Virus record (IMG/VR): IMGVR_UViG_3300025594_000042
Span: 1-29,054 of that record
DNA from: a virus
Strand: one strand, 5' to 3'
DNA length: 29,054 nt
In this document: positions 1 to 29,054 of the stretch, piece after piece
How the letters are laid out: the number at the start of each line of letters is the position of its first letter
Numbering within the stretch: position 1 is the stretch's first letter
Notes under the pieces: generated by a model
Told to the model about the DNA's origin: nothing
What the model saw: the letters and a program-made list of their open reading frames with translations, nothing else
Database searches by the model: none
Position numbers and translations under genes: made by a program

Positions 1-1945
1 CTCCCACTTCAATGTCATTTGCATTTTCTGTTAGTATTATTCCATCGCCTGCCGTCAGGCTGCGGAATTCAAAATCATTAACTGTACGTTGTTTAAATAC
101 GTCACTACCTGCACCTAGGCTGCTGGCAGTAAGACTTTCACCGACGGTGATAACGTCTGCTGCGACACCCATAGTAATCGCACCACTTACATTGAATGTG
201 CGGAATTCTAATTTGCCAACATTATTTTGCTTGTAAACTTCATATGGTCCACCGCCGACATTTAATCCGTCATTAACGCTGCCTGAACCTGTTGCAAATG
301 TTTGCCACACTCCAAGTTGATATCCTTCAAATGCGCCTGTCGTAGTATTATAACGCATGGCACCATTTGTTGTGCTTAATCTCTGCGCGGTTGTTCCTTT
401 TGTAAGTGTTACGCTATCAGTACCTGGTAATACAGGATTAGTCGTGATACTAAGTGTTGGATTATTACCTGTGCCACTACCATTTGCTACTGTTATCTGC
501 CCTGAAGTCCCAGATATGCTGCGGTATAATGCGGTATCACCGCTTCGCACCAAAAATCCATTACCTGTGCTAGCATTAACATCAGTTAGGAATGATCCGA
601 ATGTTGAGCCGCCACCCACAACTTCATAATCATCAATAATCGCCCCTGTGTTTATATTATTCTTGAGATAGGTTACGCCATTATCACTGCGGTAAACAAG
701 CTGACCTTCAGATGCACCACTATTGATAAGTCCAGTTTCATCACCAACAAAGAGGGTTGCACCGTCAAGAGTGTAATTGTTAGTAACTGTGGTGTTTACT
801 GTCCCACCGCCTGCGGCTTCACCTTCAGCAATCGCAGCGTTAACTGGATTGGTTGGTAGGCCACCGTTATCATAGCCAGGCTGGTCGATTGTCTCTGGTA
901 CTGTGCCGACACTAACTTGCTCTGCTTGTTGGGTAACAGTTTGTGTATACCCAATAATTTCACCGCAGTAGTTATAGACTGGATTTTGCTCTGCAATTGT
1001 TGGTTCTGGATCTGTAATACGACGTAAAACACGCAACAGATCGTCATCGCAAATCAACTCAAGTATGTTATTATACGTGTTGCCGTTACTGTCGACTACT
1101 GGATATGATCCACAATTGTCATATATGTTTTTAAGCCTCACTGCCGCGCTGACGCAGCCTTGCATGCCTTCGTCTTGTGAATTGAAGCCACAAGCGACAC
1201 CTTCATGTGTTGGGCGCGTATCTTCTGACAGGTCGCTTCCGCCTTGATCATAGTTTGTTGCTACATTGGTTTCACGAGCAATAATGTCATCAATTGCCGT
1301 TTCGATTAATGTGATATCGTTAATGAGTGTTTGTTCAATTGCGCCTAAGTCATCAATATTGTCCCAGACTTTTTTGAGAACGCCACTACTAAAAATACTA
1401 CCATTAAAACTGCCACCTATTAGGCAGCCGCCAATTTCACCTGGCAAAACTTGTCCAATTGAATCAACAATATCACGACCTGCGCCAAGGAAACTGTCCA
1501 TTACATTTTCTAAGACATTAGGAATACGAATAGGATTAATTGGTGCAGAACAGAAGTTAATCATGTTTGCGATGTTTGTTACTTCAGCAATAACGTTATT
1601 GATACGTCCTAGGACTTCATCAAGTTTGAGATGATCCATAAACTTATCAAAGGCCTGGTCAAGTGAGGCCAGTGCTGCATATAGTGCATCAGATACTGTA
1701 CCCAATACTGTACCCAATAGCTCTTTGATGTTAAGGCTAACACAAATTTGTATATTAGGTAGCAGTAGCCCGCGCCCAGCTAATAGGCTACAGATGATTT
1801 CTTTGAGATTAACATCAATCTCAGCACTCACCATAAATCCAGCAATATTTGCTACACTAGTTGATAGCTGGGCAGACGCACCAATATTATCAGTAAGATA
1901 GTCGTTGGCACTTGCTAGGCCGTTTGGAAAGTCTGTAAATGCCAT
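1..1945 (-). CDS. Tail-fibre-like virion structural protein (C-terminus beyond left edge)
   Basis: The frame starts at an ATG that overlaps the stop of the PAAR gene (TAATG) and stays open for 648 codons to the left edge, so the C-terminus is missing. The first ~350 residues are mixed, with many cysteines (for example GGCLIGG, NYCGEI) and several predicted helices. From about residue 380 it becomes Gly/Thr/Asn-rich and looks like beta-structured fibre shaft. The last ~85 visible residues hold two copies of a ~40-residue repeat: each has a KQ..V...EFR core followed by an Asp-Val/Ile-Ile-x-Val-Gly-like end, the second including AGDGIILTEN. Phage fibres and baseplate-attached appendages often have such repeats. 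Translational coupling to the spike gene suggests a baseplate or fibre role. The fibre-like composition is seen in the sequence; the exact tail position is inferred. Confidence 0.7.
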   Translation of the reverse strand, partial: MAFTDFPNGLASANDYLTDNIGASAQLSTSVANIAGFMVSAEIDVNLKEIICSLLAGRGLLLPNIQICVSLNIKELLGTVLGTVSDALYAALASLDQAFDKFMDHLKLDEVLGRINNVIAEVTNIANMINFCSAPINPIRIPNVLENVMDSFLGAGRDIVDSIGQVLPGEIGGCLIGGSFNGSIFSSGVLKKVWDNIDDLGAIEQTLINDITLIETAIDDIIARETNVATNYDQGGSDLSEDTRPTHEGVACGFNSQDEGMQGCVSAAVRLKNIYDNCGSYPVVDSNGNTYNNILELICDDDLLRVLRRITDPEPTIAEQNPVYNYCGEIIGYTQTVTQQAEQVSVGTVPETIDQPGYDNGGLPTNPVNAAIAEGEAAGGGTVNTTVTNNYTLDGATLFVGDETGLINSGASEGQLVYRSDNGVTYLKNNINTGAIIDDYEVVGGGSTFGSFLTDVNASTGNGFLVRSGDTALYRSISGTSGQITVANGSGTGNNPTLSITTNPVLPGTDSVTLTKGTTAQRLSTTNGAMRYNTTTGAFEGYQLGVWQTFATGSGSVNDGLNVGGGPYEVYKQNNVGKLEFRTFNVSGAITMGVAADVITVGESLTASSLGAGSDVFKQRTVNDFEFRSLTAGDGIILTENANDIEVG

Positions 1946-2868
1946 TATGAGTTCCTATAATAATTGTTGATACTATCAACCGTAATTGGACCGCGTGGAT
2001 CGCGCCAGCCTGGGTTTTGGTTCCATGCTGCACTTCCTACCGGATAAACAACAGAAGATCCACTGCGACTAGCATACGCTGGTGCTGCCTGCATCATACC
2101 AAGTGAATTGTCAGGATCATACTTCCAAAAGTCAAGATGCTTACCGTATGTATTCAATTGCTGGGCTGGAGTCTGCTGTGAAATCGCGGTGGTAGTCGTA
2201 CCAATTGTTTTTGCACTGTCAGGCATAATTTGGAATAGTCCTGTTGCGCCGCTTGGGTTACGGGCTTTTGGATCAAAGTTACTTTCGCCATTTATGATCT
2301 TATAAAGTTCAGTTCTATCAAACCCAGGGAAACGTTCCTCTATCAACGCCAACTCGCGCTGCCATTCTGGATCATTTTCAAGTGCAGTAATGCGGGCCTG
2401 ATCTTGCTCGCTAAATTCTGTTGGATCATACGAGTCTTCTCCGCCTGGATCTTGAAAATCGTCGCGTATATCTTCTTGCGGAGTTGCGTTAGGATCTGGG
2501 TAAAGTTCTGATCTAGTTGGATCAGGACCTTCATCTACAATACCTGGTCCGCCGCCACCACCTGCCGCTCCGCCGCAAGCATAAACATCACCGCTTCCGC
2601 TAGTAGCCGATGGACTGCAATGAGGTGGACCCTTCGGTCGACAAAGACTGTCAGGCGCGGACCCGGAACCTTTCAAGACCACTTTCTTGTTATTGATCCA
2701 AACTGTGCCATCGTTAACACTTGCAGAGAGGGCGCCGCCTCCGTGTGTGTTTCCGTCGCCTTGTACGCTAGCCAGTTTATTGTTTACCCAAACAGTACCC
2801 TGGCCCATTACGGTTGTTGTTGCGCCGCATGATCTGGAATCTGAATGTCGATGGACAGGTGTATTCAC
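1945..2868 (-). CDS. PAAR-repeat spike tip fused to SLT lytic transglycosylase
   Basis: 307 aa, starting at GTG with AGGAG six bases upstream; an ATG inside that spacer meets a stop at once, so GTG is the start. Residues ~1-85 are PAAR-like: His6, His8, Cys14, two GTVW-NN repeats, Gly-rich turns and further His/Cys, as expected of a metal-bound cone capping a tail spike. Residues ~95-160 are a Gly/Pro/Asp-rich linker. Residues ~165-307 are a soluble-lytic-transglycosylase-like domain with the putative catalytic Glu195 in NGESNFDP and the downstream GATGLFQIMP motif. T4 divides these jobs between gp5 (spike plus lysozyme) and gp5.4 (PAAR tip). Here one protein probably both pierces the outer membrane and cuts peptidoglycan during injection. 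A T4-type late promoter lies 18 nt upstream. The domain calls are strong by motif; the virion location is inferred. Confidence 0.82.
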   Translation of the reverse strand: MNTPVHRHSDSRSCGATTTVMGQGTVWVNNKLASVQGDGNTHGGGALSASVNDGTVWINNKKVVLKGSGSAPDSLCRPKGPPHCSPSATSGSGDVYACGGAAGGGGGPGIVDEGPDPTRSELYPDPNATPQEDIRDDFQDPGGEDSYDPTEFSEQDQARITALENDPEWQRELALIEERFPGFDRTELYKIINGESNFDPKARNPSGATGLFQIMPDSAKTIGTTTTAISQQTPAQQLNTYGKHLDFWKYDPDNSLGMMQAAPAYASRSGSSVVYPVGSAAWNQNPGWRDPRGPITVDSINNYYRNS

Positions 2869-2886
2869 TGCATTCTCCTACTGGAG

Positions 2887-2894
2887 TATTTATG
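2887..2894 (-). promoter_or_regulatory. T4-type late promoter (CATAAATA)
   Basis: On the minus strand this reads CATAAATA, one mismatch from the T4 late consensus TATAAATA. It overlaps the stop codon of the 110-aa gene and lies 18 nt before the GTG of the PAAR gene, leaving room for the AGGAG ribosome site. It probably gives tail genes separate late transcription from the nucleotide-metabolism genes upstream. Confidence 0.6.
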
Positions 2895-3222
2895 ACGTGA
2901 TTAGACCCTGATTTCCGCCTGGATTAAGGTCTAGCCCACTTACCTGTTGGGTGTAGGCAGCTTTGAACTCTTTGCTAGTTGATAATGTAGTGACCACTGT
3001 CTGCTTATTGAAAGGGACCTCACCAGGACCTTCGCGCAAATAGCTGCTTGACATGATATATGGTGCTAATGCCATTTGTCCTTCAGATGTTGGTACTGGT
3101 ACTACAGGTTTACGTAGAACGATTTCGCCCATATTTTCTTCAACATAGTAGCCGATTACTTCTTCGCCTGATACTAGCTTGATTGTGATTACATCATTTG
3201 CGTTGTGTTTAGTCTTTAACAT
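2890..3222 (-). CDS. Conserved small protein, possible Sm-like beta-barrel
   Basis: 110 aa. The ATG follows directly on the glutaredoxin stop (TAAATG). Residues ~10-60 alternate hydrophobic and polar residues (VITIKLVSGEEVIGYYVEE, then IVLRKPVVPVP), which fits a small five-strand Sm/Lsm-like barrel. The C-terminal half is Ser/Thr-rich and ends with SGLDLNPGG. Similar small proteins with a VITIKL.SGEE start occur in marine T4-like phages near baseplate genes, from memory of that group. No enzymatic motif is visible. It could act in virion assembly or as an RNA-binding protein; neither is shown by the sequence. Confidence 0.6.
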   Translation of the reverse strand: MLKTKHNANDVITIKLVSGEEVIGYYVEENMGEIVLRKPVVPVPTSEGQMALAPYIMSSSYLREGPGEVPFNKQTVVTTLSTSKEFKAAYTQQVSGLDLNPGGNQGLITS

Positions 3223-3480
3223 TTAAATTCCTGGGTTTCCGCCATACATATTATGGTCTTCATAGTATTTTTCGAGATCGTGAAAATTACCAACAAATTC
3301 ACCATGTAGGAAAATTTGTGGTACTGTCTTAGCTGCTGGTACAACTTCTAACAGTTGGTCTTTTGTCCAGCCATCACCGATCTTGCGCTCTTCGTATGCT
3401 ATACCTGATTGTTCAAGTAGCCTTTTTGCCATGTCGCAATACGGGCAGCCGTTTTTGCTCCATATAATTGTGTCTGTCAT
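3223..3480 (-). CDS. grx: Glutaredoxin
   Basis: 85 aa, the usual length for a phage glutaredoxin. The dithiol active site CPYC is at residues 12-15 after an N-terminal beta strand. TVPQIFLHGEFVG supplies the cis-Pro loop and glutathione-binding region. It would be reduced by glutathione or thioredoxin reductase and could deliver electrons to the reductase encoded two genes upstream, as T4 NrdC does for the class I enzyme. The ATG lies three bases after the macro-domain stop. This is a clear family match; pairing with this class II RNR is inferred from the shared operon. Confidence 0.92.
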   Translation of the reverse strand: MTDTIIWSKNGCPYCDMAKRLLEQSGIAYEERKIGDGWTKDQLLEVVPAAKTVPQIFLHGEFVGNFHDLEKYYEDHNMYGGNPGI

Positions 3481-3483
3481 CTA

Positions 3484-3918
3484 TCATTCCAATTCATATA
3501 TAAAAACTTCATAGTCTTCAAGTATATTTTGAACAAGTATTTCTACTTGCTCCCAGTCTAGACCGCCAAGGCCACATCCAATTTTTGGCATTGCAATGGT
3601 GGTTAACAGGTTATCCCTCATATACTCAGCTATACTTACCAAGCAATATGCGACGGCTGTAAGGTCAGCATACTGCTTTCCATCATAGCCTTTATCTTGT
3701 TGCGTGTGTGCATTAACCCAAATTCTGCCCGCGTATTCCACGAATTGACAAGTGCCCAATATATGTTCTGATAGGCTGAGGTATTGCTCACGCACATAGG
3801 GATGGTTGCGTTTGATTGCACCAGCCACTCCGCTTCCGAAATGGCCAGTGCAATTTACTCCGTGTGCTATGACTTGTTCTGTTGCTTCAGTCACATCACC
3901 TTTTTTGTAGTGAATCAT
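3484..3918 (-). CDS. Macro-domain (ADP-ribose-binding) protein
   Basis: 144 aa, essentially a single macro domain. The N-terminal GDVTEA strand is followed by VNCTGHFGSGVAGAI (residues ~21-35): Asn22 is in the position that contacts the distal ribose, and the Gly-rich loop fits the diphosphate. A second conserved stretch, MPKIGCGLGGLDW, is near residues 109-121. Proteins of this family bind ADP-ribose or hydrolyse ADP-ribose-1''-phosphate or protein/nucleic-acid ADP-ribose esters. The start overlaps the RNR stop (TAATG), so it is translationally coupled. A role in NAD/ADP-ribose metabolism or in reversing host ADP-ribosylation is possible; the sequence alone does not choose. Confidence 0.85.
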   Translation of the reverse strand: MIHYKKGDVTEATEQVIAHGVNCTGHFGSGVAGAIKRNHPYVREQYLSLSEHILGTCQFVEYAGRIWVNAHTQQDKGYDGKQYADLTAVAYCLVSIAEYMRDNLLTTIAMPKIGCGLGGLDWEQVEILVQNILEDYEVFIYELE

Positions 3919-6140
3919 TAGATTTCACACCCGCCATTTGATCCAGAACACGCGATCGCTCCCATAGTATCTATATCAGTATACATTTTCTTTGATAGTC
4001 CTGTCAAGAAATCAATTGGCTGCATGTTCTGTTGAATCTTTGTCCACTTGTGTAGTAAGTACACATCCTTAAGACAATACTCTGCTGTCTTTTCATCACC
4101 ATCAAAGTAATTTTCAGCAAAGTTCTTGAAACGGCGAATCCAATCAGCACCCAGGTCTTTTTGCTCGCCTGCGCGTTGGCTGCCTTCACTTTGAGCCATA
4201 AAGGTTGCAGTCCACAAATCACCAAAGCCCTTTGTGCTTTCAACAATTAACCCACTTGCGAACATTGCTGCACGTCCATACTTGTCAACAATCTGACTTT
4301 CTGTTAGAACTTCAGTAAATGGCGCCTGGTTGAAATCTTTGTCACCACTAGCTGCTAGGAAGCTAATACCTGCGAAGCTGTCGCGGTTAGTGAACAAGTA
4401 CTCTTCAACTTCGTCCCACTGATTTGGCGAAACTTGCACTGTGTTAGAAACGTTGTGGCGGACTGTTGGATCAACGCAAAGACTTTCATCTGTGCCATGC
4501 TCAACCCAAGACCTCTGAACGAGGCGAACTTTTTCAAGCAACTTAATGCCATATAGTTCACGCTTAAAGAGTGAATCACGTGGTGCAATAACAGGAAAAC
4601 TAATCTGATAGTCAGTGCCGTTTGTTGACCATACGCTCTCTTCAACCATGTAAGGATTGCTAGCTGCAAATAGTTGTGCAACTTCCGTATCTTTGTTCAT
4701 CTGTACGTGACGGATGTAACGAGGAGAATGGTCGCCGTGGATGCCCGAACTTGTACCTAGTAGAACGCTTGCGTTACCACTTGGCTTTACGCATGTTGTA
4801 CGTGCTGCTGGGTTAATGCCAATTAGTTTTGCAACTTGACGGTTTACCTTCTTAACAAGTTCAGCACCTTCTTTAAGTGTTGCTTCATCAAACAACACGT
4901 CTGGTGCGTTCATCCAACCTGTAACACTGACGCCAATTAGAGCTTCGCGGTCAAAGATCTTCTTGCTTGTCTTGTCTAGGAAGTTAAAGTCAGTGTAACC
5001 AGCTTGTAGCGTACCTAGGATGGCGCCTACGCGACATGCCTTAAGGAATTCTTCCTTAGTTGTGCACTTGCTGCCGTTGATTTCGCTGAGGTTACAGCCT
5101 TGCCAACCTGACGTTTTCTTCTTGCCTTCAATTAGAACAGGATACTTGCCAATTTCAACACACGGGTTGTAAGTATGCTCTGTGCTTTCTGAAAATACAA
5201 AGCCAGGCTCACCAAATTGGCGAATGCTCTTCATAATTTCTGCAAACTGCTCACGACTAGCATCTTTACGCACAATCACTGCTGAGTTATTTGAGCGTCC
5301 ACGCTGTGGATTTTCTTCGTACCAATTACCTGTTTTTGCTTCAATCATTTCCTTATCAAAAGGGCTGAATAGACAAATAGTAGCTGAACGGCGAACACCG
5401 CCAGCCAGAACAGCATCGGCGGCGTGCATACAAATATCATATACTTCAATTGGCTTGAGTGTGTCACGTCCTGCTAGAACTGCTCCTTGTAGTAGGTGCT
5501 CAATTTTATCTAGTGATTTACGAAGTGGCTCTGGTCCAGGCGCTTTAAATCCGCCTGAAATCATTGCGCCTTTTGGGCGTACCTTGTTGAGGTCAAAATA
5601 TACGCGTCGTCCTTCGTACTCTGGAGTTTTACCACCATTGACGAAAAAACTAGACATAAGAACGTCTAGTGCTGTCGCCCAGCCTTCAATGCTATCTTCT
5701 ACTTCGTGGATCTTGGCTTGGCCCTTGCGCTGCGCCACTTTTGGCAATTTTGCAACGTGATGTTTCTGAACTGAGAACCCGGCGCCTGCACCACACAGGA
5801 GAACATAAAATAGTTCACCAAAGAAGGCTGGACGGTCTGCGTATGAACTTGTACAGTTATACATACGCATTTGGTGCTTGAGAATTTGATCTCCACCAAA
5901 TTGTAGAGCTCGTTGTGCACCTAGTACATACTTGAGTTTGTAAAGTGCTTCTGCTTCATCAACGAGTAATGACAGATCTTCTGTCATTTTTTCACCGTAA
6001 AATTTACGGTGCATGTTCATCACACGGGACACACTTTCTTCCCATGTCTCATACCTACCAAGTTCGTCGCTCCAGCGGCTATAGCCTTCGTAAAATTTGG
6101 CCTCCCCCATAAGGGCACGGGTATCGATATCTTTCTTCAT
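3918..6140 (-). CDS. nrdJ: Adenosylcobalamin-dependent (class II) ribonucleoside-triphosphate reductase
   Basis: 740 aa, almost the length of the monomeric Lactobacillus RTPR (739 aa). It reduces ribonucleoside triphosphates to dNTPs with a radical from coenzyme B12. Visible catalytic features are NCTS (Cys96, first of the reducing pair), NPCVEI (Asn325, thiyl Cys327, Glu329), GCNLSE (Cys349, second of the pair) and the C-terminal CSGSNGGC tail (Cys731/Cys738), which re-reduces the active site. AGGVRRSATICLFS and CVKPSGNASVLLG are further family blocks. The ATG has AGGAG upstream in the 14-nt gap after the 170-aa gene. T4 and most cyanophages carry the two-subunit class I enzyme instead. Expression needs no partner subunit but needs cobalamin. 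Glutaredoxin downstream is a likely electron donor. Confidence 0.95.
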   Translation of the reverse strand: MKKDIDTRALMGEAKFYEGYSRWSDELGRYETWEESVSRVMNMHRKFYGEKMTEDLSLLVDEAEALYKLKYVLGAQRALQFGGDQILKHQMRMYNCTSSYADRPAFFGELFYVLLCGAGAGFSVQKHHVAKLPKVAQRKGQAKIHEVEDSIEGWATALDVLMSSFFVNGGKTPEYEGRRVYFDLNKVRPKGAMISGGFKAPGPEPLRKSLDKIEHLLQGAVLAGRDTLKPIEVYDICMHAADAVLAGGVRRSATICLFSPFDKEMIEAKTGNWYEENPQRGRSNNSAVIVRKDASREQFAEIMKSIRQFGEPGFVFSESTEHTYNPCVEIGKYPVLIEGKKKTSGWQGCNLSEINGSKCTTKEEFLKACRVGAILGTLQAGYTDFNFLDKTSKKIFDREALIGVSVTGWMNAPDVLFDEATLKEGAELVKKVNRQVAKLIGINPAARTTCVKPSGNASVLLGTSSGIHGDHSPRYIRHVQMNKDTEVAQLFAASNPYMVEESVWSTNGTDYQISFPVIAPRDSLFKRELYGIKLLEKVRLVQRSWVEHGTDESLCVDPTVRHNVSNTVQVSPNQWDEVEEYLFTNRDSFAGISFLAASGDKDFNQAPFTEVLTESQIVDKYGRAAMFASGLIVESTKGFGDLWTATFMAQSEGSQRAGEQKDLGADWIRRFKNFAENYFDGDEKTAEYCLKDVYLLHKWTKIQQNMQPIDFLTGLSKKMYTDIDTMGAIACSGSNGGCEI

Positions 6141-6154
6141 TGCTAGTTCTCCTA

Positions 6155-6667
6155 TTATTGATTATGCAATAGGTACGATCGAATCGGAAACGATTCTCGT
6201 ACTTCTAGATATTCAACACTGTGGAGATCCACAACTTGGGTATGTAATGTATTCAGTGCGTAACGACCACCATAGGTGGCAATCATATATTCGTCGTTAT
6301 TGACATGATCACGAACGCGGGCTAATGTGGCGTTTACATCTTTATCAAGATAATGTATGTTATACGCCATTGCTAGGCCTCTGCTATACTTACAGCATTC
6401 ACCTTGATCGAGTATTTCCCACACGGTTGGCCAAGATTCAGGATTGAAGGGGTCCATAGCTACGCTTACAAGTGGGGCTTGTTCCCACCACGTGCTGATA
6501 TTTTGTAAGCAAACCAAAAGTATGCTATTATCGGACTCAGTTCCATTTGACTTGAATAGGTCGTAATGGGACTGAAGCTCAATCCTAAATTCTCTCCAAC
6601 TTGCAAGACGTTCATCGGGTGAACGCAACCACAAATTTCGTAACTGACTAATGTTCAGTTGTTCCAA
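6155..6667 (-). CDS. Conserved hypothetical protein upstream of RNR
   Basis: 170 aa beginning at TTG; no ATG or GTG lies in frame between the upstream stop and residue 71, so TTG is the best available start, though no Shine-Dalgarno is evident. The protein is mixed alpha/beta, rich in Trp and aromatic residues (STWWEQAPLV, ESWPTVWEIL). It has two close cysteines (ECCKY) and no transmembrane segment. No family was recognised. It lies 14 nt upstream of nrdJ and is probably co-transcribed, so a link to nucleotide metabolism is possible but unproven. The 85 nt upstream hold no convincing promoter apart from a GATAAATA formed by the end of the exonuclease gene. Confidence 0.65.
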   Translation of the reverse strand: MEQLNISQLRNLWLRSPDERLASWREFRIELQSHYDLFKSNGTESDNSILLVCLQNISTWWEQAPLVSVAMDPFNPESWPTVWEILDQGECCKYSRGLAMAYNIHYLDKDVNATLARVRDHVNNDEYMIATYGGRYALNTLHTQVVDLHSVEYLEVRESFPIRSYLLHNQ

Positions 6668-6752
6668 AGTGTTGACTATTTGTTGTTTTTACACAACGTA
6701 TAGTGCGCCATTGTACATGAAGTACACATGTTGCGTCTATCCCGCCGTAAAT

Positions 6753-7430
6753 TTATTTATCGAGTTCATAAAATTCACCCACTCGATGGGCCCATTTTTT
6801 ACTATACTCGTCAAACTCAGACTTGCTAAGTTCAAATAATTGAAACTGGCAATCTCTGCTGCACATAAAGATAGCAACAGTTTCGATTTCAGTCTCAAAT
6901 AATGCATTGTGTGCGTTGCCATAGGCTGCACCTTGCATGAAGTAATCTTCGATCCATTCACGCTTTTTAGGTCGGTTTGTTTGCTTAAAGTCCATTATGG
7001 CTTGCTTGCCTTTCCAAACACCTACTAGGTCTGTTGTACCTGCATAGAGTCCTGGATAGTAGAGCCCAACTTCTGTACCCCAAGTTTCATCCAAATCATC
7101 TTTAATATTTTCAATCACAGTGTCTGCCATTTTGGCTGCTACACGATGTATCATGTTGTCTTTGGCGTCAAAATTGTCGTTAATCAACCAATTTTCCAAA
7201 TAGCCATGCATCAATGTGCCTACGTTGGCAGCTTCGTTTGTGATTTGTTGTGCTTGTTCTGCCCCAACTCTATTGCGCCATTCCTGAAGGGCCTTTTTAG
7301 CTTCTTCAGGTTTAGTTGCACTCAAAATTGTTGTTACAGATGGAAGAAAGCCACTCTCAGTATCGTAGAGTCGCTTCCCTTCAACGCGCTTGCGTTTAAT
7401 ATCTTTGTAAGGAAACTTTTCAATTATCAT
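6753..7430 (-). CDS. RecB-family PD-(D/E)xK exonuclease
   Basis: 225 aa. The order GTLMHGYLE (His75), GTEVGLYY (Glu120), TTDLVGVW (Asp134), IMDFKQTNR (Asp147-x-Lys149), then DYFMQGAAYG (Gln166) is the full PD-(D/E)xK signature of the RecB/MGME1-like clade, with the catalytic Asp-Asp-x-Lys core intact. T4-like marine phages often carry such a nuclease for host DNA breakdown or recombination. The ATG is six bases from a perfect TATAAT -10 hexamer and has no Shine-Dalgarno, so a leaderless mRNA is predicted. An independent early promoter here separates it from the late genes upstream. Confidence 0.85.
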   Translation of the reverse strand: MIIEKFPYKDIKRKRVEGKRLYDTESGFLPSVTTILSATKPEEAKKALQEWRNRVGAEQAQQITNEAANVGTLMHGYLENWLINDNFDAKDNMIHRVAAKMADTVIENIKDDLDETWGTEVGLYYPGLYAGTTDLVGVWKGKQAIMDFKQTNRPKKREWIEDYFMQGAAYGNAHNALFETEIETVAIFMCSRDCQFQLFELSKSEFDEYSKKWAHRVGEFYELDK

Positions 7431-7436
7431 AGTATC

Positions 7437-7465
7437 ATTATATACTTAAATCATTAAAAAGTCTA
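7437..7465 (-). promoter_or_regulatory. Sigma70-type promoter for the exonuclease gene
   Basis: On the minus strand: -35 TAGACT (7460-7465), 17-nt spacer, -10 TATAAT (7437-7442). Six bases separate the -10 from the ATG, so transcription should start at or next to the start codon. Confidence 0.7.
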
Positions 7466-7470
7466 CTAAA

Positions 7471-7644
7471 TTATTGAATATCTTGGATAAATTTTTTGAA
7501 ATAGCCCAGACATGCATCTGCTACTTGACGTGGATCAAGAATACCTTCATCCATCATAGTCATCAATGCATTTGTGGCATCACGTGCTTCTGTTACTTGC
7601 TGTTCTTGTACGCCTGCAAGTTGACGCATTCTATCAATATCCAT
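7471..7644 (-). CDS. Small paralogue A with RMRQLAG leader (possible internal head protein)
   Basis: 57 aa, starting at the ATG of MDIDRMRQLAGVQE, 4 nt after the upstream stop; a longer in-frame start was rejected because it would run into the neighbouring gene. The first 20 residues are almost identical to those of the next gene upstream (one Asp/Asn change), whereas the remaining ~37 residues differ completely. The leader ends in VQE-Q and VTE-A, which look like T4 prohead-protease sites (hydrophobic-x-Glu). The rest is helical and acidic. No function was recognised; an internal head or core peptide is the inference. Confidence 0.6.
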   Translation of the reverse strand: MDIDRMRQLAGVQEQQVTEARDATNALMTMMDEGILDPRQVADACLGYFKKFIQDIQ

Positions 7645-7646
7645 TA
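7585..7646. repeat. 62-bp direct repeat, copy 1
   Basis: This copy covers the 5' end of the 57-aa gene. It matches 7853-7914 at 61 of 62 positions; the one difference (C/T at 7635 versus 7903) changes Asp to Asn. The copies are 268 bp apart. Confidence 0.9.
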
Positions 7647-7648
7647 TA

Positions 7649-7912
7649 TCAATTATATGACGCAGTGTTGCCGCCACGTTCTAGTATATCAGCTTTTTCT
7701 CTGAGGGTTGACACAATGAGTTCAAGTGCTTCCTCCATCCGCTGTTCACTTTCAGTGTTTGTAGCCCAGTGCTCGTAATCTTGTATTCCGTCACTGATCA
7801 TTTTAAGTGCATCTAATAATTTGTCTTCGACTTCTTCATAATATGCTGGATCTGCTTCTGTTACTTGCTGTTCTTGTACGCCTGCAAGTTGACGCATTCT
7901 ATTAATATCCAT
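7649..7912 (-). CDS. Small paralogue B with RMRQLAG leader (possible internal head protein)
   Basis: 87 aa. The ATG overlaps the stop of the 211-aa gene (TAATG), which fixes the start at MDINRMRQLAGVQE rather than six codons upstream. After the shared leader come acidic amphipathic helices (DKLLDALKMI, EEALELIVSTLREKADIL). The leader again carries VQE-Q and VTE-A candidate cleavage points. It is a paralogue of the 57-aa gene only in its first 20 codons, so it looks like a leader module placed on an unrelated body. The function is unknown; its position in the late block supports a head protein. Confidence 0.65.
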   Translation of the reverse strand: MDINRMRQLAGVQEQQVTEADPAYYEEVEDKLLDALKMISDGIQDYEHWATNTESEQRMEEALELIVSTLREKADILERGGNTASYN

Positions 7913-7914
7913 TA
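7853..7914. repeat. 62-bp direct repeat, copy 2
   Basis: Copy 2 of the near-perfect repeat, covering the 5' end of the 87-aa gene and the TAATG junction. See copy 1 at 7585-7646. Confidence 0.9.
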
Positions 7915-8547
7915 CCAATATACTTCCCATAAAAATGTTGTTTGTGCTGAGGCTGTATTTTGCTTTGCTAGAATACTGTAGCCTGAATCTTGGAAGTGTT
8001 GAATAACTTGTGTAAATTCAAATGACTTCTTTCGATCTTCAATTTGTCCGCTCCACATGTTGTAGTAGCTAACACTGTCTGGTGTTGTAGCAGTTACAGT
8101 GCCTGCTGTCAAGCCTAAGTCTGCATTGGCTGTGCCTGTGCCAGCACCAATTTCAAGTGTCCATGCACTTTGTGGTGGAATGTAAGTTAGCACTAGCTGA
8201 TCTGCATCGTTCTTGCTTGCTGTAAGTCCTGTTATTGCTGCATTGTTAATGTCTGCAATTGCTTGATCAAGTCCTGTTCCAGCACCAGCGTCAACACCAA
8301 GTGCAATAGCTTGTCCAGCTAGTTGAACTTGATCTGCGGCTGTGAATGTTGGGTTAGCAACTGAGCCTGTCACTGTAATAGTTGGTGTGCTCTCTGTCAT
8401 TGTGGTGCCATCAGAAACTTGTGTGTTGAGATCACCTGCCAATGCTGCGGCTAATACTGCTCTGTTAATAGTATCAATTTCGTTATAGATCACTGCGTCA
8501 GTTGTTGATACTGTACGCGCTTGTGTTGCTGTTAAATCGTGTGCCAT
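7912..8547 (-). CDS. Putative virion structural protein, Thr/Ala/Gly-rich
   Basis: 211 aa. The ATG follows AAGGGATAAGG. The N-terminus is helical (TTDAVIYNEIDTINRAVLAA); the middle is low-charge, Ala/Thr/Gly-rich beta-type sequence (TPTITVTGSVANPTF, GTGTANADLGLTAGTVTATT); the C-terminus is aromatic (FLWEVYW). This composition is typical of phage surface or decoration proteins. No enzyme motif or signal peptide is present, and there is no leader of the capsid-targeting type. It lies between likely internal head genes, which supports a virion role. Family not recognised. Confidence 0.62.
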   Translation of the reverse strand: MAHDLTATQARTVSTTDAVIYNEIDTINRAVLAAALAGDLNTQVSDGTTMTESTPTITVTGSVANPTFTAADQVQLAGQAIALGVDAGAGTGLDQAIADINNAAITGLTASKNDADQLVLTYIPPQSAWTLEIGAGTGTANADLGLTAGTVTATTPDSVSYYNMWSGQIEDRKKSFEFTQVIQHFQDSGYSILAKQNTASAQTTFLWEVYW

Positions 8548-8550
8548 GCC

Positions 8551-9396
8551 TTATCCCTTTTTATCCTTGTCCCAGCGCCAAGGTTGTCCTTTACGGCGTT
8601 CAAGTTCTGCTGCGGCGTGCTCGCGTTGCTTGCCCAAACCAGAATTTTTTATTGCCATCACTTGAGCATCACCCATGTCTTTAAATTGTTCTGCTGGATC
8701 ATATGGTTTTTCTTGCTCATATATTCCTGCCAATGTGCGCATACGGTTGACGCTTTGCTGTACGCTTTCATAGTAACCATCTTCATCGTCATCGTTATAA
8801 CCCAGGTTACCATGCATACGATCGTAATCATCATCGCCCATTGCGCGGCGCATGTCGTGTTCTTCTTCATCACTGTCCGCATAGTCGTTAAACTCAACGT
8901 CGCTGCTTTGAAAGACTGCTTTACCAAAATTGTAAAGGTCAACCACTACAAACATTTTGTCTTGGCCAAAAGATGATATTTCGCCAGTTTCGCCACTGTG
9001 GTTGACATCACCCGTAATAATTACAGGGTCACCTACGTTTAGTTGTTCAGCATCTTCATTCATATCTTCACCAATGTCTTTAGTGGCTTGATTAGTTGCC
9101 ATGTTGTCTACACGATCCTGCTCAATATCCTGTGCCTCATCGCCAACCATTGCATCTGCATCGCTTGTAGCAATCGTAATTTTGTCAGTAGTTGCTACTG
9201 ATACAATTTCCAGTTCGCCCAACACGTCCATTAGACTTTGTTCGTCAACTGCATAACCTTGTGATTCAAGATCATTTAAAAGATTTTGGGTGTCAATTTC
9301 ATCAACACCCTCTGCGCTCACCGCTGTTAAGAGAGTAATCACCTCAGAACGGAGATCCTCATTGTAATCACTCTCAATAAAGTGGCGAGCTCGCAT
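8551..9396 (-). CDS. Acidic late protein with small beta-barrel-like domain and RMRTLAG motif
   Basis: 281 aa; the ATG is coupled to its upstream neighbour by TAATG. It opens MRARHFIE-SD, a short basic/hydrophobic peptide ending in hydrophobic-x-Glu like T4 capsid-targeting leaders. Residues ~15-70 are helical and acidic. Residues ~118-168 (LNVGDPVIITGDVNHSGETG and on) look like a KOW/SH3-like small barrel. Residues 170-210 are strongly acidic. Residues 218-227, RMRTLAGIYE, repeat the leader motif of the two small paralogues downstream. The C-terminus is basic. The layout suggests a multi-domain prohead core or internal protein that could be cut internally. No catalytic motif was seen. Confidence 0.6.
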   Translation of the reverse strand: MRARHFIESDYNEDLRSEVITLLTAVSAEGVDEIDTQNLLNDLESQGYAVDEQSLMDVLGELEIVSVATTDKITIATSDADAMVGDEAQDIEQDRVDNMATNQATKDIGEDMNEDAEQLNVGDPVIITGDVNHSGETGEISSFGQDKMFVVVDLYNFGKAVFQSSDVEFNDYADSDEEEHDMRRAMGDDDYDRMHGNLGYNDDDEDGYYESVQQSVNRMRTLAGIYEQEKPYDPAEQFKDMGDAQVMAIKNSGLGKQREHAAAELERRKGQPWRWDKDKKG

Positions 9397-10106
9397 TACA
9401 TTTCTGCTTTCATCTCACGACCAGTTGGATCTTCTCCGCCAACTGTAGCGTCATCACCAGCAAATTCATCATCGCCCATGTCTAGGTCAACTTCGCCGCC
9501 GTCCATATCCATGTCCATTTCACCGTCGCCCATTTCACCGTCCATGTCAAAGTTGTCCATGTCAGTAGCAGGTGCTAGGCCTTGTGCTGCGCTAATTGCG
9601 CTATCGTATTCAGTCTTTGCGCCTTTAAGTGACTCAACTAGACCAGCAAGTGCTGCGTCAGCTTGTGTAGCAAATGCGTCTGCTTCAGCTTGGCCAACTT
9701 CGCTTTTCATTGCGTCAACGATTGGAAGCAAGTCCTGGACTTGCATCTTAGCTGCATCTTCAATCATGCCTTGGATTTTGTCACTTAGTTCTTTAGCTGC
9801 AAGAATAACCTTTGCCTCTTCCATGCTGTCGTCATCAAGACCTTCAGCTAGGTTGAACGCTGTGAGTTCAGTTTGTACATTTGCCTGCATCCAAAGCTCT
9901 AGGCTTTCTGCAATCATTGCAAACTTGATACGCTTGTTTGTATCCGTATTTTCTTCAACCTTTAGACGAGCTTTAGTTGCCATGCGCTCTGCGCGGTCTG
10001 CTGTCATTTTATCTAGGTTAATATCATAATCGTAATTTTCTGCTAACGCCCTCTGAAGCTTATTGAGCTTTGTTGCGTTATGTGCTGTAAATTCTCTTAA
10101 AATCAT
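9396..10106 (-). CDS. Putative prohead core/scaffold protein with Asp/Met-rich tail
   Basis: 236 aa, nearly all helix. The first 23 residues are basic and end in QRALAE before an Asn, a candidate prohead-protease site. Residues 30-178 form long amphipathic helices (ELWMQANVQTEL, VQDLLPIVDAMKSEVGQ). Residues 182-226 are very acidic and Met-rich (runs such as GEMDMDMDGG). Helical bodies with acidic tails are characteristic of T4-type head scaffolds (gp22, gp67), and similar proteins occur in T4-like cyanophages. GGAG lies just before the ATG, and a late promoter CATAAATA is 27 nt upstream. The scaffold role is inferred from composition and context. Confidence 0.6.
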   Translation of the reverse strand: MILREFTAHNATKLNKLQRALAENYDYDINLDKMTADRAERMATKARLKVEENTDTNKRIKFAMIAESLELWMQANVQTELTAFNLAEGLDDDSMEEAKVILAAKELSDKIQGMIEDAAKMQVQDLLPIVDAMKSEVGQAEADAFATQADAALAGLVESLKGAKTEYDSAISAAQGLAPATDMDNFDMDGEMGDGEMDMDMDGGEVDLDMGDDEFAGDDATVGGEDPTGREMKAEM

Positions 10107-10133
10107 GTCAGATCTCCGTATTGTTCTGTATAG

Positions 10134-10141
10134 TATTTATG
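10134..10141 (-). promoter_or_regulatory. T4-type late promoter (CATAAATA)
   Basis: Minus-strand CATAAATA, one mismatch from TATAAATA, in the 47-nt gap between the 201-aa gene and the scaffold-like gene. It leaves a 27-nt spacing to an ATG that has a GGAG ribosome site. Confidence 0.6.
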
Positions 10142-10153
10142 CGAAACCCTATT

Positions 10154-10759
10154 TTACAAGGCCTTCAAAATTTTCATCTTTGCAGCACTCAACTTCGATC
10201 TGCTGTTGCTATATTTTGCTGATGTTACATCAAATTGAACTGAACTCTCGTCCAGCCGCCGTAGTCGTTGTTTGTAGCCATATGTTTCCATCATCGCACC
10301 AACATACTCTTGGTCCAAATCAAGGACTCGTTGTAGCTTGTTATCGTCTCGAGTGTATAGCATATGCTTTACTATACCCATTGCGCTTTCAAACAATCCT
10401 AGGTCATCATAAACAACCATTCCAGTTTTGTTATCAATAACACTGTAAAATGTCTTAGTAAGACCTTCTTGTACTGTCTTTTTCTCTGTGCGTATGTCAT
10501 AACGTGAAATACTCACACCAGTTTCTGTGCGAGTTGTATTCACTGCCGTTGCAAGATTAGGATTGCGCTGTCCTTCAGTAACAACATCATAGGCAGCGCC
10601 GTTTGTTGCTTCTTGTAGTTTGGCCAATACATCATGCATGGCTCCAACTTCATCCCCACCTGCTCCGGTTGATCCAGTCTTCTTATAGCTGCCGGACTCT
10701 ACTTGTCCTAGCTTGCCAAGAATATCGGCCATTGCGTTAGTTTGTTGCTGGTCTGTCAT
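10154..10759 (-). CDS. Conserved late hypothetical protein
   Basis: 201 aa. The start is placed at the ATG of MTDQQQTNAMADIL because GAGGA lies eight bases upstream; the frame continues 14 codons further but that would overlap the zinc-ribbon gene more. Residues 1-60 are Gln/Gly-rich and flexible. Residues ~75-125 form an alternating beta region (GVSISRYDIRTEKK, TFYSVIDNKTGMVVYDD). The C-terminus is helical and basic (KLSAAKMKILKAL). No family was recognised. It sits among likely head proteins and ends just before a late promoter. Confidence 0.6.
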   Translation of the reverse strand: MTDQQQTNAMADILGKLGQVESGSYKKTGSTGAGGDEVGAMHDVLAKLQEATNGAAYDVVTEGQRNPNLATAVNTTRTETGVSISRYDIRTEKKTVQEGLTKTFYSVIDNKTGMVVYDDLGLFESAMGIVKHMLYTRDDNKLQRVLDLDQEYVGAMMETYGYKQRLRRLDESSVQFDVTSAKYSNSRSKLSAAKMKILKAL

Positions 10760-10913
10760 TAATCTCTTCCTCTTGATTAAATATTTTGTTAAGTGCGTCA
10801 AGTGCTGCTATAATATCTTCATCACCAAGGCAAGCTTGGCATGGACCCTCCACCACATCACTACCTATAAAACGGCAGTGGCACAGTGGACATGTTTGAT
10901 CAACTGGTATCAT
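10737..10913 (-). CDS. Small zinc-ribbon protein (58 aa)
   Basis: A short gene: the ATG overlaps the upstream stop (TAATG) and the stop lies 23 nt inside the next gene. The protein has CPLC (Cys8, Cys11) and CQAC (Cys25, Cys28) separated by 13 residues, a zinc-ribbon knuckle pair, followed by an acidic helix (DEDIIAALDALNKIF). The last codons carry the GAGGA ribosome site of the following gene, so the two are translationally linked. Zinc ribbons of this size in phages may bind nucleic acid or transcription factors; the target is unknown. Confidence 0.75.
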   Translation of the reverse strand: MIPVDQTCPLCHCRFIGSDVVEGPCQACLGDEDIIAALDALNKIFNQEEEINDRPATN

Positions 10914-11128
10914 TAGATTCCCTTGTTACAGTTTGGTGTATAGTAAATGCCTTTGTCAACGTCCATAAAACGTTCAAGCACTCCTCTACTAGTTAGCACT
11001 TTTGCCAACTCACGTTGTTGCTCGTTGAGGTCGCTCTTGTAAGTCAAGTCGTTCATTGATTCAATGAACTCTTCTTCTCGCTTAGAGATAAAGGTAGGGA
11101 TGCCACCTTTTATAACAAATGCTCGCAT
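10913..11128 (-). CDS. Conserved small hypothetical protein
   Basis: 71 aa, starting MRAFVIKGG at an ATG that overlaps the stop of the 564-aa gene (TAATG); that junction decides against the start ten codons upstream. It has a beta-type start, a charged helical centre (KREEEFIESMNDL, NEQQRELAKVLTSRGVLERF) and an aromatic end (KGIYYTPNCNKGI). It may be a compact helix-turn-helix-like fold, but no confident family. The gene is squeezed between late genes with overlaps at both ends. Confidence 0.65.
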   Translation of the reverse strand: MRAFVIKGGIPTFISKREEEFIESMNDLTYKSDLNEQQRELAKVLTSRGVLERFMDVDKGIYYTPNCNKGI

Positions 11129-12822
11129 TATGCAATTCCAGCTCTGCGTTTTAGCCATTCAGTCATTTCAACGACGTTAACTGTTTCTTCAACTTGCTCT
11201 TCCGTGCTTTCCATCATATCCATAATGCCTGCTGCCTGTAGTGCATACTCAACATCATCCTTACGCACACTGCGCAGTTCTGGTTCATTAAGCATATCCA
11301 TAATATCTGCAATAGTTACTGAATCTGGATATGACTGGTTAATACGATGTGCTACCAACTGTAGGCCGTGCAGATCTTCTTCTTCACTTGCTGCGGTTTC
11401 AAGGGCACGACGAACTTCGTCTGAGTTAAACTCTTCGCTAGGATCAGAACCATATCCACCACGTGATGGATTGTAATCTGGTGCGCCAGCTTCTTCAATG
11501 CCAAAAGCTAGTAGATCGTCAACTGTATCTTCGTCTGCAATTGCATACATGTCGTCAATAATGTCGTCGCTATTACGATGTCCCATACCTGCCATTGTTG
11601 CTTGATATTCTTGTGCTAGCTGTTGTAGATCAAAATCATCATTGCCGCCACGTGATGGATTGTAATCTGGTGCGCCTTCTTCAACTGTATTTGATATGCC
11701 GCGCCTTGTCATTTCTTTTTCAAGTTCGCTGCGAATAAATTCTAATTTACGACGACTGACAATTCCACCGCGTTTGCCTTGTGTTACATACAGATCAAAA
11801 TCTTTTGACAGTTGATCATCTGTCTTGCGATAAATTGCATCAATTATATTTTGCTTGGTCATCATTTGCTGATCAACAAAATCCATAACGCCAGATTCCA
11901 TTGTATCTGCCTTTGCAGCCTTATCCCATGCGCGTTGCTTTTCTGATGATAACGGCTCATCTGATTTCCATGGATCCTTTGGCTTCTTCTTACGCTTTTC
12001 AGCTTGTTTTTTCATGTTAGCAGCATAGCCACTCAAGTCACCTGGACGACCTTCTTCAACTCCACGACGCTTCATGTAGTCTGTTTTTGCTGTTGGCTTT
12101 GGAGCAGGCTTCGGCTTTTTCTTACCACTAATTTGATCCTCTGAATCTTTACGGCGCTTCATGTAGTCAGACTCTTCAATTGGCTCTTCATAATATGGTT
12201 CGATTCGGGCATCAACATAACCTTGCAGGAGACCGCCACGACTAGTTCCAGCTTTCATGCCCATTAAAGATTTTGCAATAACTTCTTCCGCATGTTGTTT
12301 TTTATGTGGCTCTTCGACAGCAAGGCGCTTTTCATTTCCATAACGGTCAATCCCAATGATTGCCCATCCATCTGGCGTGGAATCGTCTGACTCTTCAATT
12401 GGCTCGTCATCCTGCATCACTGCATTAGGATCATTTGGTGTTTCATCATCAATGTTTGTTGTGCTTACGCCATTTTGAACACCACCTGAATAATTGCTAG
12501 TTGATTGTGTTGTAGTGTTTTGTTTCTTAGCTTGCGGCGCGGCGGCTGTCCTTGCTGCTGGACGTGTGCTTGCTGCTGAAGTTGCGCTGCCGCCCATGCT
12601 GTATTCCATTTGTGGCAACGGTCCTAAGATATCTTGTACCTTTTCTTTGTCGCCATTACTGTAGGCGTCATCAAGTGCTAGTAAATCACTAAGGCTAAGT
12701 TTGCTAACAAGTTCCATTATTTCATCGTCATCCAACTCTTCACGGAACATATCGTTAATCATTTTCTGGATGACGTCATTAATTGTGCCGCCAAGTTCTT
12801 TCATATCTTCAAATAATTTCAT
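11128..12822 (-). CDS. Long low-complexity late protein with internal repeats (possible core or internal head protein)
   Basis: 564 aa, start coupled by TAATG. The N-terminal ~75 residues are acidic helix (DDDEIMELVSKLSLSDLLALDD). Residues ~75-140 are Ala/Thr/Gln/Ser-rich linker. Then come repeated short modules: EPIEESD twice, DYMKRR twice, and GAPDYNPSRGG twice, the last from a 32-bp direct DNA repeat. A Lys-rich stretch (GKKKPKPAPKP, EKRKKKPKDPW) lies in the middle. Highly charged helices follow, ending in TEWLKRRAGIA, close to the leader motif of neighbouring proteins. Many VEE/IEE sites could be cut by a prohead protease. No catalytic motif is present. A processed internal protein is an inference from composition and neighbours. 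Confidence 0.6.
   Translation of the reverse strand: MKLFEDMKELGGTINDVIQKMINDMFREELDDDEIMELVSKLSLSDLLALDDAYSNGDKEKVQDILGPLPQMEYSMGGSATSAASTRPAARTAAAPQAKKQNTTTQSTSNYSGGVQNGVSTTNIDDETPNDPNAVMQDDEPIEESDDSTPDGWAIIGIDRYGNEKRLAVEEPHKKQHAEEVIAKSLMGMKAGTSRGGLLQGYVDARIEPYYEEPIEESDYMKRRKDSEDQISGKKKPKPAPKPTAKTDYMKRRGVEEGRPGDLSGYAANMKKQAEKRKKKPKDPWKSDEPLSSEKQRAWDKAAKADTMESGVMDFVDQQMMTKQNIIDAIYRKTDDQLSKDFDLYVTQGKRGGIVSRRKLEFIRSELEKEMTRRGISNTVEEGAPDYNPSRGGNDDFDLQQLAQEYQATMAGMGHRNSDDIIDDMYAIADEDTVDDLLAFGIEEAGAPDYNPSRGGYGSDPSEEFNSDEVRRALETAASEEEDLHGLQLVAHRINQSYPDSVTIADIMDMLNEPELRSVRKDDVEYALQAAGIMDMMESTEEQVEETVNVVEMTEWLKRRAGIA
11456..11487. repeat. 32-bp direct repeat, copy 1 (within the 564-aa gene)
   Basis: Matches 11645-11676 with one mismatch near the left end. 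It encodes the GAPDYNPSRGG module. Confidence 0.85.
11645..11676. repeat. 32-bp direct repeat, copy 2 (within the 564-aa gene)
   Basis: Second copy of the module; see 11456-11487. The two copies are in the same frame and 189 bp apart, so the unit can be gained or lost without a frameshift. Confidence 0.85.
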
Positions 12823-13211
12823 TATCTGCCACCTGCTGGTTCAGCGCCTTTTTTCCATCCAGGGCTACCTGGAGGATTCTTTCTTGCAGTATAACCAGTC
12901 ATGTCATGACCTTTGTCCTTCATTTTCTGTCTTGCAACGCCAATACCCTTGCCACGTTTCTCCGAACGCGCTTCAAGATTTGCAATAACTGCTCGCAATT
13001 CATCTTCTGCTGGTTGTGCGTATTTCTGGAATGGTTCCTGCCACTTAGTAGCGGCGATGTCCGCTAACGCGTTATTTAGGATTTCGATCTGCCTATTTAT
13101 AACACCATATTCTGATGATGCGGTATCATTATATCCTTCAGGTGAAACTTCGTCAAGTGTACTCTCGTTGACGATGCCACTCAATGTTTTAAGTCGGTTA
13201 ATGTCTGTCAT
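12822..13211 (-). CDS. Late protein with RLKTLSGIVNE leader
   Basis: 129 aa. Its ATGA start overlaps the stop of the 94-aa gene. The leader MTDINRLKTLSGIVNE-ST resembles the RMRQLAGVQE leaders nearby and ends in V-x-Glu, a plausible prohead-protease site. Residues ~30-85 are helical; the rest is basic and Gly-rich (RSEKRGKGIGVARQKMKDKG, then PPGSPGWKKG), compatible with DNA contact. No family was recognised. Together with the basic 94-aa protein it may be an internal, DNA-associated head protein. Confidence 0.6.
   Translation of the reverse strand: MTDINRLKTLSGIVNESTLDEVSPEGYNDTASSEYGVINRQIEILNNALADIAATKWQEPFQKYAQPAEDELRAVIANLEARSEKRGKGIGVARQKMKDKGHDMTGYTARKNPPGSPGWKKGAEPAGGR
13094..13101 (-). 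promoter_or_regulatory. Possible internal late promoter (TATAAATA)
   Basis: Exact TATAAATA on the minus strand inside the 129-aa gene, 271 nt upstream of the 564-aa start. The match is perfect, but it falls in coding sequence and could be chance. Confidence 0.3.
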
Positions 13212-13492
13212 TTGTTTAATGCCTTTACCATTTTGCTTGCCGGGTTTGTACGCTTAGTGCGCTGCGCCTTACGTGTCATACGGCTACCCTTTTGTGCTTT
13301 TGTCCTGCGCAGTGTGAAGCGTTTCTTCATATCAACTGGCTTGCTGCATTGACTAGGATTGGATACAACCCTGCCTTTGCGTTTACCAAATGTGCAACGA
13401 TACTTACGGGCAACTTTGCCACCCTTCTTAGCCCAAACCATTTTCGTCTCGACTAAGGTATCGTTTTCATTTATGATGTCGTTCATCTTCAT
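13208..13492 (-). CDS. Small very basic protein, candidate DNA-binding internal head protein
   Basis: 94 aa. The start is the ATG of MKMNDIINE, seven bases after AAGGG; a TTG two codons earlier is less likely. The leader MKMNDIINE-ND matches T4 capsid-targeting peptides (short, basic/hydrophobic, ending in I-x-Glu). The rest is about one-third Lys/Arg (VWAKKGGKVARKYRC, GKRKGRVV, LRRTKAQKGSRMTRKAQRTK) with two cysteines. Proteins of this type recur in marine T4-like phages. Histone-like binding of packaged DNA is the natural inference, but not shown. An exact TATAAATA late promoter sits 17 nt upstream. Confidence 0.65.
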   Translation of the reverse strand: MKMNDIINENDTLVETKMVWAKKGGKVARKYRCTFGKRKGRVVSNPSQCSKPVDMKKRFTLRRTKAQKGSRMTRKAQRTKRTNPASKMVKALNK

Positions 13493-13509
13493 GGGCAATC
13501 CCTTTCAGG

Positions 13510-13517
13510 TATTTATA
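13510..13517 (-). promoter_or_regulatory. T4 late promoter (exact TATAAATA)
   Basis: Exact consensus on the minus strand, 17 nt before the ATG of the 94-aa gene, with AAGGG in between. It probably starts the transcript for the head-protein block to the left. Confidence 0.8.
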
Positions 13518-13568
13518 CGAAAACAACGCCGACTAGTTAGACGGCACTGTGATTCAGTGCTGTGAATT

Positions 13569-13865
13569 TTAAATGAAAGCGACTAATAACACAACAATCG
13601 TGCTCAAAAGTCCACCAATTACTGTTGCGGCGGCTCCTACGAATAGTTTGTGCGTTCCTTGGGTATTTAGGGCATTTTCTTCACGGATTTGATTCATGTT
13701 ATCAGCATGTTCCTTACGAAATTCTGCGACTTCGCGAAGTAGTGTATCAAAACGCTCGTCAAGAGTTTCAACCTTTTCACTTAAAATCGTATAACGTTGA
13801 CGACTCATGTCAACGTGGACTTCAAGATTTGTCTTTTCTAATTCGCTGTTGAATGAATCAGCCAT
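13569..13865 (-). CDS. Coiled-coil protein with C-terminal membrane anchor
   Basis: 98 aa. Residues ~5-65 form a charged heptad-type coiled coil (ILSEKVETLDERFDTLLREV). Residues ~74-98 are one hydrophobic segment (FVGAAATVIGGLLSTIVVLLVAFI) ending the protein, so it is a tail-anchored membrane protein. This shape resembles XhlA-type holin accessories and other small phage lysis or membrane proteins. AAAGG lies before the ATG, and GATAAATA is 24 nt upstream, so late expression is expected. Lysis is a possible role; direct evidence is lacking. Confidence 0.65.
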   Translation of the reverse strand: MADSFNSELEKTNLEVHVDMSRQRYTILSEKVETLDERFDTLLREVAEFRKEHADNMNQIREENALNTQGTHKLFVGAAATVIGGLLSTIVVLLVAFI

Positions 13866-13889
13866 ATCTTACCTTTTCCCCTACAATGA

Positions 13890-13897
13890 TATTTATC
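13890..13897 (-). promoter_or_regulatory. T4-type late promoter (GATAAATA)
   Basis: Minus-strand GATAAATA, one mismatch from consensus, in the 60-nt gap before the tail-anchored coiled-coil gene. Confidence 0.55.
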
Positions 13898-13925
13898 GGG
13901 TACTGGGTAAGATATATGCTGCCAG

Positions 13926-14336
13926 TTAACTCATCACAAAATATGTATTAACGTTGTCACGTGTGTCAAAGATGTTGACAGGAAATTCTACAGTATTGTT
14001 TAAATCACTTGTAATTGCCACGCCATGTACGTCACTTTCAAGAAATGCCAATTCATTTTTACCATCACTCCATATCATGTTAGTCTCAATTTGAAATTTT
14101 ATCATCCAAACGGTGGCACGAGTAACATCAAAAAAGTTACCCATTCTTCCTGTTATATCAGCATCAAACAATATACTGACTTGGGGATCAAATATTTGTG
14201 TGCGCAATCCACATGTTTGCAGCAAAACGTTGAGATTTTGCTGTTGATGGTATTCTTTAGTGTTGCTTTCGCTTACTCTCTGTACACCTGTATCTGTAAT
14301 GTCAACTAATGTAAAGGCCGTAATTCTCTGGGTCAT
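13926..14336 (-). CDS. Conserved late hypothetical protein
   Basis: 136 aa, starting in an ATGA overlap with the 235-aa gene. It is predicted mostly beta (ITAFTLVDITDTGV, VSILFDADITG, TVWMIKFQIETNMIW), with one central acidic helix and no signal or membrane segment. No known family. Translational coupling and the late promoter map place it in the virion or head block; it may be a small structural or assembly protein. Confidence 0.6.
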   Translation of the reverse strand: MTQRITAFTLVDITDTGVQRVSESNTKEYHQQQNLNVLLQTCGLRTQIFDPQVSILFDADITGRMGNFFDVTRATVWMIKFQIETNMIWSDGKNELAFLESDVHGVAITSDLNNTVEFPVNIFDTRDNVNTYFVMS

Positions 14337-15040
14337 ACAAGACTCTTACCTAAACGATAGCCACCAGCAAAGCCTGCTGCACCGGCTGCTGCCGCCGCTG
14401 CGGCTGTTTTGGCCACACTTGCCTTCTCTGGATTAGATGCAGAATTATCAACTAGGTTCTTGCTCTTACCAAGTGCTTTTATCATCTGGAACATTTCACT
14501 CCGACGTGCATTCATCTGATAGAACATGTGCATACGTGTTAGCACTGTACGCTTTTGGCCAGTTTGTAATGTAGGCCAGCTTTGTGCTAGACGGCGAATA
14601 GAACGATAGTTGGAGTTGTCAATGTAAAGTGCGCTTTCCATTCGTTGTAGCGTCTGCATTGTCAATGCTTTAGTCATATTATTTCTGGATGCAGATCGCA
14701 AGTAACGTACAACCTGAGGCACGTCAAGTTGAACACGCTCAAGTAGGGCGCCGTCTGCTTCACTGCTAAGTAGGTCAACACGATTTTCTGTAATCACATG
14801 CAAATTGAGATAAAGGTCAGTGCCCATTTGGCGATACTGTTGGAATCTGTTAAACGTTACGGTTCTTGCTGCATATTCTTGAGCTGCTGGATTAAACTCA
14901 AATTCATTGAACATAATCCAGACACCAATCATGTCCATAAAGGCATGGTCGCAAACAACACGGGCAGTAGTTCCCCTGAACGCAGATTTACTACGATATT
15001 GAGTGCTTTCATTTAATTCTGAAATGAGTTTAAGATCCAT
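14333..15040 (-). CDS. Late protein with capsid-targeting-like leader and Ala-rich hydrophobic tail
   Basis: 235 aa. The leader MDLKLISELNE-ST fits a short hydrophobic peptide ending in L-x-Glu. Residues ~20-200 are mainly helix with many Arg and Met (QTLQRMESALYIDNSNYRS, RTVLTRMHMFYQMNARRSEM). Residues 207-235 contain an Ala/Gly run (KTAAAAAAAGAAGFAGGYRLG) that could insert in or line a membrane. The ATG is one base after the upstream stop, with AAGG nearby. An internal head protein ejected with DNA would fit both the leader and the tail; that is inference. Confidence 0.6.
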   Translation of the reverse strand: MDLKLISELNESTQYRSKSAFRGTTARVVCDHAFMDMIGVWIMFNEFEFNPAAQEYAARTVTFNRFQQYRQMGTDLYLNLHVITENRVDLLSSEADGALLERVQLDVPQVVRYLRSASRNNMTKALTMQTLQRMESALYIDNSNYRSIRRLAQSWPTLQTGQKRTVLTRMHMFYQMNARRSEMFQMIKALGKSKNLVDNSASNPEKASVAKTAAAAAAAGAAGFAGGYRLGKSLV

Positions 15041-15041
15041 T

Positions 15042-15479
15042 TTATTCGCCTTCCATTATAAGGGGTCCGCCTGGCAGATCCAATACTTCCATGTTAAAGC
15101 TTGGTGGTGTCATGAGCATATTTGGCGGTGGTGCGCCTATCCCATCAAATAATGCTAGGCGTCGGGAGATATTATCCATACGGCTTTCTAGTCGTATTAC
15201 TGAACGCTCAAGATCACGTCCTTCATTGATGACCATATTCTCAATCTCACGGTTCTTATCGCTTACTAAATCTTCAAGATCATCAAAATCATCGTCAAAC
15301 TCTTCATCCTGCTCCTCAAGATCTACCACAATAGCTTCTAATTTATCAATCCGTGCTAAAAGCTTTGTCTCTTCTTGAATTGACGAGCCATATGATACCA
15401 CCAATGCGATACCACCACTTGCTAGTGGTATTAAAATTGCTGCTATGTTGTTACGTATCCACGTTCCGAATCCTGTCAT
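15042..15479 (-). CDS. Membrane-anchored coiled-coil protein
   Basis: 145 aa from the ATG of MTGFGTW, four bases after the ligase-like gene's stop; an alternative non-ATG start 17 codons upstream would overlap that gene. Residues ~8-31 are one transmembrane helix (NNIAAILIPLASGGIALVVS). Residues 32-108 form an acidic coiled coil (KLEAIVVDLEEQDEEF, then the DDDFDDLEDL run). The C-terminus is Pro/Gly-rich. It mirrors the 98-aa protein, which has its anchor at the other end. A holin/spanin-type or membrane-organising role is possible but not recognised. Confidence 0.6.
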   Translation of the reverse strand: MTGFGTWIRNNIAAILIPLASGGIALVVSYGSSIQEETKLLARIDKLEAIVVDLEEQDEEFDDDFDDLEDLVSDKNREIENMVINEGRDLERSVIRLESRMDNISRRLALFDGIGAPPPNMLMTPPSFNMEVLDLPGGPLIMEGE

Positions 15480-15483
15480 TGTT

Positions 15484-16560
15484 TTATCCAATTGTCCATT
15501 TGTGACGCGGTACAAGTTTAACCTTGTCACGGGCTGCTACATAGCCCTCGCCGCCACGTTCATTACCTATGCTTGATTTGACATCTACATCTGCATCGTC
15601 AAAATGATCTATCACTTGATTCTTTAGTGCTTGTATTTTGAGCACTAGATCGAACAATACACTGTACTGTGCAAACTCAGGTGAGTTCATAATTTTTGCT
15701 TGTTTGTTTGCGCTTACCTTACTCTTAGTAAGCCACGCTTTGAAACCAGACTGTAATTCATCCCAACGCTTGTCTCTGCTCATCTGATTTACATATGTGT
15801 ATATGATGTTTCTGATGTCGCTAAGTCCTGGCTGAGGCTCTACTAGCTTGTCAATCAATGCTGCATTCTTATTAACTTCTGCACGAAGTTGGTCTATTCC
15901 CTTAACGTCAGTTTTAGGAGGTTGCTGCATAAGAACAGGCGGCATAATAAACAGGCTACCTTCACGTAACATGCTAGGATTGGCTTGCTCTTTTGTACCA
16001 TCTAATTCAGTAAACGTGTGAATAACAACGCCCACATCACTGCGGGAAATCCGCTGACCAATTGCGCTCTTTTGCTTTACTGCATATGTAACCTTGTTAG
16101 GTGTGAATACATAGTGTCCGCCTTCAAGAGGTGGTGTCCCGCTGTAAAGTAAATCGCCATGAAAAAATCCACGCACATTGTCAGGAGTTGCACTCTCAAA
16201 TGCTGGCCAAATCTGTGCCATTTTAGATGCAAACTCACGACGAGTGTCATCAACTTCTCTGCTGCCACGGTTAAGGAACATAGCTTCCAAGTCTTTAGCA
16301 GTCTTTACTTTACCGTCATAGCCTTTGGCATTAAAGCCTGCAATGTCTGTTAAGATAAAGTCGCCTGCTGCATCACGACCAAAAATAACGGCTGGTGTGC
16401 CGTCCCATTTGACGCTAACATCTCCAACATCACTACCAAAGCGGTCTAGAATAGAGAGTGCTTTCATTGCACCCTCGCTACCATCCACAAAAACGAGATC
16501 CTCCAAATGCTGGAGGTTACGTCCTACTGGTGCTTCAGTTAGGAGAGTTTGGAGTCTCAT
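15484..16560 (-). CDS. RNA-ligase-like covalent nucleotidyltransferase-fold protein with head-targeting leader
   Basis: 358 aa, ATGA-coupled to the nucleotidyltransferase gene. It starts MRLQTLLTE-AP, a close match to T4 capsid-targeting peptides cut after hydrophobic-x-Glu. The body carries ligase/capping-enzyme motifs in order: KWDGTP (Lys51, motif I KxDG), FHGDLL (residues 133-138, motif III-like), GGEGYV (Glu338, motif IV) and KVKLV (Lys346/Lys348, motif V). The IV-V spacing is normal; the I-IV distance is long, implying a ~150-residue insertion. Marine phages carry related proteins of unknown function. If active, it would form a Lys-NMP adduct and could seal nucleic acid ends. The motif assignment is by eye, and activity is not established. 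Confidence 0.6.
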   Translation of the reverse strand: MRLQTLLTEAPVGRNLQHLEDLVFVDGSEGAMKALSILDRFGSDVGDVSVKWDGTPAVIFGRDAAGDFILTDIAGFNAKGYDGKVKTAKDLEAMFLNRGSREVDDTRREFASKMAQIWPAFESATPDNVRGFFHGDLLYSGTPPLEGGHYVFTPNKVTYAVKQKSAIGQRISRSDVGVVIHTFTELDGTKEQANPSMLREGSLFIMPPVLMQQPPKTDVKGIDQLRAEVNKNAALIDKLVEPQPGLSDIRNIIYTYVNQMSRDKRWDELQSGFKAWLTKSKVSANKQAKIMNSPEFAQYSVLFDLVLKIQALKNQVIDHFDDADVDVKSSIGNERGGEGYVAARDKVKLVPRHKWTIG

Positions 16561-17354
16561 TCCAGTTCCTTCCAGTGTGGCTCTGCACGCAAGCGTGCTA
16601 ATAATTCTTCACCTTGCTTATCACCTAGTGCAGCCATAATTGATTCCATGCTGCCTAGGTCTTTGGCACTTGCACCTCTACCTAGCAGAGTTTGGGCTAT
16701 CTTGTCAATATCATCTGTTGCAAACTCGCCCTTTTTACCTTCTTCGTTGCGGTGAAACAATCCTTGGTATGGGCTCCATAGCATGTTATGCTCTTTTGCA
16801 AGTGCAGCCATTGCAATGTGCTTGTTAACACCTTTGAACTTGCTGCCTTGTGGAATGTCATGTGTATGGAAACGTGATGCAATCTCTGCTTTAGGTACAA
16901 CCATAATATCAACCTGGTGTGCTTCGCCTGCTACTTCAACACGAACATGGACGCTAACGCCGCTCTGCCCTGTTTGGAAGCCAGCTTGATCAAAAAGTGC
17001 ACGTAGGCCCTTCTTAATTGCTACAGGTTTGTCTGTGCCAGTTGCCTGCGCAACTTGGTCTTGATCAACAATCATGTCAAGATCACCACTAACTTTGCCT
17101 GGTTGCGGTGATGCTCCACTGCCAATAGGAATAGCCTTAGTACCAGCTTTACTGAGTACACTATTGATAGCTTTCATAATTGCTGGAATTTTCTTGTGAT
17201 CAAAAGGAACAGTGTCATCAAAGACGTTGCCGCCCTCGAGAATGCCTTTTAAATTAATTGGCTTCTTGAGTGCAATACCCTTTGATCTTATTCCACGGCG
17301 GTTACGCCAGTTGCGGCGGTTAGTTCCCCCGCTTAGAATGTCCTCGACTCTCAT
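16557..17354 (-). CDS. DNA polymerase beta-type nucleotidyltransferase
   Basis: 265 aa. The start is the ATG of MRVEDILSGG because AGGAG lies five bases upstream; this lies 35 nt inside the preceding gene. Residues 78-93 hold the GSG...SGDLD signature (Asp91, Asp93), and HQVDIMVV gives the third metal ligand (Asp149), so the catalytic triad of the pol-beta superfamily is complete. Residues ~160-230 resemble the C-terminal helical part of tRNA nucleotidyltransferase-like proteins (HTHDIPQGSKFKG). It presumably transfers a nucleotide to an RNA, protein or small molecule. The gene overlaps the ligase-like gene by 4 nt, so the two probably act in one process, for example end repair. Substrate unknown. 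Confidence 0.75.
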   Translation of the reverse strand: MRVEDILSGGTNRRNWRNRRGIRSKGIALKKPINLKGILEGGNVFDDTVPFDHKKIPAIMKAINSVLSKAGTKAIPIGSGASPQPGKVSGDLDMIVDQDQVAQATGTDKPVAIKKGLRALFDQAGFQTGQSGVSVHVRVEVAGEAHQVDIMVVPKAEIASRFHTHDIPQGSKFKGVNKHIAMAALAKEHNMLWSPYQGLFHRNEEGKKGEFATDDIDKIAQTLLGRGASAKDLGSMESIMAALGDKQGEELLARLRAEPHWKELE

Positions 17355-17592
17355 TGACTCTCCTAATTCCTCGTTCAAATTTCTTAGGATCCTGAGTACG
17401 AATAGCATTCAACAAACGTTTTGTTAGGTCATTTGCAGTATCTTCATCGTATGTCTCACTAATAAGATTCAGGAGATTTTCTGTGCCAGCAATAATGTGT
17501 GCTGCCTTGCTCTCAATAAAGTGTTCTTTATCTTTGTGGATATCAATACGACTGATTTCCTCTAGAATACTACGAGTGCGCCTTTTCACCAT
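17320..17592 (-). CDS. Conserved small helical protein of marine T4-like phages
   Basis: 90 aa. GAGGA precedes the ATG, and TATAAATA is 21 nt upstream. The start MVKRRTRSILEEISRI, the middle HFIESKAAHIIAGTENLLNLI and LTKRLLNAIRTQDPKKFERGI form amphipathic helices. The pattern is familiar from small proteins next to gene 41 in T4-like cyanophages (from memory; not checked). The last 35 nt overlap the nucleotidyltransferase gene and carry its ribosome site. Function unknown. Confidence 0.65.
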   Translation of the reverse strand: MVKRRTRSILEEISRIDIHKDKEHFIESKAAHIIAGTENLLNLISETYDEDTANDLTKRLLNAIRTQDPKKFERGIRRVNESRGHSKRGN

Positions 17593-17613
17593 GATTGGAT
17601 CCTCTTCTAGTAG

Positions 17614-17621
17614 TATTTATA
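17614..17621 (-). promoter_or_regulatory. T4 late promoter (exact TATAAATA)
   Basis: Exact consensus on the minus strand just after the helicase stop codon and 21 nt before the ATG of the 90-aa gene. It marks the switch from replication genes to the late block. Confidence 0.8.
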
Positions 17622-17623
17622 CG

Positions 17624-18994
17624 TTACTCACTTCGTTTGAGTATTGCCTTCAGTTTGTCGCCGTTGTTGATAGCTCGTTCTGTTTTGTTTACATTATCGC
17701 TTTGCGAATTTTTACTCAACTTATCATACAATCCATTTGATGTGTGCGTCTCAGCATCATCTTCATCTTCTTCCAAGTCTCGTATCCTGAGACTGTCAAC
17801 GTTGAAATGTAAGTCTACCTTTTGTCCAACACCACTACTTGAGCGTGTCTTCATAAACTGAATTTGTACACGGCCGCGTTCTCGCATTGCACGGCTACTA
17901 AAGATACCAATCACATTGTCTGCTGTTTGAATCTTACTCAAGCCACCTGCAATGTGACTGTGATCAAATTCAACTTCATCAACTGCGCCACGGTTTAGCT
18001 GTGATGCTGTTGCAAATAGATAGTCGCCTTCCATTGCAAAGTTGCGTAGTTCTTCGCTAACGTGCTTGTCCTTCTGGCTGATGTTGTCGCTACTAATTTT
18101 AACCTTAGCAGGATTCATCAAGTCTAAGTAGTCAAGTAGGACACCGTCAACCTTAATGTCGTTTTGAATCTGATATTCTTTGATGTATGCTTTGAGGTCG
18201 TTAACATTGATACCGTTAGGCAACTGCACAATCTGCAAGCTGCCTGACTTCTTGCCCTTCATTGCAATTTTAAGTGCAACATCGTCTTTGTTCTTGAAAA
18301 TTTCCTTGGTACTGTATCCTGTTAGCATACTATCAAGACGTGTGCCGCAAAGATCTTCACTAAGTTCCAGGCTAACGTAGATAACGTTGAAGCCTTTCTC
18401 TACCCAGTTAAGCGCCAAGTTCTGTAGGAATAGACTCTTACCAGCGCCTGAACCACCTGCAAAAATATTGAGTTCGCCCCGGTTGAAGCCCCCATACAAC
18501 GGATAGTCTACCGTCGTCCAACCGGTGCTTGTCCCGCCCTTCTTCTCCATAATACGCTGGAGTCTTCCGGCTGGATCTTCCCAATAGTTTGTTCCCAACT
18601 CTTTGGCAAGCCCAATCTGGACGGCATTCTTAATCAACTCTTCAACAGCCCCGTACTCTTTACGTTCTAATTTGTCAGTTGATTGTAGAATAGCAATTTC
18701 AAGTGCCTTGTATCGACAAAACTTTTCAAAATCGTCAAGGAACCATTTGCGGTGGTCCTCACCAGCTTTACCGAGATCTTGTAATTCTAATCCTGTTTTA
18801 GCTTGTATCTGTTTACGCTCTGGCACCATGCCATACTCGTCAACATACTCCCGCACAAACTTAACGCTGTCGCGCACTGCCCTATCAAAATAGTTTTCAT
18901 CCAGGATACTGTTACATCTAATAAACAGTTCATGGTCACTCACTAGAAATTCTAGGAAAAGCTTTTGTAATTCTGTGTTATATTCTTCAGCCAC
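17624..18994 (-). CDS. 41: Replicative DnaB-like helicase (T4 gp41)
   Basis: 456 aa, GTG start immediately after the primase stop (TAAGTG) with AAAGGA ten bases upstream. Residues ~1-150 are the helical N-terminal domain that contacts primase and loader. The RecA-like core begins near 155: Walker A AGGSGAGKS (179-187), Walker B VLLDYLDL (285-292), the ASQLNR sensor motif and an arginine-rich MRERGRVQIQFMKTRSS end. This is the hexameric 5'-3' helicase of the T4 primosome; length and motif order match the family. It forms an operon with primase, transcribed from the promoter ahead of the primase. Confidence 0.93.
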   Translation of the reverse strand: MAEEYNTELQKLFLEFLVSDHELFIRCNSILDENYFDRAVRDSVKFVREYVDEYGMVPERKQIQAKTGLELQDLGKAGEDHRKWFLDDFEKFCRYKALEIAILQSTDKLERKEYGAVEELIKNAVQIGLAKELGTNYWEDPAGRLQRIMEKKGGTSTGWTTVDYPLYGGFNRGELNIFAGGSGAGKSLFLQNLALNWVEKGFNVIYVSLELSEDLCGTRLDSMLTGYSTKEIFKNKDDVALKIAMKGKKSGSLQIVQLPNGINVNDLKAYIKEYQIQNDIKVDGVLLDYLDLMNPAKVKISSDNISQKDKHVSEELRNFAMEGDYLFATASQLNRGAVDEVEFDHSHIAGGLSKIQTADNVIGIFSSRAMRERGRVQIQFMKTRSSSGVGQKVDLHFNVDSLRIRDLEEDEDDAETHTSNGLYDKLSKNSQSDNVNKTERAINNGDKLKAILKRSE

Positions 18995-20014
18995 TTATGT
19001 GTTGTCCTTTAAATATTTTTTTGCTAGGACCCGAATCTTTGTTGGGTTATTTGTTGCTGCTTCAAGAACAGATCGCAGTACAAATATGCGACCTAACGCG
19101 CAACTTGCACTATTTGCATCTTTATATAATTCCATCCACTCAGGAAAACTAACAGACCAGCCATGTTTAATAGCTGGATCAATTAATTCATTACCAGCTT
19201 TATCTGCATCAGGCAATAATATTGTCCGGCGCTTCAATTGGTTGATCAAACTGGCTTGCTCATCGCTTATACTGTTACTACCCAAGCTAACACCATCCAT
19301 ACTTATAGCGTCAAAATCGCCTTCTGTAACGACGACAAAGTTCCTGTCAGGTTTTTGTCCACCAAGATTGAATACAAAATGTGGCGGCTTTGTATTGAGA
19401 TATTTTGGTGTTGAGCATGTTGGAGGTACACCAATATATCGTGCTGTGTATCCTACCAGCTTATCATCGTAACGGTAAGGCAATATAATACGCTTGCGGT
19501 ATTTGAAGTCGCTAGCAGTGTATGCCCAATCAGTCCAATGCAACAATTGCCTGTCACTCAGCATCACTATAGCTTCTTCAAAGTTATTGTTCATTTGGTC
19601 TGGTGTAATATTATTTAATAGCTGGCTATCATCAGGCAATTCTATCTCTGGCCAGACTGGATGAAATTCTGGTTTGGGCTCGGGCATCGGGTTCAAGAGC
19701 TGTGTAGTCTCTTGTTCACGCATAAGCTGAATATTAATACGTTGTAGATCACTTGATTGAATACCAAACCCATCAAGTAACATTCTCGCGCCGCCACTCA
19801 GTAACGATCCCTTTGTCCATCCAGTTGCAAATTTACAATTGAAGCAATGGTAAACCCATTCATCGTTATCGAAATGGAAGCCGCCCCTGCTTTTGATATC
19901 AGGACGCTCTTCACCCGCACGAACGCAAACAGGGCAGTTACCTGCCACCCATCCGCCGCTTGACGGACGCCACCCGGACGCGAGTCCGCGCATATAATCA
20001 ACAAAGAAATGCAT
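18995..20014 (-). CDS. 61: DNA primase (T4 gp61)
   Basis: 339 aa, close to T4 gp61 (342 aa). The N-terminal zinc ribbon has CPVC (Cys27, Cys30) and CFNC (Cys57, Cys60). The TOPRIM core shows VVVTEGDFDA (Glu231) and LLPDADKAG (Asp269, Asp271), which bind catalytic metals. It makes short RNA primers for lagging-strand synthesis with the gp41 helicase encoded directly downstream. The ATG is seven bases from a TATACT -10 box, and no Shine-Dalgarno can fit, so a leaderless mRNA is predicted. Confidence 0.93.
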   Translation of the reverse strand: MHFFVDYMRGLASGWRPSSGGWVAGNCPVCVRAGEERPDIKSRGGFHFDNDEWVYHCFNCKFATGWTKGSLLSGGARMLLDGFGIQSSDLQRINIQLMREQETTQLLNPMPEPKPEFHPVWPEIELPDDSQLLNNITPDQMNNNFEEAIVMLSDRQLLHWTDWAYTASDFKYRKRIILPYRYDDKLVGYTARYIGVPPTCSTPKYLNTKPPHFVFNLGGQKPDRNFVVVTEGDFDAISMDGVSLGSNSISDEQASLINQLKRRTILLPDADKAGNELIDPAIKHGWSVSFPEWMELYKDANSASCALGRIFVLRSVLEAATNNPTKIRVLAKKYLKDNT

Positions 20015-20021
20015 TGTAATC

Positions 20022-20050
20022 AGTATATTACATCTTGTAGTGAATGTCTA
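20022..20050 (-). promoter_or_regulatory. Sigma70-type promoter for primase-helicase operon
   Basis: Minus strand: -35 TAGACA (20045-20050), 17-nt spacer, -10 TATACT (20022-20027), then seven bases to the primase ATG. It lies in the 36-nt gap after the 145-aa gene. Confidence 0.7.
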
Positions 20051-20488
20051 TCAAATGTTTAGGGAAACTGTAGTAGAATCAAGCACTTCAAGTACAAAGC
20101 GTGGTAAGCTTCTTGTTGTCTGTGCTAGTAAAGTTCGTCCACGGTCATCTGTATATTCAATTGAAAGGCTATAGAGACCTTCCTCAAATGCGCCAGTAGC
20201 TACACTATTCATTACCAAAGTTGCTGCACCATCTACTATAGGGTCAGCTACCATTGGTCCAGACCAAACTTCAGTATTTTCTGTATTGAAGATACGGGCT
20301 GTAATAGTACGACCTATTGTAAAATAAGGACGGTGTGTATGCCTGCGGAATGCAAAATAAAGAATAGCATCCCAACCCTTTGAAATCTGAATAGGGTCTG
20401 GGTTGTCGCTGTTTACCCGATATGTGCCTGCTCGGCGATCATTAACGGGACTCGCAATATATGGTGTATGATAAGCATAAACTGTCAT
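20051..20488 (-). CDS. Beta-rich late hypothetical protein
   Basis: 145 aa from the ATG of MTVYAYHTPY; upstream in-frame starts would include the late promoter. It is predicted beta-sandwich-like (GRTITARIFNTENTEVWSG, AATLVMNSVATGAF, LYSLSIEYTDDRGRTLL), similar in style to Ig-like or other small virion domains. No enzyme motif is present. GATAAATA ends five bases before the ATG and no Shine-Dalgarno is present, so a leaderless late transcript is predicted. It stands between replication genes yet is late-regulated, which suggests a virion or assembly role. Confidence 0.62.
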   Translation of the reverse strand: MTVYAYHTPYIASPVNDRRAGTYRVNSDNPDPIQISKGWDAILYFAFRRHTHRPYFTIGRTITARIFNTENTEVWSGPMVADPIVDGAATLVMNSVATGAFEEGLYSLSIEYTDDRGRTLLAQTTRSLPRFVLEVLDSTTVSLNI

Positions 20489-20493
20489 GCCAC

Positions 20494-20501
20494 TATTTAT
20501 C
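20494..20501 (-). promoter_or_regulatory. Divergent late promoter, leftward (GATAAATA)
   Basis: One mismatch from TATAAATA, ending five bases before the ATG of the 145-aa gene. It lies back to back with the rightward late promoter at 20524. Confidence 0.6.
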
Positions 20502-20523
20502 CAAATTACCGAAATGCCTTGAG

Positions 20524-20531
20524 TATAAATA
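20524..20531 (+). promoter_or_regulatory. Divergent late promoter, rightward (exact TATAAATA)
   Basis: Exact T4 late consensus on the plus strand, five bases before the ATG of the only plus-strand gene. T4 late transcripts start about 5-7 nt downstream of this box, which here is the start codon. Confidence 0.75.
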
Positions 20532-20536
20532 AACGC

Positions 20537-20917
20537 ATGACGGTAAATAATCAACTAGAAGAACTATTGGAAGAATATCCATTTCTCACTGTAGCAATCT
20601 ACGGTAGGAATGAATATCTAGGTATTATACAAAATCAGGATGGCAATTTGATTTCAATGTATGTATTTGACGAGATCAAAGATTCAGACTTGCGACGTTT
20701 GTTCTTAGAGTATGGAGCAGAATGGTGGTGGGAAACAAACCGCTTAATTCCAATCAATATTATATTAGGACAACGGTTCAAGCCATTTCGTGAATCACTA
20801 CGAACATTTAATATCAAGGACTTTGAAATCAAATATGGTCCTAGTGTGTGTCTTAAAGACATCATGCAGAAACGTGTAAAGCGAAAAAATGTTCAGATGA
20901 TTAGAAAAGTAGACTAG
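20537..20917 (+). CDS. Conserved hypothetical protein, sole plus-strand gene
   Basis: 126 aa from the ATG of MTVNNQLEELLEEYPF, chosen because TATAAATA ends five bases before it. It has a beta-rich N-terminal half (FLTVAIYGRNEYLGIIQNQ, LISMYVFDEI), a Trp-rich motif EWWWETNRLIPINI, and a basic C-terminus (KRVKRKNVQMIRKVD). Proteins with this WWWE(S/T)NR-IPI pattern occur in marine T4-like phages (from memory). The function is unknown; the basic tail would suit nucleic-acid contact. Its TAG stop shares the palindrome CTAG with the stop of the convergent gene on the other strand. Confidence 0.8.
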   Translation: MTVNNQLEELLEEYPFLTVAIYGRNEYLGIIQNQDGNLISMYVFDEIKDSDLRRLFLEYGAEWWWETNRLIPINIILGQRFKPFRESLRTFNIKDFEIKYGPSVCLKDIMQKRVKRKNVQMIRKVD

Positions 20918-21477
20918 CTACTCATTTGTTCTGTAATCAAGTTCATATGTAATTTAACAGCTTGGGCATATCCGAGTGCGTGGCTCTTTTTAAACGCATA
21001 CCCTTCATCTACCTTTGTCCAGACGTGTCTGTTAACATGGTCCCAGCTCTTTCCAACCAAGTGACGCTTTGCTGGGCGAATCATTGCTAGCACTGCGGCA
21101 AGTTGCAACAAGTTCTTTGGTTTCATCTTTTTACAAATGTCATGGTGCCCGCGCATATGGAAAAGCATATCGCAGAATTCTTCCTCTTCCATTAACTCCC
21201 AAATAGGTTCACGATCAAGCAATTGCTTTAAGTGCTCTTCGTTACGAACGCCTTTATATATAGAAACATTGAGCACGTCAATCTTAAAATAGCCCATTGC
21301 CTCAGCATCGTCATAGTCAATGCTGCACCGCCCTGTAAAAGGGTTGACTGGTGTACGATGGAAGTAAACACCAGTGTTGTGTTTTACATCACCATTATTG
21401 GCAACGATGTGTGGAAATAGTTTAAGTACCGCGTCCCTGTTTGGAACGTCAATATCAATATCAGTTACTGTTTTCAT
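20914..21477 (-). CDS. Miniature C-family (DnaE/PolC-like) DNA polymerase core
   Basis: 187 aa; start at the ATG of MKTVTDIDID, with GGGAG seven bases upstream inside the preceding gene (17-nt overlap). It lines up by eye with the palm and fingers of bacterial Pol III alpha: DIDIDVPNRDAVLKLF corresponds to DFDVDFCMEKRDQVIEHV, KHNTGV to KHAGGV, GYFKIDVLN to GLVKFDFLG, AAVLAMIRPAKRH to IALVALFRPGPLQ, and GYAFKKSHALGYA to GYGFNKSHSAAYA. All three catalytic aspartates (two in residues 6-10, Asp67) and the KxD lysine (Lys65) are kept. PHP, thumb, beta-binding and OB domains are absent. Full Pol III alpha exceeds 1,000 aa. Polymerase activity is unknown; it may be a reduced or regulatory paralogue beside the usual T4-type B-family enzyme. 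Confidence 0.7.
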   Translation of the reverse strand: MKTVTDIDIDVPNRDAVLKLFPHIVANNGDVKHNTGVYFHRTPVNPFTGRCSIDYDDAEAMGYFKIDVLNVSIYKGVRNEEHLKQLLDREPIWELMEEEEFCDMLFHMRGHHDICKKMKPKNLLQLAAVLAMIRPAKRHLVGKSWDHVNRHVWTKVDEGYAFKKSHALGYAQAVKLHMNLITEQMSS

Positions 21478-21817
21478 TAACAGGCTCCCACATCTTTGCA
21501 AACTTGAGCACGTTCGGTCGCTCATCGTCGTCCATTGGCAATACCACAGCACAACTCTTCTCAGCATTGAGGGTTGTGTTCTCATGTCCAAGCCAGCAGG
21601 GCAGTTCGCTAATCTTAGCAAACTCTTTGCGATTAACTCGCAACACGACCTTCTTGAAGCTGTTCTCAAGCCAATCTTGGTATACATCAAATTCATCAGT
21701 GCATAGTTTATCAATGTCTGCAAAATACATGTGAGCATTGATCACACTGTGAGCCACTAGAGTAGGCACCATGAAATCTGGCACCCCGTCTAGCACTGCA
21801 ATATACATTTTCTTCAT
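21461..21817 (-). CDS. PTH2-like small protein
   Basis: 118 aa, GGAGG five bases before the ATG. The order KKMYIAVLDGVP, VPTLVAHSVINAH, then SFKKVVLRVNRKEFAKI, and an AVVLPMDD strand before the LKFAKMWEP end recalls peptidyl-tRNA hydrolase II (about 115-120 aa), where a similar AH helix is followed by KVVLKV. PTH2 recycles peptidyl-tRNA. The resemblance is partial and key active-site residues were not confirmed. It is coupled to the mini-polymerase gene, whose ribosome site lies within its last codons. Confidence 0.6.
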   Translation of the reverse strand: MKKMYIAVLDGVPDFMVPTLVAHSVINAHMYFADIDKLCTDEFDVYQDWLENSFKKVVLRVNRKEFAKISELPCWLGHENTTLNAEKSCAVVLPMDDDERPNVLKFAKMWEPVNENSN

Positions 21818-22092
21818 TTTTCCTCCGTGGGTGGTATTGGGCGTGCCGTATAACCTAGACTGGTGGCCATTCGATGCATCTCTCTTATTCTATGGGCACG
21901 AACGGCTAATGGTGCACCGCAATGTTGACAATACCATTTGGATGCGGTTGCTTGTCTATATGTCATCTTGTGTGAACTTTTTTTACTGCATTTATAGAAA
22001 GTTCCTGATGGAAAGGAACTGCCCGACGGCCGCCTGCCGCTCGTTCCTGATGGTACATTTAATTTATCCGCTCTTGTCAAGAATTTCTCCAA
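21814..22092 (-). CDS. Small putative zinc-binding protein with PSG linker
   Basis: Up to 92 aa. It ends in an ATGA overlap with the PTH2-like gene. The only start giving the full frame is a TTG 29 nt inside the upstream gene; an internal ATG would leave a 50-aa protein. Features are a repeated linker (PSGTSG, RPSGSS, FPSGT), then FYKCSKKSSHKMT and WYCQHCGAP, suggesting one zinc site (Cys35 with the CQHC pair plus a His). The C-terminus is basic. The start is uncertain, and the function is unknown. Confidence 0.5.
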   Translation of the reverse strand: MEKFLTRADKLNVPSGTSGRRPSGSSFPSGTFYKCSKKSSHKMTYRQATASKWYCQHCGAPLAVRAHRIREMHRMATSLGYTARPIPPTEEK

Positions 22093-22735
22093 TCCATTCT
22101 ACTGTAGGTTTATTGAGTTTAATCTTGCGCTGCCAAAATCCTAAGTCAATAGTATCTGCTACTTCACTAAGTAATTCACTTGGTAACTGATCTAACCTAT
22201 CCTTTGCAGGTTCATATCCTAAGAACACCCAGGGTGATATTTTACCCATCTTAATATCGTTTACTAGTGCATACGGCTGGACTTCAGTCCAATAACGACT
22301 CCAGTGATGCCCTGTACGCTCTGACCACCTGTCAGCGTGTATGACAAAGCGTTCGAGCGCCCGCTCTGCTGTTTCCCGCTTGCTTTGCTCCGCAAGATAC
22401 TCATTGTATACTGTATCTTTACACCACCTGTCAACTGGTTTTTGTTTCTCAATTAACCAACTAAGGTAACGTTCTGGTGCTAGCACACGGGCTTCTAATA
22501 TATAAAGACCGAAACGAACAAAGGCGCCATAGTATTGGCTCTTCATAAACTCGCGGTAGTCCTTCTTACCGTTACTGCCCATCGCAATGCGATACCAGTC
22601 GTTGAATTGTGTTAGTGCCAGCTTGACATGTTGGTCGTCTCGTTGCATCCAACGCTTTTTGTCGCGGCACATGTGAGCAAAGATCGTGCGTTCTTGCTTG
22701 AAGCTTTTACCACAGTACTCACATTTAAAACTCAT
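22064..22735 (-). CDS. N-terminal zinc-finger protein
   Basis: 223 aa. It starts with a C2HC finger, FKCEYCGKSFKQERTIFAHMC (Cys5, Cys8, His21, Cys23), then a long helical, Trp-rich body (DDQHVKLALTQFNDWYRIAM, ERYLSWLIEKQKPVDRWC). Cyanophages encode similar finger proteins in the uvsW neighbourhood (from memory). The finger may bind nucleic acid or a replisome partner. The ATG overlaps the upstream stop by 4 nt. Confidence 0.7.
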   Translation of the reverse strand: MSFKCEYCGKSFKQERTIFAHMCRDKKRWMQRDDQHVKLALTQFNDWYRIAMGSNGKKDYREFMKSQYYGAFVRFGLYILEARVLAPERYLSWLIEKQKPVDRWCKDTVYNEYLAEQSKRETAERALERFVIHADRWSERTGHHWSRYWTEVQPYALVNDIKMGKISPWVFLGYEPAKDRLDQLPSELLSEVADTIDLGFWQRKIKLNKPTVEWIGEILDKSG

Positions 22736-23199
22736 TTCATTAATGCTTTAATCTCTTTGTCGCTCATCCCATGTGCAGTTAACAGCTCACGGATGTCGTC
22801 AGGCTCCTGCATTCTAATTAGCATTTCAATCTCGTCATTATTGAAGTGAGGGAACATGTCTTCGTAAAACCCAAACAGCTTAGGATTTTTGCTATCCTCT
22901 TTGCGTTTCTTCATAGGTTTGATCCACTGATGAAACTGACTCGTGCCGATTGCAGCGCATTGTAATAGGCGCCACTGTAGCTCAGGATGCTTACGCATAT
23001 CATTAAAATTGACGTTAACCAAATTGTTAACCATCGTCAGATAATGCTCGTTGATCTCTTTTACATTACTATTGGTCGTGGCAGCATAGCGCATGAGGAC
23101 ATACATACTAAGGCTCTTTTGGTCCTCCTCACTTAGCCCGTCGTACCACTTAAAGTTACGTCGGTCCAGAGCAGCCATCTCTTCTTTAATAGTTGGCAT
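22732..23199 (-). CDS. Conserved helical protein, possibly replisome accessory
   Basis: 155 aa, all helix. It begins MPTIKEEMAALDRRNFKWYDGL, includes ELQWRLLQCAAIGTSQFHQWI, a basic patch (KPMKKRKED) and ends with a helical hairpin of the type NNDEIEMLIRMQEPDDIREL. The length, the acidic LSEEDQKSLSMYVLMRYAA helix and the NNDE-M-LI end weakly recall the small clamp-loader subunit gp62 of T4-like marine phages, but this is not a confident match. It overlaps the 72-aa frame by 67 nt, which is unusual here. Confidence 0.6.
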   Translation of the reverse strand: MPTIKEEMAALDRRNFKWYDGLSEEDQKSLSMYVLMRYAATTNSNVKEINEHYLTMVNNLVNVNFNDMRKHPELQWRLLQCAAIGTSQFHQWIKPMKKRKEDSKNPKLFGFYEDMFPHFNNDEIEMLIRMQEPDDIRELLTAHGMSDKEIKALMK

Positions 23200-23351
23200 G
23201 AAGCTTTCTTTCTTTTTGTCTTTGCATATAGGTTTAAAATTGTCCAGAACGGCTGTGATATATACGACTCTGTTCCGTCCATTGTAAGCAACACGCCTGG
23301 AAAGTCAAGCATTTCTTTTATTTTAAAGCGTGGTCGTTTAGGGGCGAACAT
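23133..23351 (-). CDS. Small protein overlapping the 155-aa gene
   Basis: 72 aa, starting MFAPKRPRFKIKEMLDFPGV. The first ~45 residues read like a real conserved protein (basic start, LDFPGVLLTMDGTE, then SQPFWTILNLYAKT). The last ~22 are translated across the beginning of the downstream gene in another frame and look less natural. The overlap of 67 nt is far longer than the 1-35 nt usual in this genome. An A-rich stretch (ACAAAAAGAAAGAAAG) lies just before the overlap, so frameshift expression is conceivable. Confidence 0.5.
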   Translation of the reverse strand: MFAPKRPRFKIKEMLDFPGVLLTMDGTESYISQPFWTILNLYAKTKRKKASCQLLKKRWLLWTDVTLSGTTG

Positions 23352-23466
23352 TTTTTGACCAAGGCTTCATCTTTTCTTCGACTGATCCAGGCAGATGTCC
23401 CATCGTATTTTTATATTCAAGCAGCGTCCACCGCCGCTCTTGTTTAAGTAATGTAAAAACTACCAC
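23338..23466 (-). CDS. Micro-protein of 42 aa
   Basis: GTG start overlapping the stop of the 166-aa gene, with AGGTG upstream; the stop lies 14 nt inside the following gene. The protein is basic and amphipathic with aromatic residues (VVVFTLLKQERRWTLLEYKN, then GHLPGSVEEKMKPWSKN). It fills what would otherwise be a 108-nt gap in a gapless operon. No family was recognised. The composition and perfect packing make a real gene more likely than chance. Confidence 0.6.
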   Translation of the reverse strand: MVVFTLLKQERRWTLLEYKNTMGHLPGSVEEKMKPWSKNVRP

Positions 23467-23960
23467 AAGTCACCTATATCCATGACGTCCGGTATCTTGT
23501 TTGTCTCTTTGACAAAGAAAGCGCATTCGCTTCCTGGCTTGTCGCTTAGTGGCACTGCTAGCAAGTGTCCCTGCTTGAGCTTTGGAAAGTGCCATTTGAC
23601 TTCATTGTAAACGTTAACTATTTCAATTTTTGGATAACTAGGCATGTAGCTTGAGATTGGATTGAGTGAAAACGCTGTAAAGCCTCTGTCATTGAGACTT
23701 GTGATCGGTATCACTTCAGGTTCACCTACCTCACTATCGCATATAATCAGGCTCCAATCAATCGGCATTTTAAATGTCGATTCACCGATTTGTAGCACGG
23801 CTGCTGGAGCGTTAAAGATTTCCAAGAATACAAGTGGCATAAAGAAGTAGTCAGGGTTTTGTTTATCGCTGTAGTCTAAGACACAATAACGTATGTCATC
23901 GATCTCTTCAGGCACAAAATCCAATTCATAGGTTTCGTTGTCACTGGTTAAAATTTTCAC
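23460..23960 (-). CDS. Conserved hypothetical protein of the uvsW operon
   Basis: 166 aa, start overlapping the uvsW stop by 4 nt. It is beta-rich with conserved-looking blocks: YFFMPLVFLEIFNAP, FKMPIDWSLIICDSEVGEPE, SLNDRGFTAFSLNPISS, VKWHFPKLKQGHLLAVPLSD. The same order of blocks is familiar from a protein that accompanies DNA-metabolism genes in T4-like cyanophages (from memory). No catalytic motif or metal site is evident. Conservation with uvsW suggests a DNA repair or replication accessory, or a structural gene carried there by chance. Confidence 0.7.
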   Translation of the reverse strand: MKILTSDNETYELDFVPEEIDDIRYCVLDYSDKQNPDYFFMPLVFLEIFNAPAAVLQIGESTFKMPIDWSLIICDSEVGEPEVIPITSLNDRGFTAFSLNPISSYMPSYPKIEIVNVYNEVKWHFPKLKQGHLLAVPLSDKPGSECAFFVKETNKIPDVMDIGDLW

Positions 23961-25531
23961 TTAGGTTTGACCTTTCGGTTGTCGAACCTCTCGAATAAAT
24001 CCTTTTGGAGTCGCATGTCCTCGCGCCAGTTAGTCTTTGTAATTTTAAAGGCATACTGTGCTTTTTTGTAGAACTTCTTCCTCTCAGTAAGGTGACGCTT
24101 GCTGAACTTGGCGCTAGAGGTAAAGTCGTAAATGTTAACGAAATCTTTGTCCTCAGCTTTACGTAAACCTCGTCCGATACTTTGAATGACACGGATAAAG
24201 CTCTTGCCTGGTTCAACTAACACCATATTAAATATTCGGGGAACGTTGATTCCTACAGATGCTACTCCGTAAGTGGCGACAATAATCTTATTGTCTTCCT
24301 TTGAGATCTCCTTATAGTGACCTCGGCGATCTTCGTTCTTCATCTCACCACTTACAAACACTGTACGGTCTTCTGGCAGTCGTTCCAGCAAACCCTTACC
24401 TGCTTTTACACGATCAACTAGAACTAGAGTATTGCCTTCAGAAGCAATAGCCATAATCATTGCTGCCATGTAATCAAGGCGGTCACTGTCTGTTGTGAGA
24501 TAACTTAACTCGGATTGGTAATTGTCGTAGTGCACCACATCTTGCATCTGAATGACATCAATGTGGCAGTTACTAAGGACACCGGCGTCCTGTAGTGTTT
24601 TAGCTGCAAGGTCTCCTACGACTGGACCTAAGCTGACTGTTAAGCCAATAGCAGCATGTTCGTCTGGTGGGATGGTTCCTGTCAGTCCCCAACGAATGGG
24701 TACATTGCGGAACGGTCCTGTTAACAGTTTCATGAGTACGTCAGCCTTTGCACCATGTGCTTCGTCGACGATGACTGCCATTACTCCTTTGCTGAAGTCT
24801 TCAAGCGACATTTCGCTCTTGCCTTCGCGGAAATTCTTATGGATAATCTCTAGGCTTTGCCAAGTGCATATTGTGTGAGTGCAGTTATACTCTTTGCGAT
24901 CACCGTAGTAGACGCCTACGTCTAAACCTAGGTTGACATAGTCTTCTTCTGTCTGTGTTACAAGTCCCTTGTTGGGTACGATAACAATTGTGCGAGCACC
25001 ACCGTCATTGCCTGTCACAAGCTTGTGCATTACTAGCTGCTCATCAGTCATACAACGTTCAACGAGTTGACTGAGTGCTGCGGTCACCAGTGTCTTACCA
25101 GCGCCTGTTGCTACCTCTTGTACACTCTTTTGGTTGACCAGGAAGTTGTTGATAATCTCAACTTGATAGTCGCGCAGCATAACAGGCTGCCCGGCAACAG
25201 GATGATCTTCTGGCCATACTTTGTGGGCAAAATGATCTGCTGTAATTGTGGTCAAATCTACTTGATAATTGATGCGGCTGTCACTCAAAGTAACATCGTA
25301 TCCTGATTCAATAAGATCCGGAACGATATCCTCAAGTAGACTACTGAAAGTTTTACCGCCTATTGCGAAGTAGTTCTTCTTACCGTCCCAACGACCCATC
25401 TTGAATGCTGGCACATGGTATGCATGTGGTAGCATGTAACTAAATTTGTCGTAAAACTTTCGTCTATCTGCCGTTGACAAGCCGTGAATTTTACAATTCA
25501 CCTCATCAAGTAACTCAATTTTTGCTTCCAT
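23957..25531 (-). CDS. uvsW: UvsW-like SF2 recombination helicase
   Basis: 524 aa (T4 UvsW 503). The start at MEAKIELLDE matches the family's short beta-rich N-terminal domain (FKMGRWDGKKNYFA near residues 43-56). Helicase motifs are Q-type LRDYQVE, Walker A ATGAGKT (141-147), DEAH (256-259), LTGT (283-286) and motif VI QSIGRGLR (450-457). UvsW unwinds R-loops and branched DNA and helps the switch from origin- to recombination-driven replication. The ATG is seven bases after a TATATT -10 box and has no Shine-Dalgarno, so its mRNA from that promoter would be leaderless. First gene of a nine-gene operon. Confidence 0.93.
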   Translation of the reverse strand: MEAKIELLDEVNCKIHGLSTADRRKFYDKFSYMLPHAYHVPAFKMGRWDGKKNYFAIGGKTFSSLLEDIVPDLIESGYDVTLSDSRINYQVDLTTITADHFAHKVWPEDHPVAGQPVMLRDYQVEIINNFLVNQKSVQEVATGAGKTLVTAALSQLVERCMTDEQLVMHKLVTGNDGGARTIVIVPNKGLVTQTEEDYVNLGLDVGVYYGDRKEYNCTHTICTWQSLEIIHKNFREGKSEMSLEDFSKGVMAVIVDEAHGAKADVLMKLLTGPFRNVPIRWGLTGTIPPDEHAAIGLTVSLGPVVGDLAAKTLQDAGVLSNCHIDVIQMQDVVHYDNYQSELSYLTTDSDRLDYMAAMIMAIASEGNTLVLVDRVKAGKGLLERLPEDRTVFVSGEMKNEDRRGHYKEISKEDNKIIVATYGVASVGINVPRIFNMVLVEPGKSFIRVIQSIGRGLRKAEDKDFVNIYDFTSSAKFSKRHLTERKKFYKKAQYAFKITKTNWREDMRLQKDLFERFDNRKVKPK

Positions 25532-25538
25532 ACTGTTT

Positions 25539-25567
25539 AATATACACTTTTTATTTAATGATGTCAA
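25539..25567 (-). promoter_or_regulatory. Sigma70-type promoter P2 for uvsW
   Basis: Minus strand: -35 TTGACA (25562-25567), 17-nt spacer, -10 TATATT (25539-25544). The -35 and first half of the spacer copy promoter P1 139 bp upstream almost base for base. Confidence 0.85.
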
Positions 25568-25593
25568 TGTATTATATAATAACATAGATGATT

Positions 25594-25619
25594 GCGGGCC
25601 GAACTAATGCTCGACCCGC
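25594..25619 (-). terminator. Strong GC hairpin, possible terminator or RNA stem
   Basis: Eleven base pairs, two of them G-U on the minus strand, closed by an ATTA loop. It is not followed by a U-run on the minus strand, so efficiency as an intrinsic terminator is doubtful. It lies after the AAA/100-aa genes and before promoter P2. Confidence 0.45.
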
Positions 25620-25671
25620 TTAACTAACCAGAGACGCAATGATGGAAAGGAGATGTTACTAGTTAGTTATT
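25594..25671 (-). ncRNA. Putative phage small structured RNA with anti-Shine-Dalgarno loop
   Basis: From the predicted start of promoter P1 (about 25671) the minus strand has no ORF. It can fold into stem 1 (TAACTAAC at 25662-25669 with GTTAGTTA at 25621-25628), whose 33-nt loop exposes CATCTCCTTTCC (25644-25655), complementary to Shine-Dalgarno sequences such as GGAAAGGAGATG. Stem 2 follows (25594-25619): GCGGGTCGAGC, loop ATTA, GTTCGGCCCGC. The predicted length is ~78 nt if it ends after stem 2. It may regulate translation in trans, or act as a leader/attenuator for uvsW. Existence and ends are inferred from sequence alone. Confidence 0.5.
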
Positions 25672-25677
25672 GTCCTT

Positions 25678-25706
25678 ATAATACTATTTTTCTTTAATGA
25701 TGTCAA
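25678..25706 (-). promoter_or_regulatory. Sigma70-type promoter P1 upstream of the structured RNA
   Basis: Minus strand: -35 TTGACA (25701-25706), 17-nt spacer, -10 TATTAT (25678-25683). It overlaps the last codons of the 100-aa gene. It shares TTGACATCATTAAA with promoter P2, followed in both by an A5 run. Confidence 0.75.
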
Positions 25707-25986
25707 GAAGATATTTAGGATTACAAAATTCATCTACTTTGAAACGTTCACTAAACGCGTCAAAGTATCCATACGATCCATATTCAGTGCAGCTAACAAG
25801 AACTGAAGCGCCGCCGTCAATTATTTCTACTGTGTCCACTCCAAATTTAAGTTCCTTGAACACCATTTGCTCTACTGGTGCCAACCTTGAACGAGCCTCA
25901 GCTCGTTTCAACTCAACCAATTTATCAGCGATCACATATAGTTCATTTTCAATGCGTTCAAACTCTGCAATGTCTGCTCGGTTCAT
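25684..25986 (-). CDS. Conserved hypothetical protein downstream of AAA+ ATPase
   Basis: 100 aa from the ATG of MNRADIAEFERIENEL, preceded by a near-perfect GGAGGT ribosome site. The N-terminal ~45 residues form a charged helix (ERIENELYVIADKLVELKRA); the rest is alpha/beta with an aromatic patch (TEYGSYGYFDAFSERF). The start is one base after the ATPase stop, so the two are co-translated. It may be a partner of the ATPase. No family was recognised. Confidence 0.7.
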   Translation of the reverse strand: MNRADIAEFERIENELYVIADKLVELKRAEARSRLAPVEQMVFKELKFGVDTVEIIDGGASVLVSCTEYGSYGYFDAFSERFKVDEFCNPKYLLDIIKEK

Positions 25987-25987
25987 A

Positions 25988-27001
25988 TTACCTCCCCCGC
26001 AAACAAGTTTGCTCTGCGTAGTCTTTCCAACCAGTAGGATCCATCCGAACCAAGTCCGCAATCTTCTTAACCATCCGCAAGCTGAGCTCCCGCAGGTTCT
26101 TCTGGTTATCGTGGATGTAAGTCAGGATCTCATCAACTTGAAAGGGCTCAAATTTGTAGTCCGTTAGCATGCCGTCCCGTACAATCTGCTTGCACCGCAA
26201 ATACTTTTCGTGGTCACCGTGGATGCCCATGTCCAAGTAGTGGCAACGGGACACAATAGCTTGCAGGTGCTCGCCAATCTTACCACGTGCCTTTTCAAAG
26301 TCCAGGTTGGTGATAAAGATAACGCTGCCCTCAAACTCAAAGCTATCAGGGATGCCACGATCTTCGAGGATCCGGCTCTCTGTGCGCCATGTCAGCCTAC
26401 GCTTGTCACCACTGTCAGTTGCAGCCTTTAGCATGTTAATGCCAGCTTCATCATAAAGCACTGTGTCGCTGTCGTCGAGCACCAACAAGCTGCCCTTTTT
26501 ACGGTACTCCCAAAGCAACTGGTAAAGTCCCAATACGCTTGCGCTTGCAACTTTTTCTATGCCGCGCTTGGCAGCATCATCGTTCAAGTGAGTGTCGCAC
26601 AACTTGTCCATAACGTCCAGGCTTTCAATCACCTTCTCAACGCCAAAGCTTTTGCCAACGCCCGGAGGACCCGTAACGATCATTGCGCGAACGTGTCCTT
26701 CAACGGCAGCAATTGTCATACCGTCCAGGACACCAAACTTCTTGGCATGCCGATCCATAATCTCTTCATCAGTCTCGCCAACTTGCGCTTCAGGCGCAGG
26801 TGCATCTTCTCCATGCAGGAAGGTGAGGTCAGTTTCAGCTTCAATCATAATCCGCACTTTGCGTTCCAGACCAAGCGGGGCACCATCAACAGTAACATAA
26901 AGACCCTTCTTACCCATCTTAGGTGGGATCTCCATTGTAAACTGCATATTCTTGATAGCTTTGCTACCGTAAGTGCCGTTTTGAACAATAATCTCTGTCA
27001 T
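25988..27001 (-). CDS. AAA+ ATPase
   Basis: 337 aa, AGGAG five bases before the ATG. Residues ~1-90 are a beta-rich N-terminal domain with an acidic linker (GEDAPAPEAQVGETDEE). The AAA+ core has Walker A GPPGVGKS (111-118), Walker B LLVLDDSD (172-179), sensor-1 VIFITN (227-232) and a plausible arginine finger (IVSRCHYLD). It most resembles MoxR/ClpX-like remodelling ATPases found in marine phages; the target is unknown. By eye the gene is richer in G+C than its neighbours. It has its own promoter behind a terminator. Confidence 0.85.
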   Translation of the reverse strand: MTEIIVQNGTYGSKAIKNMQFTMEIPPKMGKKGLYVTVDGAPLGLERKVRIMIEAETDLTFLHGEDAPAPEAQVGETDEEIMDRHAKKFGVLDGMTIAAVEGHVRAMIVTGPPGVGKSFGVEKVIESLDVMDKLCDTHLNDDAAKRGIEKVASASVLGLYQLLWEYRKKGSLLVLDDSDTVLYDEAGINMLKAATDSGDKRRLTWRTESRILEDRGIPDSFEFEGSVIFITNLDFEKARGKIGEHLQAIVSRCHYLDMGIHGDHEKYLRCKQIVRDGMLTDYKFEPFQVDEILTYIHDNQKNLRELSLRMVKKIADLVRMDPTGWKDYAEQTCLRGR

Positions 27002-27026
27002 GTCGTCTCCTATTGCTTACTCATAC

Positions 27027-27055
27027 ACTCTAGCAAACGGTATTGGTATAGTCAA
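27027..27055 (-). promoter_or_regulatory. Sigma70-type promoter for the AAA+ gene
   Basis: Minus strand: -35 TTGACT (27050-27055), 17-nt spacer, -10 TAGAGT (27027-27032), 25 nt before the ATG. Confidence 0.6.
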
Positions 27056-27059
27056 CAGA

Positions 27060-27083
27060 AAAGGTGCCCCGAAGAGCACCTTT
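27060..27083 (-). terminator. Intrinsic terminator with UUCG tetraloop
   Basis: On the minus strand: AAAGGTGCTC-TTCG-GGGCACCTTT, a ten-pair stem (one G-U pair) closed by the very stable cUUCGg loop, followed by a short T-rich stretch. It sits 21 nt after the OB-fold-like gene and ends that unit. Confidence 0.85.
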
Positions 27084-27104
27084 GTTTTCTTTGTTTACAG
27101 TAGC

Positions 27105-27878
27105 TTAGTCGATCTTGACGCGATTGACCATTGTCTCCTGGCAGCCAGTGTAGCTATTTACTTCTTGCTTCTTAACTGTACCCATAAAGGTAATGTTCTG
27201 GCCATTGATATTTTCTGCAAGGTCGCGCAGGTTCTCGTTCATAAAGAACTTAACTAGCTTACCATCAGTCGTGTGTACTGTTGTAAGGTGTACACCATGA
27301 CGAGGAATAAACTTGACATCTATGACGCGTCCTGCGAGTTTAAGTCGGGATTTTATATTACCAACATAACCGTTTTCACGGTTTTTATTATAAAATTCCT
27401 CCATCTCGATGCGCTTCTCGCTGACGCGGCGGCTGTTAGGAAGGCTAACCAACATTGCAAGCTCTTTGGTGACGTCAATTTCGTCTTTTGCAAACATCTG
27501 GCTCATATGCAAATTAAAGTCATTTATCCGACCATCTGTTCCTTGTTTAACAAGGTCATCAGATAGCTTATCCATAACCAGGATTTCGTCAAAGTGCAGG
27601 AAAATCTCTTGGGCTTTGGCGCGGTCTTCATCTGTAGGAATAAATTTAGTCTCAGCTGAACACTCTGCAATAAGGGCGTTACCATCAAGTGACTGGTTCA
27701 TAACACGTAACACTGCCAATGCTGTTGAACGATTGTCTCCAACATGAATTTCTGTTTCTGGATCATAGAATCCTTGGCCGGATTTCACAAATCCTTGTAC
27801 ACGGTCGACAGCAACAGCAACAGCGAGTGCATCCATAATCGGATATGTCTCACGATTGCCTCTATAATGTCCATACAT
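27105..27878 (-). CDS. Conserved protein with C-terminal OB-fold-like domain
   Basis: 257 aa, AAGGT before the ATG. Residues ~1-165 are alpha-helical (DALAVAVAVDRVQGF, KELAMLVSLPNSRRV). Residues ~172-257 look like a five-strand OB fold: LKLAGRVIDVKFIPRHG, LTTVHTTDGKLVKFF, then ITFMGTVKKQEVNSYTG and TMVNRVK. OB folds of this kind bind single-stranded DNA or RNA. The gene has its own promoter and terminator, so it is a single-gene unit. A nucleic-acid-binding early protein is a reasonable guess. Confidence 0.7.
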   Translation of the reverse strand: MYGHYRGNRETYPIMDALAVAVAVDRVQGFVKSGQGFYDPETEIHVGDNRSTALAVLRVMNQSLDGNALIAECSAETKFIPTDEDRAKAQEIFLHFDEILVMDKLSDDLVKQGTDGRINDFNLHMSQMFAKDEIDVTKELAMLVSLPNSRRVSEKRIEMEEFYNKNRENGYVGNIKSRLKLAGRVIDVKFIPRHGVHLTTVHTTDGKLVKFFMNENLRDLAENINGQNITFMGTVKKQEVNSYTGCQETMVNRVKID

Positions 27879-27907
27879 ATTTCTTACCTTCTGTTCTAAC
27901 TTGCCCC

Positions 27908-27936
27908 AGTTTAACGGGATATGCTTCTGTTGTCAA
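27908..27936 (-). promoter_or_regulatory. Sigma70-type promoter for the OB-fold-like gene
   Basis: Minus strand: -35 TTGACA (27931-27936), 17-nt spacer, -10 TAAACT (27908-27913), 29 nt before the ATG. It overlaps the last codon of the 77-aa gene. Confidence 0.65.
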
Positions 27937-28166
27937 TCGTTAAATACAACCACATTGTAAAGTCCGCCTGGGGTAAACCCACGCCAGGCAATCATTTCGC
28001 CATCTGCTTTTTCTACTTCAGTCAAAAGGAACAACTGTGTTTTGCCTGTGCGCGCCGAACGAATATAAAATGAGCCGGCGGTAAATCCCTCTAAAATGCT
28101 TGCTTCAGTTGTAAAGCAGCGGGTTTCCTTGTTATATGCGAACTTTCTTGAACTATAAGTTTTCAT
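27933..28166 (-). CDS. Small hypothetical protein
   Basis: 77 aa, coupled to the preceding gene by TAATG. It is beta-rich and compact (KETRCFTTEASILEGF, FYIRSARTGKTQLFLLTEVEK, GGLYNVVVFND). A small barrel is likely. No family was recognised. Confidence 0.65.
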   Translation of the reverse strand: MKTYSSRKFAYNKETRCFTTEASILEGFTAGSFYIRSARTGKTQLFLLTEVEKADGEMIAWRGFTPGGLYNVVVFND

Positions 28167-28387
28167 TATACTTCCTCAACTTCTGAGCCAGCAGCAAAAC
28201 GCAGAAGCTCTGCTGCTAGCAGGGCGGCGTCAGTGCGGGTCAATTGCAAGTAGCCTATTCCGAATGGATTCGCAGGTTCAACGCGCTGTTGGCGCTGGGT
28301 CACTTGAAGACAAGGTCCTTTGCTGTCACCGCCGGAAAAGCGAGTTTGGTGTATAGTAGGTGTTACATCACGAAGTTCTGTAGACAT
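28166..28387 (-). CDS. Small hypothetical protein
   Basis: 73 aa, AAAGGAG upstream of the ATG. The N-terminal half is polar and probably extended; the C-terminal ~25 residues are an Ala/Leu helix (TDAALLAAELLRFAAGSEVEE). It is the first gene of a two-gene early unit and has a consensus TTGACA/TATATT promoter. Function unknown. Confidence 0.65.
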   Translation of the reverse strand: MSTELRDVTPTIHQTRFSGGDSKGPCLQVTQRQQRVEPANPFGIGYLQLTRTDAALLAAELLRFAAGSEVEEV

Positions 28388-28411
28388 CTGTATCTCCTTT
28401 GCTTACAACTC

Positions 28412-28440
28412 AATATAGCAAAGTGTCTTGGTGATGTCAA
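28412..28440 (-). promoter_or_regulatory. Sigma70-type promoter for the small early genes
   Basis: Minus strand: -35 TTGACA (28435-28440), 17-nt spacer, -10 TATATT (28412-28417), 24 nt before the ATG with an AAAGGAG site. The extended TTGACATCA is shared with both uvsW-region promoters. Confidence 0.85.
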
Positions 28441-28451
28441 CACTTATTTCA

Positions 28452-28913
28452 CTAATCTAGTGAAATATCTTCCATACCTGCTGTTCGCAGTTTGGTTATG
28501 TTATTGATTTGGAATTGTTTTGCATCTAGTCCCTTCATGAGGGCTAGATATTTGTTGCGTACTAACGCAAATTCATTGACTAGGTGCTCCATGTCAATGT
28601 AGTCCTGGTCACCTTCAGCAAACTTATCTGCGTCACGGCTGCTCAGTGCTTTATTGTAATGCTCAAGATATTTGCGGTACTTTGCGCGATGTATCTTACG
28701 CATCTCTATGTTGAGGTGTTCAAGTATAGCCTCAACTTCTTGTAGCTGACCGAAACGATATGCTACGTCTCCTGGAACGCGCTTGCTGTTAGCCTCGAGA
28801 TTGCCGTTAAGGAAAGTCTCTGAGCGGGCCTCGTCAAGTTGTTTTTCAAAGTAACTTATAGCTGGAACAATGTCGCCCAGGTTATCTTTTACTTTGTTGT
28901 ACCATCCAGCCAT
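28452..28913 (-). CDS. Helical conserved protein, possibly UvsY-like recombination mediator
   Basis: 153 aa, TAATG-coupled. It is almost entirely helical, starting WYNKVKDNLGDIVPAISYFE. Two conserved-looking blocks are FGQLQEVEAILEHLNIEMRK and NEFALVRNKYLALMKGLDAK, followed by NNITKLRTAGMEDISL. Size and a final hydrophobic/basic helix faintly recall UvsY, the T4 recombination mediator, but this is a weak guess. It resembles unnamed proteins of marine T4-like phages. Confidence 0.6.
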   Translation of the reverse strand: MAGWYNKVKDNLGDIVPAISYFEKQLDEARSETFLNGNLEANSKRVPGDVAYRFGQLQEVEAILEHLNIEMRKIHRAKYRKYLEHYNKALSSRDADKFAEGDQDYIDMEHLVNEFALVRNKYLALMKGLDAKQFQINNITKLRTAGMEDISLD

Positions 28914-29054
28914 TAGTATAGCCCTTTAAGTAGTTTTTCATTTTGCCCAAAGCTGACGCGGGCACGGTCTACTGCATCATCCCAACATTCAAGTTTAGTC
29001 TGTACTGGTGATGTTGAGCGCAAGAAGGCTATAATGTATGCTTTGTCTGGATTA
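28913..29054 (-). CDS. C-terminal 46 residues of a protein continuing past the right edge
   Basis: Open from the right edge to a TAA that overlaps the next ATG (TAATG). The visible part includes DKAYIIAFLRSTSPVQTKLE, CWDDAVDRARVSFG and the end KLLKGLY. Strand-then-helix with a single Cys. Too little remains to name a family. Confidence 0.65.
   Translation of the reverse strand, partial: NPDKAYIIAFLRSTSPVQTKLECWDDAVDRARVSFGQNEKLLKGLY

Follow-up and report, generated by a model that had tools for sequence, protein, structure and literature searches.

Phages that carry an RTPR together with a glutaredoxin of their own are already known, though they are uncommon among myoviruses. Reduction of a viral NrdJm by a redoxin has been reported as demonstrated for a Thermus virus (PMC6459318). 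On the macrodomain side, DarG, TARG1 and SCO6735 are described as stripping ADP-ribose off thymidine in DNA, SCO6735 being a lysine-less hydrolase of both DNA- and protein-linked ADP-ribose whose activity was abolished by the Q85A exchange (PMC9411070). Our literature search returned no paper on a phage cluster combining macrodomain, ribonucleotide reductase (RNR) and glutaredoxin genes, although one may exist under other wording or in subscription journals.

Here we analyse such a cluster in a window of 29,054 b, which is an entire virus record and itself a fragment, so that the rest of the genome could be checked in relatives only. The reading we prefer, with a probability of roughly 0.7, is that a T4-superfamily phage carries here a cluster for dNTP supply, in which a class II RTPR is accompanied by its own glutaredoxin (Grx), while the macrodomain protein (macro) travels as a separate ADP-ribose hydrolase cargo. 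It builds on what sequence, fold and comparison show, namely the families and residues, the order of the genes and the geometry of their coupling, and the loss of macro in one relative, and would extend from there to cobalamin use, to Grx as electron donor, and to the catalysis and substrate of macro.

The preliminary description had placed three genes here, and all three are real open reading frames at these positions, on the minus strand: a monomeric class II (adenosylcobalamin-type, RTPR/NrdJm) RNR of 740 aa (3918..6140), a macrodomain protein of 144 aa (3484..3918) and a dithiol glutaredoxin of 85 aa (3223..3480). The RNR stop shares one base with the macro start (TAATG), and 3 nt separate the macro stop from the Grx start. 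On the same strand, Grx is followed by a gene of the phrog_527 family, which has no assigned function (2890..3222, profile match) and stays behind Grx in 13/13 close loci. Upstream of rnr lie, likewise on the minus strand, a gene that matched none of the family profiles at E 0.001 (6155..6667) and an exonuclease (6753..7430; phrog_298, E 5.9e-51). RNR, macro and Grx are all kept in other virus contigs, and chance ORFs were ruled out by family matches, conservation and dN/dS. An Rfam scan of the window for a cobalamin riboswitch upstream gave no match of any kind, and a tRNA scan of the window found none. Since scans for promoters (13 found, 11.9 expected) and terminators (5 found, 5.0 expected) stayed at the level of shuffled sequence, they do not set the operon boundaries.

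The RNR matches phrog_367 with E 3.6e-98 and exceeds the Pfam cut-offs for RNR_Alpha and RNR-II_ins_dom, the RTPR-type insertion domain being recognised by PF21995 at 27.6 bits against a cut-off of 27. It has to be regarded as a divergent homologue, because it stays below the curated cut-offs of NCBIfam TIGR02505 (RTPR; 198 bits, E 1.9e-58, against an equivalog cut-off of 340 bits, which is a score threshold and in itself no biochemical feature) and of Ribonuc_red_lgC (PF02867; 19.7 against 23.9). PDB entry 1l1l is both its best sequence match (E 2.7e-31) and the structure nearest to its AF2 model (pLDDT 88). Residues N325, P326, C327, E329, C96 and C349 are invariant in 23/23 alignment rows. 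Within the N325-P-C-x-E329 motif, Cys327 (codon 5160..5162, minus strand) is the proposed thiyl-radical cysteine and presumably equivalent to C408 of Lactobacillus leichmannii RTPR; Cys96 (5853..5855, minus) and Cys349 (5094..5096, minus), which we take to be C119 and C419 of that enzyme, are the proposed active-site redox cysteine and its partner. All three sites carry insertions in some contigs, namely inteins at Cys96 (L009, L010 and L011) and at Cys327 (L050 and L103), and an intein-like insert at Cys349 (L044, L045 and L047). The C-terminal pair Cys731/Cys738 (CX6C; 3927..3950, minus) belongs to a tail that, by its sequence, a redoxin should reduce; it is disordered in the AF2 model, and the tails of relatives are shorter. 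Where dS was unsaturated, dN/dS ranged from 0.04 to 0.09, with high dS throughout. Judged from its sequence, the gene product is a monomeric class II RTPR-type RNR with its catalytic cysteines in place, which by its class should depend on host cobalamin; a class I or III enzyme was ruled out by the profile and structure matches and by the NrdB search described below. In KLEP7, the RNR carries an insert resembling a small intron, which had no match in Rfam at E 0.1.

Grx matches PF00462 (E 4e-14) and phrog_22 (E 2.7e-15), and its CPYC motif occupies residues 12-15, with C12 and C15 invariant (11/11). It follows in all 13 close contigs, including L011, in which macro has been lost. More distant RNRs also have a Grx downstream, at 25 nt in L093, at about 1.5 kb in Rhizobium phage RHph_I1_18 and at 3-4 kb in L052, L091, L095 and L123. 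Grx is therefore likely to be the electron donor of the RNR.

That a class II enzyme has replaced NrdAB in a T4-like phage, as the preliminary description proposed, holds as far as it can be tested. NrdB was found in none of 13 related virus records, nor in the complete genome of the closest isolate, RHph_I1_18, in a search that did detect it in T4 as positive control, so that no nrdB surfaced elsewhere among the relatives searched. It is NrdB that carries the case against a class I enzyme, since PF02867 responds poorly to this RNR clade: it had no match in 11/13 records, all 13 of which hold the RNR. A Gp23-type capsid protein (PF07068) is encoded in 7/13 relative records, while no capsid gene was identified in the window; going by Gp23 in these relatives, the lineage is that of a T4-superfamily phage. 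A donor of the RNR, which the same description hoped to identify by NrdJ phylogeny, could not be named, as the clade nests among virus and MAG contigs. In a quick tree of 44 rows, from which all intein-bearing and most fragmentary RNRs were excluded, the window falls within a starred set of seven virus contigs, and the larger enclosing sets contain MAG contigs and RHph_I1_18 besides virus contigs. Many of the MAG contigs are probably phage. Their neighbouring genes were scanned in L098, where a deoxynucleotide monophosphate kinase lies near the RNR, and in L116 (Pontiella), whose RNR bears an ATP cone.

Macro belongs to the T4 Tk.4/phrog_335 family (phrog_335, E 9.3e-38; PF01661, 39 bits with a cut-off of 22), which has members in far more than a thousand phage records, often annotated just as 'phosphatase' or hypothetical. 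Its AF2 model (pLDDT 93) has an ALC1/TARG1/DarG-like fold, with matches to BT1257, TaqDarG, TARG1 and SCO6735 at Z 19.7-22.7 in a VIA comparison, whose listing does not exclude the families absent from it. In profile alignments, Asn22 (codon 3853..3855, minus strand) falls on Asn27 of SCO6735, and Gln73 (3700..3702, minus) on its catalytic Gln85 and on the lysine of DarG. Both residues are invariant in 21/21 phage macrodomains and in 11/11 rows of another alignment, and H19, N22, T72 and Q73 are all invariant in the alignments; the loss of binding residues in homologues, which would have refuted the preliminary description, did not occur. Macro is under purifying selection (dN/dS 0.05-0.14 where dS was unsaturated, dS being high throughout). 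Its fold, conserved residues and selection suggest that it is probably an active ADP-ribose hydrolase. We also considered a DarG antitoxin and rejected it, given that Gln73 replaces the catalytic Lys80 and that the protein is a single domain of 144 aa without the C-terminal DarT-binding domain.

What macro may act on can be framed in two ways, both of which narrow down what the preferred reading says about macro and do not compete with what it says about the RNR. Tentatively, it could handle a small metabolite, such as ADP-ribose-1''-phosphate, O-acyl-ADP-ribose or a cyclic ADP-ribose signal, and thereby feed NAD salvage or clear by-products of RNA repair. Its fold matches the ADP-ribose-1''-phosphatase Poa1p at Z 17.8, with His23 of Poa1p aligned to His19, although the Z-scores to DarG and TARG1 are higher. 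The homologue in RHph_I1_18 overlaps a NAMPT gene, in phiM12 the homologue and a putative nicotinate phosphoribosyltransferase gene are about 1.5 kb apart, and NAPRTase-family genes occur in 2/13 relative records; however, no NAD-salvage gene was identified beside macro in the window, and the other 11 records, which are fragments, yielded none. A survey posits that phage macrodomains prefer low-molecular-weight ADP-ribose derivatives (PMC9503650).

It is possible, if somewhat unlikely, that macro instead counters a defence based on ADP-ribosylation, for example of thymidine by DarT-type enzymes, and sits with dNTP synthesis so as to be made when copying of phage DNA starts. DarG, TARG1 and SCO6735 are its nearest characterised proteins by fold and residues, with Asn22/Gln73 matching Asn27/Gln85 of SCO6735, and DarG is its best, albeit weak, NCBIfam match (64 bits against a cut-off of 250). 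However, a glutamine is found at the place of Gln73 in BT1257 too, Lys34 of SCO6735, a DNA contact, aligns with Ser29, so that the substrate of macro may differ from that of SCO6735, and in rhizobial phages macrodomains of the same family adjoin genes of NAD salvage, an arrangement that suggests a metabolite. Anti-DarT factors do occur in phages, but AdfB is described as lacking any predicted enzymatic activity and AdfA is considered a direct inhibitor (PMC11481870), so that, as these are portrayed there, neither provides a macrodomain precedent. A more far-reaching version, in which the Tk.4 family as a whole consists of Gln-dependent, SCO6735-type hydrolases that remove ADP-ribose from DNA thymidine and undo DarT-type defence on nascent phage DNA, the gene having been captured here into an RNR-glutaredoxin cluster, appears improbable; if true, repair of ADP-ribosylated DNA would be made together with the dNTP supply in this lineage.

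The preliminary description had macro acting at the same step as the RNR, which gene order in the relatives does not bear out. Direct contact between rnr and macro exists in 3/14 loci including the window, the others being L002, a contig identical to the window, and L007, where the contact reads TAA-ATG. Most relatives have variable other genes inserted between the two, and the macro start overlaps or abuts the upstream stop in 12/13 loci whatever gene precedes it, so that the coupling shifts to the inserted gene. In L011, macro is reduced to a remnant and Grx is retained. Macro is found in 12/13 close contigs and near the RNR in 0/41 further RNR-bearing contigs, a weak absence since many of these are short; a macro also sits upstream of a class II RNR, at 2-3.3 kb, in L079 and L080, which are unrelated phage contigs. 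The order rnr...macro-Grx is conserved in 12/13 close contigs despite the inserts, and some functional tie could therefore exist. Macro nonetheless looks like a lineage-specific add-on and no component of the RNR enzyme. Direct regulation of the RNR by macro, for instance by sensing the ADP-ribose/NAD state and tying it to dNTP synthesis, could draw on the coupling in the window, the contact in L007 and the maintained order, but is very improbable in view of the inserts and the moving coupling, the loss in L011 and the class II RNRs outside the clade that have no macro nearby.

In the preferred reading of a dNTP-supply cluster with separate cargo, the RTPR would use host adenosylcobalamin to form a thiyl radical on Cys327 and reduce ribonucleoside triphosphates; the Cys96-Cys349 disulfide of each turnover would be passed to Cys731/Cys738, and this pair would be reduced by the phage's own glutaredoxin through CPYC. 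Macro would be translated via coupling to any preceding gene, as a small Tk.4-family ADP-ribose hydrolase that most likely removes ADP-ribose from a macromolecule or small metabolite during infection, in counter-defence or clean-up, and would have no direct part in ribonucleotide reduction. Each part of the cluster is of an already known kind. Together they would bring a T4-superfamily lineage into the group of phages that have swapped the iron-dependent NrdAB for a one-gene, oxygen-independent B12-type RNR with its own redoxin, which would make DNA synthesis of the phage dependent on the host's cobalamin. The widespread, uncharacterised Tk.4 family shares its Asn/Gln active-site signature with a hydrolase that removes ADP-ribose from DNA and proteins, making its substrate directly testable by an established assay.

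Compared with known systems, the RNR resembles L. leichmannii RTPR (1l1l) in sequence and fold, in NPCxE, the paired active-site cysteines, the C-terminal cysteine pair and the insertion domain, but differs in being phage-encoded, in its 19% identity (structural alignment), its CX6C tail and its score under the TIGR02505 cut-off. The RNR of RHph_I1_18 (QIG70648.1) is 68% identical over its full length, in a complete genome without NrdB; there, however, a homing endonuclease gene follows the RNR, and the macrodomain gene lies about 77 kb away. Cobaviruses of Rhodobacteraceae, a separate phage group, also combine a cobalamin-dependent RNR with a glutaredoxin in one phage, and the available text of the report mentions no macrodomain (PMC6775973). 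T4 Tk.4 (NP_049723.1) is matched by the macro profile at E 2e-25 and shares 31% identity, including H19, N22, T72 and Q73, but in T4 the gene adjoins vs, with tk close by, rather than an RNR. SCO6735 of Streptomyces coelicolor (5e3b, Z 19.7) and BT1257 (2fg1, Z 22.7) are cellular, whereas macro is phage-encoded and, as noted, departs from SCO6735 at Lys34; all three share the ALC1-like macrodomain fold, in which the asparagine is conserved and a glutamine replaces the lysine of TARG1 and DarG.

The window, an entire 29 kb virus record that is itself a genome fragment, carries on its minus strand a cluster reading from a phrog_298 exonuclease (7430-6753) through a 170-aa ORF (6667-6155) to the ribonucleotide reductase (RNR, 6140-3918), a macrodomain protein (3918-3484) and a glutaredoxin (3480-3223), followed by a phrog_527 protein (3222-2890) and a lytic transglycosylase protein (2868-1945). 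The RNR stop and the macrodomain start have one base in common (TAATG) and 3 nt separate the macrodomain and glutaredoxin genes, confirming the three-gene arrangement noted in the preliminary description. Sequence and modelled fold place the RNR among the monomeric class II (RTPR) enzymes. It matches phrog_367 (E 3.6e-98) and exceeds the Pfam cut-offs for RNR_Alpha and the RTPR insertion domain. A PDB sequence search at E 0.01 gives L. leichmannii RTPR (E 2.7e-31) and nothing else, and this is also the structure that the AF2 model of the RNR (pLDDT 88) resembles most closely (TM 0.68/0.70, 19% identity). The RNR is divergent, since its scores for TIGR02505 (198 bits vs 340) and PF02867 (19.7 vs 23.9) stay under the respective cut-offs. 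C96, N325, P326, C327, E329 and C349 are invariant in all 23 aligned rows, and the window sequence has a cysteine pair, C731-x6-C738, at the C-terminus; we take the RTPR counterparts of the cysteines to be C119, C408, C419, C731 and C736.

That this enzyme replaces class I NrdAB, as had been proposed, is supported by relatives that are largely fragments: NrdB (PF00268) turned up neither in the 13 records of related viruses, 24-168 kb long, nor in three complete phage genomes (Rhizobium phage RHph_I1_18, Pseudaeromonas phage KLEP7 and phiM12), with T4 matching as positive control. Of 10 records searched with an RNR profile, 9, including phiM12, contained a class II relative; T4 did not. Gp23-type capsid genes in 7 of the 13 records support placing the lineage in the T4 superfamily. 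Dwivedi et al. report class II enzymes in 29% of RNR-bearing phages and in very few myoviruses (PMC3653736), and a later study gives ~22% class II RTPR in known viruses, mostly siphophages (PMC10547690); T4-like phages with a class II RNR are therefore uncommon, though not new. In the tree, the window RNR falls within a starred set of seven virus contigs, surrounded by further virus contigs, RHph_I1_18 and variously labelled MAG contigs; with the set so embedded, no donor can be named from it. The nearest sequences that we judge clearly cellular are from Kiritimatiellales (46-49%), one of which (L116) has an ATP cone.

Several related RNRs are interrupted in frame by inteins or intein-like inserts at active-site cysteines (in L009, L045, L050 and L103 the cysteine is the residue that follows the insert): before C96 in L009 (6280-7179), L010 and L011, at C327 in L050 (6898-8076) and L103 (4982-5641), and at C349 in L044, L045 (7033-8022) and L047; L050 and L129 have inserts at the PSG loop. 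Among four inserts scanned, the Pfam intein-splicing domain scored over cut-off in L103 and at C327 of L050, under it in L009, and was absent from L045. Phage RNR inteins were already known (PMC3653736), and the window's RNR has none. In L036, a 142 kb relative, the RNR (3314-5385) is broken by a frame change with ~31 residues lost, immediately following the C96 position, which holds an intein in sister phages; imprecise loss may have left this scar, or the assembly may be at fault. In KLEP7 (L065, ~1140-1390), a ~200-nt insert without Rfam match at E 0.1 splits the RNR, annotated as two genes, at the NP/C thiyl-cysteine site.

The macrodomain gene, judged from gene order, is a passenger at this locus. 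A search with the RNR brought up 54 virus loci. The macrodomain gene occurs in 12 of the 13 that form the close clade (81-100% identity), which represent fewer independent lineages, as L002 is identical to the window over the RNR and the pairs L004/L019 and L006/L043 are likewise identical; it also occurs in L073, found by the macrodomain, whereas the remaining 41, often short, showed none. Nothing separates the two genes in the window, L002 and L007, whereas an N4/N6 DNA methylase does so in L004/L019, L009 and L036 (PF01555 in all three sequences scanned, L004, L009 and L036), small ORFs in L003, L006/L043, L008, L010 and L073, and an opposite-strand ORF without Pfam match in L005. Several of the small proteins (L003, L006, L008, L073) end in a motif like ATLFKLTFGG; the one scanned, from L003, had no Pfam match. 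In 12 of 13 loci examined, L005 being the exception, the macrodomain start adjoins the stop of the preceding gene or overlaps it (0-23 nt), whichever gene that is. L011 lacks the gene, its apparent last codons (KDYEIFVYKI; window, EDYEVFIYELE) remaining before the glutaredoxin. The C-terminal remnant at this deletion (9108-9233), between RNR and glutaredoxin, adjoins a 12-bp hairpin, identified by eye. Given the variable upstream gene and the loss in L011, the coupling is a property of the macrodomain gene's start and not of a fixed pair: the coupling described earlier is real, the pairing is not fixed, and the suggestion that the protein acts at the same step as the RNR is left unsupported by these inserts and this loss.

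The AF2 model of the macrodomain protein (pLDDT 93) matches BT1257 (Z 22.7, rmsd 1.8, 142 aligned), TaqDarG (21.0, 1.9, 140), TARG1 (20.6, 1.8, 137), the Streptomyces coelicolor hydrolase SCO6735 (19.7, 1.9, 134) and Poa1p (17.8, 2.3, 143). In a profile alignment, its H19, N22 and Q73 correspond to SCO6735 H24, N27 and Q85, with numbering counted by hand and consistent at all three; all 21 aligned rows keep these three residues, as do all 11 of a set that takes in T4 Tk.4 and the phiM12, RHph_I1_18 and Atu_ph07 homologues. According to PMC9411070, Gln85 of SCO6735 stands in place of the TARG1/DarG catalytic lysine, Q85A leaves the enzyme inactive on both DNA- and protein-linked ADP-ribose, and N27S leaves it all but inactive on DNA; the DNA-contacting Lys34, however, is Ser29 in the window protein. 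T4 tk.4 (L136, 15923-16390) and phrog_335 share the invariant Asn and a Thr-Gln signature matching SCO6735, without the DarG lysine. Gene neighbours vary, with NAD-salvage genes in RHph_I1_18 and phiM12 and tk and vs in T4, and a class II RNR flanks 2 of 11 distant macrodomain loci (L079-L089) within the sequence examined. Fold matches and SCO6735-like residues together make the predicted enzyme class well supported; the substrate may be ADP-ribose on a macromolecule or a small ADP-ribose metabolite. Macrodomains are common in phages: one survey finds them in 41% of myoviruses and posits low-molecular-weight ADP-ribose derivatives as their substrates (PMC9503650).

The glutaredoxin directly follows the macrodomain gene, or the RNR in L011, in all 13 close contigs, and both cysteines of its CxxC are invariant in 11 of 11 aligned sequences. 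Among more distant RNRs, a glutaredoxin lies 25 nt downstream in L093, ~1.5 kb in RHph_I1_18 and 3-4 kb in L052, L091, L095 and L123. We infer that the phage glutaredoxin is the likely electron donor of the window RNR. A Thermus virus NrdJm is described as taking electrons from host thioredoxin, in a virus without a redoxin of its own (PMC6459318); cobaviruses are reported to carry a cobalamin RNR together with a glutaredoxin (PMC6775973).

Follow-up and report, generated by a model that had tools for sequence, protein, structure and literature searches.

A putative structured RNA with a conserved anti-Shine-Dalgarno loop upstream of uvsW in marine T4-like phages

Introduction

What is encoded in the 152 bp without a gene (25532-25683) that lie directly upstream of a uvsW-like helicase gene in an uncultured marine phage? 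The window, by which we mean the whole stretch of 29,054 nucleotides analyzed, is a piece of a T4-like tailed phage. Its uvsW-like helicase is common to many IMG/VR contigs, and the nearest named phages are the jumbo phages Phosso and Atu_ph07 and the PA5oct group (46-50% identity). Besides uvsW of phage Phosso, no DNA matches of the window to named phages were found, and the relatives used throughout are metagenomic fragments. A preliminary description had placed two near-identical promoters around an RNA that would mask Shine-Dalgarno (SD) sequences in trans or, alternatively, form a leader of uvsW. To our knowledge, only a handful of regulatory RNAs have been described from lytic marine phages.

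Results

The locus is read on the minus strand in the order AAA gene, 100-aa ORF, P1, two hairpins, P2 and uvsW (Table 1). The gene-free length agrees with the earlier estimate of about 150 bp. The two promoters, with their 17-nt spacers and TATTAT and TATATT -10 elements, are as originally described, and each scores 11/12. Homologues of the window uvsW begin at the same ATG (25531).

Table 1. Positions of the features at the uvsW-proximal locus of the window
Feature	Position	Strand	Remarks
nrdC.10-like AAA ATPase, 337 aa	25988..27001	(-)	phrog_1250, E 5e-76; T4-like nrdC.10 matches; synteny
Small ORF, 100 aa, no family, between AAA gene and RNA	25684..25986	(-)	3' end overlaps P1; last codons (stop 25686-25684) overlap P1 -35 and spacer
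P1, TTGACA (25706-25701), 17-nt spacer, TATTAT (25683-25678)	25678..25706	(-)	Predicted start ~25671, base of hairpin 1
Hairpin 1, 11-bp stem (25669-25659 with 25631-25621), 27-nt loop containing CAUCUCCUUUCC	25621..25669	(-)	Compensatory pairs; L004 folds alike
Conserved loop CAUCUCCUUUCCAUCAUUGCGUC	25633..25655	(-)	Identical in 5 lineages
Anti-SD core AUCUCCUUU within loop	25654-25646	(-)	
Hairpin 2, 11 bp, GC-rich, 4-nt loop	25594..25619	(-)	All cells (100%) paired; two-sided changes in 3-4 pairs
P2, TTGACA (25567-25562), 17-nt spacer, TATATT (25544-25539)	25539..25567	(-)	Promoter of predicted leaderless uvsW mRNA
uvsW-like helicase, 524 aa, downstream gene	23957..25531	(-)	Pfam ResIII / Helicase_C / DEAD

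Folding of the minus strand gave an MFE of -33.9 kcal/mol (z = -7.0), which no shuffle equaled, and the opposite strand folded much worse (z -2.6). The first stem has 11 pairs rather than the 8 initially reported; the second, an 11-bp GC hairpin, was correctly identified. By sequence inspection, short reading frames across the loop are not conserved between relatives on either strand. In the more distant relative L006 (3968-4086), a 13-bp stem (CTTTGGAGTTGTC/GACAACTCCAAAG) before uvsW shares bases with hairpin 2, so that only one of the two can form; this stem is not seen in L007.

Conservation of the RNA spans seven lineages of marine jumbo T4-like phages (group A). A 20-base piece of the loop occurs exactly in 9 viral contigs, and all nine carry the whole unit upstream of uvsW. 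The 23-nt loop is unchanged in five lineages, has 1-2 changes in L227 and differs slightly more in L228, although the window shares only 41-47% of uvsW third codon positions with the relatives that can be aligned; L004 was left out of this comparison because its alignment needs a gap, which makes an ungapped comparison invalid. A covariance model, R1, was built from five sequences, and it brought in two further lineages, L227 and L228. In an alignment of six lineages, 95.5% of the cells are paired and five pairs are changed on both sides, with compensatory changes in both stems. The covariation score of 0.306 lies above all 500 shuffles (0.187 shuffled), and sliding the register reduced it to 0.076 at most. 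The covariation check suggested in the preliminary description revealed a conserved structure. R1 gives one strong copy per record or contig. In Rfam 15, no family reached its gathering score for group A or for the groups B and C described below, and scans at E<=5 returned nothing or one weak match far below the cut-off. The 'Skipping-rope' RNA motif, considered for its similarity, was rejected; it gave no Rfam match and no useful literature.

The TTGACA of P1 is exact in all seven group-A lineages, and its -10 element, which is weak in L083, ends 6-9 nt before stem 1, so that the predicted RNA starts at the base of the hairpin. The more distant L006 and L007 have TTGACT/TAAAAT, with the -10 placed 8 nt from the stem. 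The gene upstream of the RNA in L228 is divergent (372-1436, minus strand), which leaves P1 as the only possible promoter for the RNA. This arrangement, together with the conserved position of the -10 relative to stem 1, indicates that P1 is a dedicated promoter, and it argues for the group-A RNA being a discrete transcription unit. Compensatory changes, an invariant loop, the positioned P1 and the divergent gene of L228 all bear out the earlier claim of a structured RNA with a conserved anti-SD loop, and we regard it as very probable that the interval encodes a real structured RNA.

The near-identity of P1 and P2 holds in the window, where the 14-nt TTGACATCATTAAA is exact in both promoters and has no other exact copy, but it is restricted to this lineage; in relatives both promoters are retained and P2 reads differently, e.g. 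TTGACATTCATAGAG. The distance from the P2 -10 to the uvsW ATG is 7 nt in 7/7 lineages, and P2 is therefore predicted to make a leaderless uvsW mRNA in each of them. Two side observations concern the DNA around the promoters. L082 (1441-2017) has an extra 87-aa ORF between the small ORF and the RNA, and its old C-terminal coding stretch over P1 (TATCTTCTTGACATCATTAAAG) remains although it no longer codes, as might be expected if P1 had to be preserved. In L004, L082, L083, L084, L227 and L228, the DNA between hairpin 2 and uvsW holds a third inverted repeat, CTCTATG..CATAGAG or a compensated form of it, which overlaps the P2 -35 and may be an operator or a leader hairpin; it has been lost in the window.

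In more distant UvsW relatives, the corresponding site holds a hairpin whose loop is a different conserved, pyrimidine-rich sequence, and a terminator follows it. The loop of group B, CUCCUCUGUC..CACUCUCACUC, was found in 111 stretches. About 108 of the 112 indexed group-B loci are the RNA, which places this loop type in about 108 viral contigs, and at least 105 lie 14-70 nt past the stop of the AAA gene, upstream of uvsW. They comprise 56 distinct hairpins with 33 different 5' arms, and the stems, usually followed by a true terminator, are very variable. The real stems form 8.5 of 9 pairs and those with swapped arms 6.9 of 9, the pairing having been fitted to each sequence separately for real and swapped arms alike. 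The loops of group C are nearly pure CU repeats. No P1-like promoter was detected in group B, where an explicit test was made, or in group C, and so the RNA there is probably a 3'UTR product of the nrdC.10-like AAA gene. R1 does not match group B; synteny and layout suggest that the three groups are homologous. L115-L117 and relatives, a part of group B, have an extra hairpin before hairpin 1 (e.g. AAATGTCC..GGACATTT).

Pattern searches had supplied the group-B and group-C sets, so a test free of that bias used 58 non-redundant AAA 3' regions collected through UvsW only. Loops were called by a stem finder with shuffles, because counting loops by MFE only was too insensitive. CTCC was the most frequent of all tetramers within large hairpin loops and occurred there in 13 of the 58 regions, versus 0-2 after shuffling. 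No anti-SD hairpin was found in the AAA-gene 3' regions of T4, VH1_2019, K368, PAC2, D490 or Shinkou.

Three group-B loop matches (L250, L304 and L316) are not the RNA. On their opposite strand, GUGUGAGUGAGAGUGACCGCAGACAGAGGAG followed by ATG forms the SD leader of a gene for a 16-aa basic, Lys/Arg-rich peptide ending in KKKKKSKKRSR, and these contigs are from other marine phages than the RNA carriers. The gene precedes a terminase gene in L250 and L304 and another gene in L316. The 26-nt group-B loop is antisense to this leader in all three contigs, with a predicted duplex of -61 kcal/mol and one bulge; the energy is not independent evidence, since the search pattern itself required 21 of the matches. 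Independent of the pattern are the exact placement at the SD in 3/3 and the extra matches in the middle of the loop and into the 3' arm. The three contigs are homologous to each other and count as one event. The SD-leader and peptide module of about 90 nt (L250:330-444, L304:3792-3877, L316:3858-3944) has partly different neighbors and occurs, within the viral collection, only in these contigs.

No cis partner RNA was found within L304/L382, the phage that bears the peptide gene, and the complement of the group-B loop was not enriched near the RNA loci (1 Mb of neighboring phage DNA). Host targets were sought as well: in 84,980 species genomes the only matches of the group-B pattern were two unrelated, chance-like sites and one MAG contig that is itself a phage contig of the same type, and the group-A loop gave none. 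L304 also has its own diverged nrdC.10-type AAA protein (89-934, minus strand; phrog_1250, E 3.5e-38), with no anti-SD hairpin 3' of the gene.

An antisense partner at an SD is thus seen at the sequence level in group B only. The window loop has no extended target in ~280 kb of relatives or by gapped scan. Its best candidates are more than 50 near-identical phage promoter-leaders, TTGACAAACCAAG..TTGCTTATATT..GTAAGCAAAGGAGATA, whose SD, AAAGGAGAU, is a 9-nt complement of the loop; 6% of shuffled loops pair as well, so this check against phage ribosome sites yielded only these leaders and was not significant. The unit reads TTGACAAACCAAGgcac-TTGCTTATATT-N6-GTAAGCAAAGGAGATA-ATG, and its palindrome TTGCTTA/TAAGCAA, spanning the -10 and the start, is likely bound by a phage regulator. 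It is found in the window (28440-28385, minus strand), in G001 (34047, 53205), in G002 (8648, 9774, 29304, 73634) and in L190-L226, and the AAA gene carries a variant. A candidate pairing between the loop and the uvsW start (UUCCAU with AUGGAA) is broken in L004 and was rejected.

Discussion

The explanation we favor, and hold to be reasonably likely, is that the interval encodes a trans-acting antisense small RNA that hides ribosome-binding sites. A transcript of ~75-90 nt would start from P1 at the base of hairpin 1, as the promoter spacing suggests. Hairpin 1 would present the nearly invariant loop, whose 5' half is anti-SD, and hairpin 2, a true terminator in relatives, would protect the 3' end. 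By pairing in trans, the loop may then cover the SD region of one mRNA or of a few and block ribosome binding; P2 would separately yield the leaderless uvsW mRNA. For the SD-masking role first proposed, support comes from a distant relative, the group-B loop being antisense to an SD leader, but not from the window loop, which lacks an extended target. The further suggestions of a global damping of translation and of an advantage for leaderless mRNAs find no support in the pairing results, in which the window loop paired with the promoter-leaders only marginally better than shuffled loops did.

The RNA could instead act in cis, as the structured 3' end of the nrdC.10-like operon (a terminator or stabilizer), as a uvsW regulatory leader read from P1, or as both, with the loop bound by an actor on the same mRNA. 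Groups B and C, where the RNA serves as 3'UTR and terminator of the AAA gene, fit such a role. In group A, hairpin 2 is the counterpart of that intrinsic terminator and has no U-run, so P1 transcripts may continue into uvsW, and L006 and L007 showed no promoter resembling P2 in the stretch from the hairpins to uvsW. A terminator, however, does not need an invariant loop of 23-27 nt, and P1 is kept in group A even where the upstream gene is divergent (L228). The leader alternative of the preliminary description gains from the missing U-run in the window and loses from P2, which bypasses the RNA in 7/7 lineages; in group B the RNA can lie up to ~1.1 kb from uvsW. We consider action in cis unlikely.

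Two other readings do without mRNA pairing. The 16S rRNA 3' tail is GAUCACCUCCUUUCU, and the group-A loop stretch UAUCAUCUCCUUUCC resembles it by inspection, so the loop, by mimicking this tail or a pyrimidine-rich site, might be a decoy for a protein, ribosomal or RNA-binding, that it would sequester. The CU repeats of group C would suit a decoy. We find it improbable, given that the conserved loop runs well beyond the mimic (AUCAUUGCGUC), that group-B loops are unlike the 16S tail outside CUCCU and that group B has its 26-nt antisense partner. Inverted repeats between two promoters might also act as DNA, as an operator, a replication start or a recombination site, and the relatives' third repeat over the P2 -35, which accounts for a weak match of R1 to the reverse strand, could be read this way. 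That repeat is missing from the window, folding strongly favors the minus strand over the plus strand, G-U pairs are kept and the conservation of the loop far exceeds what a DNA stem-loop needs, all of which makes a DNA-level element highly improbable.

Among known elements, the PeSL cassettes of T4-type phages, said to go back to Arbiol et al. in 2010, are reportedly repeated mobile promoter/stem-loop units found at many sites per genome. The window element shares with them the combination of promoter and stem-loop and the setting, a gap between genes of a T4-type phage. It differs from PeSLs so described in occurring once per contig at one syntenic place, in its conserved loop and in having TTGACATCATTAAA only at P1 and P2. 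A parallel to the antisense mechanism is offered by the alpha-r14 or 'cuckoo' sRNAs (NfeR1 of Sinorhizobium meliloti), whose anti-SD loops are reported to block the ribosome-binding site by pairing (PMC10746234); we propose that the window RNA would likewise block ribosome binding on specific mRNAs. Those RNAs are encoded by bacterial chromosome genes and have three hairpins, each with CCUCCUCCC unpaired (PMC10746234). An ultraconserved anti-SD loop on freely varying stems is common to both. The phage RNA, in contrast, has two hairpins and one long anti-SD loop, containing AUCUCCUUU in group A or CUCCUCUGUC in group B, a terminator-like second hairpin and no Rfam match; its loop sequences differ from theirs, and it is phage-borne. 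Another comparison is with 3'UTR-derived sRNAs that act on mRNAs, such as CisR, which is reported to derive from the prtV 3'UTR and to act on phage cep mRNA (PMC13250501). Groups B and C similarly sit in a 3'UTR with a terminator and the proposed action is again mRNA pairing; here, unlike CisR, the RNA is encoded by the marine phages themselves and in group A has its own promoter.

The locus would represent an undescribed family of structured RNAs that many uncultured T4-like phages carry next to a core gene, always in the corresponding position, and the loop gives a ready prediction of its binding partner. We can also imagine RNA-based interference, in which a conserved scaffold beside uvsW carries lineage-specific loops aimed at SD sites of rival or co-infecting phages or at a shared host mRNA. 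This idea comes from the match of the group-B loop to the peptide leader in three other marine phage contigs and from the sample number shared by the peptide contig L250 and the RNA contig L307; it is speculative, and we think it unlikely. Should the group-B pairing be real, it would be a rare case of one phage's RNA aimed at another's translation.

The promoter spacing of uvsW recurs elsewhere. Two more genes in the window, at 20050-20014 and 7430 (minus strand), are predicted to be leaderless, as are sites at G001 63937 and G002 38210; in the two window genes, the promoter -10 ends 6-8 nt from the ATG. They are a DNA primase-like gene, with a similar start spacing in two relatives, and an exonuclease-like gene.
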